Below are positions 1-64,000 of a stretch of 64,000 nt of DNA, piece by piece. Every line of letters starts with the position of its first letter. Within the stretch, counting starts at the first letter, position 1. The notes below the pieces were generated by a model that searched no databases, was not told the origin of the DNA, and saw nothing but the letters and a program-made list of their open reading frames with translations. The DNA lies in assembly GCA_026225115.1 (NCBI GenBank), contig JAMFSE010000100.1, positions 1 to 64,000 of the forward strand, in the 5' to 3' direction. This stretch comes from Rhodovastum atsumiense. GTDB taxonomy: Bacteria; Pseudomonadota; Alphaproteobacteria; Acetobacterales; Acetobacteraceae. The translations under genes and the position numbers were made by a program.

Positions 1-2
1 CC

Positions 3-1805
3 CGCCGACCGGACGTGCAGGTTGCCTACCAGCCAGGTGCGGCCGGCGTTGCCGGCAAGCGCGCCCGCCTGCCCTCGCCCTCCCGCCTGCTGGCAGCTCC
101 GGAGCTTGCCAAGCTCCGCGGCGCCGCCGATGCCATCGCCCTTCGCCTGCGCCATCACGACGACGCCTTGCACGCTGCCCGCGCCCCCGGCACCCGGGAC
201 GCCCGTGAAGCCTATGACGCGCTGGAGCAGGCCCGCATCGAAGTGCTCGGCGCCAACAACATGGCCGGCGTCCACGCCAACCTGCGCGGCAAGCTGAACG
301 AGGAATGCCAGACCGACGGCCTTGACCGCATGACCAAGCGCGACCAGCTGCCGCTCGCAACCGCCCTCTCCCTCCTCGCCCGCGAAAAAATGGACCCTGA
401 TGCCATCCCCGATTCCGCCCGCAGCATCCTCGACTTATGGCGCGACACGCTCGGTGAATCCGGCGAAGCCGCCCTTGCCGAACTCGCCGCCTCGCGCGCC
501 GACCAGACCGCCTACACCACCGCCGCCCGCAAACTGCTGGCCGCCCTCGACATGGCCGAAGCGGAATCGGAAGCCACCGACGAGGATGAAAACGCAGACA
601 GCGAACAGGGCGGCGAGGAAACCCCGCAGCAGGACAATTCCGAAAACGCCGATGGCGAAAGCCAGAGCCAGGAAGAATCCATGGCCGCGGCCCAGCCCGA
701 CAGCATGGAAGGCGACGCCCCCGAAGACGCCTCCGACGATGAGGGCGAAGGTGAGGAGAACGGCTCGGATTCCGAAGACAGCGCCGCCGCCCCGCAGCAG
801 CGCCGCAGTGCCGCCATCAGTGACGACACCAGCACCTACCGTGCCTTCTCACGCGCCAATGACGAGGAAGTAGACGCCGACAAACTCTGCGACCCGGAAG
901 AACTCAACCGCCTGCGCCAGCAACTCGACCAGCAGTTGCAGCACATGAACGCGGTCATCGCCAAGCTCGCCAACCGTCTGCAGCGCCGCCTGCTGGCCCA
1001 GCAAACCCGCGCCTGGGATTTCGACCTGGAAGAGGGCATGCTGGACTCCGCCCGGCTGTCGCGCATCATCGCCGACCCATTGCTGGCCCTTACGTACAAG
1101 CGCGAACGCGAAACCGAATTTCGCGACACTGTCGTTACCCTGCTGGTCGATAATTCCGGTTCCATGCGCGGCCGCCCGATTACCGTCGCCGCCATGTGCG
1201 GCGACATCCTGGCCCTCACGCTGGAGCGCTGCGGGGTAAAAGTAGAAATCCTCGGCTTCACCACCAGCGCCTGGAAAGGCGGCAAAAGCCGCGAGCGCTG
1301 GGTCGCCGCCGGCAAACCTGCCACCCCCGGCCGCCTCAACGACCTGCGCCACATCATCTATAAAGCCGCCGACACCCCCTGGCGCCGGGCCCGAAAAAAC
1401 CTCGGCCTGATGCTGCGCGAAGGCCTGCTCAAGGAAAACATCGACGGCGAAGCCCTGCTCTGGGCCTATCGCCGGCTACTGTCTCGCCCCGAACATCGCC
1501 GCATCCTGATGGTCATCAGCGACGGCGCCCCGGTCGATGATTCCACCCTCTCCGTCAACTCCGGCAACTATCTGGAACGCCATCTGCGCGACGTCATCCG
1601 CGAAATCGAAAGCCGTTCTTTGGTCGAACTGGTCGCCATCGGCATCGGCCACGATGTCACCCGCTACTACCGCCGCGCCGTCACCATCGTCGACGCCGAA
1701 GAACTCGGCGGTACGATGTTACGCAAACTAACCGAGCTCTTCGACGAAAACGAAGCCCAGGCCTGGTCCCGCCTATCCGCCGAACACGCCGCCGCCATCG
1801 CCTGA
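3..1805 (+). CDS. cobT: Cobaltochelatase subunit CobT (5' end outside window)
   Basis: CobT works with CobN and CobS in the ATP-dependent aerobic cobaltochelatase that inserts cobalt into hydrogenobyrinic acid a,c-diamide during cobalamin synthesis. The frame is open to the left edge and the residues before the first possible start (RPDVQVAY) match the family's internal PELEVAY-like region, so the true start lies upstream. Visible residues 185-260 form the acidic linker typical of CobT. A C-terminal von Willebrand A domain carries the metal-ion-dependent adhesion site DNSGS (about residues 379-383) followed by the conserved TSAWKGG and SDGAP blocks. Length and domain order fit the family. CobS would be expected just outside the left edge. 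Confidence 0.95.
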
Positions 1806-2211
1806 AGCAAGCGGTCGCTTTTTGAAAAAAGCTCCGCAAAAAACTTCTTTTAATCTGGGCCATGGACGTCGCAAAATCCCGGCATCGTAGGATGGGTGAG
1901 CGAAGCGTTACCCATCGCTCTCTTAGGGCAAGCCATATCGGGGTAGCAACGTCTTCCACCATGGTCGCAAAGGGCGCGGGCAGCCTGGCGACGATGGAGA
2001 TGAGGGGTTTAACCCGGGTGGATGCGGCTTGGGAGTCGCTATCCGACCCAAAGCCTGCACAGCTTTATACGCGCCCATCGACCGGACGTAGGGTGCGCAC
2101 CCCCACCTCCCCGGTGTCAGCTTACGCTTGCGGCAAAGCCGCTCTTTCATTACTCTTTGCCAACGCTTGCGAGATCGCTACAAGCGCGAAAGATAAATCG
2201 GGGAGGAAAAA
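1806..2211. other. Intergenic region, 406 bp, with repeat fragments
   Basis: No convincing gene is seen. The first 60 bases hold a degenerate copy of the AT-rich hairpin repeat found elsewhere in the window. Positions 1891-1916 form an imperfect palindrome whose 7-bp arms, GATGGGT and ACCCATC, enclose GAGCGAAGCGTT; such GGGT/ACCC palindromes are often interspersed repeats. The last bases (about 2200-2207, GGGGAGG) are the ribosome-binding site of the next gene. Confidence 0.5.
1808..1865. repeat. Degenerate copy of three-hairpin intergenic repeat
   Basis: An AT-rich hairpin with arms CGCTTTTT-like and AAAAAAGC is followed by CTTTTAATCTGGGCCATGG, a block that recurs at about 21363 and 51098. 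It lies directly after the cobT stop, so it may also act as a terminator. It is shorter and less perfect than the copies at 38952 and 51069. Confidence 0.5.
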
Positions 2212-3054
2212 TTGCGGCTTTGGCTTCGCGGGATGATCTTCGCTTTTGCGCTTTCAGGATGTGCGTCGGCCGGAAATATCGACCCCTCAGGCGGTCCAAA
2301 ATCTGTCAAGATCACAAGTTCCGGCGCGGAATTTTTTGCCGACACCCATCCGTTTTCATGGGCGGATTCTTTAAATGACGGATTGGGCAATGGGACCGGT
2401 GACACCTATATGAATCTGGTTATTCCCGGAATGCAGGCCGGCGATGACGGCAACTGGAGCGAAGATATCGCCGATCAGACTGAGGCGCTCCAACAGGATC
2501 CAAAAATGGATTCCGCGCATCTCGTACGCGCCAGCGCATATGAGGAAATAAATGAGCCTGAAAAAGCGATCGCGGACGCCACCGCCGTCATTCAAACGGA
2601 TCCCGCACCGCACGCCCCGGGAATGCTCGAAACCGCTTATTTGTTTCGCAGCCAGGCATATTTAAAAAAACACATGTATGGCGAGGCCTTGGCCGACGCG
2701 AATGAGGTTGTTTCATTGGATTCCAAATCCGCAGAGGCCTGGAACAGCCGCTGTTGGACGAAGGCAATAATGGGCAATTTAAGCGGCGCCCTCTCCGATT
2801 GTGACCAGTCGCTTCTTCTCGCTCCCAATGAATCAAATACGCGCGATTCGCGCGGGTTCGTCTACCTGAAAATGAAAAACTACGATGCCGCGATCGCCGA
2901 TTACAACGCCGCCCTCAGCCACGGCCGCAAAACCGCAAGCTCCCTCTACGGCCTCGGCCTAGCAAAACAAGCCAAAGGCGACCCGGGGGCCCAAGCAGAA
3001 TTCACCGCCGCCGAAAAACGCGACCCCCACATCGCCTCCAACTTCGGTACCTGA
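2212..3054 (+). CDS. TPR-repeat lipoprotein
   Basis: A 280-residue protein with a short hydrophobic N-terminus and a lipobox LSGC (residues 14-17), so it is probably lipid-anchored in the envelope. Residues about 80-280 are helical repeats of tetratricopeptide type, with repeated signatures such as EAWNSRCWTKAIMGNLSGAL and YLKMKNYDAAIADYNAAL. TPR proteins are scaffolds for protein contacts; the partner cannot be told. The start is TTG, chosen because GGGAGG lies just upstream; ATG at 2233 would leave a very short leader before the lipobox. It is a stand-alone gene and its codon use becomes more GC-rich toward the 3' end. Confidence 0.75.
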   Translation: MRLWLRGMIFAFALSGCASAGNIDPSGGPKSVKITSSGAEFFADTHPFSWADSLNDGLGNGTGDTYMNLVIPGMQAGDDGNWSEDIADQTEALQQDPKMDSAHLVRASAYEEINEPEKAIADATAVIQTDPAPHAPGMLETAYLFRSQAYLKKHMYGEALADANEVVSLDSKSAEAWNSRCWTKAIMGNLSGALSDCDQSLLLAPNESNTRDSRGFVYLKMKNYDAAIADYNAALSHGRKTASSLYGLGLAKQAKGDPGAQAEFTAAEKRDPHIASNFGT

Positions 3055-3465
3055 AGGATAAAACCAAACCCGGCGTCACGGCGATTCTCGCAAAAGCCAG
3101 GAAAGGAATGCCACGCCAAATGGCATCATTCGCCGGCGTATTCTCCGATCGACCCTGCCGCCATGATCGCGCAGCCCGGCACGAATAAAGCCGGCGCCTT
3201 CAGCGCGCATAGCAAAGCCATGAACGCCGCAACAATGATCATGCCATGCGCAAGCACACCCAACGGTGCCAACCCGGGAACGCTTCATCGCAATAAACGT
3301 CGATATCGTAACATGTCCGGCGCGCAGCCAGGTTGGCTTGCCGGTGATTGCGGCCGCGGCAATAAGCGGGGCCAGCACAAACAGCTTCCGCGGGCTGTCT
3401 GCCGGCTATTTCCTGCTGCAGTAGCCGCCGGATATTTCGCATTAAAGCCCTGAAATCCGGCCACC
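3055..3465. other. Intergenic region, 411 bp, with a probable gene remnant
   Basis: No intact gene is seen. The minus strand carries hydrophobic, coding-like stretches in two different frames (see the pseudogene entry at 3126-3378). The plus-strand open frame at 3163-3453 has no family resemblance and looks like a shadow. Confidence 0.4.
3126..3378 (-). pseudogene. Possible frameshifted small membrane-protein gene
   Basis: On the minus strand, the frame starting with GTG at 3378 reads a hydrophobic segment (LAPLIAAAAITGKPTWLRAGH...). From about 3285 a different frame reads a second hydrophobic segment (VLAHGMIIVAAFMALLCALK) followed by a short polar tail ending in EYAGE and stop at 3126. Read together across one frameshift they resemble a two-helix membrane protein. 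No known family was recognised and a sequencing error cannot be excluded. It lies downstream of the FMN reductase on the same strand. Confidence 0.3.
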
Positions 3466-4050
3466 CTAATACGGCGGCGCCTGCTTCGCACGCTGCGCCT
3501 TGGCAGCCTCGGTCCACCAGGCAAGGTCCGCGGCAAAGCGCGGAAACGCAGCCTCCAGTGCGGCGCCCGCAGCACCTGTCGGCACAGCTGCAGCATCAAG
3601 CGTCCCACCAATCGGCCCGGCCATCAGCGTGCTGGATATGACAACCATCCCCATCTCCGACAATATGCCATGCCAGGTAAGGTTCGACCGCGCACCGGCG
3701 AGCCGGCCGGCCGAGTAGCTTGCAATGGCCGCTGGCCGCCAGAACCATTCTTCCAGAAAATGATCGGTGAGGTTCTTCAGCCCCGGCTGCACGCCCCAAT
3801 TATATTCGCCCACGACAAATATGAATGACTCCGCCGCTTTTATCTTGGTGGCCAGCGCCTCCATCTGCGGCGGCGCCGTCCCCGGTGCATACTCCTTGTA
3901 CATCCGGTCGAGCAGCGGCAGTCCAATCGCCTTGGCGTCGATCAGCTCAGCAGCGACGCCGGTTTTTTTCAAACCCTCGACAATATACTCCGCCAGCCGG
4001 ATCCCCATGCGGTCCGATCGGTATGAGCCGTAAATTACCAGTGTGGACAT
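3466..4050 (-). CDS. NAD(P)H-dependent FMN reductase, flavodoxin-like
   Basis: A 194-residue protein of the NADPH-dependent FMN reductase family, which uses NAD(P)H to reduce bound FMN and often passes electrons to quinones or azo compounds in the cytoplasm. The N-terminal LVIYGSYRSDRMG matches the phosphate-binding loop, and GEYNWGVQPGLKN (about residues 81-93) matches the family signature EYN-S-PG-LKN that contacts the flavin ring. Length is typical. GAGG lies upstream of the ATG at 4050. The gene is divergent from the PhyH-type gene that follows. Confidence 0.85.
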   Translation of the reverse strand: MSTLVIYGSYRSDRMGIRLAEYIVEGLKKTGVAAELIDAKAIGLPLLDRMYKEYAPGTAPPQMEALATKIKAAESFIFVVGEYNWGVQPGLKNLTDHFLEEWFWRPAAIASYSAGRLAGARSNLTWHGILSEMGMVVISSTLMAGPIGGTLDAAAVPTGAAGAALEAAFPRFAADLAWWTEAAKAQRAKQAPPY

Positions 4051-4159
4051 CTCGCCTCCTTTTCATCTGTCAGAACCGCCGCCGCAAAATCCCTTGATCC
4101 ACCAGCCCGATCCAGCCCATAAAAACAACTCGCCACCTGAAGCTTGAGGAGTGCCGCTT

Positions 4160-5059
4160 ATGTCCCTGCTGCATCTGTCCAATGATTGCACGGAAGCCGC
4201 GGTGTCCGAAGCCCTGAAAACCCAAGGCTATGCCATCGTCGATGAACTCGTCCCGGCCGCGCTGATGGACCGCATCGCCGCCGAGATGGGTCCGCATATC
4301 GAAGCCACCCCCTATGGCCAGGACGCGTTCGTGGGCCAGCGCACGCGGCGCACCGGATCCATGATCGCCCGCTCCCCGGCATCCCGCGCGCTGATCATGC
4401 ACCCGCTCGCCATCGCCACGGCCAGGCATTTTCTCGGCCACGCCTCCACCTTTCAATTGCATCTCACCCAGGTTATCAGCGTCGAGCCGGACTCCCCGCC
4501 GCAGCCATTGCACCAGGACCAGCTCGCCTGGGATTTCTTCCCCTTCCCGGATGACTACCACGTCCAATGCAACATCCTCTGGGCCATGACGGATTACACC
4601 GAGGAGATGGGCGCCACCCGCGTCGTGCCGGGCAGCCAGTATCAGGCGCGCGGCAAAACCTACACGCAAGCTGACAGCCTGCCGGCGGTGATGAAGCGTG
4701 GCTCGGCGCTGTTCTACACCGGCAAGGTCTATCACGGCGCCGGCGCGAATGTGAGCGAAAAACTCCGCCAGGCCATCAACATCACCTATGCCGTCGGCTG
4801 GCTGCGGCAGGAGGAGAACCAGTTTCTCTCCACCCCGCTGGAGCTCGCCCGCACCCTGCCGGATGATTTGCTGCATGTGATGGGCTACCGGATGGGCTGC
4901 TTCGCGATGGGCTATGTGCGCGATTTCGAAGACCCGATGGTGGTCATCCGCGAACCCGCGAAGCGCGGCGTATTCGGCATCGGCATGACCCAGAAAAACG
5001 CCGGCGCCGATCATGCGATCAGCAGCCTGGTAGAACATCTGCACAAACATTCCGTTTAA
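4160..5059 (+). CDS. Phytanoyl-CoA dioxygenase (PhyH) family protein
   Basis: A 299-residue Fe(II)/2-oxoglutarate-dependent oxygenase of the PhyH family. The iron-binding facial triad is visible as HQD (H118, D120) and a distal YHGAGAN histidine (H192), with R203 in the position expected to bind 2-oxoglutarate. The family hydroxylates varied lipophilic or small substrates, so the substrate is unknown. ATG at 4160 is preferred over GTG at 4151 because GAGGAG sits eight bases before it. It stands alone; a second, diverged PhyH protein lies at 17974-18819. Confidence 0.85.
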   Translation: MSLLHLSNDCTEAAVSEALKTQGYAIVDELVPAALMDRIAAEMGPHIEATPYGQDAFVGQRTRRTGSMIARSPASRALIMHPLAIATARHFLGHASTFQLHLTQVISVEPDSPPQPLHQDQLAWDFFPFPDDYHVQCNILWAMTDYTEEMGATRVVPGSQYQARGKTYTQADSLPAVMKRGSALFYTGKVYHGAGANVSEKLRQAINITYAVGWLRQEENQFLSTPLELARTLPDDLLHVMGYRMGCFAMGYVRDFEDPMVVIREPAKRGVFGIGMTQKNAGADHAISSLVEHLHKHSV

Positions 5060-5512
5060 ATGCAGGACGGACAACGAGCGCCGCGCGCAATCCGCGGTCC
5101 TTTCGCAAAATCCGTTCGTTATTTATTCGATACGTTTCAATAACGTTATGCCAAAATGCATTTTTGAATGCCGGAAGAAAGCCGGGCATCCAATTTGCGA
5201 GAAGTCCAATACCACTCCAAACGACCTGCCCTGGCCCGGCGCATCCCGGACTTCACCAGAAAATATTCCGGTAATGTCAAGAATCCTCAACCTCCGGTCA
5301 AACCGCAGCTTCACGCAACTGGTACACTGCACCCCCAATTATTTTCATCCCATGCGTGCAAAACCCAGACGTGTTACTTTCCGATCTCAAAGCGGCAAAC
5401 AGCATGTTCAATACGAAAACGATATAATGCAGCACATAGATTACGCATTCGCGGGCAACTGCTTTCGCATTCTCCCGCCCCAAATTTCGTAATCCGGAAG
5501 GAACAAGAAACC
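5060..5512. other. Intergenic region, 453 bp
   Basis: No gene is supported; the open frames here have no family resemblance. At 5117-5145 the 7-bp arms CGTTATT and AATAACG form an inverted repeat, a possible terminator for the preceding gene. The segment is less GC-rich than its surroundings and ends with the lpxD ribosome-binding site GGAAGGAA at about 5497. Confidence 0.45.
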
Positions 5513-6577
5513 ATGCCGACACCGGCGCCGGAATCGCTTACAACTCCCGACATCACCGCGGACTCCCGCTTCTACAATCATTCCGGGCCATTCTCCGTGC
5601 GCCAGGTGGCAGCAGCCGTCGGCGGCAGCACCGCGGGGCTGGAGCGGCAGATTTCCGGGCTGGCGCCATTGAACGCAGCCTCCGCCACCGACCTCAGCTT
5701 CATCAACAGCCGCCGCTATCTCGCCTCTCTCAGCACCACCGACGCCGGCGCCGTCATCGTGGCCTCGGCGCTGGCCTATGCCGTCCCCACCGGCATCGAC
5801 GCCATCATCTGCGCCGATCCGGACGCTGCCTGGTCCATCGCCTCGGCCCTGTTTCACCCCAGGCCCCGCAGCGCCCCCGGCGTCCACCCCACCGCAAATG
5901 TCGCCGCCGGCGCCAGCGTGGACCCTAGCGCCGAAATCGGCCCCTTCGCCAATATCGAAGATGGCGCCAGTATCGGTGCAAACTGCCGCATCGGCGCTTA
6001 CACCCATATCGGCCCGGGCGTGCAGCTCGGCGTGGACTGCATCATCAACACCCATGTCAGCATCAACTACGCCATCCTCGGCAAGCGCTGCCGCATTTTT
6101 TCGGGCGTGCGCATCGGCGAAGACGGATTTGGCTTCACCGCCACCGCCACTGGTTTCGTCAGCGCCCCGCAGCTCGGCCGCGTCATCCTCGGCGATGATG
6201 TGGAAGTCGGCGCCAATTCCACCATCGATCGCGGCTCGGTCGCGGACACCGTCATCGGCGCTGGCACCCGCATCGATAATCTGGTGCAAATCGCGCACAA
6301 CGTCCGGCTGGGGCGCAACTGCGTCATCGTCGCCCAGGTCGGCATCGCCGGTTCCACCGTGCTTGAGGATTTCGTCCAGGTCGGCGGCCAGGCAGCACTT
6401 GCGCCGCATCTGCATATCGGCACCGGCGTGCAGATCGGCGCCCAGGCCGGGCTGATCGCGGACGCGCCCGCCCATGCCATTCTGCTCGGCAGCCCGGCGC
6501 AATCGCGGCAGGAATTCCTGCGCCAGGCCATCACCCTGAAACGCCTCAGCCGCCGCCCCAAACCGGAGCCTTCCTAG
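5513..6577 (+). CDS. lpxD: UDP-3-O-acylglucosamine N-acyltransferase LpxD
   Basis: LpxD adds the N-linked 3-hydroxyacyl chain to UDP-3-O-acyl-glucosamine in lipid A synthesis. The 354-residue protein has the family order: an N-terminal uridine-binding domain (to about residue 110), a left-handed parallel beta-helix of hexapeptide repeats (about 122-305), and a short helical C-terminus. H262 in QIAHNVRLGRN matches the catalytic histidine. The ATG at 5513 follows GGAAGGAA; the longer open frame from 5168 adds unrelated residues. It is isolated here, away from the usual bamA-fabZ-lpxA-lpxB group, so it could be either the sole copy or a paralogue. Confidence 0.92.
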   Translation: MPTPAPESLTTPDITADSRFYNHSGPFSVRQVAAAVGGSTAGLERQISGLAPLNAASATDLSFINSRRYLASLSTTDAGAVIVASALAYAVPTGIDAIICADPDAAWSIASALFHPRPRSAPGVHPTANVAAGASVDPSAEIGPFANIEDGASIGANCRIGAYTHIGPGVQLGVDCIINTHVSINYAILGKRCRIFSGVRIGEDGFGFTATATGFVSAPQLGRVILGDDVEVGANSTIDRGSVADTVIGAGTRIDNLVQIAHNVRLGRNCVIVAQVGIAGSTVLEDFVQVGGQAALAPHLHIGTGVQIGAQAGLIADAPAHAILLGSPAQSRQEFLRQAITLKRLSRRPKPEPS

Positions 6578-6643
6578 GGCAAAAGCGAAGCGTCGCATCC
6601 GGTCCGGATGGCGATCCCACCCCCATTGCGCTAGTCTCCGCGC

Positions 6644-7348
6644 ATGAACATCGCCGACTCCATCAAATCCGTCATCTCGCCGCCGCATAAGGCCGGCTAT
6701 CCCTTCATCCTGGGCGGCATCGTGGTCGCCGTGCTGGGCCTTCTGTTCTGGCACCCGCTCACCTGGCTTGGGCTGATTTTCACCTTGTTCTGCCTGTATT
6801 TCTTCCGCGACCCTGAGCGTGTCGCCCCGCCGCGCGCCAATGTCTTCCTGGCCCCGGCCGACGGGCTGGTCGTCAGCGTCGCGCCCGCCATCCCGCCCTT
6901 GGAACTCGGCCTGCCGCTGATCCCGCTGCCTTGCGTCGCCATTTTCCTCTCGGTGCTGGACGTTCACGTCAACCGTACCCCCATCGCCGGCACCGTCACC
7001 CGCATCGCCTACCATCCCGGCAAATTCCTCTCCGCCGCCGACGACAAGGCCTCCGATGAGAACGAGCGCAATTCGCTCGCCATAAAACTCCTGAATGGCC
7101 AGGAAATCGCTGTCGTCCAGATCGCCGGGCTGATCGCGCGCCGCATCGTCTGTGACGTCTCCGCCGGCCAGACCCTGTTCGCCGGCGAGCGTTTCGGCCT
7201 CATCCGCTTCGGCAGCCGCACCGACCTCTATCTGCCGGAAGGCACCACCCCTCTGGTCGCCCCCGGGCAGCGCATGATCGGCGGCGAAACCGTCATCGCC
7301 ACGCTCGATCCCAATTTTCCGAGCGATCCCATACTGGACACACTTTAG
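6644..7348 (+). CDS. psd: Phosphatidylserine decarboxylase proenzyme
   Basis: Psd converts phosphatidylserine to phosphatidylethanolamine at the inner membrane. The 234-residue chain is the short bacterial type: two hydrophobic N-terminal segments (about 20-52), the FFRDPER block, the LDVHVNR histidine motif (H108), and the self-cleavage site RFGSR with Gly190-Ser191, where the serine becomes the pyruvoyl group. It is followed after 8 bases by pssA, so the two steps from CDP-diacylglycerol to phosphatidylethanolamine are cotranscribed. Confidence 0.95.
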   Translation: MNIADSIKSVISPPHKAGYPFILGGIVVAVLGLLFWHPLTWLGLIFTLFCLYFFRDPERVAPPRANVFLAPADGLVVSVAPAIPPLELGLPLIPLPCVAIFLSVLDVHVNRTPIAGTVTRIAYHPGKFLSAADDKASDENERNSLAIKLLNGQEIAVVQIAGLIARRIVCDVSAGQTLFAGERFGLIRFGSRTDLYLPEGTTPLVAPGQRMIGGETVIATLDPNFPSDPILDTL

Positions 7349-7356
7349 GCCTCGCC

Positions 7357-8193
7357 ATGAGCGACTCCCCCAACCCCAAAATCATCCCGATTGGCCGCAA
7401 GAAACCGGCCCGCCGCCCGCGCCTTAGCGGCCAGAGTTTCAACAAAATGCTGCCGAATCTGATGACCCTGGTCGGGCTTTGCGTCGGCCTGTCCTCCATC
7501 CGCTTCGCGCTCGACGGCCGCTTCGGCAGCGCCGTCATCGCGGTCGCCGTCTCCGGCGCCATCGACGGGCTGGACGGCCGCCTCGCCCGGCTGTTGAAAG
7601 CCACCTCGCGCTTCGGCGCAGAATTCGACTCGCTGGCGGATTTCCTCTGCTTCGGCGTTGCCCCGGCGTTGATCATCTATCTCTGGTCATTGCAGGATTG
7701 GGGCGCCATCGGCTTTCTGCCGCCCTTGATGTACGCCTCCGCCATGGCGCTCCGCCTGGCCCGCTTCAACGCCGCGCTGGACACAGCACCCCCCGCCGCC
7801 TTTGCCTATAATTTCTTCACCGGCGTCCCGGCGCCGGCCGGCGCCGTGCTGGCGCTCTTCCCGCTTTTTGTCGGGCTGGAGGCCGATAAGATCCATCTCA
7901 TCTGGCTGCGCAGCGTCGTCGGTTTCCCGCTGTTCACCGGCGGCATCCTGGCCGGCGTCGCCGTTCTCTGCATCTCCACTTTGCCGATCTGGAGTTTCAA
8001 GAATTTCAAAATCCCGACCGCGGCGGTGCTGCCTTTGCTGCTCGGCGTCGTTGTCTTCGCCGCCGTCCTGCTGGCCGACCCTTATGGCGCCGGCGCGCTG
8101 GCCGGGCTCGCCTATATCGTCATGCTGCCGTTCAGTCTGCGCAGCTACCGCCGCCTGGCCCGCGAGGCCGAACTCCGCCGCGTCCCGGAATAA
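7357..8193 (+). CDS. pssA: CDP-diacylglycerol--serine O-phosphatidyltransferase
   Basis: PssA makes phosphatidylserine from CDP-diacylglycerol and serine. The 278-residue membrane protein carries a perfect CDP-alcohol phosphotransferase motif, DG-x2-AR-x8-G-x3-D-x3-D, at residues 73-95 (DGRLAR...GAEFDSLAD), in which the aspartates bind metal and substrate. About seven to eight hydrophobic segments follow. It is the second gene of the psd-pssA operon and supplies the Psd substrate. Confidence 0.94.
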   Translation: MSDSPNPKIIPIGRKKPARRPRLSGQSFNKMLPNLMTLVGLCVGLSSIRFALDGRFGSAVIAVAVSGAIDGLDGRLARLLKATSRFGAEFDSLADFLCFGVAPALIIYLWSLQDWGAIGFLPPLMYASAMALRLARFNAALDTAPPAAFAYNFFTGVPAPAGAVLALFPLFVGLEADKIHLIWLRSVVGFPLFTGGILAGVAVLCISTLPIWSFKNFKIPTAAVLPLLLGVVVFAAVLLADPYGAGALAGLAYIVMLPFSLRSYRRLAREAELRRVPE

Positions 8194-8262
8194 ATGCAAT
8201 CTTTAATTTGTAGACTTGTCTGATCTCTGCGTTTACTTGCAAAGTAACAAAAGGAAACAGGC

Positions 8263-8421
8263 ATGAACGATCCAAAGGCAGCCCCGGCAAAAACCAGGCT
8301 CGACTGGTCAAAGCTTCTCGGTTTCGATCAGGTCAAGAACGTCGACCTCAATGAATTGCGGCTCACCGATCTCGGATTCTCCAAAATCGGCGCCAAAAGC
8401 TGCACCCCGCCACCGGCTTAG
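8263..8421 (+). CDS. Small putative precursor peptide A1 (52 aa)
   Basis: A 52-residue peptide starting at ATG 8263 behind AAGGAAAC. It has a polar N-terminus, then TRLDWSKLLGFDQ, a variable middle, and DLGFSKIGAKSCT near the C-terminus, ending in PPPA. The next small gene repeats this design, with the identical 13-residue DLGFSKIGAKSCT block. Directly downstream are an HExxH protein of peptide-hydroxylase type and an ATP-grasp-like protein. The conserved N-terminal part could be a leader and the C-terminal block a core, as in ribosomally made, modified peptides. That role is inference; no known precursor family was recognised. Confidence 0.7.
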   Translation: MNDPKAAPAKTRLDWSKLLGFDQVKNVDLNELRLTDLGFSKIGAKSCTPPPA

Positions 8422-8436
8422 TAAGGAGAGACGAAT

Positions 8437-8604
8437 TTGGACGATCCAAGGGCGAACAAAACCCGGCTCGATTGGTCAAAATTGCTGGGCTTCGACCAGA
8501 TCAAAATTGCCGGTCACGCTCAGCTGACTCTCTCCGATCTCGGATTCTCGAAAATAGGCGCCAAGTCCTGCACGCGGTTGCGGCCGGATTCCGACCCGCG
8601 CTAA
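8437..8604 (+). CDS. Small putative precursor peptide A2 (55 aa)
   Basis: A 55-residue peptide whose TTG start at 8437 is placed by AAGGAGAG eight bases upstream; no ATG is available. It shares TRLDWSKLLGFDQ and DLGFSKIGAKSCT with the peptide encoded 15 bases upstream, but has a different middle (IKIAGHAQLTLS) and a longer charged tail (RLRPDSDPR). This is a tandem duplication in which both ends of the peptide are conserved and the middle and tail vary. It precedes the HExxH gene by 32 bases and is probably cotranscribed with it. Function is inferred from context only. Confidence 0.7.
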   Translation: MDDPRANKTRLDWSKLLGFDQIKIAGHAQLTLSDLGFSKIGAKSCTRLRPDSDPR

Positions 8605-8636
8605 CCGCGGGACGGACCCACTAACCACCGCCTGCA

Positions 8637-9614
8637 ATGACCAGCATCTCCTTCCAACCGGACCCGGCGCGGGCCCGGCGGCTCGATTCCCGCATGCGCG
8701 CCCGGCTTGCCGATAGCCTGAGCTATATCGCCGCCGAAATGGACGGCGAGATTCAAATCCCCCGCCAGCTGGAATCCTTCCTGCAGAACCTTGCCGCCGG
8801 CCCGGTTTCGCCCGCGGTTTACGGTGCCTATTTCGACCTGGTTCTGGCATTGGAGCGCGGCGACCGGCCCGGCGGCACCACCTTGCTGAACGAGATCGTC
8901 ACCGCACCAATCCCCGCCCCAGGCACGGCAATTGTCGGCATCGGCGACCCCTCCAGCCAGACCGTCGCCGGCCGCTACCAACGCTTGATCAATACCGATC
9001 CCGACATTCATCTGACGCTCAAGCCGCCATCGCCCGCAACCGAAACCGCCGCCAAGTCACGATTAAAAGCAGCGTTCGAATTGCTGGAGCGCGGCTTCCC
9101 GGCGCTTGCCGCCGAACTCGCCGTCCTGCTCCGCGAAATCGTTCTCGCGGTGAATGCCGAGAACGTTCGTGCCACCTTCGACGGCGCCTCCTCCTTCATG
9201 CTGTGGGGCGCCATCATTCTGAACGCGGAGATCGGCGACACGCCGATCGCGCTCATCGAGGGCCTCGCGCATGAGAGCGGCCATAACCTGCTGTTCGGCC
9301 TCTGCGCCGATGGTCCGCTGGTCGAGAATGACGATTACGACCGCTTCCCCTCGCCGCTCCGCGCCGATCCCCGCCCGATGGACGGCATCGTCCACGCCGC
9401 CTATGTCATCGCCCGCATGCATCAGGCCGTGCATACCGTTCTGACCGCTGATCTGCTCGACAGCGCGCAAGCGACGCTCGCCCGGCAAAACCTCCGCAAC
9501 CATGCCGCAGCCTTTCAACGCGGCATCGACACGATCGACCAGTTCGGACATCTATCCGCCCTCGGCCAGGAATTGATGTCCGGCGCGCGCGACTACATGG
9601 CGCCGTTCATCTGA
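8637..9614 (+). CDS. HExxH protein, putative alpha-KG-dependent peptide beta-hydroxylase
   Basis: A 325-residue protein with the C-terminal signature of the HExxH peptide-modification family: GASSFMLWGA, then HESGH (212-216), then SPLRADPRPMDGIVHAAY (239-256). In characterised alphaKG-HExxH enzymes the HExxH residues bind iron, and members hydroxylate beta carbons of ribosomal peptides. The arginine-rich PLRxDPRP block is a plausible 2-oxoglutarate-binding region, by analogy. It follows two small peptide genes and precedes an ATP-grasp-like gene. A diverged paralogue is encoded at 13660-14652. The alternative reading as a metallopeptidase is less likely because of the downstream DPRP signature. 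Substrate and chemistry are inferred. Confidence 0.75.
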   Translation: MTSISFQPDPARARRLDSRMRARLADSLSYIAAEMDGEIQIPRQLESFLQNLAAGPVSPAVYGAYFDLVLALERGDRPGGTTLLNEIVTAPIPAPGTAIVGIGDPSSQTVAGRYQRLINTDPDIHLTLKPPSPATETAAKSRLKAAFELLERGFPALAAELAVLLREIVLAVNAENVRATFDGASSFMLWGAIILNAEIGDTPIALIEGLAHESGHNLLFGLCADGPLVENDDYDRFPSPLRADPRPMDGIVHAAYVIARMHQAVHTVLTADLLDSAQATLARQNLRNHAAAFQRGIDTIDQFGHLSALGQELMSGARDYMAPFI

Positions 9615-9645
9615 TCCGGCGCAAGCTACCGGCAGCGCCAGCGGT

Positions 9646-10614
9646 ATGATTGTTTTTCTGACAACCAAAGCGCATGACTACACCTTGAAGGACGTCGCGA
9701 AATGGAAAATCGCCGACATCCGGCTGCTATCCTACGACGCGCTCTTTCAGGCCAAATCCCTACCCGAAGCCACCTATGTCTTCACGGATTTCGACCGCCT
9801 CGGCTTCTGGGAACTCGAACTTGCCGCCGATGCCTACCGCAATCTGAGCGCCGCCGGGATGCGCGTGCTGAACGACCCGGCGCGCGCCTGCCAGCGCTAT
9901 TCCCTGCTCAAAGCGCTCAAAGCCGAGGGCATCAACCGGTTCAACATCTGGCGGGTCGAGGACGGCGAATGGCCTGACCGCTACCCGGTCTTTCTGCGTT
10001 TTCAATCCGCGCATCGCGGCCCGCTCTCCGGCCTGCTTGCCACAAGCGCGGAAGTCGAGCGGCAAATCGAGTGGGCGCTGTCCATGGGCCATCCCCGCAA
10101 GGAGCTGATGCTGGTCGAATACTGCGCCGAGCCCATCCGCGGCCAATTGTTCCGCAAACTCGCCAGCTTCCGCATCGGTGATCGGGTTTTTCTCTCGCTA
10201 AGCGTGCATGAGCAAAACTGGGTCGCCAAGGAAGGCCAGGTCGGCCTCGCCGATCAGGCCGACTACGAATGGGAACAGCAGGCGCTTGCGGAAAACCGCT
10301 ACAGCGCGACCATCAAACGCGCCTTCGAGATCGCCGAGCTGGAATACGGCCGCGCCGATTTCGGCCTGGTCTCCGGCACCCCGCAAATCTACGAGATCAA
10401 CACCAACCCGCACATCCCGCCGGGCACCAACCCACATATTTTTTCGACCCGAACCGCCAACCAGACTCTCGCCCGCCAGAATTTCATCGAGGCCCTGACA
10501 TCCATCGACACGCCCTCGCGTTTCTGGAACCGCAAAAGAATACCCAATGCGCCGTTGATCCTGGAACAGATGCAGCGCGACCCAAAAAGCGCGGTCCTGC
10601 GCTGGACCCCTTAG
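9646..10614 (+). CDS. Putative ATP-grasp-type protein of peptide-modification module 1
   Basis: A 322-residue protein opening with MIVFL. It has the blocks NDPARACQRY (76-85), FNIWRVEDG (99-107) and FPVFLR-like PVFLR (114-118). Near the C-terminus EYGRADFGLVSG...YEINTNPH (233-256) resembles the metal-binding end of ATP-grasp enzymes, where acidic residues and the Asn of EINxNP hold Mg-ATP. ATP-grasp enzymes join carboxylates to amines or thiols, and some form rings in ribosomal peptides. It sits 31 bases after the HExxH gene. An equal-length paralogue is at 14695-15663. The ATP-grasp assignment is from motifs and is not certain; no recognised named family. Confidence 0.65.
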   Translation: MIVFLTTKAHDYTLKDVAKWKIADIRLLSYDALFQAKSLPEATYVFTDFDRLGFWELELAADAYRNLSAAGMRVLNDPARACQRYSLLKALKAEGINRFNIWRVEDGEWPDRYPVFLRFQSAHRGPLSGLLATSAEVERQIEWALSMGHPRKELMLVEYCAEPIRGQLFRKLASFRIGDRVFLSLSVHEQNWVAKEGQVGLADQADYEWEQQALAENRYSATIKRAFEIAELEYGRADFGLVSGTPQIYEINTNPHIPPGTNPHIFSTRTANQTLARQNFIEALTSIDTPSRFWNRKRIPNAPLILEQMQRDPKSAVLRWTP

Positions 10615-11204
10615 GCCTGTTCGAACGGATTGATCGACAGGCAAATCGATAGAACCACCGCATCGCCACTTCCGCGGGCAACATAGGCATGCCGCATGGT
10701 GCTGTCGAAATAGCAGCTGTCGCCCTGGCCTAAAATCGCCGGCGTGTATTGCTCGGTATGCAGCTCCACCTCGCCTTCGATCACATAGGCGACCTCCTCG
10801 CCGTCATGGACGCTCCATTCCTCGAACGGCGGTACGCTGCGGCTTTTTATATGCATCACCAACGGCACCATCGCCTTCTGCGCCAGGTCCGTGGCATGGG
10901 CGGCGTAGCTGTAAATACCGCTCTCATAAACCGGCGCGGCAGCCGCCTTGGTCACCACCCGGCGGGCCATTTTATGCGGCGCCGGCGGCGGCGGTTCCAG
11001 CATATGCACGAAATTAATGTGCAGCGCCCTGGAGATTTTCAAAACCGTCTCAAACCCCGGCTTCTGCTGCTGGTTCTCGATTTTGGAAATCGTCGAAATC
11101 GAAACGCCGCTCAACTGCGACAACTCATCCAGCGTCAAATCCTTCGACTGCCGAAGAGATTTCAGTCTGCCGCAAAAAACGCCGATGAGCGCCGCCTCAT
11201 CCAT
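10611..11204 (-). CDS. XRE-family regulator with C-terminal cupin domain
   Basis: A DNA-binding regulator of 197 residues: an N-terminal helix-turn-helix (LRQSKDLTLDELSQLSGVSISTISKIENQ) and a C-terminal cupin (about 110-190) that would bind a small effector. Such XRE-cupin proteins, for example PuuR, control amine and amino-acid catabolism. ATG at 11204 is chosen; the longer frame from 11261 lies inside the nitrilase gene. Its start overlaps the nitrilase stop by 8 bases, so it is the last gene of the glutamine-synthetase-like/nitrilase operon and probably regulates it. Confidence 0.85.
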   Translation of the reverse strand: MDEAALIGVFCGRLKSLRQSKDLTLDELSQLSGVSISTISKIENQQQKPGFETVLKISRALHINFVHMLEPPPPAPHKMARRVVTKAAAAPVYESGIYSYAAHATDLAQKAMVPLVMHIKSRSVPPFEEWSVHDGEEVAYVIEGEVELHTEQYTPAILGQGDSCYFDSTMRHAYVARGSGDAVVLSICLSINPFEQA

Positions 11205-12138
11205 TATTCTGCCCGGCGCGGCCACGATTAACCGACAGGCCGAACAAATCCGGCCTTGCATAATGTCCGGACTGATCGAAATTTTGCCGCGCCCGATGCA
11301 GGCTGGCCTTGTCGATCACGTGCGAAGCAATCCCTGCGACCCCCGCCTCCAGCCGCGCCACAATTTCCTGCGCCGGGCTGTAAATGGCCGAGCCGCCGGC
11401 AAAAATAACATCGATCCCCGCCTCCGAAAAATCTTTATAAAACTCAAAATCCGAAGGAATATCGGACAGCGAAAGCAAACCGCAGACGCTGGCGCACCAC
11501 ACCCGGCCTTCCTGCGCCGCAAACACCGGCAACCCTTTCGTCACCGATTCATTACCCGGCCAGACGCAGATATGCACATCCTCGCCATCCTCATATAAAG
11601 CGGCGCGCGCATAGGTGATCCAGTTCTCCCAGCAATTCAGCCCGCCCACGCGAAACGCGCCAAATTCATGGCAGCGCAGATCCCGCGCATCGCCGGCCGC
11701 CCAGCACAGCCGCTCATCATAGGTCGGCATCAGCTTGCGATGCGCGCCGAGAATCCCAAGCCTCGCGTCAATGGTCACCAACGTGCACCACACGCTGCCG
11801 CGCCCGGCCCGGCTGCCGCGCTCATTCACGCCAAGATACACGGAAATTTTATGATCGCGCGCCGCCTCTGCAATCGCCGTCAGCTCCGCCCCGCCGATCT
11901 CCACCGCGTTCTCAACAAATTGCGCGTAGGCCCGTTGCTGCCGCGCATCCTCAAACGCCGCGCCATTGGTCCGGCAAATCCAGAACGGATATCCGGATAG
12001 AAAACTCTCGGAAAACGCCAGCAGCTCGATGCCCCGCCCCGCCGCCTCGGCAATGGCGTTCACGATAATATCGACCGTCGCGGCCTTATTGCCCCAGGCG
12101 GGACGAAGCTGCGCGATGCCAAGATGCATTTCACTCAT
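11197..12138 (-). CDS. Nitrilase-family carbon-nitrogen hydrolase
   Basis: A 313-residue member of the nitrilase superfamily, which hydrolyses nitriles or amides through a Glu-Lys-Cys triad. The triad is visible as E44 (FSESFLSGYPFW), K135 (RKLMPTYDERLCW) and C169 (GGLNCWENW). The RKLMPTYDERLCW and NCWEN blocks resemble true nitrilases more than amidases. The start at ATG 12138 lies two bases past the stop of the glutamine-synthetase-like gene, so the two are translationally linked. The natural substrate is unknown; an amide or nitrile whose nitrogen is handled together with the GS-like enzyme is plausible. Confidence 0.88.
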   Translation of the reverse strand: MSEMHLGIAQLRPAWGNKAATVDIIVNAIAEAAGRGIELLAFSESFLSGYPFWICRTNGAAFEDARQQRAYAQFVENAVEIGGAELTAIAEAARDHKISVYLGVNERGSRAGRGSVWCTLVTIDARLGILGAHRKLMPTYDERLCWAAGDARDLRCHEFGAFRVGGLNCWENWITYARAALYEDGEDVHICVWPGNESVTKGLPVFAAQEGRVWCASVCGLLSLSDIPSDFEFYKDFSEAGIDVIFAGGSAIYSPAQEIVARLEAGVAGIASHVIDKASLHRARQNFDQSGHYARPDLFGLSVNRGRAGQNNG

Positions 12139-12140
12139 TT

Positions 12141-13580
12141 TCAATACACCTCGAAATATTCCTGATGTTCCCAATCCGTCACGGCCGATAGAAACCGGTC
12201 GGCTTCGAATTTCTTCAGGCTGTAGAAATAATGATGGAACGCCTCGCCAAGCTCGCCGCGCAAAACCTCATTCTGCTGGAATGTTCCCAACGCCTCCATC
12301 AAACTTCCCGGCAGCACTGCCCGGTCCGACAGATAGGCTGCAATCGAAGGCGCCCCCGGATCAATCTTCCCCGCCACCCCGGCCCGGCCGGCAATAATCT
12401 GCGAGGCAATGTATAAATACGGATTGGCGTTCGGATCGCCGATCCGGTTTTCGATGCGCGAAGCATCATCCCCCGGGCCGCCGATCACCCGCAGCATCGC
12501 ACCCCGATTCTCCAGCGCCCATGCCGCCTTGAACGGCGCGAACCCATCCGGGCGCTGCCGTTTATAGCCGTTGATCGTCGGCGTGGTCAGCAGCGCGGTG
12601 CCGGGCGCATGCGCCAGCAACCCGCCCAGATAATGCATCCCCAGTTCGGACAACGGATCCGTACCCGCTCCCTCGGCTGCCATAAAAGCATTTTCCCCAT
12701 CACGGGTGATCGACTGATGCATATGCCAGCCGCTCGGAAAAGCATTAGCAATTTTCGGCAACGCCATAAAACTCGCATGGTAGCCGCCGCGCCGGCATAA
12801 TTGCTTCACCGCGGTGCGGAACAGCAGCGCCGCATCCGCCGCCTGCATCGCCGGCAGCGGTGCAAACGTCAGCTCGCATTGCCCCGGCCCCCATTCATCC
12901 TCCAGCGACGCCAAAGGCAGCCCGAGCGCTTCCAGATTTTTCTGCAGCATGCTGTACAGCGGCTCAACCTCATCGCCGCGGGTCTCGGTGAGGTACTGAT
13001 ACCCATGCGCAATATTCTCGACATCCGGCGGCGTTGGCGGATAGCCGCTATCCTCCACCGCCAGCCGCGGATTGGTCATTTTATAGACGTAGAATTCAAA
13101 CTCCAGCCCGACCGTCATCGCGAGGCTATCGCCGGCCAGCCTCTCCAACTGCTGGCGCAAAATCTGCCGGGTCGAGAGCGGACAAGGCTTGCCATTATGA
13201 AAATACGCATCCGACAAAATCCACCCCGTCGATTCCACCCAGGGGAGCACGCGAAACGTCGAAGGGTCCGGCACCAGCACCCCATCCGGCAGCCCGATCA
13301 TCTCCGGTATTCCCAGATGATTCTCCGCGCCGAACGGCGGCACGATCGGATGATTGGACGTGTCGAATATCGCGGTGACCAGCTGAAAATCCTTGCCGGA
13401 TTTCAGCGCCGAGGCGAATTCCCTGGCGGTCACCGTCTTGCCCCGCACAATGCCGTGCTGATCGCCCCAGCCGATGCGGATATTGCGGATATTCTCGGCC
13501 TCGATCCGTTTCAGCAATTCGGCCGCCTGGCGCTGCTGGTCCGCGCTCCAAAGCTCGTGCTTTTCGATAAACCCAACCAT
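12141..13580 (-). CDS. Glutamine synthetase-like enzyme
   Basis: A 479-residue glutamine synthetase-fold ligase. The N-terminal beta-grasp is followed by the catalytic domain with GLEFEFYVYK, EDEWGPGQCELTF, GWHMHQS, NGYKR and ENRIGDPNANPYLY motifs that bind metals, glutamate and ATP. Members outside the GlnA group gamma-glutamylate amines such as putrescine. ATG 13580 has GAGGGG six bases upstream; TTG at 13586 would have no spacing. It leads an operon with a nitrilase and an XRE-cupin regulator, which supports amine or amide catabolism rather than ammonia assimilation. Tandem repeats upstream may be the operator. Confidence 0.88.
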   Translation of the reverse strand: MVGFIEKHELWSADQQRQAAELLKRIEAENIRNIRIGWGDQHGIVRGKTVTAREFASALKSGKDFQLVTAIFDTSNHPIVPPFGAENHLGIPEMIGLPDGVLVPDPSTFRVLPWVESTGWILSDAYFHNGKPCPLSTRQILRQQLERLAGDSLAMTVGLEFEFYVYKMTNPRLAVEDSGYPPTPPDVENIAHGYQYLTETRGDEVEPLYSMLQKNLEALGLPLASLEDEWGPGQCELTFAPLPAMQAADAALLFRTAVKQLCRRGGYHASFMALPKIANAFPSGWHMHQSITRDGENAFMAAEGAGTDPLSELGMHYLGGLLAHAPGTALLTTPTINGYKRQRPDGFAPFKAAWALENRGAMLRVIGGPGDDASRIENRIGDPNANPYLYIASQIIAGRAGVAGKIDPGAPSIAAYLSDRAVLPGSLMEALGTFQQNEVLRGELGEAFHHYFYSLKKFEADRFLSAVTDWEHQEYFEVY

Positions 13581-13609
13581 GCTCAACCCCTCAGCAATTC
13601 GACTGGGAG

Positions 13610-13652
13610 TTTTCTAAACAAGAAAATTTTTCGTACAAGATAAATTTTTCGT
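13610..13652. promoter_or_regulatory. Tandem repeats upstream of the GS-like operon, candidate operator
   Basis: Two direct repeats lie end to end at 13618-13634 and 13635-13652: ACAAGA, then AAA (plus one T in the second), then ATTTTTCGT. A short palindrome TTTTCT-AAACA-AGAAAA overlaps at 13610-13626. They sit 38-72 bases before the ATG of the glutamine-synthetase-like gene, in an AT-rich island, where a promoter and the XRE-cupin binding sites would be expected. The link to that regulator is inference. Confidence 0.45.
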
Positions 13653-13659
13653 TCCTGAC

Positions 13660-14652
13660 CTAGTCCCGCATGTATGCCCGGGCCGCAGCGAACACCGCCG
13701 CACCCACCGGCGTGAACGCCGCGCTGACTGCAATGGTCTGTTGCGCATCGCAAAAATTCTGCGCAGCGCCTGCGTAGCGCTGCGCGGCCTCCGCCTGCTC
13801 CGCCGCCGTGACATGCCCATCCGCCAGCAGCGCCGGCTGCAGCAGCGCGCCCATGGCCAGATGCATCCGCGCCAGCACATAGGCGGCGTGCACCAACCCC
13901 TCCATCGGCCGCAGGTCTTCACGCAACGGCGAAACATGAAGCTCCCCGCCCGCATTCGCCGTCATCGGCCCGCCAAGGGTAAACCCGTGCAGCAGGCAAT
14001 GCGCGGCCTCATGCACAATACCCTCCACCAGTTTCACCCGGCTGCCATGCTGCGCCAGGTTCAGCGCCAGCGCCCCCCAGAGAAAAAAACTGCTGGCGCC
14101 ACGAAAAGCCAACGTCCCCGCACCCGCCTGGCTTTTTACCAGCACGATCTCATTGATCAGCGCGTCAATCTCCGCATGCAACGCCGGCGCCGCCGCAGCC
14201 AGCAAGGCCATGGCCCCGGCAACCCGCCGGCGCCCTTCCCGAAGCGCATCACCCTCAACCGGCAGCAGCGAAATCACATGCTCCGGATCATCCTGAACAT
14301 GCCCGCGATAGCGCTCCGCCATGCCTGGGCCAAGCTCCGCATCATCCAGGGTGACGATTCTAAAACCCGCCGGTTCCCGCCAGCAAGGCATCGCCAACTG
14401 CTGGACGACCCCGGCCAGGCTTGCTTCATCCTCGCCCATCAGGGCCGGCAGCAAATCCCCATACAGCGCTATAACCCCCGGCCGGATCGCATGCGCGCGG
14501 ATCGCGGCGGACAATTCCCGCAGCGCCGCCAGCGGCAAGCCGGCGCCCTCAACCACGCCGAACGCCGTGTCCAGACTATCCGCCAGCCTGCCCCGCACCC
14601 CGGCATCGATCGCCAAAACCCGCCCGGCATCCGGAAAGAACCCAAAATCCAT
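13660..14652 (-). CDS. HExxH protein, second putative peptide beta-hydroxylase
   Basis: A 330-residue paralogue of the protein at 8637. Shared blocks are GRLADSL near the N-terminus, FRGASSFFLWGALALN, HEAAH (214-218) and SPLREDLRPMEGLVHAAYVLARMH (241-264). The iron-binding HExxH and the arginine/RP block are kept, so both copies should be active. The N-terminal halves are much more diverged, suggesting different peptide recognition. ATG 14652 is chosen because GGAGG lies eight bases upstream and the protein then aligns with its paralogue; the longer frame to 15474 overlaps the divergent ATP-grasp-like gene. Start codons of the two genes are 42 bases apart. Confidence 0.72.
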   Translation of the reverse strand: MDFGFFPDAGRVLAIDAGVRGRLADSLDTAFGVVEGAGLPLAALRELSAAIRAHAIRPGVIALYGDLLPALMGEDEASLAGVVQQLAMPCWREPAGFRIVTLDDAELGPGMAERYRGHVQDDPEHVISLLPVEGDALREGRRRVAGAMALLAAAAPALHAEIDALINEIVLVKSQAGAGTLAFRGASSFFLWGALALNLAQHGSRVKLVEGIVHEAAHCLLHGFTLGGPMTANAGGELHVSPLREDLRPMEGLVHAAYVLARMHLAMGALLQPALLADGHVTAAEQAEAAQRYAGAAQNFCDAQQTIAVSAAFTPVGAAVFAAARAYMRD

Positions 14653-14694
14653 CGCTACCGCCTCCGGCCCCGGACCTGCTATCACTGCAGCCAA

Positions 14695-15663
14695 ATGATC
14701 GTCTTCCTCGCCGTTCGCCACCATCTCTACACCGTCGACAGCCTGTGCAGCCAGAAATACGGCCCCGCCCTGCCGGTGGTCCGCGCCATGGCCTACGAGA
14801 CCGCCTTTATCGCCCAGGCCTTCCACCGCGCCACCTATATCTTCACCGACATCGAGCGCTTGACCAACTGGGAGCGCATGCTGGCCGCCGACCTCTACCG
14901 GGCGCTCCGCGATGCCGGCTGCCGTTGCCTGAACGACCCCGCGCGCGTGCTTACCCGCTACCCGCTGCTCCGCCGCCTGCACCGGGAAGGCCGAAACCCG
15001 TTCAACGTCTGGCGCCTGGAAGACGGGCTGGACAACCCCAATTTTCCGGTCTTCCTGCGCCATGAGGCCGATCACGGCCACCCGCTCACCGGCCTGCTGG
15101 AAACCCCTACGGCACTCGCCGCCGCGCAATCTTCCCTGGAAGCCTCCGGCCTGCCGCTCGCCGGCCTGCTCGGCGTCGAATTCTGCGCCGCCCCCTTCGC
15201 ACCCGGCATCTGGACCAAATTCGGCACCTTCCGCATCGGCGAGACCCTCAGCACCGACCACGCCGTTATCGAGGACAATTGGTGCGTCAAATACGGCGTG
15301 GATGGCCTGGCCACGCCGGAGATATTCCAATGGGAATACGACCATGTCGCCGCCAACAGCTTTGCCCAACCCCTGCGCCCGGCCTTCGAACTCGCGGCCA
15401 TCGAATACGGCCGCGCCGACCACACAACGGTGAACGGCCGGGAGGTGGTGTTTGAGATCAACACCAACCCGCATCTCGTCGCCCTCAGCCCGCAGAAATC
15501 ACCGGTCCGCGACGCCATGGTGCAGATCGCCCGCGCCAGATACAGCGCCGCCCTTTGGGAAATCGACACCGAGCCCCGCGGCCCGATCAAACTGCAATTA
15601 TCCGAGCGCGCCGCCTACCACCGCAGCCGCACCACCCGCATGGGCACGCATTACCGCCCCTGA
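14695..15663 (+). CDS. Putative ATP-grasp-type protein of peptide-modification module 2
   Basis: A 322-residue paralogue of the protein at 9646, of identical length. Conserved blocks are MIVFL, ATYIFTDIERL, CLNDPARVLTRYPLL (78-92), FNVWRLEDG (103-111), FPVFLR (117-122), IEYGRADHT (236-244) and FEINTNPH (253-260). The last two resemble the ATP-grasp metal site. The start is set at ATG 14695, where similarity to the paralogue begins; the open frame runs back to 13741 only as a shadow of the opposite HExxH gene. It is divergent from that gene and followed 64 bases later by a small peptide gene, so peptide and enzyme may be cotranscribed. Confidence 0.65.
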   Translation: MIVFLAVRHHLYTVDSLCSQKYGPALPVVRAMAYETAFIAQAFHRATYIFTDIERLTNWERMLAADLYRALRDAGCRCLNDPARVLTRYPLLRRLHREGRNPFNVWRLEDGLDNPNFPVFLRHEADHGHPLTGLLETPTALAAAQSSLEASGLPLAGLLGVEFCAAPFAPGIWTKFGTFRIGETLSTDHAVIEDNWCVKYGVDGLATPEIFQWEYDHVAANSFAQPLRPAFELAAIEYGRADHTTVNGREVVFEINTNPHLVALSPQKSPVRDAMVQIARARYSAALWEIDTEPRGPIKLQLSERAAYHRSRTTRMGTHYRP

Positions 15664-15727
15664 AAATCCGATTGGACAAATCCGCGCGTTATTGCCAAGC
15701 TGGCCCGCATAAACAAGGGGGCTCGCC

Positions 15728-15898
15728 ATGAAAATCGATCTGACCATGCTGCAACAAAAACTCGCCAAGGGCGACCTGCTTGGCTTTACGCTCGCCGAAG
15801 ACGCCAAGGCCAGTAAAGCCAGCACCGTAAAACTCGGCGCAACCAAATTGGTGCCGACGAAGCTTGGCCTGGCCAAAACCGGCCTGACCAAAGGCTGA
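15728..15898 (+). CDS. Small putative precursor peptide A3 (56 aa)
   Basis: A 56-residue peptide starting at ATG 15728 behind AAGGGGG. Its N-terminal half ends in KGDLLGFTLAED; the LLGF (17-20) occupies the same position as LLGF in the peptides at 8263 and 8437. The C-terminal half is a basic, glycine-rich repeat of KLG/TKL/KTG units (KLGATKLVPTKLGLAKTGL, 36-54) with no Cys, unlike A1 and A2. It follows the second ATP-grasp-like gene on the same strand. A precursor role is inferred from this shared layout. Confidence 0.6.
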   Translation: MKIDLTMLQQKLAKGDLLGFTLAEDAKASKASTVKLGATKLVPTKLGLAKTGLTKG

Positions 15899-15904
15899 AC
15901 CGGC

Positions 15905-16723
15905 CTAGTTCTCCATCCGGCTGAGGTTTGCCTTCGGAAACAGGCAAACCCCGTCCGCGCAGGGAAAATACCCGTAGAAATCATTGACGAAGGCGGGGGC
16001 CACGTGGGCCGCCGTGCCGGGCAAAAATTCGGCATGCGTCACCAGATATCGAATACCGCCGATATCGGCGACCGCCCCCAGCGATCCCAGCGCGCTGACC
16101 AACCTCAAAATCTGCGAACCTGTTTGCACCGCCGACACCGTTCGGTCCTCCAGGCTGAATTCTGGCTGATAACTGGCAAGCGCTTCATCCTGCGGCCTCG
16201 CCTCCAGCTGCCGCAACCGCTGCAGATCGATGCCAGCCAGCAACCCGATCGCTGCCTGATTGGCCCAATGCGTATAAACCTCCAGACTGCAGCCCGCATA
16301 TTCCGCCAGTGACGCCTGCGCGACGATCCCGCCCGTGTCAAATCCTGCATCCAGAACATGCAGGCTGACACCGGCGGATTCCGGAAATTTTGTCAGCGTC
16401 CATAGTGGCGAGACCGGCCCGCGGCCCAGCGGCAGCAGGCTCGGATGCAGGTTCAAAAACCGGCAATCGCCCGCCGCCGGAATCGACAGCCGGTAGCCGT
16501 AGGACGCGCAAAGCACGAGGTCGGAATCCGCCGCGAACGCCGCCATCTCCGGCTTCCGCACCCGATCCAGAACCAGCGGTAGTTTTTCAGCCTGGGCAAT
16601 CCGGCAAACATGCTCGCCCAGGCTTGCCTCCGTCACCACGCGGTTGATCGTCACATCCGGCCGCGCCGCCAGATACAACAGCACCGGCGAGAAATAATCA
16701 TAGCCGATATAGCTGATCCGCAA
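15905..16723 (-). CDS. Formyltransferase-family protein
   Basis: A 272-residue protein with the fold signature of 10-formyltetrahydrofolate-dependent formyltransferases (as in methionyl-tRNA or sugar-amine formyltransferases): SYIGYDYFSP at the start, NLHPSLLPLGRGP (HPSLLP motif with the catalytic His), and DAGFDTGGIV (conserved Asp). A start cannot be fixed with certainty; TTG at 16723, five bases after the P450 stop, begins the conserved region, and longer forms run inside the P450 gene. It is the last gene of a PhyH-P450-formyltransferase operon that converges on the small peptide gene at 15728. The formyl acceptor, a sugar amine or a peptide amine, is unknown. Confidence 0.75.
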   Translation of the reverse strand: MRISYIGYDYFSPVLLYLAARPDVTINRVVTEASLGEHVCRIAQAEKLPLVLDRVRKPEMAAFAADSDLVLCASYGYRLSIPAAGDCRFLNLHPSLLPLGRGPVSPLWTLTKFPESAGVSLHVLDAGFDTGGIVAQASLAEYAGCSLEVYTHWANQAAIGLLAGIDLQRLRQLEARPQDEALASYQPEFSLEDRTVSAVQTGSQILRLVSALGSLGAVADIGGIRYLVTHAEFLPGTAAHVAPAFVNDFYGYFPCADGVCLFPKANLSRMEN

Positions 16724-16728
16724 ATTGC

Positions 16729-17955
16729 TTAGCTCACGGCCCCGAAGCGGATCGGCAGTTTGGTCCAGCCGATCTGAAACTCGGAAATCGGCCACTCCCC
16801 TTCCTCGGGATGCACGGTGTAATCGCCGATCGCGGCCAACAGCTCCCGCAGCATGATCTGCCCTTCCAGCCGCGCCAGATGAATGCCGATGCAAAAATGC
16901 GGCCCCACCCCAAAGCTGAGCATCCGCCTTGCCTTGCGGTTCCAGACAAACGCATCCGGATTCTCGAATTCGCGCCGATCGCGATTGGCGGCGGCAACCA
17001 GCAAAATCGCCCGCTGCCCAGGCTCCAACTCAACCCCGCCGACCCGCACCTTGTTTTTCGCCGTCCGCCCAAACCATTGCGCCGGCGCATTATACCGCAG
17101 CATTTCCTCAAACGCCGGCGGCACATTCGCCGCCAGATCCGCCCGCACCGCGGCCAATTGCTCCGGCCTGCGCGCCAGCTCCAGCATGCCGGCGGCTACA
17201 ATCTTCGGAATCGTCTCGGTGCCGCCAACAAGAATCCCTAGCAGGCTGATCGAGATCTCGGCATCGCCCAGCGGCCGCCCGATGAAATCACCTTTCAGCA
17301 AACCGTCGATCAACAGGCTTGCCGGGCCTTCACCGCACCGCCGCCGCGCCACCGCCGCCATCAAAATGCCCATCAGCTCCTGCCGCGCTTCCGCGCCGCC
17401 CGCCGTCGGCCCCGCATTCTCCACATCGCGCGTCACCATGCGGTTGACCAGGCTGATCACATTCGGCGCATCTTCAAGCGGCAACCCCATCGCCATCGCC
17501 GTCGAGCCCACCGAAATATGGCTGCCGAAATCGCCATTCAGATCAAATTCACCCAAGGGCAGCAGCAGTTTCAACCGGTTGCGCACCATCGCCGTAATCT
17601 CCGGCTCAAGCTTGCCAATGCTGCCTTTCAGAAACGGCGTCCCCATCGCGCGGCGCAGTTGCGAATGCACCGGCGGATCGACGAAATTGAACATCGTCAG
17701 CGGATCGAGCTGCTGCGCCGGCGGGTTGCCGCGATGATGCACCAGCACCTGCTCACGCGAAAAAACCTGCCCTTCGGATTCCGTAAAATTTTCGGAATCC
17801 ATGAACGCATCCCAAACATCGGCGTATCGGCTGAACACATACGCATCGTATTCCGGAATAAAATACGTCGGATGCTGCTCGCGCAGCACCGCATAAAATG
17901 GCTGCGGGTCCCGCCGCGCCGCCTGCGAATAGGGATCGTACGCGAATGAAGTCAT
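16729..17955 (-). CDS. Cytochrome P450
   Basis: A 408-residue bacterial class I P450 monooxygenase. The haem-ligand loop is FGVGPHFCIGIHLAR with Cys355, the K-helix ExxR is EEMLR (E284, R287), and the I-helix oxygen-activation motif reads GGTET (244-248). ATG 17955 is preferred to TTG 17961. It starts 18 bases after the PhyH stop and ends five bases before the formyltransferase start, so all three are probably one transcript. No ferredoxin partner is in the window. The substrate is unknown. Confidence 0.93.
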   Translation of the reverse strand: MTSFAYDPYSQAARRDPQPFYAVLREQHPTYFIPEYDAYVFSRYADVWDAFMDSENFTESEGQVFSREQVLVHHRGNPPAQQLDPLTMFNFVDPPVHSQLRRAMGTPFLKGSIGKLEPEITAMVRNRLKLLLPLGEFDLNGDFGSHISVGSTAMAMGLPLEDAPNVISLVNRMVTRDVENAGPTAGGAEARQELMGILMAAVARRRCGEGPASLLIDGLLKGDFIGRPLGDAEISISLLGILVGGTETIPKIVAAGMLELARRPEQLAAVRADLAANVPPAFEEMLRYNAPAQWFGRTAKNKVRVGGVELEPGQRAILLVAAANRDRREFENPDAFVWNRKARRMLSFGVGPHFCIGIHLARLEGQIMLRELLAAIGDYTVHPEEGEWPISEFQIGWTKLPIRFGAVS

Positions 17956-17973
17956 ATCCAAATCACCAGATCC

Positions 17974-18819
17974 TTAGATTTCTTGCGCGTTGACCGCGCG
18001 CATCTTGCCAAGATCAGGCCGCTCGCCTTGATCAATCCGTACCAGCCCGCCGCCGATCCGCGAATTTCCCATCGGCCCCAGCCCGAACAGAACCCGCTCC
18101 CCGGCCAGGCTATCCTTCGTCGCCGGCGACAGGCAGCCTTCCCAGTTCACCTGCGGCCGAATGAAATCCGCCCCGTAATAGGCAAACAGCATCGCCCGGC
18201 GCGCATCCGCGGTCACATTGGCGCCGGAGGTATGCCATACCCGGCCATCCATCGCGATCACCGATCCCGCCGGTGCCTCGAACGCGACCGACCGCTCGGC
18301 CACATCCGCCGGCACTTCCTCGAAATTTTTCCAGTGATGGCTGCCCGCAACGTAGCGCGTGGCGCCGTTGGCCTCATAAACATCATCAATGCACCAGATA
18401 ATATTCATCGCCCATGCCGAGTTCCAGGGTGGCGGGATCACCAGCGCCTGGTCCGCATGAATCTTCATTGGCTTCGAGCCCGGTAGCGCGATATTCCCGG
18501 TAAAGTTCGAGAGAATATGGTTGGCGCCAAGGTTGATATCGACCAGCGCCTGCACCGTGGGATTGCGCAGCAGATCGACAAAGGCCGGATCCCATTCCGG
18601 CAGATTATAAAGCCGTATGTTCGAATCATTCGGATCGATGATGGCGGTATGCGTGGCAACGCCCCGTTCCCGCATCTTGGCGATCGTGCTGTCGATGGCG
18701 GCCCGCACCCGGCCCAATTCCTCCTCGGAAATAACCCCGGGAACGATGGTAAAACCGTTCTCCCGAATCTCCTGTTCCGCCCGCTGCCTGTCGAACCCCG
18801 GGTTTTGCACCGCCGTCAT
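17974..18819 (-). CDS. Phytanoyl-CoA dioxygenase (PhyH) family protein
   Basis: A 281-residue Fe(II)/2-oxoglutarate oxygenase. The metal ligands are HAD (H121, D123) and the distal VWHTSGAN histidine (H196), with R207/R208 expected to hold 2-oxoglutarate. The conserved NGFTIVPGVISEEE opening is typical of PhyH. It is the first gene of the PhyH-P450-formyltransferase operon, giving two different oxidising enzymes plus a formyl-transfer step. It is only distantly similar to the PhyH protein at 4160-5059. Confidence 0.87.
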   Translation of the reverse strand: MTAVQNPGFDRQRAEQEIRENGFTIVPGVISEEELGRVRAAIDSTIAKMRERGVATHTAIIDPNDSNIRLYNLPEWDPAFVDLLRNPTVQALVDINLGANHILSNFTGNIALPGSKPMKIHADQALVIPPPWNSAWAMNIIWCIDDVYEANGATRYVAGSHHWKNFEEVPADVAERSVAFEAPAGSVIAMDGRVWHTSGANVTADARRAMLFAYYGADFIRPQVNWEGCLSPATKDSLAGERVLFGLGPMGNSRIGGGLVRIDQGERPDLGKMRAVNAQEI

Positions 18820-18973
18820 TTATACGCCCTCCATACGACCCTCGAGTATTAATCCATTCCAACCCGGCAGGGCGCGATCCGCTTGCCAATCATCGCCGTA
18901 ACGATGCAGGCCCGATCCTTGTATCCGGCATCAATAGCGCCCAGGCTGCCCGGGTCTGACCGCCGGCGCCGCA

Positions 18974-19018
18974 GCGTCCGGCGCGGAGGCGTCCGGCGCG
19001 GAGGCGTCCGGCGCGCAG
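18974..19018 (+). repeat. Three tandem copies of a 15-bp GC-rich repeat
   Basis: The unit GCGTCCGGCGCGGAG occurs at 18974-18988 and 18989-19003, and with one mismatched base in a third copy at 19004-19018. It lies in the gap between the PhyH gene and a small basic gene. It may be a slippage product; no coding function is apparent. Confidence 0.8.
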
Positions 19019-19052
19019 CATCTTCTAGCCGGCAATGCAAAAGGAACAAATC

Positions 19053-19187
19053 ATGGCAAAGGGTCAGCAACGCAGCAATCGGGAAATCAAGAAACCGAAA
19101 GCCGATAAAAAGGCCGCCGCTCTGGCCTCCCCGGTTTCCATCACCAAGCAGGTCGCCATCGCCAGCACACAGAAAAAGAAAGCCTGA
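19053..19187 (+). CDS. Small basic protein (44 aa)
   Basis: A 44-residue, lysine-rich peptide starting at ATG 19053 behind AAAAGGAAC. It begins MAKGQQRSNREIKKPKADKK and ends in KKKA, with a short neutral middle (AAALASPVSITKQVAIAS). It recalls small uncharacterised basic proteins annotated as hypothetical in proteobacteria, but the function is unknown. The clear ribosome-binding site and charge-structured sequence make it more likely real than chance. Confidence 0.6.
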   Translation: MAKGQQRSNREIKKPKADKKAAALASPVSITKQVAIASTQKKKA

Positions 19188-19189
19188 AC

Positions 19190-19981
19190 TTAACGGCCGT
19201 CCAACAGAACGATATGCCCATCCGGATCCCGCCGCAGGCTTAAACCGCCTTCCCCGGTCTTGAACACCAGCCTGTCGGCGCAGAGATCGGCCGGCTGGTA
19301 GTCAAGCCTGGCGCCCAGCGGCCTGCGGTAGCACAGCAGTTCGACATGCGGGCTCGCCACCGGCGGAGCCAGCGCCAGCACATCCACGGCCACGTTGCCG
19401 AGCCCATCCAGCGCGTCCTGCTCAGCCCCCTGGTTGATCTGCCGCGCGTCCAGCCGCAGCCCCAGCGCGCCATAAAACGCCCTGCTCGCCCCCACATCGG
19501 ACACGCTGATCGCCGAATGATCATAACCATCCGGCTTGCCGGCGCTTTTGGGGAATTGCAGAAACTCCAGCGGATGCCCCTCCGGATCGCGAAATTTATA
19601 GGCAATCACGCCGCCTGCCCCGGCCGGCAGCTGCACCGGACCGCCTTGGGAAATCGCCGCCACGCCGTGAAGCTGCAGCTTCGCATGGCTCGCGGCTATA
19701 TCCCGCGTCACCAAAGCCAGATGCTGAAACCACAAATCATTCGCATTTGCACCCGCCGGATATGCCGCTCCCGCCGGAAAACATTCCGACAACTCAATCT
19801 CCTGCGCCGCCAGCCGCATCCGCAGAATATTTAGCCGTTCCACCCCCAGCAGCCGCGCCAACGCCGGATCCTCCACCGCCGGCCCGACTGCCGCAAACCC
19901 CAACACCTCGCCATAAAACGCCTGGGCCTTTTCCAGGGCCGCCACATTCCGTCCAACCCGCAACAGCCGCTCAACGATCAT
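19190..19981 (-). CDS. VOC-family (glyoxalase/dioxygenase-like) protein
   Basis: A 263-residue protein with two vicinal-oxygen-chelate modules: residues about 1-125 (KAQAFYGEVLGF, HLALVTRDI) and about 130-260 (HSAISVSDVGASRAFYGALGL). This is the fold of glyoxalase I and extradiol dioxygenases, which bind a metal through His and Glu. YKFRDPEGHPLEFLQF carries the second-module Glu. ATG 19981 overlaps the stop of the SMP-30 gene as ATGA, so it is translationally coupled and is the last gene of the cupin-SMP30-VOC operon. The exact substrate is unknown. Confidence 0.8.
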   Translation of the reverse strand: MIVERLLRVGRNVAALEKAQAFYGEVLGFAAVGPAVEDPALARLLGVERLNILRMRLAAQEIELSECFPAGAAYPAGANANDLWFQHLALVTRDIAASHAKLQLHGVAAISQGGPVQLPAGAGGVIAYKFRDPEGHPLEFLQFPKSAGKPDGYDHSAISVSDVGASRAFYGALGLRLDARQINQGAEQDALDGLGNVAVDVLALAPPVASPHVELLCYRRPLGARLDYQPADLCADRLVFKTGEGGLSLRRDPDGHIVLLDGR

Positions 19982-20868
19982 TTGAAAGCACACCCGCGCG
20001 TATTGGTATAAATTGCATACAGATGCTGCCCGGCGCAGATAAACAGCCGTGACCGGTTGCGGCCGCCGAAGGTCAAATTGGAAACGGTATGCGGCACCAG
20101 AATCTTGCCCAGCAACTTGCCGTCCGGACTGATGCAATGCACCCCATCCCCGGCGCTGCTCCAGATATTCCCGTTCTCATCGCAGCGTATGCCATCGGCA
20201 AACCCAGGTTCCACTTTATGAAACTTGGTGCCCGGCCCTAAAGACTTCCCCTGAACTTCGAAAACCCGAATAAACCGGCGCGGCTCGGCTGCGAACTGCA
20301 CGCCGGATTCCGTGATATACAACAGGCTTTCATCCGGCGAAAAACATAGTCCGTTTGGCCCCTCGAAATCATCCGCGACAACCGCCAGCCCATCCGCATC
20401 CAGCCGGTACACCCGCGCCGGCAATTCCGCCTGCTGCTTGCCACCCTCGTAATCGGTATTGATCCCGTAATGCGGATCGGAAAACCAGATCGAACCGTCC
20501 GACTTCACCACGACATCATTCGGCGAATTCAGCCTTTTGCCCTCAAACCGCTCCGCCAGCACCGTCACGCTGCCGTCCAGCTCGGTGCGCGTAATATTCC
20601 GATGCCGATGCGAACAGGTGATCAGCCGGCCTTGCCCGTCGCGCGTTTGCCCATTGCTGAAATGCGAGGGCGAGCGAAAAACCGAAACCCCAGCCTCACT
20701 CCAGCGCATAATCCGGTCATTCGGAATATCGCTGAACAGCAGCACCTCATGATCGGCAAACCAGACGGGTCCCTCCAGCCAGCGGAACCCGTCCGCGAGC
20801 AACTGTAATGGCGCATTCGGCAGGACCATGCTTGCAAAAACCGGATCCTCGATGACGAACCCGTCCAT
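19978..20868 (-). CDS. SMP-30/gluconolactonase-family hydrolase
   Basis: A 296-residue six-bladed beta-propeller lactonase of the SMP-30/gluconolaconase/LRE family. Family blocks are LEGPVW, NGQTRDGQGRL, NSPNDVVVKSDGSIWFSDPHYG and PNGLCFSPDESLLYITE; the Glu, Asn and Asp residues in these bind the catalytic divalent metal. ATG 20868 lies four bases after the stop of the cupin gene. The operon (cupin, lactonase, VOC protein) suggests breakdown of a sugar acid or ring-cleavage lactone. Confidence 0.88.
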   Translation of the reverse strand: MDGFVIEDPVFASMVLPNAPLQLLADGFRWLEGPVWFADHEVLLFSDIPNDRIMRWSEAGVSVFRSPSHFSNGQTRDGQGRLITCSHRHRNITRTELDGSVTVLAERFEGKRLNSPNDVVVKSDGSIWFSDPHYGINTDYEGGKQQAELPARVYRLDADGLAVVADDFEGPNGLCFSPDESLLYITESGVQFAAEPRRFIRVFEVQGKSLGPGTKFHKVEPGFADGIRCDENGNIWSSAGDGVHCISPDGKLLGKILVPHTVSNLTFGGRNRSRLFICAGQHLYAIYTNTRGCAFK

Positions 20869-20872
20869 GAAG

Positions 20873-21307
20873 CTACTCGAAATGCCCGGGCCTGTGCACC
20901 GGCGGCACATGCAGTTGCACCGTCATCAACACCGCCGGTTCATCGCCATTCACGCCGGAGCGATGCCCCTTGCGCCCCTGCGCGTCCTCGACACAGCCCT
21001 GATCCTCCCCCAAGGAGATCTCGCCAGGCCCAAAATCGATCCGCGTCCCATCCATCGCCTCCACCCACCAGCTGCCGGAAAGCGGCACAATCCATTGCGG
21101 CGCCGGATTCTCATGCCACTCGCCAACCCAGCCCACCGGCTGCACGGTAAACACCACCGTCGACTCGCCGCGCGGCTGCTTGTTGTTCCACTGCGGATCG
21201 GCATTCTCCACGCCCTTGAATTCAAACTTTTCCAGCGCGCATTTTTTCTGATGGCTAACGCCCTGCTCGTCCGTCCAAAGATGCCAGTAGTGAATCTGCG
21301 GCGTCAT
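20873..21307 (-). CDS. Cupin-domain protein
   Basis: A 144-residue single-domain cupin beta-barrel. The segment VPLSGSWWVEAMDGTRIDFGPGEISLGED matches the cupin core between its two motifs, although the usual metal-binding histidines of motif 1 are sparse. It starts behind AGGAGG-like CCTCCT (21312-21317 on the plus strand). It is first in a three-gene operon with a lactonase and VOC protein. Function beyond that is unknown. Confidence 0.75.
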   Translation of the reverse strand: MTPQIHYWHLWTDEQGVSHQKKCALEKFEFKGVENADPQWNNKQPRGESTVVFTVQPVGWVGEWHENPAPQWIVPLSGSWWVEAMDGTRIDFGPGEISLGEDQGCVEDAQGRKGHRSGVNGDEPAVLMTVQLHVPPVHRPGHFE

Positions 21308-21330
21308 AGAATCCTCCTAAAGAAAGGACG

Positions 21331-21400
21331 TTCTTTTTCTGAAGAAAAAGAACCAAAAAGACCTTTTAATCTGGGACACGGGCGCGTTATCGCCCACGGC
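21331..21400. repeat. Three-hairpin intergenic repeat, partial copy
   Basis: The left hairpin is perfect: TTCTTTTTC (21331-21339), loop TGAA, GAAAAAGAA (21344-21352). It is followed by the family block CAAAAAGACCTTTTAATCTGGG and a small GGGCG/CGCCC palindrome near 21380-21395. It separates the DoxX gene from the cupin operon and may terminate transcription in either direction. Confidence 0.8.
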
Positions 21401-21405
21401 CCACT

Positions 21406-21864
21406 TCACGGGAGCGCCGCAATCGGCGCCGACGCCAGCGGATGTGCCAACACCTGCGACAACGGCAAAAAACTCCCGGCAATAATCAACAGCAACAATC
21501 CGCCGGCCAAACAAAAATTTTTCGTGAAATCCCAGAAATGTGAGCGCGCCACACTATCCCCCTGCGCCCAGAAATCCGGGAAGGCCCAAAAATTATGATA
21601 CAATATCGCCGTCACCGCGCAGTACCCAGCGAGAATAAAAGCCGCAATATGATCGTGCCAGGCCAAAATAATTGCCAGCGGCGTCAAAAACTCGATCGCC
21701 ATTCCCATCAACAGCAAACAAGGCGCGCATGGCAAAAACGACGAACTCGCCTGCTTGATGCCGGCCTTCCAATGCAGGATTTTATCGATTCCGCTGAACG
21801 GAAACATGCATACAAGCAAAATCCGCGCCAGCAGGGGTAGCAGATGCAGATCAAGCCACTGCAT
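21406..21864 (-). CDS. DoxX-family membrane protein
   Basis: A 152-residue protein with four hydrophobic segments, starting LLPLLARILLVCMFPFSGIDKI, typical of DoxX proteins that sit in the inner membrane and often accompany oxidoreductases. ATG 21864 overlaps the end of the GMC oxidoreductase gene by 14 bases, so it is translationally coupled to it. A role with the GMC enzyme is likely but the reaction is unknown. Confidence 0.8.
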   Translation of the reverse strand: MQWLDLHLLPLLARILLVCMFPFSGIDKILHWKAGIKQASSSFLPCAPCLLLMGMAIEFLTPLAIILAWHDHIAAFILAGYCAVTAILYHNFWAFPDFWAQGDSVARSHFWDFTKNFCLAGGLLLLIIAGSFLPLSQVLAHPLASAPIAALP

Positions 21865-23434
21865 GGCCGAGCCTCTCCGCAATATGATCCGCAACCCGCA
21901 GCGCATTGGCGATAATCGTCAACGTCGGATTCACCGCCCCGATTGAGGGAAAAAAGCTCGCATCCGCCACATACAGATTATCCAGCTCATGCGCCTTGCA
22001 GTTGATATCCAGCACCGAGGTTGCGGGGTCCATGCCAAACCGCGCCGTCCCTGCCTGATGCGCGGTGCCGGCCACCGGAATATCCTGGCTGAAGTAAAGT
22101 TTCCGATCCAGCAGCACCGGATGCGCGCCGGCCTGCTGCACCACCTGTTCCAGCTTCCGCCGCAGCCGTTTATGCGCCTCCGCATTGGTCTCGGTCAGTT
22201 CCAGCACAACTTTGCCATCCTTATACCAGATGCGATTTTCCGGCAGCGGTATATCCTCAGATGACAGCCAGAAATCCATCGAATGCCGCGCCATCGTCGC
22301 AAACGGCAAATTCGGCAGCCATTCCAGCCATTCCGGCAACGCTTCGCCCCTTATCTGCGCCGCGTGCGTTGCCGCGCACATCTGGATCAACCCCAGCGGA
22401 TAGGGATATTCCGCCTCGCCATCGCCGAAATAATAATCGCTCACCGCCAGCGTCTTCTGGAACACCGTATCATTGCGCTCGCGCATCAGCGCCATCAGCA
22501 CCGACTGGTTATGCCGCATATAATTACGCCCAACCTGATCCGAACCGTTGGCCAGCCCGTTCGGATGCTTCTCATTGCCCGAACGCAGCAGCAGCAAGGC
22601 TGAGGACAGCGCCCCGCAGGCCATCACCACGATATCGGCGGTGAAAAACTGCGTATCGCCGTCCATCTGCACTTCAACTTCGGAGATCACCCGGCCGCTC
22701 GGATCGGTATTCAGCCGGCTGACATAGGCATTGGTCAGCAGAAAGAAATTCGGATATTCCGCCAGCAGCGGATCAACGCATAGAACCTGCGCATCGGCCT
22801 TGCCGTTCAGCAAACAGGGAAACCCGTCGAACGCATCGCAGCGGATGCAAGTGCTCGCCGGCGTCGGCTTGCCGTCCTTCTCATCCAGCAGAATTCCCAA
22901 AGGCAAATGAAACGGATGCAGCCCCGCTTTGGTCAACTGCGCGCTGAGCTCGGCGATCTTCGGCTCATGGCTAACCGCGGGATAGGGAAATTCTCCACTG
23001 CGCGGCGGCTCGGTCGAATCCTCGCCGGCTTGGCCATGCACGTGAAACAGCTTCTCCGCCTGGGCATAATACGGCTCGAAGACATCGTATTTGAGCGGCC
23101 ATTCGGGAGAGATGCCATCCTGATGCTGCAACGCCTCAAAATCACGCTCACGCAACCGCAGCAGCGCCGCGCCATAAACCTTGGAATTGCCGCCGACAAA
23201 ATAATGCAGCCCGGGCGAGAAGGATTTGCCTGCATGGTCGAACCAGGTCTCCTTTGCCTGATATGCATTCTCGACAAACACATGCTGGGCGTCCCAGTTC
23301 TGCTGGCTGCGCGGCAGATAATCGCCGCGCTCCAGCATCAAAATCCGCTTGCCCGTCGGCGCCAGCCGATGCGCCAGCGAGGCGCCCCCCGGCCCGCTGC
23401 CGATAACAATAACGTCGTAGTGATTATTCGGCAT
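21851..23434 (-). CDS. GMC-family oxidoreductase
   Basis: A 527-residue FAD-dependent glucose-methanol-choline oxidoreductase. The N-terminal Rossmann loop is VIGSGPGGASLAHRL. The GMC C-terminal signature is present around LYVADASFFPSIGAVNPTLTIIANALRVADHI, where the conserved His/Asn region handles alcohol oxidation. ATG 23434 has GGGAG nine bases upstream; ATG 23440 is the alternative. It overlaps the GH15 gene before it and the DoxX gene after it, forming a tight operon. It probably oxidises an alcohol or sugar, possibly a product of the GH15 enzyme. Confidence 0.88.
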   Translation of the reverse strand: MPNNHYDVIVIGSGPGGASLAHRLAPTGKRILMLERGDYLPRSQQNWDAQHVFVENAYQAKETWFDHAGKSFSPGLHYFVGGNSKVYGAALLRLRERDFEALQHQDGISPEWPLKYDVFEPYYAQAEKLFHVHGQAGEDSTEPPRSGEFPYPAVSHEPKIAELSAQLTKAGLHPFHLPLGILLDEKDGKPTPASTCIRCDAFDGFPCLLNGKADAQVLCVDPLLAEYPNFFLLTNAYVSRLNTDPSGRVISEVEVQMDGDTQFFTADIVVMACGALSSALLLLRSGNEKHPNGLANGSDQVGRNYMRHNQSVLMALMRERNDTVFQKTLAVSDYYFGDGEAEYPYPLGLIQMCAATHAAQIRGEALPEWLEWLPNLPFATMARHSMDFWLSSEDIPLPENRIWYKDGKVVLELTETNAEAHKRLRRKLEQVVQQAGAHPVLLDRKLYFSQDIPVAGTAHQAGTARFGMDPATSVLDINCKAHELDNLYVADASFFPSIGAVNPTLTIIANALRVADHIAERLGHAVA

Positions 23435-25253
23435 TGGCATAGGCTCCCTGCGCCGGCGTCTCACCGCCGCCCTCTTTCCCAGTCCCTGTCGCCGCGCCGG
23501 CCAGCGTATAGGCCGCATTGATCAACGCAATATGCGAAAACGCCTGCGGAAAATTTCCCACCTGGCGTTTGCCCACCGGATCATACTCCTCCGCCAGCAG
23601 CCCCACATCATTGGCCAGACCGATCAGCCGGTCAAACAGCGCGCGCGCCTCATCCACCCGCCCCAGCAGCACATAATTGCCGACTAGCCAAAAGCTGCAA
23701 GCCAGAAACGCACCCTCGCCCGGCGGCAACCCGTCCTTCGCCTCACCGGTATCGTAGCGGATAACAAACCCGTCCCGCAGCAAATCCTTCTCGATCGCCT
23801 CAACCGTCCCCTTAACCCGCGGATCATCCGGCGGCAGAAACCCGACAATGGCAATCATCAGCAACCCGGCATCAAGATTTTTGCTGCCGTAATACTGCAC
23901 AAATGAGTTCCGCCCGGCATCGAACGCCTTTTCGCAAACCTCGTCATGAATCTGCTGCCGCCATTCGCGCCACTCGTCCAGCGGCGCTTCCATGCCAAAC
24001 TCCTCCGCCGAGCGGATGGCGCGGTCCACCGCCACCCAGGCCATCACCTTGGAATGGGTAAATTGCTGCCGGCCGCTGCGAACTTCCCATATTCCGTCAT
24101 CCGGCTCCTGCCAGATGGTCTTCAAATGCTGCAGCAGGCCCCGCTCCAGGCTCCACAGCGTATCGCTGGCCGGCAGCCCGCGCGTGCGGCCGTAATACAT
24201 CGCCGCCATCACCTCGCCATACACATCCAACTGCACCTGGCCGGCAGCGGCGTTGCCCACATGCACCGGCGCCGAATTTTCATAGCCCGGCAGCCAGGGA
24301 ATATTCCATTCATCCAGCCGCCGCTCGCCGGCAATCCCGTACATGATCTGCAACTGCTCGGGGCTGCCGGCGATGGCGCGGATCAGCCATTGCTGCCAGG
24401 CCGTCGCCTCCTCCACAAAATTGGATTCCAGCAGCGAAAACAGCGTCAGCGTCGCATCACGCAGCCAGCAGTAGCGGTAATCCCAGTTCCGCGCACCGCC
24501 GATCTGCTCGGGCAGCGACGTCGTGGCCGCCGCCACAATCCCGCCGGTTTCAAAATGCGTAAGCCCCTTCAGGGTAATCAGCGAGCGCAGGACAATATCG
24601 CTATGCGCGCCCAGCCCCTCGAACCTGGCACTCCAGTCTCGCCAGCCCTTATCCTCGATATCGATCACCTGCCCGACATCCAGCGCCGCCGGCATCTCGT
24701 GGTAAGACCGCGACCAGCCGAGGCAAAAATCGATCTCGTCGCCCGCATTCACGCCAAAAATCGCACCGGTCCGCATATCCTTATTCTCAATCTCGACCCC
24801 GGCCTGCAGCAGCAGCCGGTCTGGCCCGACGATGAACTGCGTGCGCCCGTCATCGGTCCGCGAAACCCAGGGAACGGACACCCCATAATCAAACCGCACC
24901 GCCAGATCGGTCATCATCTCGACACGGCCGGTCAGCCCGCGCACCCGCCGCAGCAAATTCGACTTGCCTTCGCTGCGCGACATGCAGTCGATCAGCAAGG
25001 CGGTCCCGGTCTCAGTCTCGAAAACGGTTTCCAAAATCAGCGTACCCTGCCGATAATGCCGCGTGATTTTCGCTTTCGAATCTGCCGCAGATATCCGCCA
25101 GCTGCCGTTCCGCTCATCGCCAAGCAGCGCCGTAAAGCATGCGGCAGAATCAAACCGCGGCAGACAAAGCCAATCGATGCACCCATCCCGGCTGACCAGC
25201 GCCATCGTCTCGCAATTGCCGATAACGGCATAATCCTCGATCCGCACTGCCAT
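23424..25253 (-). CDS. Glycoside hydrolase family 15 (glucoamylase/trehalase-like)
   Basis: A 609-residue protein of the GH15-like type: an N-terminal super-beta-sandwich domain (YAVIGNCETMALVSRDGCIDWLCLPRFDS) and a C-terminal (alpha/alpha)6 barrel with the hallmark GGARNWDYRYCWLRDATLTL. Family members release glucose from starch-like glucans, trehalose or related sugars by inversion. No signal peptide is seen, so a cytoplasmic substrate such as trehalose or glycogen is likely. First gene of the GH15-GMC-DoxX operon. Confidence 0.9.
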   Translation of the reverse strand: MAVRIEDYAVIGNCETMALVSRDGCIDWLCLPRFDSAACFTALLGDERNGSWRISAADSKAKITRHYRQGTLILETVFETETGTALLIDCMSRSEGKSNLLRRVRGLTGRVEMMTDLAVRFDYGVSVPWVSRTDDGRTQFIVGPDRLLLQAGVEIENKDMRTGAIFGVNAGDEIDFCLGWSRSYHEMPAALDVGQVIDIEDKGWRDWSARFEGLGAHSDIVLRSLITLKGLTHFETGGIVAAATTSLPEQIGGARNWDYRYCWLRDATLTLFSLLESNFVEEATAWQQWLIRAIAGSPEQLQIMYGIAGERRLDEWNIPWLPGYENSAPVHVGNAAAGQVQLDVYGEVMAAMYYGRTRGLPASDTLWSLERGLLQHLKTIWQEPDDGIWEVRSGRQQFTHSKVMAWVAVDRAIRSAEEFGMEAPLDEWREWRQQIHDEVCEKAFDAGRNSFVQYYGSKNLDAGLLMIAIVGFLPPDDPRVKGTVEAIEKDLLRDGFVIRYDTGEAKDGLPPGEGAFLACSFWLVGNYVLLGRVDEARALFDRLIGLANDVGLLAEEYDPVGKRQVGNFPQAFSHIALINAAYTLAGAATGTGKEGGGETPAQGAYANAE

Positions 25254-25303
25254 CTATCTTAACCGCCTTCTTCAAGCACCATCGCGCAAACAAATTTGCA
25301 AAG

Positions 25304-25439
25304 TCTATTTCAGAAGTCGCTCTGGTGAGTCGGCAAGTGGTGATTTTTGAGCACCGGAGCGGAACGTACATCAGTACGTGAGCACCGGAGCGCAGAAAAT
25401 CGCCGCTTGACGGCCTCCAGAGTAGACTTCTGGAATAGA
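25304..25439. mobile_element. MITE-like palindromic element (136 bp)
   Basis: Two inverted arms of about 65 bp face each other across the loop ATCA (25370-25373). The inner stem ACGTAC/GTACGT is perfect; the outer ends TCTATTTCAGAAGTC and GACTTCTGGAATAGA pair with one mismatch. GAGCACCGGAGCG occurs once in each half as a direct repeat. It has no coding capacity. Miniature inverted-repeat elements or REP-like units have this form. It lies between the GH15 promoter side and the SDR 3' end. Confidence 0.65.
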
Positions 25440-25442
25440 ATT

Positions 25443-26315
25443 CTAACCGCCGGTGGCAAAGCCGGGGTATAGTGTCATGCCGCCGTCAACGAACAAGGTC
25501 GCCCCGGTCACGTAATCCGCCGCATCCGACGCCAGCCAGGCCACAGCCTGCGCAATATCATCCGGCTCGCCGATCCGCTTATACGGCACCAGCCGCATCA
25601 AATCGGCATAGGCCTCCAGTGTGCTCCATGCCTCGGTATTGATCGGCGTGCGGATCGCCCCCGGCCCCACCGAATTCACCCGGATCCGATGCGGCGCCAA
25701 CTCCTGCGCGATGCTCTTCATCAACAGCATTACCCCGCCTTTGGACGCCGCATAATTTGCATGCCCGGCCCAGGGAATTTCCTGATGCACCGAACTCATG
25801 CAGATAATCTTGCCGCAGGCCACGGAAACCTCGCTGACGATGCCGCGCTTCCTGAACACACGGGCTGCCTCGCGCGTACACAGAAACTGTCCGGTCAGAT
25901 TAATCCCGATCACCGTGTTCCACTGCTCCAGCGTCATCTGCTCGAACGGCGAATCCCGCTGCAGCCCGGCATTGCTCACCACGATATGCAAGGTGCCGAA
26001 ATGCGACACCGCCTGCGCGAACATCGCCAGCACCTCATCTTCCTTCGAGACATCGGCCTGGATCGCAATGGCGCGCCCGCCAAATCCCTCGATCTCATGC
26101 GCGACAGCCTCGGCGGCAGCAGGATCGGTTACGTAATTGATCACCACATCAGCACCGGCGCGCGCCAGCCCGATCGCGGTTGCCTTGCCGATCCCGGAAT
26201 TGGCGCCGGTCACCAGCGCCGGCTGGCCTACCAGAGTTTTCGCATAGGTAACGCGCGGCAGATCCGCATTATCTGGCGCTGGCGCCGTGGTTAGCGTTTT
26301 CGGGTCATTCGGCAT
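25443..26315 (-). CDS. SDR-family oxidoreductase, glucose 1-dehydrogenase-like
   Basis: A 290-residue classical short-chain dehydrogenase. The cofactor loop is TGANSGIG, the NAG motif is VSNAG, and the catalytic residues appear as MSSVHQEIPWAGHANYAASKGG (Ser, Tyr, Lys). The C-terminal DYVTGATLFVDGG is typical. The N-terminal extension of about 28 residues (PNDPKTLTTAPAPDNADLPR) resembles glucose 1-dehydrogenase-like proteins. A single gene; substrate unproven. Confidence 0.85.
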   Translation of the reverse strand: MPNDPKTLTTAPAPDNADLPRVTYAKTLVGQPALVTGANSGIGKATAIGLARAGADVVINYVTDPAAAEAVAHEIEGFGGRAIAIQADVSKEDEVLAMFAQAVSHFGTLHIVVSNAGLQRDSPFEQMTLEQWNTVIGINLTGQFLCTREAARVFRKRGIVSEVSVACGKIICMSSVHQEIPWAGHANYAASKGGVMLLMKSIAQELAPHRIRVNSVGPGAIRTPINTEAWSTLEAYADLMRLVPYKRIGEPDDIAQAVAWLASDAADYVTGATLFVDGGMTLYPGFATGG

Positions 26316-26484
26316 GTGCGCTCCTGTGTCCGAAACATTACATTTCAGTGATCTAAGATTTGAATTTTCGTATAATCCAGCTGGTAGCTTTGCAGAAAGA
26401 TTTCAATCCGGCAAACTACCCTTTGAAGCCTTGTAAACCTTCGCTCATCGCGCCAATTCCAGCGTTCGAATTGAAGGAGCAACG

Positions 26485-26826
26485 ATGATGCATTCGAATT
26501 TCCGGATCGGGCTTGTTGGTATTTCAATGTTCGGCGCACTTGGTGCCTACGGTGCCGCGCTGGCGCAATCTCCCCCGCTGGCCACGCCGGCGGTAAGCGC
26601 GAGCAGCATGAGCGCTGTTCAGGGCGCCAGTACCGGCCTCGGCGATTCCCATCGCTTCGCCACGCCAGCTGCCGCCACCGCGCATTGCTCGAACGACACA
26701 ATCGTGTGGTCGTCGGGTCCCTCCCTCACCTATGCCCTTCCCAATGCCGCCAATTACGGCAAGGGCTCCGGCTTTTACGCCTGCAAAACCGAAGCCAACG
26801 ACGCCGGCTTCCATCCCAACAGCTAG
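26485..26826 (+). CDS. Small secreted protein with two-cysteine domain
   Basis: A 113-residue protein with a Sec signal peptide ending at ALAQ (about residue 28). The mature part contains HCSNDTIVW and GSGFYACKTEANDAGFHPNS, which recall a widespread small periplasmic domain with the pattern C-x2-D-x-V-V-W ... Y-x-C-x3-A. The two cysteines may form a disulfide. ATG 26485 follows GAAGGAG. No function is known. Confidence 0.7.
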   Translation: MMHSNFRIGLVGISMFGALGAYGAALAQSPPLATPAVSASSMSAVQGASTGLGDSHRFATPAAATAHCSNDTIVWSSGPSLTYALPNAANYGKGSGFYACKTEANDAGFHPNS

Positions 26827-26901
26827 CCTCCAACGCCTCTGCTTGACCCGCAGCCGGCGCAGCCGCCAGGATCGGCCAACCAGAGCGGAAGCCGAGCCTG
26901 A

Positions 26902-27705
26902 TTGCTGTTCCTTGTTGAGAAACTACTATGGTTATTGGTGACGCCGAGCACGGTCCTGCTGGCCCTCGCCGTTATCGGCCTGGTTTTGCATATTCTGCGC
27001 CGCCGTACGGCTGCTTTGGTCTGCCTTTTCATATCCATAGGCGCCCTCACGCTGATCGCGGCGCTGCCCATCGGCGCCGCAATGCTGGCGCCGCTTGAAA
27101 ACCGATTCCCAATGGTGGAAACCCTGCCGGCCAACGTTACCGGCATCATCGTGCTGGGCGGCGCCACCAGCCCCGGCATGACGGCCGCACGCGGCATGCC
27201 CACCCTCAATGCGGATGCCGAGCGCATGACCACGCTGGCCGCCCTCGCCCGCCACTATCCCGATGCCCGCCTCGCCTTCACCGGCGGCAACGGCACCCTG
27301 ATCCATGGCGCCATGACCGAGGCTGACGTCGCCCGCGAGATTTTCACCGAGCTCGGAGTCGACCAGAATCGCATCACCTACGAAGACCGCTCCCGCACCA
27401 CCTATGAAAACGTCCTGGATCTCAAAGCGCTGCTGAACCCGCAGCCCGGCCAGTCCTGGCTGCTGGTCACTTCCGCCTGGCACATGCCGCGCGCCGTCGG
27501 CCTGTTCCGTAAAGCCGGCTGGCCGGTGCTGCCTTATCCCGTCGGCTATAAAACCGCACCCGGCCTTGTCCTGAACGAAATCCACGACGGCTTTCCTGCC
27601 CGGCTTGCGATGGTTGATCAGGCCACCCATGAATGGATCGGCCTTGCTGCCTACTGGATGCTTGGTCACAGCAGCGCGATCTTCCCGGCGCCCGAGTCAC
27701 CGTAA
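26902..27705 (+). CDS. YdcF/ElyC/SanA-family membrane protein
   Basis: A 267-residue protein with two N-terminal transmembrane helices (about 5-30 and 37-65) and a DUF218 domain: IIVLGGATSPGM, LAFTGGNG, YEDRSRTTYENVLDLK and LLVTSAWHMPRAVGLFRKAGW. The family is linked to envelope polymer metabolism (ElyC, SanA); chemistry is not settled. The start is TTG 26902. It stands alone. Confidence 0.88.
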   Translation: MLFLVEKLLWLLVTPSTVLLALAVIGLVLHILRRRTAALVCLFISIGALTLIAALPIGAAMLAPLENRFPMVETLPANVTGIIVLGGATSPGMTAARGMPTLNADAERMTTLAALARHYPDARLAFTGGNGTLIHGAMTEADVAREIFTELGVDQNRITYEDRSRTTYENVLDLKALLNPQPGQSWLLVTSAWHMPRAVGLFRKAGWPVLPYPVGYKTAPGLVLNEIHDGFPARLAMVDQATHEWIGLAAYWMLGHSSAIFPAPESP

Positions 27706-27757
27706 AACGAAAATCTCGCGCCGCGCGGACCAGACGAAATCCTCTGAATCCGCCTTA

Positions 27758-27775
27758 TCAAGTAATCACTTGACA
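27758..27775 (+). promoter_or_regulatory. Palindrome overlapping a possible -35 box
   Basis: TCAAGT-AATC-ACTTGA (27758-27773) is a perfect inverted repeat, and TTGACA (27770-27775) overlaps its right arm. The -10 region is poor. It lies about 190 bases before the DUF1302 gene and could hold an operator for the export locus. Weak evidence. Confidence 0.3.
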
Positions 27776-27960
27776 GCCGGTCCCCTATCAATTTAACCAG
27801 TGCGTAATAGTTAAACAAAAGCGACTGGCGTCGAACAATCAGATGCTGACGCGCCGGCTGCGTAATCTCATCGAGACTTCAACACCAAACAAAATTTCTC
27901 GAAGAAACCACCTAAAAGACCACGAAGCGTGACCGTTAAATAAAAGCAGACGAGGGAAAA

Positions 27961-29619
27961 ATGGGCAACATCGCCAAACGCCGCGCGTCGGATCGTGGAT
28001 TTGTGTCTTTTTCTGCCAGTGGCGCCGTCACTGCGGGCGCCGCCATTTTGGGAATGATCGCCGCATCAAACCCCGCAAATGCGTTCAATCTCTACGATGG
28101 CTCGCAATACGGCAACGACATGCAAGTCAATCTAACCACCACCGTGTCCTATACCGGCCAGCTGCGCGTCAACAGCCCCTCCGCCTTCCTGAAGGACGGT
28201 TCCGACGGCGACGCAAATTTCCAGCACGGCATCGTCGGTAATCTGTTCGAAATACTGCCGGTGCTCGACATCGTGGACGGCAATTACGGCGCGCATTTCA
28301 GCGGTCAGGCCTATATCAACACCCCATATCTCGGCACCAATCAGAACAACGTGCCCGGCTATAGCGGCGCGCTCTACACCGCAAAACAAACCGACTTCGC
28401 AAGCGCCACGCGCAATGTCGATGGTCTGAACGCGCAGCTTCTCGATGCCTTCGCTTTTGCTCAGCATCAATTCGCCGATGGCCAGAGCATCGACTTCAAA
28501 ATCGGCCGCCAGACCCTGTTCTGGGGCCAGAGCCTGTTTTTCCCATCCGACGGCATTTCCGGCGGCCAGGCGCCGATCAACGTCATCAGCGCGCAAAACC
28601 AGATCAATGCGGAAGCCCAACAAGTTTTCATGCCGGTCGGCCAAGTCGTGTTCACCTATCAGCCAATCCCGGGCACCACGCTGCAAACCTATTATCAGTT
28701 CGAATACCGGCATGATTATCTGCAGGGCGAGGGCGCGTATTTCAACGGCAACAATCTCATTGACCGCGGCGGCAGCTTTCTGAACTTCGGCGGCCAGACC
28801 GGGGTTATGCGCAGCGTTCAGGACAATACCCCGCCCAATAACAACGGCCAGTTCGGCCTCTCCATCCAGCAGGAAATCCATGATTACGATCTAGGGCTTT
28901 TCGTGGAGCGGTTCGACGCGAAGGCGCCGGAGATCGGCTACGCGGTGGGCTCCATCCCGCCGATGGTGCTGCCGCATGGCTATCTCGCCATCGGCACCTA
29001 TGATGTCGTCTACCCGCGCGATATCTGGCTGCAGGGCGTCAGCGCCTCGACCAATATCGGCGCCGCCAACGTCGCCGGCGAACTCTCCTTTCGCGAGCAT
29101 CAGCCGCTCTTCCCGGCAAATGGCCTGTTCACCGTAACACCGGGCAGCAACGCCAACGGCAATCCGGCCTATCCGGTCGGCACCACCTGGAACGCCCAGG
29201 TCTCCGCCATCTATCTGACCAGCAGCCTGCCTTTGGACCCCGGCGGCATCGCCTTCACAGGTGAAGCCATCATGAATCATCTGATCAGCGTCACCGATAA
29301 TCGCGCCGCACTGGTCACCGGTCACCAGGGCACCGCCGCCGCCTTCGACGTCGTCATGACGCCGACCTATAACGACGTGCTGCCCTTCCTCAACCTCACC
29401 TTCCCCATCGGCATCGACTATAACTTCCTCGGCCGCTCCGTCGTCGACAGCGGGCTTTACCACGGCACCGGCACGTTTAACGTCGGCGTCACCGGCACCT
29501 ACCGCACCAACTGGATCGCCTCGTTGAGCTACCAGGATTATTTCGGCAAGCCCGACGTCATCTACAATGCTTTGGCCGATCGAGGCTACGTCGCGCTTAA
29601 TCTCCAACACACGTTTTAA
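27961..29619 (+). CDS. DUF1302 outer-membrane protein
   Basis: A 552-residue protein with a long signal peptide ending near NPANA (about residue 41), followed by beta-strand-rich sequence ending in an aromatic residue (HTF), as in outer-membrane barrels. The opening FNLYDGSQYGNDMQVNLTTTVSYTGQLRV, the GRQTLFWGQSLFF block and the YQFEYRHD strand fit DUF1302. It begins a four-gene run with DUF1329, YCF48-like and MMPL genes, a set repeatedly seen together and thought to move hydrophobic compounds across the envelope. Confidence 0.88.
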   Translation: MGNIAKRRASDRGFVSFSASGAVTAGAAILGMIAASNPANAFNLYDGSQYGNDMQVNLTTTVSYTGQLRVNSPSAFLKDGSDGDANFQHGIVGNLFEILPVLDIVDGNYGAHFSGQAYINTPYLGTNQNNVPGYSGALYTAKQTDFASATRNVDGLNAQLLDAFAFAQHQFADGQSIDFKIGRQTLFWGQSLFFPSDGISGGQAPINVISAQNQINAEAQQVFMPVGQVVFTYQPIPGTTLQTYYQFEYRHDYLQGEGAYFNGNNLIDRGGSFLNFGGQTGVMRSVQDNTPPNNNGQFGLSIQQEIHDYDLGLFVERFDAKAPEIGYAVGSIPPMVLPHGYLAIGTYDVVYPRDIWLQGVSASTNIGAANVAGELSFREHQPLFPANGLFTVTPGSNANGNPAYPVGTTWNAQVSAIYLTSSLPLDPGGIAFTGEAIMNHLISVTDNRAALVTGHQGTAAAFDVVMTPTYNDVLPFLNLTFPIGIDYNFLGRSVVDSGLYHGTGTFNVGVTGTYRTNWIASLSYQDYFGKPDVIYNALADRGYVALNLQHTF

Positions 29620-29639
29620 CGCGCCAGGGACATCAAAAA

Positions 29640-31052
29640 ATGAAACGACGTAATTTCGGCGCCCTCACGGCCTGCAGCCTGGCGGCATTGAAAACCGGGA
29701 TGATCAGCATTGCGCATGCGCAAGCCGCGCCGAACGCGGCCTTGCTGCAGACCACGCTCACCCCGCTCGGTGCCGAGCGCGCAGGCAATGCCGACGGCAG
29801 CATCCCGGCATGGACCGGCGGCTACACCACCGTGCCGGCCGGCTGGCAGGAAGGCCAGTTCATGCCGCTGCCCGACGCCATGGCCAATGAACAGCCGGTT
29901 GTCGTCATCAATGCCGGCAACATGGCCCAATATACCGGCAAGATTACCGATGGCGTGGCTGCCATGATGACGAAATACGGCTTCAGCATCAAAGTCTATC
30001 CCACCCACCGGACCGCCGCAGCCCCGCAGCAGGTTTATGTAAACACGGCAAATAATGTCGCCACGGCCAGGCTCTCGGACCCGGCCCAGCCGCGCCTCGG
30101 ATTCACCGGCGCATTCGGCGGTGTGCCCTTTCCAATTCCCGACACCAGCGATCCCCTCATCGCCGGCGCCCAGGTCATCATGAATCATCTCTGCGGCTGG
30201 CGCGGCTATGCCTGGTCCTGCAATGTCGCCGACTATATCGTGCAGGGCGGTTCGGCCGTGCTCGTCAGCTCCGCCAAATTCATCGCCAAATATCCGTATT
30301 ATCTCGCAACCAGCCAGGCTCAATTCGATGCCGACGGACGGATTTACACGGAAAAAGGTTTCCTCACCGGCCCGGCCAATCTCCAGGGCGAGCAGAATAT
30401 CAGCCAGAGCTACACCGACTTCATCAAACACCAGACGCAAACCTGGACGCTGGAGAACGGCCAGGGCCGTGTGCGAAAAGCCCCGGAAGTTTCGTTCGAT
30501 ACGCCAAGCTCCTATGTCGACGGCATGCTGGACTATGACGAATACGGACTGTTCAGCGGCTCCATGGAAAAATACGACTGGAAACTCCTCGGCAAAAAGG
30601 AAATGTATATCCCCTATCATTGCAACGGCCTGATCGGCGCGCCGGTCGATCAGATTTTCACGCCGAAATTCCCGAATCCCGAGGTGTTCAGATGGGAGCT
30701 GCATCGGGTCTGGGTGGTAGACGCCACGCTGCACCAGGGCGAGCGCAACACGCTGGCGCGCCGCCGCTATTATGTGGATGAAGATACCTGGAATATCTGC
30801 ACAATCGACGAGTATGACGCGGACAATAATCTGTATCACGTGAACTTTGCGTTCCCCATCCTGCGGCCCGACGTTCCGGGAACCATGCTGTGCGGCGGCG
30901 GCTCTTTGCTCAGCAACAACATGCAGACCAACACCTATGTCAGCAGCGCCGGCGTCTGGAACGAAAAAGCCCATCCGACCCTGCGCTTCTACCCGGATCA
31001 GCCGAACACCGTTTTCGACCCCGAGGCGATGGCAGCCTCGGCGCAATATTAA
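29640..31052 (+). CDS. DUF1329 periplasmic protein
   Basis: A 470-residue DUF1329 protein. The N-terminus MKRRNFGALTACSLAAL has a twin-arginine-like RR and a cleavage region at AHAQAAP. The mature start LTPLGAERAGNADGSIPAWTGGY is the family hallmark. The fold is LolB/LolA-like, so lipid or other hydrophobic ligand carriage in the periplasm is likely. It follows the DUF1302 gene by 20 bases and they are presumably partners. Confidence 0.88.
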   Translation: MKRRNFGALTACSLAALKTGMISIAHAQAAPNAALLQTTLTPLGAERAGNADGSIPAWTGGYTTVPAGWQEGQFMPLPDAMANEQPVVVINAGNMAQYTGKITDGVAAMMTKYGFSIKVYPTHRTAAAPQQVYVNTANNVATARLSDPAQPRLGFTGAFGGVPFPIPDTSDPLIAGAQVIMNHLCGWRGYAWSCNVADYIVQGGSAVLVSSAKFIAKYPYYLATSQAQFDADGRIYTEKGFLTGPANLQGEQNISQSYTDFIKHQTQTWTLENGQGRVRKAPEVSFDTPSSYVDGMLDYDEYGLFSGSMEKYDWKLLGKKEMYIPYHCNGLIGAPVDQIFTPKFPNPEVFRWELHRVWVVDATLHQGERNTLARRRYYVDEDTWNICTIDEYDADNNLYHVNFAFPILRPDVPGTMLCGGGSLLSNNMQTNTYVSSAGVWNEKAHPTLRFYPDQPNTVFDPEAMAASAQY

Positions 31053-31123
31053 CGAAGTTTCTCGGCGGCGCCTGACGGCAAGCACTTACGCTGGCCGGGA
31101 ATTTTTGATTGCGCGGTGAATCC

Positions 31124-32284
31124 ATGAACGCGGAAGACAGAGTTACCCAGCAGAATAACAGCGGCAACGCGGTCACCCGGCGCCGGTGCGTCACCGGCAT
31201 CGCCGCAGGTTTTTCATCGCTGCCATTTGCTGCGGCCTGGCCCGCCAATCCCACCGACCCGGCGCTCACCGGCATCGATACGATCGACACGCCGGCGATC
31301 ACCGTCAGAAGTCCCGCCGCCGTGTTGCTGGTCGCACTCACTTGCGCCGGCCGCCGGCTGTTCGCCTGCGGCGAGCACGGCGTCATCATCTATTCCGACG
31401 ACGCAGGGGCAAACTGGGTGCAGGCCAGCGTGCCGGTGAACGTGACCTTGACCTGCATCGGTTTCGCAACCGAAAATCTCGGCTGGGCCGCCGGTCACGC
31501 CGGGGTCATTCTCGCAACGTCGGATGCCGGCAAAACCTGGCAGCTGCAGCTGAACGGCCTGCAGGCCAACCAGCTCACGCTGGCGGCGGCGCAGGCCGCG
31601 CAATCGGGCAACAACCCCTCCCCCGGGGCGCCGCTGGCGCTCGCGCGCGCCGGCCGGTTTGGCGAGGAGGGTGCCGACAAGCCCTTCCTCTCGCTCCTGG
31701 TTTTCAGCCCGCAAAAGCTCATCGCCTTCGGCGCCTACCGGATGACAATGATTACCCTCGACGGCGGCAAAAGCTGGGCCGACTGGAGCCTGCATGTGTA
31801 CGATAAATACAGCCAGAATCTCTACGCCACGGCCGTCATCGGAACCGACATTTACCTTGCCGCCGAGCAGGGACTGGTCTTCAAATCCAGCGATGCGGGC
31901 AACAGCTTCCTGCCGGTCGCCTCGCCTTCCGCCACCACACTGTTCGGCGTGCTCGGCTCGCTTGCCATCGGTGTTATCGTCTTTGGCGTCGCCGGCGCCG
32001 GCTTTCGTTCGATCGACGGCGGCGCCAGCTGGACACCACTTGCGCTGACCACCCAGGAAAACCTGGTGGCCGGCTTGCTGCTGCCCGGCACCAACTGGAT
32101 TCTCATCGCAAGTGATGCCGGAACGCTTTTCCTCAGCAAGGATCAGGGAAAAAAATTCTCCGTCGTCTCCAACACTCCGCCCATGTCGGTTTTCGCCTTG
32201 CAGCAAACCGCGAACGGCGATCTCCTGCTTGCCGGCGCCGCCGGCATCAACAGGCTGCCGCTGCAAATTTTAGCCAACGCGTAA
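31124..32284 (+). CDS. YCF48-like Asp-box repeat protein
   Basis: A 386-residue periplasmic protein with an RRR-containing, Tat-like leader and six Asp-box/BNR repeats (SDDAGANW, SDAGKTW, LDGGKSW, SSDAGNSF, IDGGASW, SKDQGKKF), forming a beta-propeller like YCF48. Related proteins occur between DUF1329 and MMPL genes. ATG 31124 is preferred to TTG 31109. The role is probably as a periplasmic scaffold for the exporter. Confidence 0.82.
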   Translation: MNAEDRVTQQNNSGNAVTRRRCVTGIAAGFSSLPFAAAWPANPTDPALTGIDTIDTPAITVRSPAAVLLVALTCAGRRLFACGEHGVIIYSDDAGANWVQASVPVNVTLTCIGFATENLGWAAGHAGVILATSDAGKTWQLQLNGLQANQLTLAAAQAAQSGNNPSPGAPLALARAGRFGEEGADKPFLSLLVFSPQKLIAFGAYRMTMITLDGGKSWADWSLHVYDKYSQNLYATAVIGTDIYLAAEQGLVFKSSDAGNSFLPVASPSATTLFGVLGSLAIGVIVFGVAGAGFRSIDGGASWTPLALTTQENLVAGLLLPGTNWILIASDAGTLFLSKDQGKKFSVVSNTPPMSVFALQQTANGDLLLAGAAGINRLPLQILANA

Positions 32285-32297
32285 CCAGGCCGGAAAA

Positions 32298-34703
32298 TTG
32301 ACCGCAAGCACGAACAATCTGGAAAACCCGCAGAGCATTTCCGACATCGTCGCCTTCGACCACGGCTCCGGCAGCATCGTCGAACGCCTGCTCTTCAATC
32401 ACCGGCCGATCATTCTCTCGCTCTGCCTGCTGCTGACGCTCTTCCTCGGCTTCGAGGCGACCAGGGTAAAGCTCAACGCCAATTTCGAGAGCATGATCCC
32501 GACGCATCAGCCGTTCATCGTCAATTTCCTTAACCATTATCAATATCTGCAGAGCCAAGAAAACTCCGTGCGCATTGCCGTCCGGGCAAATCGCGGCACC
32601 GTCATCAACGCGCATTATCTGGAAATGCTGAAGGAAATTAACGACCGGCTTTATCTGCTCTCAAACGTCAACCGACCTTTCATGACATCGTTATGGACAC
32701 CGTCCACCCGCTGGGAGGCGGTCAGCGTCGACGGCATCAACGACGGCCCGGTGATGAGCGGCACTTACGACGGCAGCCCGGCGCAATTGACGATCGTCGC
32801 GCAGAACATCGCCAAAACCGGCCAGGTCGGCCAGCTGGTGAGCAATGATTTCACCTCCAGCATGATCTATCTGCCGCTGCTGCAATATGATGGCCTTACG
32901 AATCAAACCCTGGATTACGGCAAGTTCGCCAAAACCCTCAACCAGATCCGCGACCAATACGCATCCAAGGGTGTCACGTTGCACATCATCGGCTTTGCCA
33001 TGGTGGTCGGCGACATGATCAACAGCATCGGCGAAATCCTCGCCTTCTTCGCCATCTCCATGTGCATCGCCATGGGCATGCTGTACTGGTTCACCCGCTG
33101 CGTGCGCTCAACCTTGCTTGTCGTCAGCGCCTCGCTGATCGCCGTCATCTGGCAAATGGGCACGCTGCCGCTATTGGGCTTTGACCTCACCCCCTACTCG
33201 GTGCTGGTGCCCTTCCTCATCTTCGCCATCGGCATGAGTCACGGCGCGCAGAAAATGAACGGGGTGATGCAGGATATCGGCCGGGGCGCGCATCCGCTCA
33301 TCGCCGCCCGCTTCACCTTCCGCCGGCTCTTCCTCGCCGGCTTCGCAGCGTTGATCTGCGACGCCTCCAGCTTCGCGGTCCTCATGACCATCCGCATCGA
33401 GGCCATTCGCGAACTCGCATTGCTCGCCAGCATCGGCGTCGCCATCCTGGTCTTCACCAACCTCATCATGCTGCCGATGATCCTGAGCTACACCGGCGTC
33501 AGCAGAACCGCCGCCGCCCGGTCCCTGCGCCTTGAGACCGCCATTGGCGCCGATTTGCGCGTGCGACATCCGATCTGGGATTTCCTAGACCATTTCACCA
33601 GGCGCCCTTTCGCGCTGGCCGCGATCCTCTGCGCGCTGGCGCTCGGCGTTGCCGGCATCGCCGTCGGCCGCCACGTCCAGGTCGGCGATCTCGACAAGGG
33701 TGCGCCGGAACTGCGCCAGAACTCGCAATATAACCGCGACAACAGCTGGATCGACGCGCATTACTCCACCGGCAGCGATTCCCTGATCGTGCTGGTGGAT
33801 ACGCCGCCCGACGCCTGTCTCACCTATCCCACCATCACCACGCTGAACAACCTGGAATGGCAGCTCGACCAGATGCCGCAGGTGCAATCCACAACCTCCG
33901 TCGGCTCCTTCGAGGCGCAATTGCTGATGATGATGACGGAGGGTTCGCCGAAATGGTACGCGGTGATGAATAACCAGACTTTTCTCGGCAATACCTGGAA
34001 TCATATCCCCCGCTCGATCGCCAATTTCTCCTGCTCATTCGACCCGCTCTTCATCAACCTCACGGACCACAAGGCACCAACCCTTACCGCCGTGGTCCAC
34101 AAGATTCAAAACTACATCGGCGATCCCAGACACCAGTCTCCGGATTTTAAAATCTCGCTCGCCGGCGGCAATGCCGGCATCGAAGCCGCCACCAACATCG
34201 TCATCGCGCAGGCGAACCGCGTGATGCTGCTGCTGGTCTACGCCACCGTCGTTCTATTCTGCTTCATCGTCTTCCGCTCCTGGCGCGCCGTGCTCTGCGC
34301 GGTGCTGCCGCTGGTGCTCACCTCCATCCTGGCGCAGGCGCTGATGGTGGCGCTTGGCATCGGCATCAAGGTCGCCACGCTGCCGGTCATGGCGCTCGGC
34401 GTCGGCATCGGCGTCGATTATTCGCTCTACGTCATGGGCATCGTCATCAAGCAATTGCGCGAAGGGGCTAGCCTCTCGGAAGCCTATTACAAAACCCTGC
34501 TCTTCACCGGCAAAGTCGTACTGCTGACCGGCTTCACGCTGGCCGTTGGCGTCGTCACCTGGACCCTGTCGCCGATAAAATTCCAGGCCGACATGGGCCT
34601 GCTGCTTTCCTTCATGTTCATCTGGAACATGCTGGGCGCCATGATCCTGCTGCCGTCCCTTGCATATTTCCTGCTGCCGCCAAGATTATTTATCACACAT
34701 TAA
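32298..34703 (+). CDS. RND/MMPL-family transporter
   Basis: An 801-residue inner-membrane transporter with the RND layout: one transmembrane helix, a large periplasmic loop, five or six helices, then the same again (helices near 35-55, 250-400, 440-460, 640-790). The conserved ALGVGIGVDYSLYVMG block of the second half is typical of MMPL exporters. It ends the DUF1302-DUF1329-YCF48 run and would supply proton-driven transport. The start is TTG 32298; no ATG lies nearby. Confidence 0.9.
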   Translation: MTASTNNLENPQSISDIVAFDHGSGSIVERLLFNHRPIILSLCLLLTLFLGFEATRVKLNANFESMIPTHQPFIVNFLNHYQYLQSQENSVRIAVRANRGTVINAHYLEMLKEINDRLYLLSNVNRPFMTSLWTPSTRWEAVSVDGINDGPVMSGTYDGSPAQLTIVAQNIAKTGQVGQLVSNDFTSSMIYLPLLQYDGLTNQTLDYGKFAKTLNQIRDQYASKGVTLHIIGFAMVVGDMINSIGEILAFFAISMCIAMGMLYWFTRCVRSTLLVVSASLIAVIWQMGTLPLLGFDLTPYSVLVPFLIFAIGMSHGAQKMNGVMQDIGRGAHPLIAARFTFRRLFLAGFAALICDASSFAVLMTIRIEAIRELALLASIGVAILVFTNLIMLPMILSYTGVSRTAAARSLRLETAIGADLRVRHPIWDFLDHFTRRPFALAAILCALALGVAGIAVGRHVQVGDLDKGAPELRQNSQYNRDNSWIDAHYSTGSDSLIVLVDTPPDACLTYPTITTLNNLEWQLDQMPQVQSTTSVGSFEAQLLMMMTEGSPKWYAVMNNQTFLGNTWNHIPRSIANFSCSFDPLFINLTDHKAPTLTAVVHKIQNYIGDPRHQSPDFKISLAGGNAGIEAATNIVIAQANRVMLLLVYATVVLFCFIVFRSWRAVLCAVLPLVLTSILAQALMVALGIGIKVATLPVMALGVGIGVDYSLYVMGIVIKQLREGASLSEAYYKTLLFTGKVVLLTGFTLAVGVVTWTLSPIKFQADMGLLLSFMFIWNMLGAMILLPSLAYFLLPPRLFITH

Positions 34704-34763
34704 ACCACCGTTGCGCGGCGGCGAAGCCGCCGAAACAATCCAACTTCTTATATTGAACCAGCC

Positions 34764-35246
34764 TCAAATCGCTACGGTCTTCGCTACCTGCGCCTGATTG
34801 ACGGCTTCTATTTCACCAGGCTTACGCAGCATCTTATTCACCTCGCCCGCATGCGTCTCTTCGGTCAGCACCATCTGCCGCGCATATTCCTCCAGCATCA
34901 CGGATTTTCCCTCAACCTCCAGCAACAGCTCTTTATATAGATTGAGTGCCCGAGCTTCATTCTCCAAAGATTCCCGCAAAATCGTCCCCACATCATGCTG
35001 GTGGCTATCCAGCAGCCGGCCGATCCCAAGCGACGGATAATCTCCCAACGTCGTTATCATCTCTCCCGCCGCCTGTGCATGCGTCAGCGACTCCGTCGCC
35101 TGCTCGCGCAACCAGCTCACAATCGGTATGCGGTTATAGCCGAACACCAGAAACGAATAATGCGTATAGCGCACCACACCGGCGAGCTCAGCTTCCAAAA
35201 TCTGGTTCAATAATTCGACAACCTTGATCTTATTATATTCAGCCAT
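34764..35246 (-). CDS. Ferritin-like/bacterioferritin-family protein
   Basis: A 160-residue four-helix-bundle protein. The Glu/His pattern of a di-iron centre is visible: NQILEAELAGVVRYTHYSF, ESLTHAQAAGEMI, LENEARALNLYKELL and TEETHAGEVNKM. ATG 35246 follows GAGGAGA. Its role is iron storage or protection from iron-driven oxidation. It sits alone between the export locus and the SDR island. Confidence 0.88.
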   Translation of the reverse strand: MAEYNKIKVVELLNQILEAELAGVVRYTHYSFLVFGYNRIPIVSWLREQATESLTHAQAAGEMITTLGDYPSLGIGRLLDSHQHDVGTILRESLENEARALNLYKELLLEVEGKSVMLEEYARQMVLTEETHAGEVNKMLRKPGEIEAVNQAQVAKTVAI

Positions 35247-35462
35247 GGCGGCGTCTCCTCTCATTGCGCAAAGCGGCGTGCGGAACATATCAATGTGAGT
35301 GATAACTGGTCCCGGCCACGCCGTTTTCCACCAGCCCTATTAAAATGGTAATGCGGTGCTAATGAGCGTTCGGATCGGTCATGTCAGATTTTCTCATAGT
35401 TGCCGATGTTGATTATCGATTTCTGAGCAATAAATTAACCGCCTGATAGATAGGATTTTACG

Positions 35463-36221
35463 ATGGATCTGTTGCTCAAAGGAAAACGCGCGATCGTCAC
35501 CGGCGCCAGCCGCGGCATCGGCAAAGCCATCGCCCGCGCCCTTGCCGATGAAGGCGTCGACGTGGTCATCGCCGCCCGCAACCGTGAAGCCCTGGAAGCA
35601 ACCGCCGCCGAACTCTCCACCCAAACCGGCGGCCGCGTCGTCGCCATCCCCGCCGATACCGGCGACGACCGCTCGGTCGACGCCCTCATCGCCGGCGCCA
35701 TCGAGGCCCTCGGCGGCATCGATATCCTCGTCAACAACGCCGCCACCCCCGGCGGTGTCGCCCCGGCCGCCAAAATCTCCCAGGTCGCAGCCCAGAACCT
35801 GCTCGACGACGTCAATGTCAAAGTCATGGGCTACCTGCGCACCGCGCGCGCCGCCGCCCCGCATTTTGTCGAGAACGGCTGGGGCCGCATCATCAACATC
35901 GGCGGCCTGGCCGCCCGCCGCTCCGGTAACTATGTCGGCTCCATCCGCAACGCCGCCGTCTCCTCGCTCACAAAAAACCTCGCCGACGAGTTCGGACCCA
36001 AAGGCATCAACGCCATCGCCATCCACCCCGGCGCCACCCGAACCGAAAAAACCGACGCCGCCCAGGCCGAAAAATTCGGCGCCGGCACCACCATCGGCCG
36101 CATCGTCGACGCCTCGGAAATCGCCTGGCTCGTCACCATCCTCGCCTCGCCGAAAAGCATCGCCATCAACGGCGAAACCATCCAAGCCGGCGGCGGCACC
36201 GCAGGGCCTATCGATTACTGA
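35463..36221 (+). CDS. SDR-family protein with non-canonical active site
   Basis: A 252-residue short-chain dehydrogenase fold: TGASRGIG cofactor loop, LVNNAA motif, and C-terminal INGETIQAGGG. The catalytic region reads INIGGLAARRSGNYVGSIRNAAV; when AAV is aligned with other SDRs, the usual Ser is Gly, and the Lys of YxxxK is Asn, with the nearest Tyr two residues displaced. It probably binds NAD(P) but may catalyse differently or not at all. The first of several SDR genes in this island; it is followed by a hairpin repeat. Confidence 0.85.
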   Translation: MDLLLKGKRAIVTGASRGIGKAIARALADEGVDVVIAARNREALEATAAELSTQTGGRVVAIPADTGDDRSVDALIAGAIEALGGIDILVNNAATPGGVAPAAKISQVAAQNLLDDVNVKVMGYLRTARAAAPHFVENGWGRIINIGGLAARRSGNYVGSIRNAAVSSLTKNLADEFGPKGINAIAIHPGATRTEKTDAAQAEKFGAGTTIGRIVDASEIAWLVTILASPKSIAINGETIQAGGGTAGPIDY

Positions 36222-36242
36222 GCCGCCGCACCCATATTCGAC

Positions 36243-36290
36243 AAAGCAAGCAGCCGCTTTTTGAAAAAAGCGGCTGGGCGCCCCGGGCGC
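36243..36290. terminator. Strong hairpin, copy of the intergenic repeat
   Basis: The 12-bp arms CAGCCGCTTTTT (36251-36262) and AAAAAGCGGCTG (36265-36276) pair perfectly across a 2-base gap (so the real loop will open a few pairs). A GC-rich GGGCGCCCCGGGCGC follows. It lies between two same-strand SDR genes and resembles a two-way rho-independent terminator and the right hairpin of the three-hairpin repeat. Confidence 0.7.
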
Positions 36291-36356
36291 AAAAAATAGG
36301 CTACTTTAGGCCTCTGGATTTGAAAACACCGAAGCCCTATCAGCAAGGAACATCAG

Positions 36357-37058
36357 ATGAGTGACATTCCCTTCCGCACCGCGCTCATCGTCGGCGCCGG
36401 CCCCGGCATCAGCGCCGCCCTCGCCCGCAGCCTTTCCAAAGCCGGGCTGCAAGTCGCGCTGGCCGCCCGCAACATCGAAAAACTTCAACCCCTCGCCGCC
36501 GAGACAGGCGCGCTCACCATCGCGGCGGACGCCGCCGACCCGGCCTCCATCGCCAGCCTCTTCGCCACCGTGGACGCCAAACTAGGTGAGCCGGATCTCG
36601 TCATCTACAACGCCAGCGGCCGCGAGCGCGGTCCGCTCGCCGAACTCGACCCGGAAGCCGTCAGAAAATCCATCGAAGTCTCAGCCTTCGGGGGCTTTCT
36701 GGTCGCCCAGCAGGCCGCAAAACGCATGCTGCCCAAGCAGCACGGCGCCATCTTCCTCACCGGCGCCACCGCCAGCATCAAGGGCTACGCGCTGTCCGCC
36801 GCCTTCGCGATGGGCAAATTCGCGCTCCGCGGCCTCGCCCAGAGTGCTGCCCGCGAGCTCGGCCCCAAAGGCATCCACGTCGCCCATTTCATCATCGACG
36901 GCGGGGTGCGCAGCTCAACCCGCCCCGACCCCCTGGAAAAACCGGACAGCACCCTATCCGCCGAAGGCATCGCCCAGACCTATCTCGATATCCTCAAACA
37001 ACCGCGCGACGCCTGGTCCTTCGAGGTGGAACTCCGCCCCTGGGTCGAAACTTTCTAA
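36357..37058 (+). CDS. SDR-family protein with Tyr-to-Phe at the catalytic site
   Basis: A 233-residue SDR-fold protein. The cofactor loop is VGAGPGIS, the NNAG position reads YNASG, and the YxxxK position reads FAMGK within AFAMGKFALRGLAQS. Loss of the catalytic Tyr suggests an altered activity or a binding role. The tail DAWSFEVELRPWVETF recurs in a subgroup of such proteins. AAGGAA precedes ATG 36357. Confidence 0.84.
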   Translation: MSDIPFRTALIVGAGPGISAALARSLSKAGLQVALAARNIEKLQPLAAETGALTIAADAADPASIASLFATVDAKLGEPDLVIYNASGRERGPLAELDPEAVRKSIEVSAFGGFLVAQQAAKRMLPKQHGAIFLTGATASIKGYALSAAFAMGKFALRGLAQSAARELGPKGIHVAHFIIDGGVRSSTRPDPLEKPDSTLSAEGIAQTYLDILKQPRDAWSFEVELRPWVETF

Positions 37059-37338
37059 GCGGGCGCGTGCCGATTGATACCAGCGGCGAGGCGCAATATG
37101 CCTTCACCGGGGAGCGCGTCTTCGGCTGGCTGCAGGCGCGGGCAGACGCGCTTGGCGGCTGGCGGTTGAGCTTACCAAGCTATTATCGCCAACCCTGTCA
37201 GCGACGTTTGAACCCGCCTAGCGGGACGGCCGGAAACCAGACGGCGATGCCGTAACGATTTACCACCCCACGGCGCTGGTCTGCAAACCTAATCCACCAG
37301 GCGCCGCGCCCGGTCTTTCATAGCCTGACCGAAATCCG

Positions 37339-38106
37339 TCAATCCCGCATATCGCTCCCGCCGTTGGCGGAAATCGTCTGCCCGGTAATCCAGCCGCTCT
37401 CTTCCGACAAAAAGAACGCCAGCACCTTCGCCACATCGTCCGGATGCCCATGCCGGCGCAGCGCATTGCGCGGCTCCTGCCCCACAACTTCTTGCCGCGA
37501 CACATTCACATTCCGATCGTTGATCACCCGCCCAGGACAAACGCCGTTCACGCGGATATTATGTTCCCCCAGCACCCGCGCCGAATGCCGCACCAGCGCC
37601 TGCAGCGCCGCCTTGGAAGAGCCGTACGCCGGCACATAAGGCAGCCCCAGGAACGAAGCCTCGGAAGACACCACAACAATCGAGCCGCCACCGGCCTTGA
37701 TCAGATGCGGTATCGCCGCCTTGATCATCATGCCATGGCCAATGGTGTTCACCCGCAGCGTGCGCTCCCAGATCTTCGGGTCCATCGTATAAATATTATT
37801 GTCATTCCCCATCGTCGCCGCCGACACATCGGCGCCCGGTATCGCCATGCCGTCCAGGCCGCCGAATTCATCCACGCAGCGCTGCACCAGCCGCTCGATC
37901 GAGGGATCATCCGCCAGATCGAAAACATGCGTAACCGCGGTCCCCGCATGTCCCTCCAGCTCCGGCTCCAGCTTCTTCAGCCCGGGCTCGTTAACATCTC
38001 CAACAACGACCTTCGCACCAAGCTTGACCAGCCGCAGCGCCGTCGCCGCCCCCATGCCGGTGGCGCCGCCGCCGATGATGATTCGCTTTCCCGCCAGATC
38101 CTGCAT
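37339..38106 (-). CDS. SDR-family oxidoreductase
   Basis: A 255-residue classical SDR: GGGATGMG loop, VVVSSEASFLGLPYVPAYGSSKAAL with intact Ser, Tyr and Lys, and TGQTISANGG at the C-terminus. ATG 38106 is behind GAAGGA; the longer frame to 38397 is antisense to nothing real. It is the downstream gene of a minus-strand group of SDRs. Confidence 0.87.
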   Translation of the reverse strand: MQDLAGKRIIIGGGATGMGAATALRLVKLGAKVVVGDVNEPGLKKLEPELEGHAGTAVTHVFDLADDPSIERLVQRCVDEFGGLDGMAIPGADVSAATMGNDNNIYTMDPKIWERTLRVNTIGHGMMIKAAIPHLIKAGGGSIVVVSSEASFLGLPYVPAYGSSKAALQALVRHSARVLGEHNIRVNGVCPGRVINDRNVNVSRQEVVGQEPRNALRRHGHPDDVAKVLAFFLSEESGWITGQTISANGGSDMRD

Positions 38107-38147
38107 GTTATTTTCCTTCTCCGAATTCCAACCGGTTACGGCTTTTC

Positions 38148-38924
38148 CTAGTCGTTTCCACTGATCACAGGCCCGCCGGCCACTGCCAGCACTTCGCCCG
38201 AAATATAGGACGCCGCGTCGCTGCACAGGAAAATAACCGCATTTGCAATCTCTTCCGGCGTCCCCGTCCTGCGCAGCGGCAGATGCGCCGTCATCTTCAC
38301 CGGATCCAGCCCATGCCGCGCCCAGCCGACCAGCGCCAGGTCGGACGCGATCAACCCCGGCGCCACGCAGTTCACCCGAATGCCATGCGGCCCCCATTCC
38401 GCCGCCGCAACCCGCGTGAACATCTGCAGCGCCGCCTTCGACGCCGAATACTGCGCACCACGCTTGATGCCGTAAATCCCCGCCATCGAAGAGACATTGA
38501 CGATCGTCCCGGATTTCTGCGCAATAAAATACCGCCCCGCCTCACGCGTGCAATAATAAGCGGCGTCCACGTTCAGCGAAAAACTCCGGTCCCACATTTT
38601 CGTGGTCAACTCAGCCAGCGGCGCCAGCGCCGACCCGCCTGCATTATTCACCAGAATATCAATCCGCCCCAATTGCTCAACGGTCCCGTCGATCAGCTTT
38701 GCGACCTGTTCCTCATCGCGAATATCCGTCGGCATCGCGAGGCACCGCCGCCCGGTTTGCGCTGTCACTTTCGCCGCGGTCTCCTCCAACGGCTCCGGCC
38801 GCCGCCCCGCGATCACAACATCGGCGCCGAATTTCGCGAACAGCATCGCAGAAGCAGCGCCCATCCCGGTACCGCCGCCGGTCACCACGGCAACCCGCCC
38901 CGTGAAATCGATAAAGTTCGACAT
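38148..38924 (-). CDS. SDR-family oxidoreductase
   Basis: A 258-residue classical SDR with TGGGTGMG, LVNNAGGSA, NVSSMAGIYGIKRGAQYSASKAAL (intact catalytic residues) and ISGEVLAVAGG. ATG 38924 follows GGAG. The gene lies 41 bases upstream of the next SDR and likely shares its transcript. The substrate is unknown. Confidence 0.88.
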   Translation of the reverse strand: MSNFIDFTGRVAVVTGGGTGMGAASAMLFAKFGADVVIAGRRPEPLEETAAKVTAQTGRRCLAMPTDIRDEEQVAKLIDGTVEQLGRIDILVNNAGGSALAPLAELTTKMWDRSFSLNVDAAYYCTREAGRYFIAQKSGTIVNVSSMAGIYGIKRGAQYSASKAALQMFTRVAAAEWGPHGIRVNCVAPGLIASDLALVGWARHGLDPVKMTAHLPLRRTGTPEEIANAVIFLCSDAASYISGEVLAVAGGPVISGND

Positions 38925-38951
38925 TTTTTCTCCGCTGAAAAAAACAAGCAC

Positions 38952-39131
38952 TTCTTTTTCTGAAGAAAAAGAAGCAAAAAGACTTTTTATGCTGTGGCAT
39001 GGGCGCTGGCCCCGCCAACGCCCATGCCACAGATTACCAAAGTTTTTGCGGCGCTAGCGTCCCGACGACTGCGCGGCGAAGCCGCGAAGTCTGAATCGGG
39101 CCGCCCAACTTACTTCAAAAAGCGGCTGCTT
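38952..39131. repeat. Three-hairpin intergenic repeat, long copy
   Basis: The left hairpin is TTCTTTTTC (38952-38960), TGAA, GAAAAAGAA (38965-38973). The central palindrome has perfect 13-bp arms TGTGGCATGGGCG (38993-39005) and CGCCCATGCCACA (39019-39031). A right segment near 39115-39126 reads CAAAAAGCGGCTG, half of the third hairpin. It lies between two minus-strand SDR genes and may end the upstream transcript. Confidence 0.8.
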
Positions 39132-39137
39132 CTTCCC

Positions 39138-39917
39138 TTACGGCATAAATTCGCCGCCATTGATGTCGAGCGCGGCGCCGGAAACGGCTGCGGCCCAATC
39201 GGTGCAAAGAAAGACCACGCCCTTGGCGCAATCCGCGTCATCCGGCATGGTGCCGAGCGCGATATTCTGCACGATCGGCGCCTGGATCACTTTCAGATCA
39301 ACGCCTTTATCCTTGGCGATGGTCGAAAGATATCCGGTTACCGGCGGGCCATCCATCCAGCCCATGCGCGCGGTGTTCACGTGGATGCCGTATTTACCAA
39401 GCTCCAGCGCCATGTGTTTGGTCGCCGCTTCCAGGCCGCCCTTGGTTGCCGCATAGGCGCCCTGGTTCGGCAGCGGTTTTTTATGCGCCATGCTGCTGAC
39501 GTTGACGATATAGCCTTTGCCCTGCTTCTTCATCTGCGGCACCACGGCCTGCGCCATCTGCAGCGAGCCATAAAGATTGACGAAAGCGGTTTCGCGCCAT
39601 TCCATCAGATCCGCATCCTCGAAGGCAACGAAGGGCGCGGTCCGGGCGCCGTTATTCACCAGCGCGTCGATCCGGCCCCATTTCTCGATCACTGTTTTGG
39701 CCAGCGCCAGACAGTCTTCGTTCTTGGAGAAATCGCTGCGCTGCCAGATCACTTCGCCGCCCAATGCGGTAATTTCGGCCGCGGCTTTTTCAAGGAATGC
39801 CGGGGTGCGCGAGCTGATCGCGACCTTGGCGCCTTCCTGTGCGCAAAGCTTCGCCGTCTCAAAGCCGAGGCCGGGGCCGATGCCGGAAACGATCACGACC
39901 TTATCTTTTAACATCAT
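39138..39917 (-). CDS. SDR-family oxidoreductase
   Basis: A 259-residue classical SDR: SGIGPGLG loop, LVNNGA, NVSSMAHKKPLPNQGAYAATKGGL (intact Ser-Tyr-Lys) and SGAALDINGG. It starts 43 bases after the epimerase-like gene. A second ATG three bases further on is possible. It is part of the minus-strand catabolic group headed by a sulfotransferase. Confidence 0.88.
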   Translation of the reverse strand: MMLKDKVVIVSGIGPGLGFETAKLCAQEGAKVAISSRTPAFLEKAAAEITALGGEVIWQRSDFSKNEDCLALAKTVIEKWGRIDALVNNGARTAPFVAFEDADLMEWRETAFVNLYGSLQMAQAVVPQMKKQGKGYIVNVSSMAHKKPLPNQGAYAATKGGLEAATKHMALELGKYGIHVNTARMGWMDGPPVTGYLSTIAKDKGVDLKVIQAPIVQNIALGTMPDDADCAKGVVFLCTDWAAAVSGAALDINGGEFMP

Positions 39918-39960
39918 TGGTTTTTTCTCCGTATATTATTGGTTGTTTAAGAAAATGGTT

Positions 39961-40917
39961 TCACTTCCGGTTCGGAATGGCGATGCCGCTCAAATTCGCG
40001 GCCGTGTCCCCGGACGCCACAATCGCGTCATAGGTTTTGCGCAGTTCTGTCCAGAAATCCATGCGGCAAGGCCCGGTGATCGATTTACGCAATGTCGGAT
40101 CGGCCGGATTGCTGATCGGAGCACCTGCCAGGGTACGTACTTCAACGGTTGCGTCCTTGCCGGACCATTCGTTGATTTTGGCAACCCAATCCTGCATCGC
40201 GGTCGCCTCGTCGCTGCCCCAGTTGACGCATAGCGCCGGCACTGCGGCAGCACCCAGCAGCGATTCCACCTGCCACACCATGTCATCGGTATGGATCGGG
40301 CTATGCATGTTGGGATCGTAAGGCGCCTGCAGCGGACTTCCCGACAGCACCGCCTTGATCACCTGCGGAAACATCCCCCGCGTCGCCCCCATCACCGTAT
40401 TCAACCGCATGATAACGGTCGGCATGCTGAATGCGCGCGCGCAAAACCGCGCCACCGCCTCGACGCCCGCCTTCGAATACGGGCTGGTCGGCGCGTAGGC
40501 ATAGCCGGCATTGCCGATCGGATCGGATTCGGTGAACAGATGCTTCGGGTCGGCATGCGGCGAGTAGATCGGCATGCCGGAGACCACCAGCGTCGCCTTG
40601 GCCTTGCGCGTATGCTGCATCAGCAGCCCCGGCCCTTCGATATTATTGCGGATCGCTTCCTGCAATTGCGCAATCCCGGCCCGCATCCAGTTCGCATGGA
40701 TCACATAGGTGAAATCATCCGGCACGTTGGAGAAATCGCCGGACCCGACATCCACGGCGACGGTCTTGATCCCCGCCGCTTCAAGCGGCTTGCGCGTTTC
40801 CGGATCGGTAAACCGCGCCGCCCCCCAAACCTCATTATCCTTCGCCAGATAATGCGCAATCGGCGAGCCCACCATGCCGGTAACGCCGGTCACCAGTATT
40901 TTCTTCCCCGAAATCAT
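39961..40917 (-). CDS. NAD-dependent epimerase/dehydratase-like protein
   Basis: A 318-residue extended SDR. The Rossmann loop is TGVTGMVGSPIA, and AYAPTSPYSKAGVEA occupies the YxxxK region but appears two residues shorter than usual between Tyr and Lys. Members of this group act on sugar nucleotides, steroids or isoprenoids. It lies between a sulfotransferase and a SDR gene on the same strand, probably one operon. Confidence 0.82.
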   Translation of the reverse strand: MISGKKILVTGVTGMVGSPIAHYLAKDNEVWGAARFTDPETRKPLEAAGIKTVAVDVGSGDFSNVPDDFTYVIHANWMRAGIAQLQEAIRNNIEGPGLLMQHTRKAKATLVVSGMPIYSPHADPKHLFTESDPIGNAGYAYAPTSPYSKAGVEAVARFCARAFSMPTVIMRLNTVMGATRGMFPQVIKAVLSGSPLQAPYDPNMHSPIHTDDMVWQVESLLGAAAVPALCVNWGSDEATAMQDWVAKINEWSGKDATVEVRTLAGAPISNPADPTLRKSITGPCRMDFWTELRKTYDAIVASGDTAANLSGIAIPNRK

Positions 40918-40944
40918 TTTACCCCGCTCCCTGCGACAAATTGA

Positions 40945-42114
40945 TCAAGAACAATAGGCCGCGATGTAGCGGGCGTAATCCTCCAGGATAATTTCTTCGC
41001 TGAGGCCAAAGGTCTCATAGTCATAAATATGCGGCGACCATTTCTCGCGCTTGTTATTCGCAAGCCAGGTATTGATGCCCGCCTCATCCGCCTCGGTCAT
41101 CTTCACGCCCATGCGCTCGAACACGTCCTTGCAGGCCTGCATTGGCGCATCCAACGTCACCGCATAGGGAATATCGATGAACCGATCGTCGCCGATCTTG
41201 GCCCGTAGATCGATCAGATCATTCGCCATGCCGGCCCAGCGCTTGGAGGTGAAGCGGCCGATCGTCTCCTTCGGAATCCCTTCCGCCTTCATGAAAATGA
41301 GCGGCGTGATCAGGCTGCAATGCGAAGGCACCGTCTTCAGCGGATGCCGGTGCGTCTGCACCATCAGCGCGTCCGGAAACGTATCCAGCAACGCCTTCGG
41401 CGCCGACATATGCGTCGGCGATTTCAAAATCCAGCGCTTGCCGCGCCGCGACGGATCCTGCCACTGCAAAATCTTCAGCGTATCCTTCAATTCCGCATAG
41501 CCTTTGATCTGGTCGTAGGTTTTCAGCCATTCGGAAAATGTCGGCACGAACAAAAAGCACTCGATCATCGTGCCGACGAAGGACTGATCGATCAGATAGG
41601 CTTCCTCATCCGCGTCATCCAGCAGCGTCACGCGAACTTCCTCGCGCTGCGGCATCCGCGCATGGACCGCCTCTGCGCGCGCCCGGCGTTCCACCGGCTT
41701 GCCTTTTTCCTCGCCCGGGAACGGGTAGGGCAACATTCCTTCCCACCATTTCAGGTACGTATTGCTCGGCGCCGCGGCCAGCATGCGGTGCGTCTTGGTG
41801 CTGCCGGTCCGCCCCAGGCTGATGATGGCGCAGCCGACATCGACCTTCTCATCGAGAATTTCAGGATGTTCTTTCAGCAGTTTGACCCGGCCCAGCCGAT
41901 TGACGAGGTAGCCGATGATCCGCTCGGCCTCCGCCACCGCACCCTTCTCGGTCAGATGCGCTTCTTTTTTCTCAATGCCGAGCAGCACATCCAGCGGCTC
42001 GAAAAACCAAGTATCGCCCAGATCCTCCAAGCCGGCGCGCCGCTGCGCTTCGGCAACCAGCAGGTGGCGTTCCAGCGGCGGCGTTGTTGCTGTCTGCGTT
42101 TGCGTATCGGCCAT
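40945..42114 (-). CDS. Sulfotransferase-family protein
   Basis: A 389-residue protein of the bacterial sulfotransferase family that uses PAPS. The 5'-phosphosulfate loop is ISLGRTGSTKTHRML (about 98-112), and the 3'-phosphate block is THRHPLKTVPS. Similar proteins are common in steroid and xenobiotic gene islands, where their true reaction is often unproven. ATG 42114 follows GAGGAGG. First gene of the minus-strand operon with epimerase and SDRs. Confidence 0.85.
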   Translation of the reverse strand: MADTQTQTATTPPLERHLLVAEAQRRAGLEDLGDTWFFEPLDVLLGIEKKEAHLTEKGAVAEAERIIGYLVNRLGRVKLLKEHPEILDEKVDVGCAIISLGRTGSTKTHRMLAAAPSNTYLKWWEGMLPYPFPGEEKGKPVERRARAEAVHARMPQREEVRVTLLDDADEEAYLIDQSFVGTMIECFLFVPTFSEWLKTYDQIKGYAELKDTLKILQWQDPSRRGKRWILKSPTHMSAPKALLDTFPDALMVQTHRHPLKTVPSHCSLITPLIFMKAEGIPKETIGRFTSKRWAGMANDLIDLRAKIGDDRFIDIPYAVTLDAPMQACKDVFERMGVKMTEADEAGINTWLANNKREKWSPHIYDYETFGLSEEIILEDYARYIAAYCS

Positions 42115-42566
42115 AATTTCCTCCTCGGTGGCTCGGTTGCGGAGGATCTTAGCCTCTCGCTCCATTCTCGCTTCGTTTCAGTTCATCCCGCGCGCCGTTG
42201 CGGCATTGCCGTCAACGCGCCACAGGCCATCCGCTTTGCATATCGCCGCCCCCGGCCGAGTTCAGCGAGGCGCGATAATGTTTCTCTCCCGACGGCAGCT
42301 TTCAGGCCGCTAACGTCATGTTTTAGTATTGAACGCGTTTCAGCTTTCGCATCTAGCCCAACTCCAAATGCCAGGCAAGAATTTTTGACAGGCAACTCCT
42401 ATTTTATAATCTTATGCTTTAATGACAGCCTACTGTCAATATAAGCAAAACCGGCTGCTCCGGCAATATTCCTCTGGATCGAATCATTCACATGGTCTAG
42501 AGCCATGAAATTGCTCGCAATTGCGCTGGGGTCCCTTCCCGTTGGCAAAATATGGAGGTGTTTTTT
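42115..42566. other. Intergenic region, 452 bp, divergent promoter region
   Basis: It separates the minus-strand sulfotransferase gene from the plus-strand MarR gene, so it should hold both promoters. A candidate promoter and palindrome are listed at 42385-42438. The open frame at 42183-42395 shows no family features. GGAGG at 42554 is the MarR ribosome-binding site. Confidence 0.6.
42385..42438 (+). promoter_or_regulatory. Candidate promoter with overlapping palindrome
   Basis: TTGACA (42385-42390) and TATAAT (42405-42410) match consensus boxes, but the spacer is only 14 bases. Thirteen bases further, TGACAG-CCTA-CTGTCA (42423-42438) is a perfect inverted repeat in the place where a MarR dimer would block transcription. 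The MarR gene starts at 42567. Binding is inferred. Confidence 0.4.
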
Positions 42567-43028
42567 TTGAGCGAAACCATGCCCAGCCTCGCCGGCGAGC
42601 AAATGCGCTCCATCGACAAGCTCATCGTCATGGTTTTCCGCCTCAGCGGCAGCCTGCTGGAAGGCGGCAGCCGGCTGGTTGAGGACATCGGCCTCACCCC
42701 CGCCTGGTGGCAGGTGCTGGGCGCGTTGCACCTGTCCCCGGTGCCGCTCACCGTGCCGCAGATCGCCCGCAACATCGGCCTCACCCGGCAATCGGTCCAG
42801 CGCATCGTCGACCTGCTGATCGTCAAGCAATTCCTGCAGCTGGAATCCAACCCGCACCACCGCCGCGCCAAGCTCGTCGTGATGTCGGATGCGGGAAAAG
42901 TCGTATTTCTGGAAGCCGAGCGCCGGCAGCGCCCCTGGGCCGCCAACCTCGCCGCGGGCCTATCGAAAAAAGACCTCGATACCGCGATCGAGGTTTTGAA
43001 AACACTGGACGAAAAGCTTTCGGATTAG
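42567..43028 (+). CDS. MarR-family transcriptional regulator
   Basis: A 153-residue winged-helix regulator. The DNA-binding part is PLTVPQIARNIGLTRQSVQRIVDLLIVKQFLQLESNPHHRRAKLVVMSDAG, flanked by dimerisation helices. TTG 42567 is chosen because GGAGG lies eight bases upstream; ATG 42552 overlaps that site. Divergent from the sulfotransferase operon, it probably controls the surrounding catabolic genes in response to a small aromatic or lipid ligand. Confidence 0.87.
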   Translation: MSETMPSLAGEQMRSIDKLIVMVFRLSGSLLEGGSRLVEDIGLTPAWWQVLGALHLSPVPLTVPQIARNIGLTRQSVQRIVDLLIVKQFLQLESNPHHRRAKLVVMSDAGKVVFLEAERRQRPWAANLAAGLSKKDLDTAIEVLKTLDEKLSD

Positions 43029-43071
43029 CCCAGGCGAGAGCCGTCAAGACCCCGCCTGAGCCTATCCGAAA

Positions 43072-43383
43072 TCAGCGAACCTTGTAGATCGCCATTTGAA
43101 CATTCGGAACATCGATGGTCGGCGACATGTTCAGCTCGCCGGTCTGGCCGCGGCGCCCAAGCTCAGCCACAACCGCCGCCGGATCGCCTTCGATATCCAA
43201 ATCATAGATCGCCAGATACGGCCGCTCGCCCGGCACGGTCGGCGAGGAAGCAAACCGCTTGGCGCCGGTCACCCCCGGCAGCGCACAGACTTCCGGCAGA
43301 TGGATCTCGTCGTACCATTTATTGTACTCATCCTCTTTGCCCTCAACCGGGCCCGAGCCAACAACCATGATGTATTTTGTCAT
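43072..43383 (-). CDS. EthD/DUF4286-like small protein
   Basis: A 103-residue dimeric alpha/beta-barrel protein: MTKYIMVVGSGPVEGKEDEYNKWYDEIHLPEVCALPGVTGAKRF matches the pattern YDxxHxPE...PG. Such proteins accompany degradation genes, acting as isomerases or accessory factors. ATG 43383 follows AAGGGGA. It converges on the MarR gene. Confidence 0.8.
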   Translation of the reverse strand: MTKYIMVVGSGPVEGKEDEYNKWYDEIHLPEVCALPGVTGAKRFASSPTVPGERPYLAIYDLDIEGDPAAVVAELGRRGQTGELNMSPTIDVPNVQMAIYKVR

Positions 43384-43632
43384 TCTGTTTCCCCTTAAAA
43401 TTCCGCGCGCGTTACATAGCGGGCGAACCTGCCCCGGACAAGCCATTTTAAGCAGCCTGCTGCTGCAGTGGAGAATCTTGTTGGCACCAAATATCTAATG
43501 GTATAACTGATTCAGGCAGAAAACCGACGGACTGACCGTTTTATAAGATAGCAATGTCGGCACTTCAAGCGGACGCGAGCCGGCAGGCGCCTCTCACCAA
43601 GGTTGGCGGCGCAACGATGAAAGAGATAACCC

Positions 43633-45822
43633 ATGAATTTTGAGCCCTCCGAAGACCAGTTGATGATCGTCGAAAGTTTTGGCCGCTTTCTCGACGCCAA
43701 CAGCAGCCCCGCGCGCGTTCGCGCCGCATTGCCCACCGGCTTCGACCCGGAATTATGGCGCGGCATTGCGGCGCTGGGCGGCTTTGGCATGCGCGTGCCG
43801 GAGGCTGCCGGCGGCCTCGGTCTCGGCCTGCTGGACACGGTTCTGGTGATGGAAGAAATGGGCCGCGCGCTGGCCTCCGGCCCGGTGGCGGAGACCATCG
43901 TCGCCGCCCGGCTGCTGGCGGAGGCCGGCGAGCTCGACCTGGTGAACGCGGTGCTGGACGGCAACAAGATCGCCACCATCGCCTTGCACGATATCGCCGA
44001 GCGCCCCGCGCAATGGGTCGCCGGCGGCGCCGTCGCCGACATCGTCCTCGGCCGTGAAGGCGGCGGCGTCTACCTCATCCAGCCCACTGCGGAGGAACGC
44101 CACGCCGGCCCCAACCTCGCCAGCACGCCGATCGCGGAAATTCGCCTCGACCGCGAGGATCGCCGCAAACTCACCGGCAACCTCGGCGCCGCATTCGCCC
44201 AGGGCCTGGAAGAATGGAAACTCCTCACCGCCGCCACCCTGGTCGGCCTCTCCCACCAGGCCATCAAGCTCGCCAGCGCCTACGCCTCGGAACGCCTGCA
44301 GTTCGGCGAATTCATCGGCACCTACCAGGCCATCTCGCACCCGCTGGCGGAGCATTACGTCGCCTCGGAAGGGGGGCGCTATCTGATCTGGAAAACCATC
44401 CGCGACATCCATGATGGCGCGACCGATGCCGCCACCGAAATTCCGCTCTGCCTCTGGTGGGCATCGCAAACCGCCACGCTTGCCGTCGCGCAGGCTTTGC
44501 ACAGCTTCGGCGGCTACGGCCTCACCACCGATTACGATATCCATCTCTACAACCTGCGCGCCAAGGCGATCCCACTGATCCTGGGCGACCCGCAACTGCT
44601 GCTCGATGAAGCCGCCAACCGCCGTTACGAAAACGCCGCCGCCGAACCGCCGGACGTCGGCGAGGTCACCATCGACTTCGATCTTGGCGAAGACGCCGCT
44701 GCCCTCGCCGAGGAAACCGATCAGTTTTTCCGCGACACCCTGACGCCCGAACTGAAAGCCAAGGCGCATTACTCCTTCGCCGGTCACGACCCCGGCGTTC
44801 ATAAGAAACTCGCTGAAGCAAGGCTGCTTTTCCCCAACTGGTCGGCTGAAATGGGCGGTCGCGGCTCCAGCAAATACGCCGCCGCCGCCGCCTTCGCCAA
44901 ATGGGAGGAGCACAACTGGTCCGGCCACGCCATGGCCACCACCCGTATGGTCGGCACCATCATCTCGATGTTCGGCTCGGGAGAACTCAAACGCGACGTG
45001 CTCGGCAAAATCATCAAGGGCGAGGCCATCTGCAGCCTCGGCTATTCCGAACCACATGCCGGATCGGATGCCTTCGCCGCCAAAACCCGCGCCACCAAAA
45101 TCGGCAATGAATGGCATATCGACGGCCAGAAAATGTTCACCTCCGGCGCCAACATCGCCGACTACGTCATGCTGCTCACTCGCACCGATTTCGACGTGCC
45201 CAAGCACAAGGGCCTGACAATGTTCATCGTCCCGCTGAATTCCAAGGGCATCACCATCCAGGCCGTCCACACCTTCCAGGACGAGCGCACCAACATCACC
45301 TTCTACGACAACGTCGTCGTTCCCGACAGCTACCGCCTCGGCGAAGTCAACGGCGGCGGCAAGGTCACCGCGGCCGGCCTGACACTGGAACACGGCGGCG
45401 GCTTCCTTTCCAGCCAGAACCGCATGCTGCATGAAGCAGAAAATTTCTGCCGCGAAACCAAACGCGCCGGCAGGCCGATGATCGAGCAACCGCAGGTCAA
45501 AGCCCGCCTTATCAAAGTCTTCGCCCATAACGCGCTCACCTATGTCATCGGCAACCTTGTCGCCTGGGCCCACACCAACAAGAAACACCACATCGTCGGC
45601 TCGATGTCGAAATTGTTTTCATCGGAATCCTTCCGCATCGACGCCGCCGACCTGCTGGACCTGACCGCGCCAGAATCCCTGGCCAGCCAAAGCCCCTCGG
45701 CGGCCTTCCTGAACCTCAGCTACCGCCACTCCCAGGGCACCACCATCTACGGTGGCACCAGCGAAATCCACCGCAGCCAGATTGCCGAGCGCGCACTCAA
45801 ACTTCCACGTTCAAGAAGGTAA
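43633..45822 (+). CDS. Fused double acyl-CoA dehydrogenase (FadE34-type layout)
   Basis: A 729-residue protein with two acyl-CoA dehydrogenase domains in tandem, about 1-345 and 360-729. The first starts NFEPSEDQLMIVESFGRF and ends GYGLTTDYDIHLYNLRA; the second has EPHAGSDAFAAKTRA, GQKMFTSGANIADYVMLLTRTD and ends GTTIYGGTSEIHRSQIAERALKL. FAD and acyl-CoA binding motifs are best kept in the second half, so the first may be structural, as in mycobacterial FadE34 for the sterol side chain. It suggests a bulky acyl-CoA substrate. Confidence 0.88.
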   Translation: MNFEPSEDQLMIVESFGRFLDANSSPARVRAALPTGFDPELWRGIAALGGFGMRVPEAAGGLGLGLLDTVLVMEEMGRALASGPVAETIVAARLLAEAGELDLVNAVLDGNKIATIALHDIAERPAQWVAGGAVADIVLGREGGGVYLIQPTAEERHAGPNLASTPIAEIRLDREDRRKLTGNLGAAFAQGLEEWKLLTAATLVGLSHQAIKLASAYASERLQFGEFIGTYQAISHPLAEHYVASEGGRYLIWKTIRDIHDGATDAATEIPLCLWWASQTATLAVAQALHSFGGYGLTTDYDIHLYNLRAKAIPLILGDPQLLLDEAANRRYENAAAEPPDVGEVTIDFDLGEDAAALAEETDQFFRDTLTPELKAKAHYSFAGHDPGVHKKLAEARLLFPNWSAEMGGRGSSKYAAAAAFAKWEEHNWSGHAMATTRMVGTIISMFGSGELKRDVLGKIIKGEAICSLGYSEPHAGSDAFAAKTRATKIGNEWHIDGQKMFTSGANIADYVMLLTRTDFDVPKHKGLTMFIVPLNSKGITIQAVHTFQDERTNITFYDNVVVPDSYRLGEVNGGGKVTAAGLTLEHGGGFLSSQNRMLHEAENFCRETKRAGRPMIEQPQVKARLIKVFAHNALTYVIGNLVAWAHTNKKHHIVGSMSKLFSSESFRIDAADLLDLTAPESLASQSPSAAFLNLSYRHSQGTTIYGGTSEIHRSQIAERALKLPRSRR

Positions 45823-45832
45823 GAAAAAGCAC

Positions 45833-45905
45833 TTCTTTTTCTGAAGAAAAAGAAGCAAAAAGACTTTTTTACTTCGGGCCTCGGGCGGTGACACCAACAC
45901 CGCCC
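45833..45905. repeat. Three-hairpin intergenic repeat, partial copy
   Basis: TTCTTTTTC (45833-45841), TGAA, GAAAAAGAA (45846-45854) forms the left hairpin just after the acyl-CoA dehydrogenase stop. It is followed by GCAAAAAGACTTTTTT and a weak GGGCGGTG/CACCGCCC region. Probably a terminator for converging transcripts. Confidence 0.8.
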
Positions 45906-45958
45906 CGCTAACACCATCAAAACGCAAACCATCCAGATCGCCCAATGCGCGAAAGCAA

Positions 45959-46348
45959 CTAACCCTCGCCCTTACCCCAGCGCTCAAACGTCTGCGAAGC
46001 GTGCAACGTGTCATGATATTCCTTGGCGTGATAAATCCTCCCATCGCGGAACAGAAACAAAAAATGGTAGGAATTATTATAAATCTTGCCGTTTTTCATC
46101 TCCATATACGTCTCCGCCTCAACCGCCAGCCGGTTCCCCTCCGCCGTAATCCCATGAATCTTCAACGGCTCTCTTCGCACAATATTCGCCCGGAACCCCG
46201 CCGCGCCTTCGCGGAATTCTTCTTTCGTCCGCAGCCCGCGCCCGGCGATCCACCAGGTAATATCCGGCGTCGCGATCTCCTCATTAAAAACGCCGGTCGA
46301 CGGACTCTCCAGCATTTTCAACGCAGTTTCCCGATTATCGCGCATCAT
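45959..46348 (-). CDS. NTF2/SnoaL-like protein, copy 1
   Basis: A 129-residue cone-shaped NTF2-like protein. Shared blocks with the next gene include TPDxTWWIxGRG, KxHGIT, GxRxAVE, MExKNGKxYNNxYHFLFLFRDGRIY and KEYHDTLxA. The family includes ketosteroid isomerases and polyketide cyclases. Its ATG overlaps the stop of its paralogue as ATGA, so the pair is translationally coupled. Confidence 0.83.
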   Translation of the reverse strand: MMRDNRETALKMLESPSTGVFNEEIATPDITWWIAGRGLRTKEEFREGAAGFRANIVRREPLKIHGITAEGNRLAVEAETYMEMKNGKIYNNSYHFLFLFRDGRIYHAKEYHDTLHASQTFERWGKGEG

Positions 46349-46731
46349 TCCAACTCGCCCCACAACCCCTCGAACGATTGGTCCGCCAGCAACGTGTCGT
46401 GATATTCCTTGCCCTGATAAATTCTTCCATCCCGGAACAAGAACAAAAAATGGTAGAAATTATTATAGGTTTTGCCGTTCTTCAGCTCCATATGGCCTTC
46501 CACCTCAACCGCCACCCGGTCGCCGTCCACGGTAATCCCGTGCACCTTCATCCCTTTCGAGCTTCGCATAACCTTGATGGCAAAAGCTGCAAGCTTCTTG
46601 AATTCCGCCTTATCCACAACGCCTCGCCCCGGGATCCACCAAGTGACATCCGGCGTGGTGATTTCCGGGTTATCAAGTCCGGCTGGAATATTCTCGATCA
46701 TCCTCAAAGCAGTCTGCCGGTTATCGGTCAT
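46345..46731 (-). CDS. NTF2/SnoaL-like protein, copy 2
   Basis: A 128-residue paralogue of the downstream gene and the first of the pair. Starts MTDNRQTALRMIEN, with TPDVTWWIPGRGVVDKAEF and KNGKTYNNFYHFLFLFRDGRIYQGKEYHDT. A tandem duplication may give a heterodimer or two substrate ranges. The neighbours (SDRs, acyl-CoA dehydrogenase) fit isomerase or cyclase work on a ring compound, not proven. Confidence 0.83.
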   Translation of the reverse strand: MTDNRQTALRMIENIPAGLDNPEITTPDVTWWIPGRGVVDKAEFKKLAAFAIKVMRSSKGMKVHGITVDGDRVAVEVEGHMELKNGKTYNNFYHFLFLFRDGRIYQGKEYHDTLLADQSFEGLWGELE

Positions 46732-46878
46732 TCTTTCCTCCTGTTTTTTCTTGCAGCCGCTTCATACTCCCCCAGCGCGCCGGCAAAAACAACATCTCCC
46801 CGATGCTTGCAGCCCGCCTTGCCAGCAATTAGTAAGATGATAGGGCGCAGGCGCCCGGCAAAAAACGGAGGAACCAAC

Positions 46879-47724
46879 ATGGGCCAACTCACCGGCAAAA
46901 CCGCCATCATCACCGGCGCCGCCAGCGGCATGGGCAAGGCCACTGCCATCCTGTTCGCCCGTGAAGGCGCGAATGTCGTTCTCGCCGATTTGAACGAGAA
47001 AGGCGGCGAGGAAGCAGCCCAACTCGCCACCAACGCCGGCGCAAGCTGCGTCTTCCAGCGCACCGATGTCTCCTCCGAGCCCGAAATCGCCGCAATGGTC
47101 TCCCGCGCGCTGAAGGAGTTCGGCCGCCTGGACATCACCTTCAACAACGCCGGCATCGGCGGCGCCGTCGGCTCGGTGGAAACCGTAAGCTTTGAGGATT
47201 GGGATCGCACCCAGAGCATCTGCCTGCGGGGCATCTTCCTCGGCATCAAGCATTCGGCCGGCGCCATGCGCGCGACCGGCGGCGGCTCCATTATCTCCAC
47301 CGCGTCCATCGCCGCCTTCCACGCCTTCCCGCATCTGCACGCCTACGGCGCCGCCAAGGCCGGCGTCATCAACCTCACCCGCTCCTCGGCCATCGAGCTC
47401 GGCCGCAGTTTCATCCGCGTCAACTGCATCTCGCCCGGCAACATCCTCACGCCAATGGTCTACGGCGTCATCCCCGCCACGCCCGCCGAGATCGACGCGC
47501 AATTCGCAAAGAGCCAGCCGATCCCCCGTGCCGGCCAGCCGGAGGACATCGCAAACGCCGCTTTGTTCCTGGCCAGCGACGCCTCCCGCTTCGTCACCGG
47601 CGTCAATCTCACCGTCGATGGCGGCCTCACTCTGGGCGCCATCGACGGCGGCGTCACCGGCGCCATCGAGGGCGCGCCGCCGGTTCGCAACAGCACCTTC
47701 CGCGGCCCATCCTTCGAGCTCTGA
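46879..47724 (+). CDS. SDR-family oxidoreductase
   Basis: A 281-residue classical SDR: TGAASGMG, TFNNAGIGG, STASIAAFHAFPHLHAYGAAKAGV (Ser, Tyr, Lys present) and VTGVNLTVDGG. A 35-residue glycine-rich tail (GAIDGGVTGAIEGAPPVRNSTFRG) is longer than usual. ATG 46879 follows GGAGGAAC. Divergent from the NTF2-like pair. Confidence 0.88.
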   Translation: MGQLTGKTAIITGAASGMGKATAILFAREGANVVLADLNEKGGEEAAQLATNAGASCVFQRTDVSSEPEIAAMVSRALKEFGRLDITFNNAGIGGAVGSVETVSFEDWDRTQSICLRGIFLGIKHSAGAMRATGGGSIISTASIAAFHAFPHLHAYGAAKAGVINLTRSSAIELGRSFIRVNCISPGNILTPMVYGVIPATPAEIDAQFAKSQPIPRAGQPEDIANAALFLASDASRFVTGVNLTVDGGLTLGAIDGGVTGAIEGAPPVRNSTFRGPSFEL

Positions 47725-47779
47725 TCTCCCTCCGCCTGCGGCGGTTGCAATCACCTGCACTTTACCTGAGCATCGCCCG

Positions 47780-48961
47780 ATGCAACCCGCAGCCAGACCG
47801 GCCCCCGCTCAAACCCGTTTTCACGCCCTCGATGGCTGGCGGGGCATCTGCGCTCTGCTCGTCGCCCTTCACCATATCCCCATCAAAGCCGCCTTTCTCG
47901 GCGGTGCCTTCTTCGACGGCACCTATCTTTTCGTCGATTTCTTTTTCGTCCTCAGCGGCTTCGTGATCGCCCACGCCTATGGCGCGCCGGCCGGTCGCGG
48001 CGGCTGGTTCGCCTTCGTGTGCAAGCGCTTCGGCCGCCTATGGCCGCTGCATGTCGCCGTTCTGGCCTGTTTCGTCGCCATCAACATCGCCCGGCTGTCG
48101 TTATTGGGCTGGTACGGCCATTCAACCCGCGCGGCAGCCTCCTGGCACGGCCTGCTGATCAGCACAGCCGAGCAACTCTTGTTGCTGCAATCCGCAAGCT
48201 TCCTGCCGCAGGCGCCGGGCGTCCTCGTCAACGGCCCCAACTGGTCCATCTCCACCGAGTTCTGGACCTACATGCTGTTCGCAATCGTCACCGCCGCGGG
48301 CCAGACCAGACATCTCGCCGTCAAAACGCTCATCATTATCCTCTCGGCTTGCATCATCGTCCGTTTCCAAACCGACTTCATGAACCCGTATAGCTGGGTG
48401 ATGTTCTTCCGCTGCTTCTACGGATTCTTCATCGGCCAGCTGGTCTACGCTTTGTACACTGCACGCCCGCAGCGCCTCGGCTTCGCCGCCGCCAGCGCGG
48501 CTGAATTTTTTCTCCTCATCTGCGCCGTGACCCTCGTCACCATGGCCCGGGCGAGCACCGCCGCCCTTGCCGCACCCCTGCTGTTCGCTGGCATCGTCTA
48601 TTGTTTCGCAGCCGAGAGCGGCGCCCTCTCAGCCTGGCTGAAAACCCGGCCGCTACAGGCCCTGGGCCGCACCTCCTATTCGGTCTACATGACCCACGCG
48701 CTGCTCATCGCCGGCGTCACCGCCGCCCTCCATCTCGCCGGCAAATTTCTCCACCAAACCCTCATCCACCCCATAGGCGGCGACTATTTGATCGACTTCG
48801 GCCCAGCTTGGCTGCTGCTGGCGCTCGCCGCACTCATCCTCGCCGCGACCATCTACGTCTCCAGCCTAACCTACCGTTATATCGAAAAACCGGGTCAGCG
48901 CTTCTTCTCCCAAATCGCTGCGCGGCAGACGGCACCTGTACAAAGCGTAAAGCAGGCCTAA
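47780..48961 (+). CDS. OafA/YrhL-type membrane acyltransferase
   Basis: A 393-residue inner-membrane protein with about ten hydrophobic segments. HALDGWRGICALLVALHHI near the N-terminus, NGPNWSISTEFWTYMLF and LGRTSYSVYMTHALL match acyltransferase family 3, which acylates envelope sugars such as O-antigen. ATG 47780 is where similarity begins; the frame upstream overlaps the SDR gene. The gene follows the SDR by 55 bases. Confidence 0.87.
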   Translation: MQPAARPAPAQTRFHALDGWRGICALLVALHHIPIKAAFLGGAFFDGTYLFVDFFFVLSGFVIAHAYGAPAGRGGWFAFVCKRFGRLWPLHVAVLACFVAINIARLSLLGWYGHSTRAAASWHGLLISTAEQLLLLQSASFLPQAPGVLVNGPNWSISTEFWTYMLFAIVTAAGQTRHLAVKTLIIILSACIIVRFQTDFMNPYSWVMFFRCFYGFFIGQLVYALYTARPQRLGFAAASAAEFFLLICAVTLVTMARASTAALAAPLLFAGIVYCFAAESGALSAWLKTRPLQALGRTSYSVYMTHALLIAGVTAALHLAGKFLHQTLIHPIGGDYLIDFGPAWLLLALAALILAATIYVSSLTYRYIEKPGQRFFSQIAARQTAPVQSVKQA

Positions 48962-49028
48962 TCAACCCGCTACCGGCACGAATATTGCATGAAAAATGTC
49001 CGGAATGCTCGCATTTTGGAGTTAGCCT

Positions 49029-50045
49029 ATGGATGAAACCCTTCACCACCGCTCGCTTCTGTCAGCCATTGCCAGCGACCCGTCCTCGACGGATGAACTC
49101 ACCATCATCACCAAAAAGGTGCACGCCCAATATTTAGCCAATCTCGAAGGCGAATTGGCCGATTATATCCCCGGTCTGGCGAAAGTTGCCCCCGACCATT
49201 ACGGCATCGCGCTCGGCCTGCCCTCCGGCCGGGTCATCGCCGTCGGCGACGCGGAAATCCCCTTCACCATCCAGTCGATCTCCAAAGCCTATACCTACGC
49301 CATGCTGCTGGACATGCTGGGCACCGATGAGACCGCCAAGGTGGTCGGTGTGCAGCCCAGCAGCGACCCGTTCAACACCATCTCGCTGGACGCCCGCACC
49401 CATCTGCCCTTCAACCCGATGGTCAACACCGGCGCCATCGCGGTGACCGGCAAGCTGCGATCCCTGCTGGGCGCCAACGCCTTTTCGAAAATCCTCGAAG
49501 TCTTCAGCAACGCCGCCGGCCGGCCGCTGACGTTCGACGAAAACATCTATCAATCGGAACAGGAAACCGGCCACCGCAACCGCGCCATCGGCCATCTGCT
49601 GCGCGCCGCCCATGTCTTCGACGAGCCGGTCGACGAGGTCCTGGAAATCTACTTCAAGCAATGCTCCATCCTGGTTACGGCCGCCGACCTCGCCGTCATG
49701 GGCGCCACGCTGGCCAACCTCGGCAAAAATCCGCTCACCGGCAAAAAAGTCTTCGGGCTGGACAGCGTGCGCCACGCCCTCTCCGTCATGTTCACCTGCG
49801 GCATGTATGACGGCGCCGGCGACTGGGCCTGCAAGGTCGGCCTGCCGGCCAAAAGCGGCGTCGGCGGCGGCGTCCTGGCGGTGGTCAACCGGCAGATCGG
49901 CGTCGGCGTCTTCTCGCCAAGGCTGGATTCCAACGGCAACTCGGTGCGCGGCCAGCTTACCTGCGCGCGCCTGGCCGAAGACCTCGGCCTGCACGCCTTC
50001 GACTCGCTGAACCACGGCTCCAGTTTCCTGCGCGGCATGCTCTGA
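49029..50045 (+). CDS. glsA: Glutaminase
   Basis: A 338-residue glutaminase that hydrolyses glutamine to glutamate and ammonia. The serine-lysine catalytic motif is QSISKAYTYA (SxxK), followed by FNPMVNTGAI, and the C-terminal CGMYDGAGDWACKVGLPAKSGVGGG block typical of bacterial glutaminases with a beta-lactamase-like fold. Length is slightly above the usual 305-330. Confidence 0.94.
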   Translation: MDETLHHRSLLSAIASDPSSTDELTIITKKVHAQYLANLEGELADYIPGLAKVAPDHYGIALGLPSGRVIAVGDAEIPFTIQSISKAYTYAMLLDMLGTDETAKVVGVQPSSDPFNTISLDARTHLPFNPMVNTGAIAVTGKLRSLLGANAFSKILEVFSNAAGRPLTFDENIYQSEQETGHRNRAIGHLLRAAHVFDEPVDEVLEIYFKQCSILVTAADLAVMGATLANLGKNPLTGKKVFGLDSVRHALSVMFTCGMYDGAGDWACKVGLPAKSGVGGGVLAVVNRQIGVGVFSPRLDSNGNSVRGQLTCARLAEDLGLHAFDSLNHGSSFLRGML

Positions 50046-50123
50046 CACGCCATCTTGCCTGAACCGGGCCCGGTCACTATGCCGGATTCAGACGCAAGGC
50101 ATCGATCGCGTGAAGGAGAGATT

Positions 50124-51080
50124 TTGCAGCAAGCGCATCCCGCACCGGCCTTCGCGGTCCGCTACGTCACCCCTCTAGAACTTACCAAGGCCGAAAACAT
50201 CCTCGGCATCATCGCCTACGGCCCCTCGGACCCGGCCTTCCCCACAGCCCCTTTGTCGCCCATCACCGGCGCGCCGATGTTCGAGCTTTGGACCGCCTCC
50301 ACCCCCACCCAGCCGCTCCAGATCGGCGCGGTCACCGGCGCCTTCAACGACGAAATCGCCTTCGGCGCCATCAGGCTCTACGGCCAGGATATCGAATCCG
50401 CAACCGAGCGCGCCTACCTCGCCATTTTCGACTACCTCGAGGCCGCAGGCGGCAAAACGCCAATCCGTTTCTGGAACTACCTCGCCGCCATCACCGGCGA
50501 CGATCACGGCATGGAACGCTACCGCCGCTTCAACATCGGCCGCCACCGCGCCTTCACCGCCCGGCTGCAACAAAAACTCCCGCCCGCGGCCAGCGCTGTC
50601 GGCGGCCACGCCGCCAACTCCATCATCTACTTCCTGGCCGCGCCCAACGCCGCCGCGCCCATTGAAAACCCCCGCCAGATCAGCGCCTATGACTATCCGC
50701 AAATCTACGGCCCGCGCAGCCCAAGCTTTTCCCGCGCCGCCATTTACACCTACGACAACGCCGCCTGCCTGTTCGTCTCCGGCACCGCCAGCATCGTCGG
50801 CCATGAGACCCGCCACGCAGGCAACTTGAAAAATCAGATCGCCGAAACCGCCGAAAACCTGCGCGCCATCATCGCCGCGGCCGAGCACCACGCAACCGCC
50901 CCACTACGCGGCGAATGGGCCCTGAAAATCTACCTGCAAAACCCAGCCGCGCAGCCACATGTCGCCCCAGTGCTGGACGACCTCTTCGGCCCAAACGCCC
51001 AACGCCTCTACCTCCGCGCAGACATCTGCCGCACGGACTTACTGGTAGAAATCGAAGCCTTTAAGCAGTTCTTTTTCTGA
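50124..51080 (+). CDS. Chorismatase (FkbO/Hyg5/XanB2 family)
   Basis: A 318-residue chorismatase-type enzyme. Blocks IRFWNYLAAI, ENPRQISAYDYPQIYGPRSPSF and FVSGTASIVGHETRHAGNLKNQIAETAEN are family hallmarks. Relatives turn chorismate into 3- or 4-hydroxybenzoate (XanB2, Hyg5) or a dihydroxy-diene acid (FkbO). Beside aryl-polyene genes it most likely supplies a hydroxybenzoate starter. TTG 50124 has AGGAG five bases upstream; ATG 50079 is possible. The stop TGA and last Phe codons come from the hairpin repeat that begins at 51069. Confidence 0.85.
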   Translation: MQQAHPAPAFAVRYVTPLELTKAENILGIIAYGPSDPAFPTAPLSPITGAPMFELWTASTPTQPLQIGAVTGAFNDEIAFGAIRLYGQDIESATERAYLAIFDYLEAAGGKTPIRFWNYLAAITGDDHGMERYRRFNIGRHRAFTARLQQKLPPAASAVGGHAANSIIYFLAAPNAAAPIENPRQISAYDYPQIYGPRSPSFSRAAIYTYDNAACLFVSGTASIVGHETRHAGNLKNQIAETAENLRAIIAAAEHHATAPLRGEWALKIYLQNPAAQPHVAPVLDDLFGPNAQRLYLRADICRTDLLVEIEAFKQFFF

Positions 51081-51191
51081 AGAAAAAGAACCAAAAAGAC
51101 TTTATTACTCTGGGCCATGGGCGTTGTCCCCACCGCGCCCATGCCCCCAGCAAAGCAAAAGTTTTTTGGTTCTTTTTTTCAAAAAAGAACC
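51069..51191. repeat. Three-hairpin intergenic repeat, complete copy
   Basis: Left hairpin: TTCTTTTTC (51069-51077), TGAA, GAAAAAGAA (51082-51090). Centre: CCATGGGCG near 51115 pairs with CGCCCATG at 51136-51143. Right hairpin: 11-bp arms GGTTCTTTTTT (51168-51178) and AAAAAAGAACC (51181-51191). It lies between convergent genes, so it can end both transcripts, and it overlaps the chorismatase 3' end. Confidence 0.85.
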
Positions 51192-51198
51192 GCTTGCC

Positions 51199-52497
51199 TT
51201 AAGCCTCAATATCCCTTGGAATCGCCAGCCTCAACCGCGGCATCGTTAGCCGCAGCAACGGCCCCGTCATCAACGTCGTCACCACCGCCATGATCACCAG
51301 CATGGTAAAAACCTTCTGCGGCAAGAACCCCGTCTCCAGCCCGATATTCAGCACGATCAATTCCATCAGCGCCCGCGTATTCATCAACGCCGCCACCAAT
51401 GAAGCGGCGGCCCTGGGGTAGCCCGCAACCCGCGCCACAATAAAAATCGGCACAACTTTCCCAAACACGCCAGCGGCCAGAAACGCCAACGCCCATAGCC
51501 AGTCGGACCCGGTATCCAGCCCGAGCAAATTCGTCCGCAGCCCGGAGAATGTAAAAAAGATCGGCAGAAAGAACACCAGCACGAACGCCCCAACCTGCCG
51601 CCGCCAGGCCTCGGCGAACACCCGGTCGTGATGCACCAGCAGCCCCGCCGCAAAGCCGCCGAAAATGGAAAATATCCCCAGCCGGAACGTGCACATCGCC
51701 ATACAGAAAACGACGATCAACAGAACCGCCATCAGCGTCGGCGGAATCTCCCCATCCTCGACCGGAAATTTCCGCAACAGCCAGGCGGCCGCCGGCCGCA
51801 GCACAAACCAGCAAACCAGCCCAAACCCAACAACCCCGGCCACCTGAAGCAAAGATTTCTCCGGCGCAAAACTCGCCGTCGCCAAGGCTGAAACTAGCGC
51901 CAGCAACAGCCAGCCGATCACATCATTCAGCGCCGCCGCGGCAATCGCCAGCACCCCAAGCTCATGCCGCTCCAGCCCATATTGCACCAATATGCGCCCC
52001 AAAATCGGCACCGCCGTAATCGCCAGCGCCACGCCGCAGAACAACGCATAAATATTTGCCGGAATATCCCCGGCCAATAGCGGCGCCGAATAATGCCCGA
52101 GCGCCATTCCCAGCCCCAGCGGCACCAGAATCGACACCGCCGTAATCGGCAGCAGCGCCCGTTTCGCCCGTAGCTGCGTCAGCTGCCCGAACTCGAAACT
52201 CATCCCGATCTGGAACATCAGCAGGATCAGCCCGATCTGCGACAGAATGGACACCGGGGGCGCCGGCTTGGCGCCGAAAACATCGAGCGACAAGCCGGGG
52301 AAAAAATGCCCGAACAGCGACGGTCCCAGCAGTAGCCCCGCCACAATCTCCCCGACCACGCCGGGCTGCCCCAGCCGCCGGAAAATCCGGTTCAGCAGCC
52401 GTGCCGCGCCGATCATCACGGCCAGCTGAATCAGCACCGAGAACAGCAGCGTCTCGGTCTTCTGCGTCGACGTAATCAACGGTATCGCGATGCTCAT
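51199..52497 (-). CDS. Cation:proton antiporter, CPA2 type
   Basis: A 432-residue inner-membrane antiporter of the monovalent cation:proton antiporter-2 family with about twelve hydrophobic segments. LNDVIGWLLLALVSAL carries the acidic residue of the ion site, and GQPGVVGEIVAGLLLGPS is the usual N-terminal block. No C-terminal TrkA domain is present. It exchanges Na+ or K+ for protons; a link to the pigment genes is not obvious. Confidence 0.9.
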   Translation of the reverse strand: MSIAIPLITSTQKTETLLFSVLIQLAVMIGAARLLNRIFRRLGQPGVVGEIVAGLLLGPSLFGHFFPGLSLDVFGAKPAPPVSILSQIGLILLMFQIGMSFEFGQLTQLRAKRALLPITAVSILVPLGLGMALGHYSAPLLAGDIPANIYALFCGVALAITAVPILGRILVQYGLERHELGVLAIAAAALNDVIGWLLLALVSALATASFAPEKSLLQVAGVVGFGLVCWFVLRPAAAWLLRKFPVEDGEIPPTLMAVLLIVVFCMAMCTFRLGIFSIFGGFAAGLLVHHDRVFAEAWRRQVGAFVLVFFLPIFFTFSGLRTNLLGLDTGSDWLWALAFLAAGVFGKVVPIFIVARVAGYPRAAASLVAALMNTRALMELIVLNIGLETGFLPQKVFTMLVIMAVVTTLMTGPLLRLTMPRLRLAIPRDIEA

Positions 52498-52503
52498 CTT
52501 CCC

Positions 52504-53310
52504 TCAATTTTCCATTTTGCTGGCGGTATAATGCCGGAACAGATCAAATTCGCTATCGCAGCGAACGCCGCTGAAGCCGGCATTTTCCAGCTCCAGCATC
52601 ACCGCCGCCGGCGGCATGAAGCTGGCGATGCTGCGCCAATGATAGCGCATCAGCATGCGGCTCCGCCGGTCGCGCGTCATCAGCAGCGAGAGCACCGGCA
52701 ACACCCCGCCGATATACGCACCCATCAGCAACCGGTGCAGCCGCTGCCCCGGCGCGCTGATCTCCAGCAGCACAATCCTGCCGCCCGGCCGCAGCACCCG
52801 CAAAGCCTCCTGCAGCGCCGCCCGCATATCCGCCATATGCCGCAGCGCGTAGCCCATGGTCACGAAATCCGCGATGCCCGAAGCCAGAGGCAGCGCCTCG
52901 GCCGTCCCCTGGATCACCGCAATGCCGAGCTTGGCCTTGGCTATCGCCAGCATCGCCTCGCTAACATCCACACCGATCACCGCTTTTACATCGCCGCAAA
53001 GCCGGATCGCCTCGCGCGCCAGCAACCCGGTTCCCACCGCCACATCCACCACAAGGTCGCCGCGCTGCAAACCGGAACGGCGCAGCCGCGTGCGCCGGTA
53101 CCAGCCGCCCGAGCCCAGCGAGAACAGCAGATTGACCGGATCGTATTGCGAGGCCGCCTGGTTAAACAGCGTCCGCATGGCAGATTGCCGGCCCGCCGGA
53201 TCGGCATAATACGCCGCATATTCCGCAGCTCCCGGCAGCGCTTGCCCATTGGACACTTCCACCAGCCTGTGGCTTACTGTTCCGGAATCGTTTTTTGGCG
53301 CATCAGGCAT
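52504..53310 (-). CDS. UbiE-like class I SAM methyltransferase
   Basis: A 268-residue methyltransferase. The SAM-binding motif I is VVDVAVGTGLLARE, and QYDPVNLLFSLGSGGWYRRTRLR matches the UbiE/Coq5 start. Later motifs are GTAEALPLASGIADFVTMGYALRHM and LRPGGRIVLLEIS. ATG 53310 is preferred to TTG 53319. Aryl-polyene loci often have a methyltransferase for the aryl head, so that role is possible; a quinone substrate is the alternative. Confidence 0.85.
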   Translation of the reverse strand: MPDAPKNDSGTVSHRLVEVSNGQALPGAAEYAAYYADPAGRQSAMRTLFNQAASQYDPVNLLFSLGSGGWYRRTRLRRSGLQRGDLVVDVAVGTGLLAREAIRLCGDVKAVIGVDVSEAMLAIAKAKLGIAVIQGTAEALPLASGIADFVTMGYALRHMADMRAALQEALRVLRPGGRIVLLEISAPGQRLHRLLMGAYIGGVLPVLSLLMTRDRRSRMLMRYHWRSIASFMPPAAVMLELENAGFSGVRCDSEFDLFRHYTASKMEN

Positions 53311-53365
53311 TGGGCTCAATATCGCGATCCTGATCCGCCGATAGGGTAATGGAGGCTTTCAGCGC

Positions 53366-54688
53366 TTGGCACAGCTTCAGCAGGTTGGAAACCCCGCACA
53401 ACAAAGCGGCGCCGAAACTAATTGCGACGTCCTCGTCATCGGCGGCGGCCCGGCCGGCGCCACCATTGCCGCCTTGCTCGCCGAACGCGGCCGCAAAATC
53501 GTTTTGCTTGAAAAGGACGAGCATCCCCGCTTTCATATCGGCGAATCGCTGTTGCCGCAAAACCTCCCGCTTTTCGACCGGCTTGGCGTGCGCGAGGAGA
53601 TCGAGAAAACCTCGATGACCAAGCACGGCATTGAATTTGTCTCGCCCTTCCATGGCAAAAGCGTGAAATACGATTTCGCGCGCGCCTGGGACAAACGCTT
53701 CCCCTACGCCTTCCAGGTCCGCCGCTCGGTCTTCGACCATATCCTGCTCAAAAACGCCGCCGCCAAAGGTGCCACAGTCATAGAAAACTGCCGCGCCACC
53801 GCCGTGGATTTTTCCAGCGCCGGCGCCACCGTGACGGCAAAACGCGCAACCGGCGAGACCCAGGAATTCCGCGCGGCCTTCGTTGTCGACGCCTCCGGCC
53901 GCGACACCTTGCTCGCCGCCCAGATGGGTTTCAAGCAGCGCAACCCGCGCAACAATTCCGCCGCCATCTTCGGCCATTTCACCAACGCCCGCCGACTGCC
54001 CGGCAAGGATGAGGGCAACATCACCATCGTCTGGTTCGACCATGGCTGGTTCTGGTTCATCCCGCTGGCCGACGGCACCACCAGCGTCGGCGCGGTCGCC
54101 CCCGCGGCCTTCTTCAAAAACCGCAGCGCCGATCTCAAGGCCTTTTTCCAGAGCATCATCGCCAGCAGCCCGGAAATCTCCGCCCGCCTGGCCGATGCGC
54201 AACTCGCCGGCGAGGTCCAGGCCACCGGCAACTATTCCTACGCTACCGAGCGCGCCACCGGTCAGAAATTCATCATGGTCGGTGATGCCTGCGCCTTTAT
54301 CGACCCGGTCTTTTCAACCGGCGTCTACATCGCCATGACCATGGGATTCTGGGGCGCGGATGCCGTCGAAGCCTGCCTGCGCGCCCCCGCCCGCGCGCCC
54401 AAAATCCTGAAGCAATATGACAGCGCCGCCCGCCAGATCCTCGGCGGCTTCACCTGGTTCATCTACCGCATCCGCGAGCCGGCCATGCGCAATCTCTTCA
54501 TGTCGCCGCGCAACTGGTTCCGCGTCGAGGAGGCGGTTTTGTCCTTGCTCGCGGGCGGCATTTTCGACAGCTGGCCGGTGCGCGCCCGGCTCATTATTTT
54601 CCGGCTGATCTACTATGTCACCAAGCTCTCGCATCTGCGCTTCCGCCTCACCGGCGCTCCCAAACCGCAGGAAGCCCCGGGTACTTGA
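53366..54688 (+). CDS. FAD-dependent oxidoreductase, flavin halogenase-like
   Basis: A 440-residue flavoprotein. GGGPAG (26-31) binds FAD, GESLLP (59-64) and WFWFIP (228-233, matching WxWxIP) are signatures of flavin-dependent halogenases, and GDACAFIDPVFSTGV (306-320) is the second FAD motif. Xanthomonadins are brominated, so a halogenase fits the locus; a monooxygenase or reductase of the same fold cannot be excluded. TTG 53366 follows GGAGG by nine bases. It overlaps the glycosyltransferase start as TTGA. Confidence 0.8.
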   Translation: MAQLQQVGNPAQQSGAETNCDVLVIGGGPAGATIAALLAERGRKIVLLEKDEHPRFHIGESLLPQNLPLFDRLGVREEIEKTSMTKHGIEFVSPFHGKSVKYDFARAWDKRFPYAFQVRRSVFDHILLKNAAAKGATVIENCRATAVDFSSAGATVTAKRATGETQEFRAAFVVDASGRDTLLAAQMGFKQRNPRNNSAAIFGHFTNARRLPGKDEGNITIVWFDHGWFWFIPLADGTTSVGAVAPAAFFKNRSADLKAFFQSIIASSPEISARLADAQLAGEVQATGNYSYATERATGQKFIMVGDACAFIDPVFSTGVYIAMTMGFWGADAVEACLRAPARAPKILKQYDSAARQILGGFTWFIYRIREPAMRNLFMSPRNWFRVEEAVLSLLAGGIFDSWPVRARLIIFRLIYYVTKLSHLRFRLTGAPKPQEAPGT

Positions 54689-55452
54689 CGGCGCGCGATA
54701 CCGAGACGCATCTCGTCCTGATCCCAAGCTATAATACCGGCCAGGCCCTGCTCCCCACCGTCACGCAAGCGCTCCGCCATTGGCCGATCGTCTGGGTGGT
54801 AATCGACGGCAGCACCGACGGCAGCGACGCGCAGTTGACCACCCTGTCGCAAACCGAACCCGGGCTGCGCATCATCCGCCGCGCGCGGAACGCCGGCAAA
54901 GGTGCGGCGGTCCTCACCGGCCTGGACGCCGCGCAAAATTTCTCGCATGTCCTGATCATGGATGCGGACGGCCAGCACCCGGCATTCGCCATTCCGGATT
55001 TCATGCTGGCGTCCAAACAAAACCGCCGCGCGATGATCCTCGGCGCGCCGCAATTCGATTCCAGCGCGCCGCGCATCCGCGTCATCTGGCGGAAAATTTC
55101 CAATTTTCTGACGCGGCTGGAAACCTCGCGCGAGATTGCGGATTCCCTGTTCGGTTTCCGCGTCTACCCGCTAACGGAATTACGATCCGTCATGCAGGCG
55201 GCCCGGCATATGCGCGGTTTCGACTTCGACACCGAAGCCATCGTCCGCCTGTCCTGGCGCGGCACCCCCGCCATCAACCGCCCGGTCCCGGTCCGCTATT
55301 TCCGGAAGGATCAAGGCGGCGTCTCGCATTTTCGTTACGCCCGGGACAATTTCCTGCTGGCCGCCATGCACGCCCGGCTGCTCGCCACCGCGATCACCCG
55401 ACTGCCGCGCGCAAAACCGCTGAAGCCGCTAAGCCATCGCGCCGTTGATTGA
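54685..55452 (+). CDS. Family 2 glycosyltransferase
   Basis: A 255-residue GT2 enzyme: LIPSYNTGQ, VWVVIDGSTDGSD, and MDADGQHP with the metal-binding DxD-like motif. No large membrane domain is present, only a hydrophobic C-terminus. Aryl-polyene clusters carry such a transferase to attach a sugar before or during lipid anchoring. The start TTG overlaps the upstream stop. Its 3' end overlaps the convergent ketoreductase gene by 24 bases. Confidence 0.87.
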   Translation: MTARDTETHLVLIPSYNTGQALLPTVTQALRHWPIVWVVIDGSTDGSDAQLTTLSQTEPGLRIIRRARNAGKGAAVLTGLDAAQNFSHVLIMDADGQHPAFAIPDFMLASKQNRRAMILGAPQFDSSAPRIRVIWRKISNFLTRLETSREIADSLFGFRVYPLTELRSVMQAARHMRGFDFDTEAIVRLSWRGTPAINRPVPVRYFRKDQGGVSHFRYARDNFLLAAMHARLLATAITRLPRAKPLKPLSHRAVD

Positions 55453-56148
55453 AATCTGCTGCCCGGAAATATAGCCAGCCTCCTGCGAGGCGAGAAATCC
55501 CACCAGCGCCGCCACCTCGTCGGGCCGCCCCGCCCGCTTCATCGGCACGATCTTGTCGATGACCTCTTTCGGAAACGCAGCATCGCTCAACGCCGAGGCA
55601 ATAACCCCCGGCGCCACCGAATTCACGGTAATCCCCCGGCTCGCCAGCTCCAGCGCCAGCGCCCGCGTCGCGCCATGCAGCCCGGCCTTCGCCGCCGCAT
55701 AATTGGTCTGCCCGCGATTACCCATAATGCCGGAGACGGAAGAAATATTGATCACCCTTCCCCAGCGCGTGCGGATCATCGGCAGCAGCAGCGGCTGGGT
55801 CACGTTGAAGAACCCGCCAAGCGAAACATCGATCACCCGCGACCATTGCTCCCGTTTCATGCCCGGCATCACCGCATCGTCATGAATACCGGCATTGTTG
55901 ACCAGAATCTGAATTGGCCCGGCCTGCAACATCCCCGCCACCGCCTGCTCCGCCGCCGCGGCATCCGTGACATCAAAACTGACCGCCTCTGCGGCCCCGC
56001 CGCCGCGCTGGATCTCTTCCACAATCCGCGACGCCCGATCCGGATTCGCAAACCCATGCACATAGACAAAATGCCCGGCCGCCGCGAGCGTCGCCGCAAT
56101 CGCCGCCCCAATCGCACCGGAGCCGCCGGTCACCAGCGCCCGCTTCAT
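55429..56148 (-). CDS. 3-oxoacyl-ACP reductase (polyene ketoreductase)
   Basis: A 239-residue FabG-type SDR: TGGSGAIG, LVNNAGIHD, ISSVSGIMGNRGQTNYAAAKAGL (intact catalytic residues) and YISGQQISINGAMA. In the operon it would reduce the 3-keto group after each ketosynthase round of polyene assembly. Last gene of the minus-strand nine-gene operon; overlaps the dehydratase gene by 4 bases. Confidence 0.9.
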   Translation of the reverse strand: MKRALVTGGSGAIGAAIAATLAAAGHFVYVHGFANPDRASRIVEEIQRGGGAAEAVSFDVTDAAAAEQAVAGMLQAGPIQILVNNAGIHDDAVMPGMKREQWSRVIDVSLGGFFNVTQPLLLPMIRTRWGRVINISSVSGIMGNRGQTNYAAAKAGLHGATRALALELASRGITVNSVAPGVIASALSDAAFPKEVIDKIVPMKRAGRPDEVAALVGFLASQEAGYISGQQISINGAMA

Positions 56149-56603
56149 GCGCCGCCTGCAAAAACCACGGTCGCCCGTCCGCTCAACAGCAAAGCCGCCG
56201 CATCCGCCACGCTGAATCGGTAGGCGGCGCCGCTCAAATCCCCCATCAACTGCTCCACCTCAATCAGAATCTCCGCCGCGTCCGCCGGCCCGCCGCCAAT
56301 TTCCACATCGCGCAAGCTCACCAGCATGCCTTGCCGCGGCGGCGCGCCAAGGCCAGCCAGCAGATACCCATGCGCCGCCATCGCCTGGCCGGCTATTTCT
56401 ATCCCGCACGCCATGCCAAGCGATCCATCCGCCCGGCGCAGCGGATTGCCCGCCGCGCCAAAACGCTTCGAACGGCCACGCAAAAACTTCGTGTCCCAAA
56501 AGGTAATCTCGTCGAGCAAACACATCGCGCCCGCATGCGGGATCATCTGCAGAATCGCCTCACGCCCAATCACGCTCAAGAAAATTTTCCGGCCATCGGG
56601 CAA
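56145..56603 (-). CDS. Hotdog-fold 3-hydroxyacyl-ACP dehydratase
   Basis: A 152-residue hotdog protein with IPHAGAMCLLDEITFWD, the signature of dehydratases in aryl-polyene and flexirubin loci, where the His acts in catalysis. It would dehydrate the 3-hydroxyacyl intermediate to build conjugated double bonds. Its 5' end overlaps the chain-length-factor-like gene by 28 bases. Confidence 0.86.
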   Translation of the reverse strand: MPDGRKIFLSVIGREAILQMIPHAGAMCLLDEITFWDTKFLRGRSKRFGAAGNPLRRADGSLGMACGIEIAGQAMAAHGYLLAGLGAPPRQGMLVSLRDVEIGGGPADAAEILIEVEQLMGDLSGAAYRFSVADAAALLLSGRATVVFAGGA

Positions 56604-57385
56604 ACCCGCAGCACAATCGCCATGTCTTCCAAATACGCCAGCGTCACATCTGCAATGTTCCCGCCGTCGATCGCCGCCAGCAACGGCAGGCAGCGCGCCG
56701 CCGGCACGCCCAGGCGCAGCATTTCCAGCCCCGGCAGCGCCATTTCGGTCGCAGCACCCGGCGCCGCCAAAAGTTCCAGATCCAAGCTTGCAATAGCCGA
56801 ATCACTGGGCTCAAACGACAAGATCAGCGCCGCCGCGAACGCCGCGGCAATGGGCCGCAATTCGGCAAGCGGCGACGGGTATTGCACATCATAGGCCAGC
56901 AGCGCCACCGCGGGCTCGCCGGCGCTAAGCTGCGCCGCCGCCTCCAGCAGCCCGGCGGCAAAACTATCGTCATGCGCGCAAATCGAGCTGGACGCCGCCT
57001 TGGCGCCGCTCAAAATACTCCAATACCCCGCGGCCGCATTATGCACCGAGTTATGAAACCGCGTCGGCGAAAGCTCCCGCGATTCCGAGGTCAAGGTGCT
57101 CATAATCGCATGGATCGTATCGCCATCGCCGCCCGAGGATGTGAAGACGGTCGCAAACCCAGCCGCATCGCGCCCGGACGCCGCAAACGCCTCCGTCCCC
57201 ACCGCCAGGGCAAACTTCACAATCAGTGAGGCGCGGCGCCGCTCATTCGGCGGCAGCAGGCTGCTCGGTGCAGGTACCGCCGGCGCCTGGACGTAAGTCT
57301 GCCTGCCCGCCAGCATCGGCCGCGCCGCCTGCCAATCCGGTAATCCCGGCCCGCATATCCCGACCCCTTCGACATAGATCCGCAT
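56576..57385 (-). CDS. Beta-ketoacyl synthase-like chain-length factor
   Basis: A 269-residue ketosynthase-fold protein of the short form found in aryl-polyene loci. It starts MRIYVEGVGICGPGLPDW and has SPTRFHNSVHNAAAGYWSI and SSSICAHDDSFAAGLLEAA. It lacks the catalytic Cys-His-His set of the neighbouring synthase, so it likely pairs with it to set chain length. ATG 57385 overlaps the stop of that synthase as ATGA. Confidence 0.84.
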   Translation of the reverse strand: MRIYVEGVGICGPGLPDWQAARPMLAGRQTYVQAPAVPAPSSLLPPNERRRASLIVKFALAVGTEAFAASGRDAAGFATVFTSSGGDGDTIHAIMSTLTSESRELSPTRFHNSVHNAAAGYWSILSGAKAASSSICAHDDSFAAGLLEAAAQLSAGEPAVALLAYDVQYPSPLAELRPIAAAFAAALILSFEPSDSAIASLDLELLAAPGAATEMALPGLEMLRLGVPAARCLPLLAAIDGGNIADVTLAYLEDMAIVLRVCPMAGKFS

Positions 57386-58587
57386 CAGCTGCGCCCCAGC
57401 ACCAGGCTGCAATTCACGCCGCCAAAACCGAAGGAATTGCTCATCACATAATTCACCTGTGCCGGCGCCGCCTGCAGCAAATACCGGCTCCGAAATTCGG
57501 GATCCAATTTTTCCGTATTTGGACTCCCCGGCAAAAATCCATGCCGTATCGCAAAAATTCCGAATATCGCCTCAATCACCCCGGAGGCGCCCAGCGTATG
57601 CCCGGTCGCCCCTTTGGTCGAGCTGCACGGCACATCCGCGCCAAACAGCGACGCCACCGCCTGATCCTCGGCCGCATCGCCCGCCGGCGTCGCCGTGCCG
57701 TGCAGGTTGATATAGTCGATGTCGCGGGGCTCCAGCCCGGCCTGCTGCAACGCCAGCGCCATCGCCTGGCGCGCGCCCTCGCCCTCGGGGTGCGGCGCCG
57801 ACATATGATAGGCATCCGCGGTCTCGCCAACCCCCAGCAGCAACACCGTATCCGAACCATGCTTCGCCTGCTGCCGCTCCAGCAGCGCAAACCCCGCCCC
57901 CTCGCCGATGGAAATCCCATTGCGCGCCACATCGAACGGCCGGCAGGGCTCGGGCGCCATCACCCCCAACGCATGAAACCCGAACAAGGTCGTGGCGCAA
58001 AGCGAATCCGCCCCGCCGACAATCGCCGCATCGCAAAACCCCGCTGCAATCATCCGCGCCGCATTGGCAAAGGTCTTCGCGGTGGAAGCGCAAGCGGTGG
58101 AGACCACAAAGGCCGGCCCCCGCAGGCCTAGCGCCGTCCGCAAATAGCGCGCCAGCGAGTAGGTATTATGGGTCCGCGCATAATCGAAATTCTCCAATCT
58201 GCCGCTGACCTTATCCATATCCCGGTAAGCAATCTCGGTCTGCAGAAGTCCCGAGGTGCTGGTGCCGAGAAACACCCCAATCCGCGCCGCCCCGTAGCGC
58301 GACCGCGCGGCCGCAATCGAGTCCAGAAACCCGTCGCTGCCCAGCGCCATCGCCGCCAGCCGGTTATTACGGCAGTCGAACCCGGCCAGCGCCCCGGTAA
58401 TTTCCGCCACATCAACACCCGCCACCGCCCCGGCATAGGCAGCAAACGGCACATCGTCGAAGCTGCAAAGCGACAACCCGCTCTGCCCCTCCCGCAACGC
58501 CGCCAGATTTTCGGCCTGCCCGGTGCCAAGGCTGGTGACGATCGAAAAATCGCTGATCGCAAGCGCATTTTCCGTAAACTTACTCAC
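57385..58587 (-). CDS. Beta-ketoacyl-ACP synthase of the polyene operon
   Basis: A 400-residue condensing enzyme. The catalytic triad is C166 (VVSTACASTAK), H296 (NLHGTATPAGDAAED) and H330 (STKGATGHTLGASG). It elongates the aryl starter with malonyl-ACP units. It overlaps the unknown 416-aa gene upstream and the chain-length-factor-like gene downstream by 4 and 1-3 bases. Confidence 0.93.
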   Translation of the reverse strand: MSKFTENALAISDFSIVTSLGTGQAENLAALREGQSGLSLCSFDDVPFAAYAGAVAGVDVAEITGALAGFDCRNNRLAAMALGSDGFLDSIAAARSRYGAARIGVFLGTSTSGLLQTEIAYRDMDKVSGRLENFDYARTHNTYSLARYLRTALGLRGPAFVVSTACASTAKTFANAARMIAAGFCDAAIVGGADSLCATTLFGFHALGVMAPEPCRPFDVARNGISIGEGAGFALLERQQAKHGSDTVLLLGVGETADAYHMSAPHPEGEGARQAMALALQQAGLEPRDIDYINLHGTATPAGDAAEDQAVASLFGADVPCSSTKGATGHTLGASGVIEAIFGIFAIRHGFLPGSPNTEKLDPEFRSRYLLQAAPAQVNYVMSNSFGFGGVNCSLVLGRS

Positions 58588-59834
58588 GCCTGCGCCGCCG
58601 TCAGCTGCCGCCCAGCCTGCCGACTTGCGATCCGCAGCGTTTCCCGCATGTCCGCAATATACCGTGCATATTGCGCGTTAAACCGTGCTTGCTCGGCGCC
58701 GCATTTTACCGCTGCCAGACAGGCCCGCGCCGCCTTCTCGGCCATGTCCTCGAAATACCGCAAATTCGAATCTATATCGAAATATCTCGCCTCCGAGAAC
58801 AGGCGCGCCCATTCAAACCGGTAGCTGCCCCACATCGGATTATCGAAGAAAATCAATCTCAGCTTTTCGGTATCGTAGACCGCATTATCGGCAATCGCCT
58901 TCTCGGTAATCAACAATCCCCCCGGCGCTGCCGGCAGCTTTCCGGTTTCCATGAACACCCGCCGCAAACCCCGGTCCCTGAACAATGCCGCCGGATCCGC
59001 CAGCGGCAGATCATTGGTCCGCAGCATCAAATCCACGACCGCATTTTTCGGCACCGGGAAATTCCACAATGTAAATGGCACGAATCGCCCGGTCGGGCAT
59101 GGCGCCAGAATCCCCGCCGCCGCCAGCGCGTTGCGCGCCACATGCACGCAATTATCGTTGAACAGCCGCCATACATACGGCCGGCCTTCGCGATACGGCA
59201 TATTCAACGCGTTCAGATAATCGACAATCGCCCCCATCCGCTTCGCATCCAGCGGCACCCGCGCCCGGTAGGTATCGCGGCCGAAACAGACCGCATAATC
59301 GGTCGCAACCGAAATCCCATACATGAATTCGTAATCGGACATGCCCGCCGGCTTGTCCTTGAAAAAATGCGCGTGAAATTCCACGCCCCGCAGCATGCCG
59401 GAATCACGCGCCGCCTCCTGCGTGCGTGCATAATCCTCCCGCGTCAGCGCTTCGCCCGGCTTCTGCAGCCCGTGCCAGAGAAAATCCGCCCCCTCGAAGC
59501 CCACCCAATTGGCGTTGCGGTAATGCGAATTAACGCTGATGCCGGCGCCGCAGCGTTCGGGCGCATCCGCCGGCGCGCAGAGTTCCAGCACCGGATATCC
59601 GGCCGCCCGGTCCATCCGCACACCGTTCAAATACAGCAGGCAATGCCCGCCGACGCCGCTCTCCAGTTCCGCGCCAAACCCAGGTTTCTTGCGCAATTCC
59701 GAGAGCGCGCAAATCTCCGCATAATAGGGATGCGCCGCCCCATACGCCGCCTCGTCGATCGGCGGCGTCGCGCCGGGTATCGGCCAACCCTTGGTCATGG
59801 CATGATAGGCATCGCGCATCGCTTGCACAGTCAC
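58584..59834 (-). CDS. Unknown 416-aa protein in the polyene operon
   Basis: No family was recognised. The protein is soluble, without signal peptide or membrane segments. It has several Cys/His-rich blocks: GVGGHCLLYLNGVRMD (61-76), VEFHAHFF (151-158) and FNDNCVHVARNALAAAG (225-241). An NC-xH element of this kind occurs in some papain-like or DUF4105-like enzymes, so a thiol hydrolase or acyltransferase is one guess. It lies between hydrolase and ketosynthase genes with 4-base overlaps, so it is a committed member of the operon. Confidence 0.8.
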   Translation of the reverse strand: MTVQAMRDAYHAMTKGWPIPGATPPIDEAAYGAAHPYYAEICALSELRKKPGFGAELESGVGGHCLLYLNGVRMDRAAGYPVLELCAPADAPERCGAGISVNSHYRNANWVGFEGADFLWHGLQKPGEALTREDYARTQEAARDSGMLRGVEFHAHFFKDKPAGMSDYEFMYGISVATDYAVCFGRDTYRARVPLDAKRMGAIVDYLNALNMPYREGRPYVWRLFNDNCVHVARNALAAAGILAPCPTGRFVPFTLWNFPVPKNAVVDLMLRTNDLPLADPAALFRDRGLRRVFMETGKLPAAPGGLLITEKAIADNAVYDTEKLRLIFFDNPMWGSYRFEWARLFSEARYFDIDSNLRYFEDMAEKAARACLAAVKCGAEQARFNAQYARYIADMRETLRIASRQAGRQLTAAQA

Positions 59835-60487
59835 GACTCAAACGGCTTTCGGTCAAGCAATTGCCGCCACAATCCCCGCCAGCAATCCCAATCATGCCCA
59901 CCGGGGCCCGCCGCCACGCGGTCCATCGGCAGCAGCTCCGCGAGCATCCGGTGCCCGGGTGCGAACCGGTCATCCTCGCCATATCCCAGATAAATCGCCG
60001 GCCCCAAGCCGCGCGCCACATATTCCCGCAGCCACGCCAGCAGTCTCTGCTCAGGCACCGTGGTAATGCTGCAATCCACCGGCCCGGCCATGCCGCCGGT
60101 TTTCGCCAATGCCGCAATCGTGCCTTTGGTTCCCAAAAACGGCGCCAGCAAAATCACCCCCTCGACCAAACTCTGCTGTGCTGCGGCGTAAAGCAGCGCC
60201 CCCATGCCACCCAGCGAAATACCCAGCAGCCAAATCCGTCGATAACTTCGCGCCAGCGCCGGCTGCAATACCGCATCATGCAGCGCCGCCGCGATGCCGC
60301 CGTCCAGATACAGGCTCATATCCGGCTGCACGGCAATAATGTCGATCGCGTGGCCACCGGCCTGCGCATCCGCGACAAACGCCTGCTCCAGAAATTCATG
60401 CGCCTGCATGCCCGCCGCCGGCAGCATCACCAGAAGCACGCGCTCCGTTGCCGCCGCCGCCGCGGGATATTCCACCCAGCTCAACAC
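59831..60487 (-). CDS. Alpha/beta hydrolase
   Basis: A 218-residue alpha/beta hydrolase with the nucleophile elbow GISLG (S91), a probable acid in GYGEDDRFA and the catalytic His in GPGGHDWDCW. It is placed between the exporter and the unknown protein and overlaps both. It may act as a thioesterase that releases the polyene chain; not proven. Confidence 0.83.
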   Translation of the reverse strand: MLSWVEYPAAAAATERVLLVMLPAAGMQAHEFLEQAFVADAQAGGHAIDIIAVQPDMSLYLDGGIAAALHDAVLQPALARSYRRIWLLGISLGGMGALLYAAAQQSLVEGVILLAPFLGTKGTIAALAKTGGMAGPVDCSITTVPEQRLLAWLREYVARGLGPAIYLGYGEDDRFAPGHRMLAELLPMDRVAAGPGGHDWDCWRGLWRQLLDRKPFES

Positions 60488-62808
60488 GGCGCGGAAATCT
60501 CACGGCTCAGTACCGCCCCGCAGACCAGGCATAAAAACGTTCCCATCGCCACCGTCAGCCCGATATCATGCAGCACCGGAATCCGCGAAAACGACATCAA
60601 CCCATAAGCGCAGACGGTGCATAAATTGGCGAGCACGATCGAGGCGACAGACCGCCGCCGCACCACCGCATCCGCCTCCGCCCGTTCAAAAAACAGACAA
60701 TAGTTGGACCCCACCGCAACAATCAGCAGCAGCCCGACCACCATGAAAATGGAAATTTTGCCACCGTCCCAGGTCAGCCAGGCAAAGGTGAGGATCACCG
60801 CCGCGGCCAAAGGTGCCCCCACCGCCAAAGCCCGCCTGGCGGACCGCAGCCCGGCCAGCAACAGGAGCAAAATCGCAATCTCGCCGGTCACCGCCAGCGT
60901 CACCGCCTCGTGCTGAAACCGCGACAGCAGCGCATCGGATTCCGCATTCAGATCGACAAAACTCAGCCCCGGAACGCGCGCCATCGCAATCGCCGCCGCC
61001 AAAGCCTGCGGGTCGGTCACATGCTGCAACGGCGCCATCACTACAAACCCGCCGTCGCCCGGCGCCAGCATCGATTCCAGCCGCAATTGCAAAGGCGGCG
61101 GCAGGTTTTTCTCGGCAATCAACGGCGCCGCGCGCGCAGCCGCTACAGCCTTTAAAAACGGCGCAAACACATTCGCTCGAAACGGTAATCCTGCAGCAGC
61201 CGCCTGCAAATTTTCCTGCAGTACCGCCGCACCCGGCAACGCTGCCTGCCGCCGCATCTGCGTTGCATCGCTCGGCAAAATCCCGCTCGGCACGTCAAAC
61301 CCGCCAAGCTTGCCGGATGCGACCAACGGCGCCAGCACCGCGGCCAGCGCCTCGCTGCGCAGCAGCGCCTGCTGGGCGTCTGCCGCCTTCGCCACCGCAA
61401 AATAGCGAATATCGCTCTCGCCGAAATCCTTCCGCAGCAATAAATCCAGTCGCGCATCCGCCGCCGGCACCGGGCTCAAATCCGCCAGATTGTCATTCCA
61501 TATCCCGGCTTTATGCAGCGCCACCGCCACCACCGCACAAGTCAGAACCAAAGCCAGCACCCAGCGCAGCCGCCGCCGATAATGGATGATCGCCAGCACC
61601 GGCCGCGCCATCGGCGCCGCATTGGCTGAAAAGCCGGCGGGCAACAACTGCGGCAGCACAAACCGCGTCACCGCCGCCGCCGCCACCAGCCCGACAATCG
61701 AAAACAACCCCAATTGCGCAAAACCGGTGAAATCCGAAAACAGCATCGCCGCAAAGCCTGCAATCGACGTCATCGCCCCCAGCCGCAAGGTCGGCCAGAT
61801 CCGCCGCAGCGTTACCTCGGCGCCCTCGCTTTGCCCGGTCTGCGTGAACAGATAAATCGCATAATCCAGCGACTCGCCAATCAGCGTCACCCCAAATCCT
61901 AAGGTCACGCCATGCACAAAGCCAAACACCAGCGACACCGCGGCCACCGCCGCCAGCGCCCCGCTCGCCACCGGCAATATCCCCAACACCAGCACCAGCG
62001 GCGAGCGATAGGCGAAAGCCAACAGCGCGACCGCCCCCGCCATCGCCAGCATCGACAGCCGCGTCACATCCGCCTTGGTGGTGTCGCGAATATGAATCGC
62101 AAACACGCCCGGCCCGCTCATCCGCAACTGCGCCTTCGCCGCGCCGGGTATCGCGCGGCGCGCCGCATCGAACCGGCTTTGCACTGCAGCCAGCGCCCGC
62201 TGCTGCGCATCCAGGTCAAACCCGGCCACTTTAGTATGCAGCAACAACAACGCCATCCCGCCATCGGGAGAAAACCACACCCCATCCAGGCTCGCCGGCC
62301 CGTTGCCGGGGGAGAGCACGGGGAGCATCGCCATCGCCTCGCCGGTCGGGTCTTCCGGCATGGCCTGCGCCGCAAACGCCCCCGCATCGGAATCCAGCAG
62401 CGCAAGGTCATTCAGCAGTGCCGCATGCAACCCGGTTTCGGAAAATGCCGCGGCACTGACACCGGGACTAAGCAGATAACGATTGCGCCAGATAAAATCC
62501 TGCACGCCTGCAAAAGAATCCGTGCCGCCGTTCAACACATCCACAAAGCCCGGGTTTTGCCGCAAATCCCCCGCCAGAACCGCGCTCAACCGCGCCAGCA
62601 CCGGCACGCCTGCCCCGGAAATCGCCACCAGCACCAGATGCGATGCCGCTCCGCTGCTGGCTTGCGCCGTCAGCACTTGTTCGGCCATCGGCGCGCTGCG
62701 CGGCAGAAACGCCGCCATATCGGTCCGAAATTCTGTCCGCGCGATCACCACGCCGCAAACCGCCAGCCCAAGCAGCCAGACCGCAATCGCCACCCGGCTA
62801 GCGCGCAT
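60481..62808 (-). CDS. MMPL/RND exporter of the polyene operon
   Basis: A 775-residue RND-type inner-membrane exporter with two repeated halves (single helix, periplasmic loop, five-helix block), containing LGFGVTLIGESLDYAIYLFTQTG and, in the second half, VGLLLIVAVGSNYCLFFERAEADA. Aryl-polyene operons carry this exporter to move the lipid-linked pigment outward. ATG 62808 overlaps the LolA-like gene by 11 bases; the longer frame to 62904 is inside that gene. Confidence 0.9.
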   Translation of the reverse strand: MRASRVAIAVWLLGLAVCGVVIARTEFRTDMAAFLPRSAPMAEQVLTAQASSGAASHLVLVAISGAGVPVLARLSAVLAGDLRQNPGFVDVLNGGTDSFAGVQDFIWRNRYLLSPGVSAAAFSETGLHAALLNDLALLDSDAGAFAAQAMPEDPTGEAMAMLPVLSPGNGPASLDGVWFSPDGGMALLLLHTKVAGFDLDAQQRALAAVQSRFDAARRAIPGAAKAQLRMSGPGVFAIHIRDTTKADVTRLSMLAMAGAVALLAFAYRSPLVLVLGILPVASGALAAVAAVSLVFGFVHGVTLGFGVTLIGESLDYAIYLFTQTGQSEGAEVTLRRIWPTLRLGAMTSIAGFAAMLFSDFTGFAQLGLFSIVGLVAAAAVTRFVLPQLLPAGFSANAAPMARPVLAIIHYRRRLRWVLALVLTCAVVAVALHKAGIWNDNLADLSPVPAADARLDLLLRKDFGESDIRYFAVAKAADAQQALLRSEALAAVLAPLVASGKLGGFDVPSGILPSDATQMRRQAALPGAAVLQENLQAAAAGLPFRANVFAPFLKAVAAARAAPLIAEKNLPPPLQLRLESMLAPGDGGFVVMAPLQHVTDPQALAAAIAMARVPGLSFVDLNAESDALLSRFQHEAVTLAVTGEIAILLLLLAGLRSARRALAVGAPLAAAVILTFAWLTWDGGKISIFMVVGLLLIVAVGSNYCLFFERAEADAVVRRRSVASIVLANLCTVCAYGLMSFSRIPVLHDIGLTVAMGTFLCLVCGAVLSREISAPC

Positions 62809-63394
62809 CCAGATGATCTTCAGTAATGCGCATCTCCGAATGGCCGCCATCGCCGCTCGCGGTATCCACACTGCCGATCGCATTGCCATCGCCGCGAATG
62901 GCAATCCAGGCGATAAAATGCGCCGCCCGGGAATCTTTCGGCTTTAGAACAAGCTGCCATCCCGCCTGCCCGCCCGAGAGCGTCACGTCAAAATTCTGCT
63001 GCAGCCCCGGCAAATCCCCCGCCAGCGTTGCCCGTATCCCCTCCGCCAACTCGCCGATCCCCGGCGCCTCGCCGACCGAAAACCGATGCTGCTTATTTCC
63101 CGGTCCGCCGGTCAGCGTGATCTGATCCTGCTGCAAAACGAATTCTTCCTGCACCGGTGTTATCGTGCGTTTGCGGATATAATCCGGCGCCACATAATCC
63201 AGCGTCCCGCTCGCCACCAACGGCGCCGTCAGCATCGGCAAGGTCCTGCTCTCAGTAAAACGCGCCGAAGCCGAGTGTATCTTCGCCATCGACCGCATCA
63301 GCGGAGCAAGCCCCCAGCCCTCCTGGGCTGCCGCCGGCGCGCAACCCAAGGCCAGCCAACCGCCCATCCACATCGCCGTCTGCAGCCGCCGCAT
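62798..63394 (-). CDS. LolA-like outer-membrane carrier of the polyene operon
   Basis: A 198-residue periplasmic protein with a signal peptide ending near PAAAQ. The mature part has the LolA fold pattern SASARFTESRTLPMLTAPLVASGTLDYVAPDYIRKRT. LolA-like proteins in aryl-polyene loci carry the lipid product across the periplasm. Its ATG overlaps the stop of the acyltransferase gene upstream as ATGA. Confidence 0.87.
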   Translation of the reverse strand: MRRLQTAMWMGGWLALGCAPAAAQEGWGLAPLMRSMAKIHSASARFTESRTLPMLTAPLVASGTLDYVAPDYIRKRTITPVQEEFVLQQDQITLTGGPGNKQHRFSVGEAPGIGELAEGIRATLAGDLPGLQQNFDVTLSGGQAGWQLVLKPKDSRAAHFIAWIAIRGDGNAIGSVDTASGDGGHSEMRITEDHLDAR

Positions 63395-64000
63395 CAGGCC
63401 CAGAAATCGTAAAAATTAAACCAGTTATACGGCGCCTCACGGCAATAATGCTCAAGCCGGCTCACATAGGTTCGCATCGCCGCATCCAGCCAGGCCTCGC
63501 TGCCTTTGCGTTCCGGCGGCATCGCCAGGCGTTCGAAAAACACCTCGTAGCGATTGCCGCCGCGATAAATCCCGGCCATTAATATCACCGGCCGCTGCAA
63601 CAGCATCGCCACCCGGAACGGCCCGCGCGGAAACGCCGCGGCCTTCCCCAAAAATTCGCAACGCACCATATCCCTGCTGTCGAAATTCCGGTCCGCCAGC
63701 ACGCCGATGAAATGCCCGGCGGCCAGCCGCTCGGCCACCAATATCAGCGAATCCGCCCGCCCGAGCCCGATCACCTCGGTCGCGAGAAGCGGATTGATCG
63801 CGCTCAGCGCCGCCCGGATTTTTTTCGCATTTTCCTCATACATCAACAGGCTGATCTGCCGTTGCCGCGCCCGCCCCAGCGCCCTTGGCACTTCGAAACT
63901 ACCGAAATGCGCCCCGAACAGCACGCAGCCCCCGCCCTCCGCCTCGACCTGCAGCAGCGCTTCCTCGCCATGCACGACAATATCAAACTGCTCGCATTGC
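63394..64000 (-). CDS. Lysophospholipid-type acyltransferase (5' end outside window)
   Basis: A LpxL/HtrB-like acyltransferase whose frame remains open to the right edge (QCEQFDIVVHGEEALLQ precedes the first possible start), so the N-terminus is missing. HFGSFE matches the HX4(D/E) catalytic motif, and LADRNFDSRDMVRCEFLGKAAAFPRGPF is a conserved family block. In aryl-polyene loci it attaches the polyene acyl chain to a lipid head. The operon probably continues upstream with ACP and ligase genes. Confidence 0.88.
   Translation of the reverse strand, partial: QCEQFDIVVHGEEALLQVEAEGGGCVLFGAHFGSFEVPRALGRARQRQISLLMYEENAKKIRAALSAINPLLATEVIGLGRADSLILVAERLAAGHFIGVLADRNFDSRDMVRCEFLGKAAAFPRGPFRVAMLLQRPVILMAGIYRGGNRYEVFFERLAMPPERKGSEAWLDAAMRTYVSRLEHYCREAPYNWFNFYDFWA

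Follow-up and report, generated by a model that had tools for sequence, protein, structure and literature searches.

In the corallotide system (CorA/B/C, a group 15 graspetide), KIVAD repeats are the substrate of an ATP-grasp enzyme together with a 2OG oxygenase, according to the accessible part of its description (PMC13097080), and the same source gives Asp and Glu as the acceptors in graspetides. Enzymes of the aKG-HExxH family hydroxylate His, Asp, Phe, Gln and Pro, and Lys is not named in the accessible portion of the paper that lists these targets (PMC13060819). The partners of the family members ChlH, PflC/PosC, PesO and BpmH are, in the accessible text, radical SAM, MNIO, MNIO-nitroreductase or asparagine-synthetase-like enzymes (PMC12636437, PMC13060819), and the term 'ATP-grasp' is absent from the main texts of these two papers as far as they are accessible. 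In the literature searched, mostly the main texts of openly accessible papers, we found no description of an aKG-HExxH enzyme with an ATP-grasp partner. The accessible main text of a graspetide survey (PMC8939145) does not contain 'HExxH', and among the searchable records since 2019 the only one to match ATP-grasp, HEXXH and biosynthetic gene cluster together is a paper on a microviridin protease.

The stretch of 64,000 nucleotides that we analysed (the window) contains two gene modules in which a predicted aKG-HExxH-type enzyme (H) and a predicted ATP-grasp enzyme (G) are accompanied by one or two putative precursor peptides (A) (Table 1). The layout given for module 2 in the initial annotation, with H2 (minus) and G2 (plus) diverging from a 42-bp gap and a 56-codon A3 after G2, agrees with the coordinates, and the two ATP-grasp-like genes are of equal length, as it had also said (322 aa in each case). 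Module 1 (A1, A2, H1 and G1) spans 8263-10614, entirely on the plus strand, and ends ~3 kb before H2. The genes between the modules, at 10611-13586 (glutamine-synthetase-like, carbon-nitrogen hydrolase and HTH-cupin), were excluded from the module because they are without relatives at the other loci.

Table 1. Coordinates of the genes and putative precursors of the two modules in the window.
Feature	Positions	Strand	Description	Basis
A1	8263-8421	plus	module 1 putative precursor, 52 aa; leader LDWSKLLGF, core KIG	
A2	8437-8604	plus	module 1 second putative precursor, 55 aa; TTG start, AAGGAG upstream	
H1	8637-9614	plus	module 1 predicted aKG-HExxH-type enzyme, 325 aa, HESGH	
G1	9646-10614	plus	module 1 predicted ATP-grasp enzyme, 322 aa; E-I-N-T-N-P + R-x-D motifs aligned	
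H2	13660-14652	minus	predicted aKG-HExxH-type peptide beta-hydroxylase, 330 aa, ATG start, HEAAH	
H2/G2 intergenic region	14653-14694	.	42 bp, divergent genes either side	coordinates
G2	14695-15663	plus	predicted RimK-like ATP-grasp ligase, 322 aa, EINTNP motif, C-terminal RP	
A3	15728-15898	plus	putative precursor peptide, 56 aa; leader ...KGDLLGF; core KLG, KLG, KTG	pattern scan, motif statistics

A3 follows G2 at a spacing of 64 bp and its start is preceded by AAGGGGG; its G+C content by codon position (0.56/0.42/0.68) is lowest at the second position, as is that of H2 and G2. The open frame of H2 extends to 15474 because the antisense strand of G2 is also open. A search of 13500-16100 for sigma-70-like promoters returned no match, and the same interval holds four terminator-like sites where 3.1 are expected. 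G+C content is 0.60-0.64 at 8-16 kb against 0.57-0.66 elsewhere in the window, and there is therefore no sign of an island at this position.

Profile and modelled fold place H2 in the aKG-HExxH peptide beta-hydroxylase family. Against the NCBIfam profile of that family (TIGR04267, cut-off 40 bits), H1 scores 100.4 bits and H2 73.1 bits, and the other two H proteins scanned, those of L024 and L056, score 75.0 and 99.8 bits. The AlphaFold model of H2 (pLDDT 92.4) matches the HExxH domain of ChlBH (8s5f_E) in Foldseek with a TM of 0.69 and an E-value of 2.7e-11, and a search with a seven-row H profile recovers ChlH (entry 8s5f) at 3.9e-10. HExxH and a downstream S-P-x-R / R-P / G-x-x-H-A block are invariant in the 12 H rows of our alignment and align to ChlH. 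The same profile and fold rule out a metalloprotease reading of the HExxH motif.

For G2 we predict, from its model, a RimK-like ATP-grasp fold. Pfam gave no family for G1 or G2 at an E-value of 1; in NCBIfam both lie far under cut-off (11.3 vs 30 bits; 14.1 vs 390 bits), and none of the six H-linked G proteins scanned against it reaches one. The G2 model (pLDDT 85.9, weak at residues 194-201) finds RimK 4iwx in Foldseek at an E-value of 4.5e-9 and superposes on RimK 5zct_A in VIA-align with a Z of 15.8 and an rmsd of 3.8 over 257 residues. RimK is the closest fold, LysX/ArgX come next, and the graspetide ligase PsnB reaches a Z of 13.3. Five residues, R240, D242, E254, N256 and N258, are invariant in the 12 G rows. 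We take the E-x-N motif in G to be the ATP-grasp metal motif; one of the two G proteins of locus L068 reads EVNTAP and is without the last Asn of E-x-N-x-N.

H and G occur together in 12 modules from 11 genomes, namely the two modules of the window and L003, L013, L015, L018, L024, L052, L054, L056, L057 and L068, the last of which has six precursor ORFs in a row with a single H and two G genes. L003 and L023 are one contig and entered the count once; L017, where G and a peptide are present and the contig ends before any H, and L016, where G lies at the end of a contig, were excluded from the module count. For L015 we trimmed H to its conserved start; for L024 we let H begin just past the peptide stop, as its first ATG/GTG/TTG is already within the conserved part. 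The precursors lie between H and G in the other 10 of the 12 modules, and the window departs from this order in both of its own, with A1/A2 before H1 and A3 behind G2. Apart from H, G and their antisense frames, no ORF of at least 100 aa is common to at least three of 13 sources, and among such ORFs in these sources, several of which are short contigs, we found no recurrent transporter or peptidase beside the modules.

With G2 as query, a match was found in 6 of 299 genomes of the family and in 4 of 395 of the order, the genome itself being included in both counts, and in none of 20 genomes of the same genus. A 12-row G alignment matched 9 of 385 genomes in the class and 9 of 398 in the phylum (own genome included), counts that consist partly of remote G-like proteins. 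A 9-row G alignment matched 5 of 129 genomes in the family of G1113, 1 of 10 in the family of G800, and 2 of 15 and 1 of 5 in two genera; the genome sets of these G searches overlap. Searching plasmids with two G queries (G2 and the G of L052) and two H queries (H1 and the H of L057) gave two G records and four H records (34-56% query coverage), and no record was matched by both.

Putative precursors were sought as ORFs with an [LIM][LIM]G[FYLG] leader followed by K-x-G-x(0-3)-K. The pattern was based at first on the window plus a small number of relatives and was widened afterwards (F to Y, L or G), and the scan is only partly independent because its pattern was partly fitted to the loci counted. 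Across 25 sources (371,156 bases) it returned 20 ORFs, of which 19 are putative precursors and one is a stray (L015, 4744-5112). The window contributes three of the precursors, L068 six, L017 one, and the nine remaining modules one each. The 12 loci that carry G only and L016 yielded no hit, nor did 573,570 bases obtained by Markov shuffling of 10 of the sources. With the strict leader [LIM][LIM]GF, 16 ORFs remain; the stray is lost, as are the precursors of L052, L054 and L017. An internal Met was taken as the precursor start in L013, L015, L018, L024, L056 and two of the L068 peptides. Every one of the 12 H+G modules has such a leader-plus-K-x-G ORF beside its enzymes.

K-x-G is present in all 19 precursors and occurs 47 times in their cores, against a mean of 12.9 and a maximum of 25 in 500 shuffles; for K-x-G-x(0-3)-K the corresponding count is 38, against a mean of 4.2 and a maximum of 12. 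The middle residue is chiefly V, I, L or M, the Gly is as constant as the Lys, and the residue after the Gly is variable. A1 and A2 are 73% identical across residues 2-48, and A3 matches no family in Pfam or NCBIfam. LLGF, which the initial annotation had placed at the same position, occupies residues 18-21 in A1, 16-19 in A2 and 17-20 in A3. Its further claim of a different core in A3 stands insofar as the cores differ, but it overlooked the K-x-G that they have in common (KIG in A1/A2; KLG, KLG and KTG in A3). We observe, then, a small putative precursor gene with a conserved leader and a separate core beside predicted modifying enzymes, which is the gene arrangement that serves as a criterion for RiPPs.

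From these observations, we consider it rather probable that each module is a minimal two-enzyme system for the modification of a ribosomal peptide, in which H hydroxylates and G forms an acyl bond, the likely site being the Lys of K-x-G; the proposal draws on conserved sequence and modelled folds. The part of the precursor leader around [LM]LGF would be the recognition element, as its conservation and its divergence in step with the enzymes suggest. H, as an Fe(II)/alpha-ketoglutarate oxygenase, would hydroxylate the core, most likely at the K-x-G Lys; it is conservation that points to this residue, and the Gly is equally constant. In what is the weakest step of the scheme, G would activate a carboxylate via ATP and bond it within the same K-x-G motif. 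Because many cores are without an acidic residue, the partner of G is likelier to be a free amino acid or a small acid, placed on the Lys amine, than a side chain closing a macrocycle. Leader removal and export would be carried out by machinery encoded elsewhere.

An alternative, which we regard as unlikely, is a graspetide-type product in which G would close a macrolactam between the Lys amine and an Asp or Glu side chain and H would hydroxylate the Lys so linked, as corallotide exemplifies. That system combines the same pair of enzyme activities with Lys-centred KIVAD repeats (accessible part of PMC13097080), PsnB is among the fold matches of G2 (Z 13.3), and 19 of the 47 K-x-G motifs have Asp or Glu at -5 to +7 (for example in L054, L056 and L068). 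Such a residue is, however, absent from that interval in the other 28 motifs, and 7 of the 19 precursors, A3 included, have no Asp or Glu at all from the first K-x-G to the end; in A1-A3 and others, acidic residues nearer the leader would allow a link over a longer distance. The closest fold to G2 is moreover that of RimK (Z 15.8), and the absence of any NCBIfam hit at cut-off among the six G proteins also speaks against this reading. We reject a standard graspetide, whose Asp/Glu acceptor rule does not hold in many of these cores.

Slightly less probable again is that H carries out an oxidative backbone cleavage at the K-x-G Gly, releasing short C-terminally amidated peptides, which G would then extend or cap. 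PflC/PosC perform an oxidative cleavage that leaves an amide end (accessible part of PMC12636437), the constancy of the Gly would be accounted for, and repeated motifs would yield several short products. Against this, the ARMD site of PflC/PosC is not found in the precursors and the residue following the Gly is variable; few products would be expected, moreover, because A1, A2, L003 and five of the six L068 precursors contain only one or two K-x-G.

It is also conceivable that A3 is no substrate, that the substrates of H2 and G2 are other proteins or small molecules, and that the peptide ORF is a chance neighbour. A3 is short and without a family match, and G stands alone in 12 loci (L014, L019, L025, L026, L049, L050, L051, L053, L055, L069, L070 and L071), in none of which did tblastn find an H within the stretch examined. 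G is thus not restricted to H+G modules, and since no such peptide occurs at these 12 loci, its homologues have other roles too. We nevertheless hold a chance neighbour to be improbable, given that such an ORF is present in 12 of 12 H+G modules, never in the 573,570 shuffled bases and only once as a stray in 371,156 bases of real sequence.

H, for its part, was found with a 12-row H alignment in 7 of the 299 family genomes. Four of these (G000, G014, G120 and G217) have an H+G module, two (G105 and G086) have a long H match with no G nearby or in the G2 family search, and one (G083, locus L082) has a partial H match; in G039 and G167, G lies at contig ends and there is no H match. At L084 (genome G086), the divergent neighbour of H is a Gly-rich repeat protein of 1,481 aa whose N-terminus reads LQFDPARLLGF and which contains three Lys in 1,481 aa and one K-x-G. 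Among 1,060 ORFs of at least 100 aa, [LIM][LIM]GF occurs within the first 45 residues in four, namely the L084 protein, the L024 precursor and two others. At L083 (genome G105), the gene after H encodes an AMP-binding enzyme (PF00501, 2.4e-32); H also faces an ORF that contains LVGF and KVG and continues past the end of the contig. A tree of 14 H rows puts L083 in the module 2 group and leaves L084 on a long branch of uncertain position.

There are hints in these one or two loci, of which L084 is the clear one, that LLGF addresses H and that the repeated K-x-G goes with the ligase; L083 and L084 likewise hint that the second enzymatic step is a carboxylate activation. Only tentatively, we extend our proposal to a new RiPP class whose RimK-like enzyme would acylate or cross-link the K-x-G Lys and whose aKG-HExxH enzyme would hydroxylate the same Lys, the motif itself being free of acidic acceptors. 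In this reading LLGF would serve as an oxygenase tag that is also carried by the L084 repeat protein, and at L083 an AMP-binding ligase would stand in the place of G.

H1 and H2 are 35% identical over 281 aligned columns, and G1 and G2 41% over 296. The N-terminal halves had been described as diverged, which is true of the H proteins (27.5% in the first half, 39.8% in the second) and not of the G proteins (44.5% and 36.5%). We compared the H and G trees of the 12 modules, keeping one of the two G genes of L052 and likewise of L068, A1 for module 1 and one of the six peptides for L068. With one G per locus, 8 of 9 bipartitions are common to the two trees, where 20,000 label shuffles reach at most 4 of 9, and the H and G distances are correlated (Mantel r 0.81; 0 of 9,999 permutations as high). 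Distances over a 16-residue leader window, one per module, follow those of H (r 0.66, 0 of 9,999) and of G (r 0.43, 22 of 9,999). In both trees module 2 groups with L013, L003, L015 and L024. L018 is in conflict, pairing with module 1 in the H tree and with the module 2 group in the G tree; forcing the node either way gave p-AU of 0.043 and 0.0475 for groups that were chosen after the trees had been seen, and the conflict may reflect a swap or weak signal.

Placement of the two modules as sisters is rejected for both enzymes (H1/H2, p-AU 6.8e-10; G1/G2, p-AU 2.6e-4), and we therefore conclude that there was no recent duplication. A recent tandem duplication with fast divergence within this genome, which the location of both modules in one 8-kb stretch and the rarity of G in the family (6 of 299 genomes, own included) might suggest, is ruled out by these constrained trees and by the grouping of module 2 with the same four loci in each, and we give it next to no weight. 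The trees for common history that the initial annotation had called for are congruent in 8 of 9 splits, and its view of two co-evolved enzyme-substrate sets rather than a recent duplication is borne out by the shared splits and the rejected sisterhood. Part of the agreement between the H and G trees may be shared species history; the different places that two modules of one genome occupy in both trees do not come from species history alone. Modules 1 and 2 would accordingly be read from their sequences as two old sublineages that evolved separately with their own precursors, and separate acquisition of the two modules by the host accounts for this as well as co-duplication does.

The set that recurs is compact, consisting of one oxygenase, one or two ligases and one to six precursors, and K-x-G gives it a clear motif that falls outside the acceptor rule of graspetides and is the probable site of the chemistry. 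Cross-reactivity tests come ready-made with the two diverged sets that occur naturally in a single genome and with the locus of six precursors. Should Lys prove to be the site, aKG-HExxH oxygenases would gain a target that the accessible parts of PMC13060819 and PMC12636437 do not name for them, and RimK-like ligases a new role.

Comparison with known systems places the modules near several of them. Corallotide is alike in that its ribosomal peptide carries a repeated Lys motif on which an ATP-grasp ligase and a 2OG/Fe oxygenase act. It differs, according to the accessible part of PMC13097080, in that its Lys is joined to the Asp of each KIVAD; its oxygenase is described there as a divergent 2OG-Fe(II) enzyme with HExxH unmentioned, and that text mentions neither an LLGF leader nor K-x-G. 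PsnB shares with G2 the ATP-grasp fold (Z 13.3) and a peptide substrate, but its fold score is under that of RimK and the acidic acceptors of graspetides are absent from many of the cores described here. Among solved structures, RimK and LysX/ArgX have the folds most similar to that of the G2 model (Z 15.8 to 14.1), with 12-15% identity to G2 over the aligned parts; their substrates, in the sources as far as accessible, are the C-terminus of S6 (RimK) and the LysW carrier (LysX/ArgX) rather than K-x-G peptides. ChlH, PflC/PosC, PesO and BpmH belong to the same enzyme family as H, and ChlH has the same fold as the H2 model. Set beside these systems, the H+G modules most likely constitute an undescribed RiPP family.

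At L068, one of the 12 compared modules that combine an aKG-HExxH-type peptide beta-hydroxylase (H) with a RimK-like ATP-grasp ligase (G), we observed that the row of six precursor-like ORFs sits upstream of a single H gene and is divergent from a tandem pair of G genes. Outside such modules, the repeat ORFs of L016 lie close to a glycosyltransferase gene and a G gene at the contig end, and their opposite strand is repetitive too; neither H nor a precursor was found within the 19 kb of sequence surrounding the G-like ORF of L019.

Features of the compared loci and of the window
Feature	Locus	Position	Strand	Remark
Six consecutive short ORFs	L068	4233-5467	minus	LLGF leader and K-x-G core in each
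Gly-rich repeat protein, 1,481 aa	L084	1772-6217	minus	LLGF-type leader at N-terminus
HExxH enzyme	L084	6338-7432	plus	divergent from repeat protein gene
HExxH enzyme, then AMP-binding ligase	L083	563-2993
Two ORFs with P-L/M-G-P-P-P-P type repeats	L016	729-965 and 1018-1221	plus
Short G-like ORF, 195 aa	L019 (contig C51)	9707-10294	minus	third in host genome
Formyltransferase-like, cytochrome P450, PhyH-like dioxygenase genes	window	15905-18819	minus
HTH-cupin regulator, carbon-nitrogen hydrolase, glutamine-synthetase-like genes	window	10611-13586	minus

In the window, the row of formyltransferase-like, cytochrome P450 and PhyH-like dioxygenase genes adjoins A3, the putative module 2 precursor gene. 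The regulator, hydrolase and glutamine-synthetase-like genes continue behind H2 (the module 2 copy of H) on its strand, and are possibly co-transcribed with it; these genes have no relatives in the other compared loci.

A search of the L083 genome returned no ATP-grasp relatives, and the vicinity of the L084 HExxH enzyme lacks an ATP-grasp gene; here the giant repeat protein is a possible modification target.
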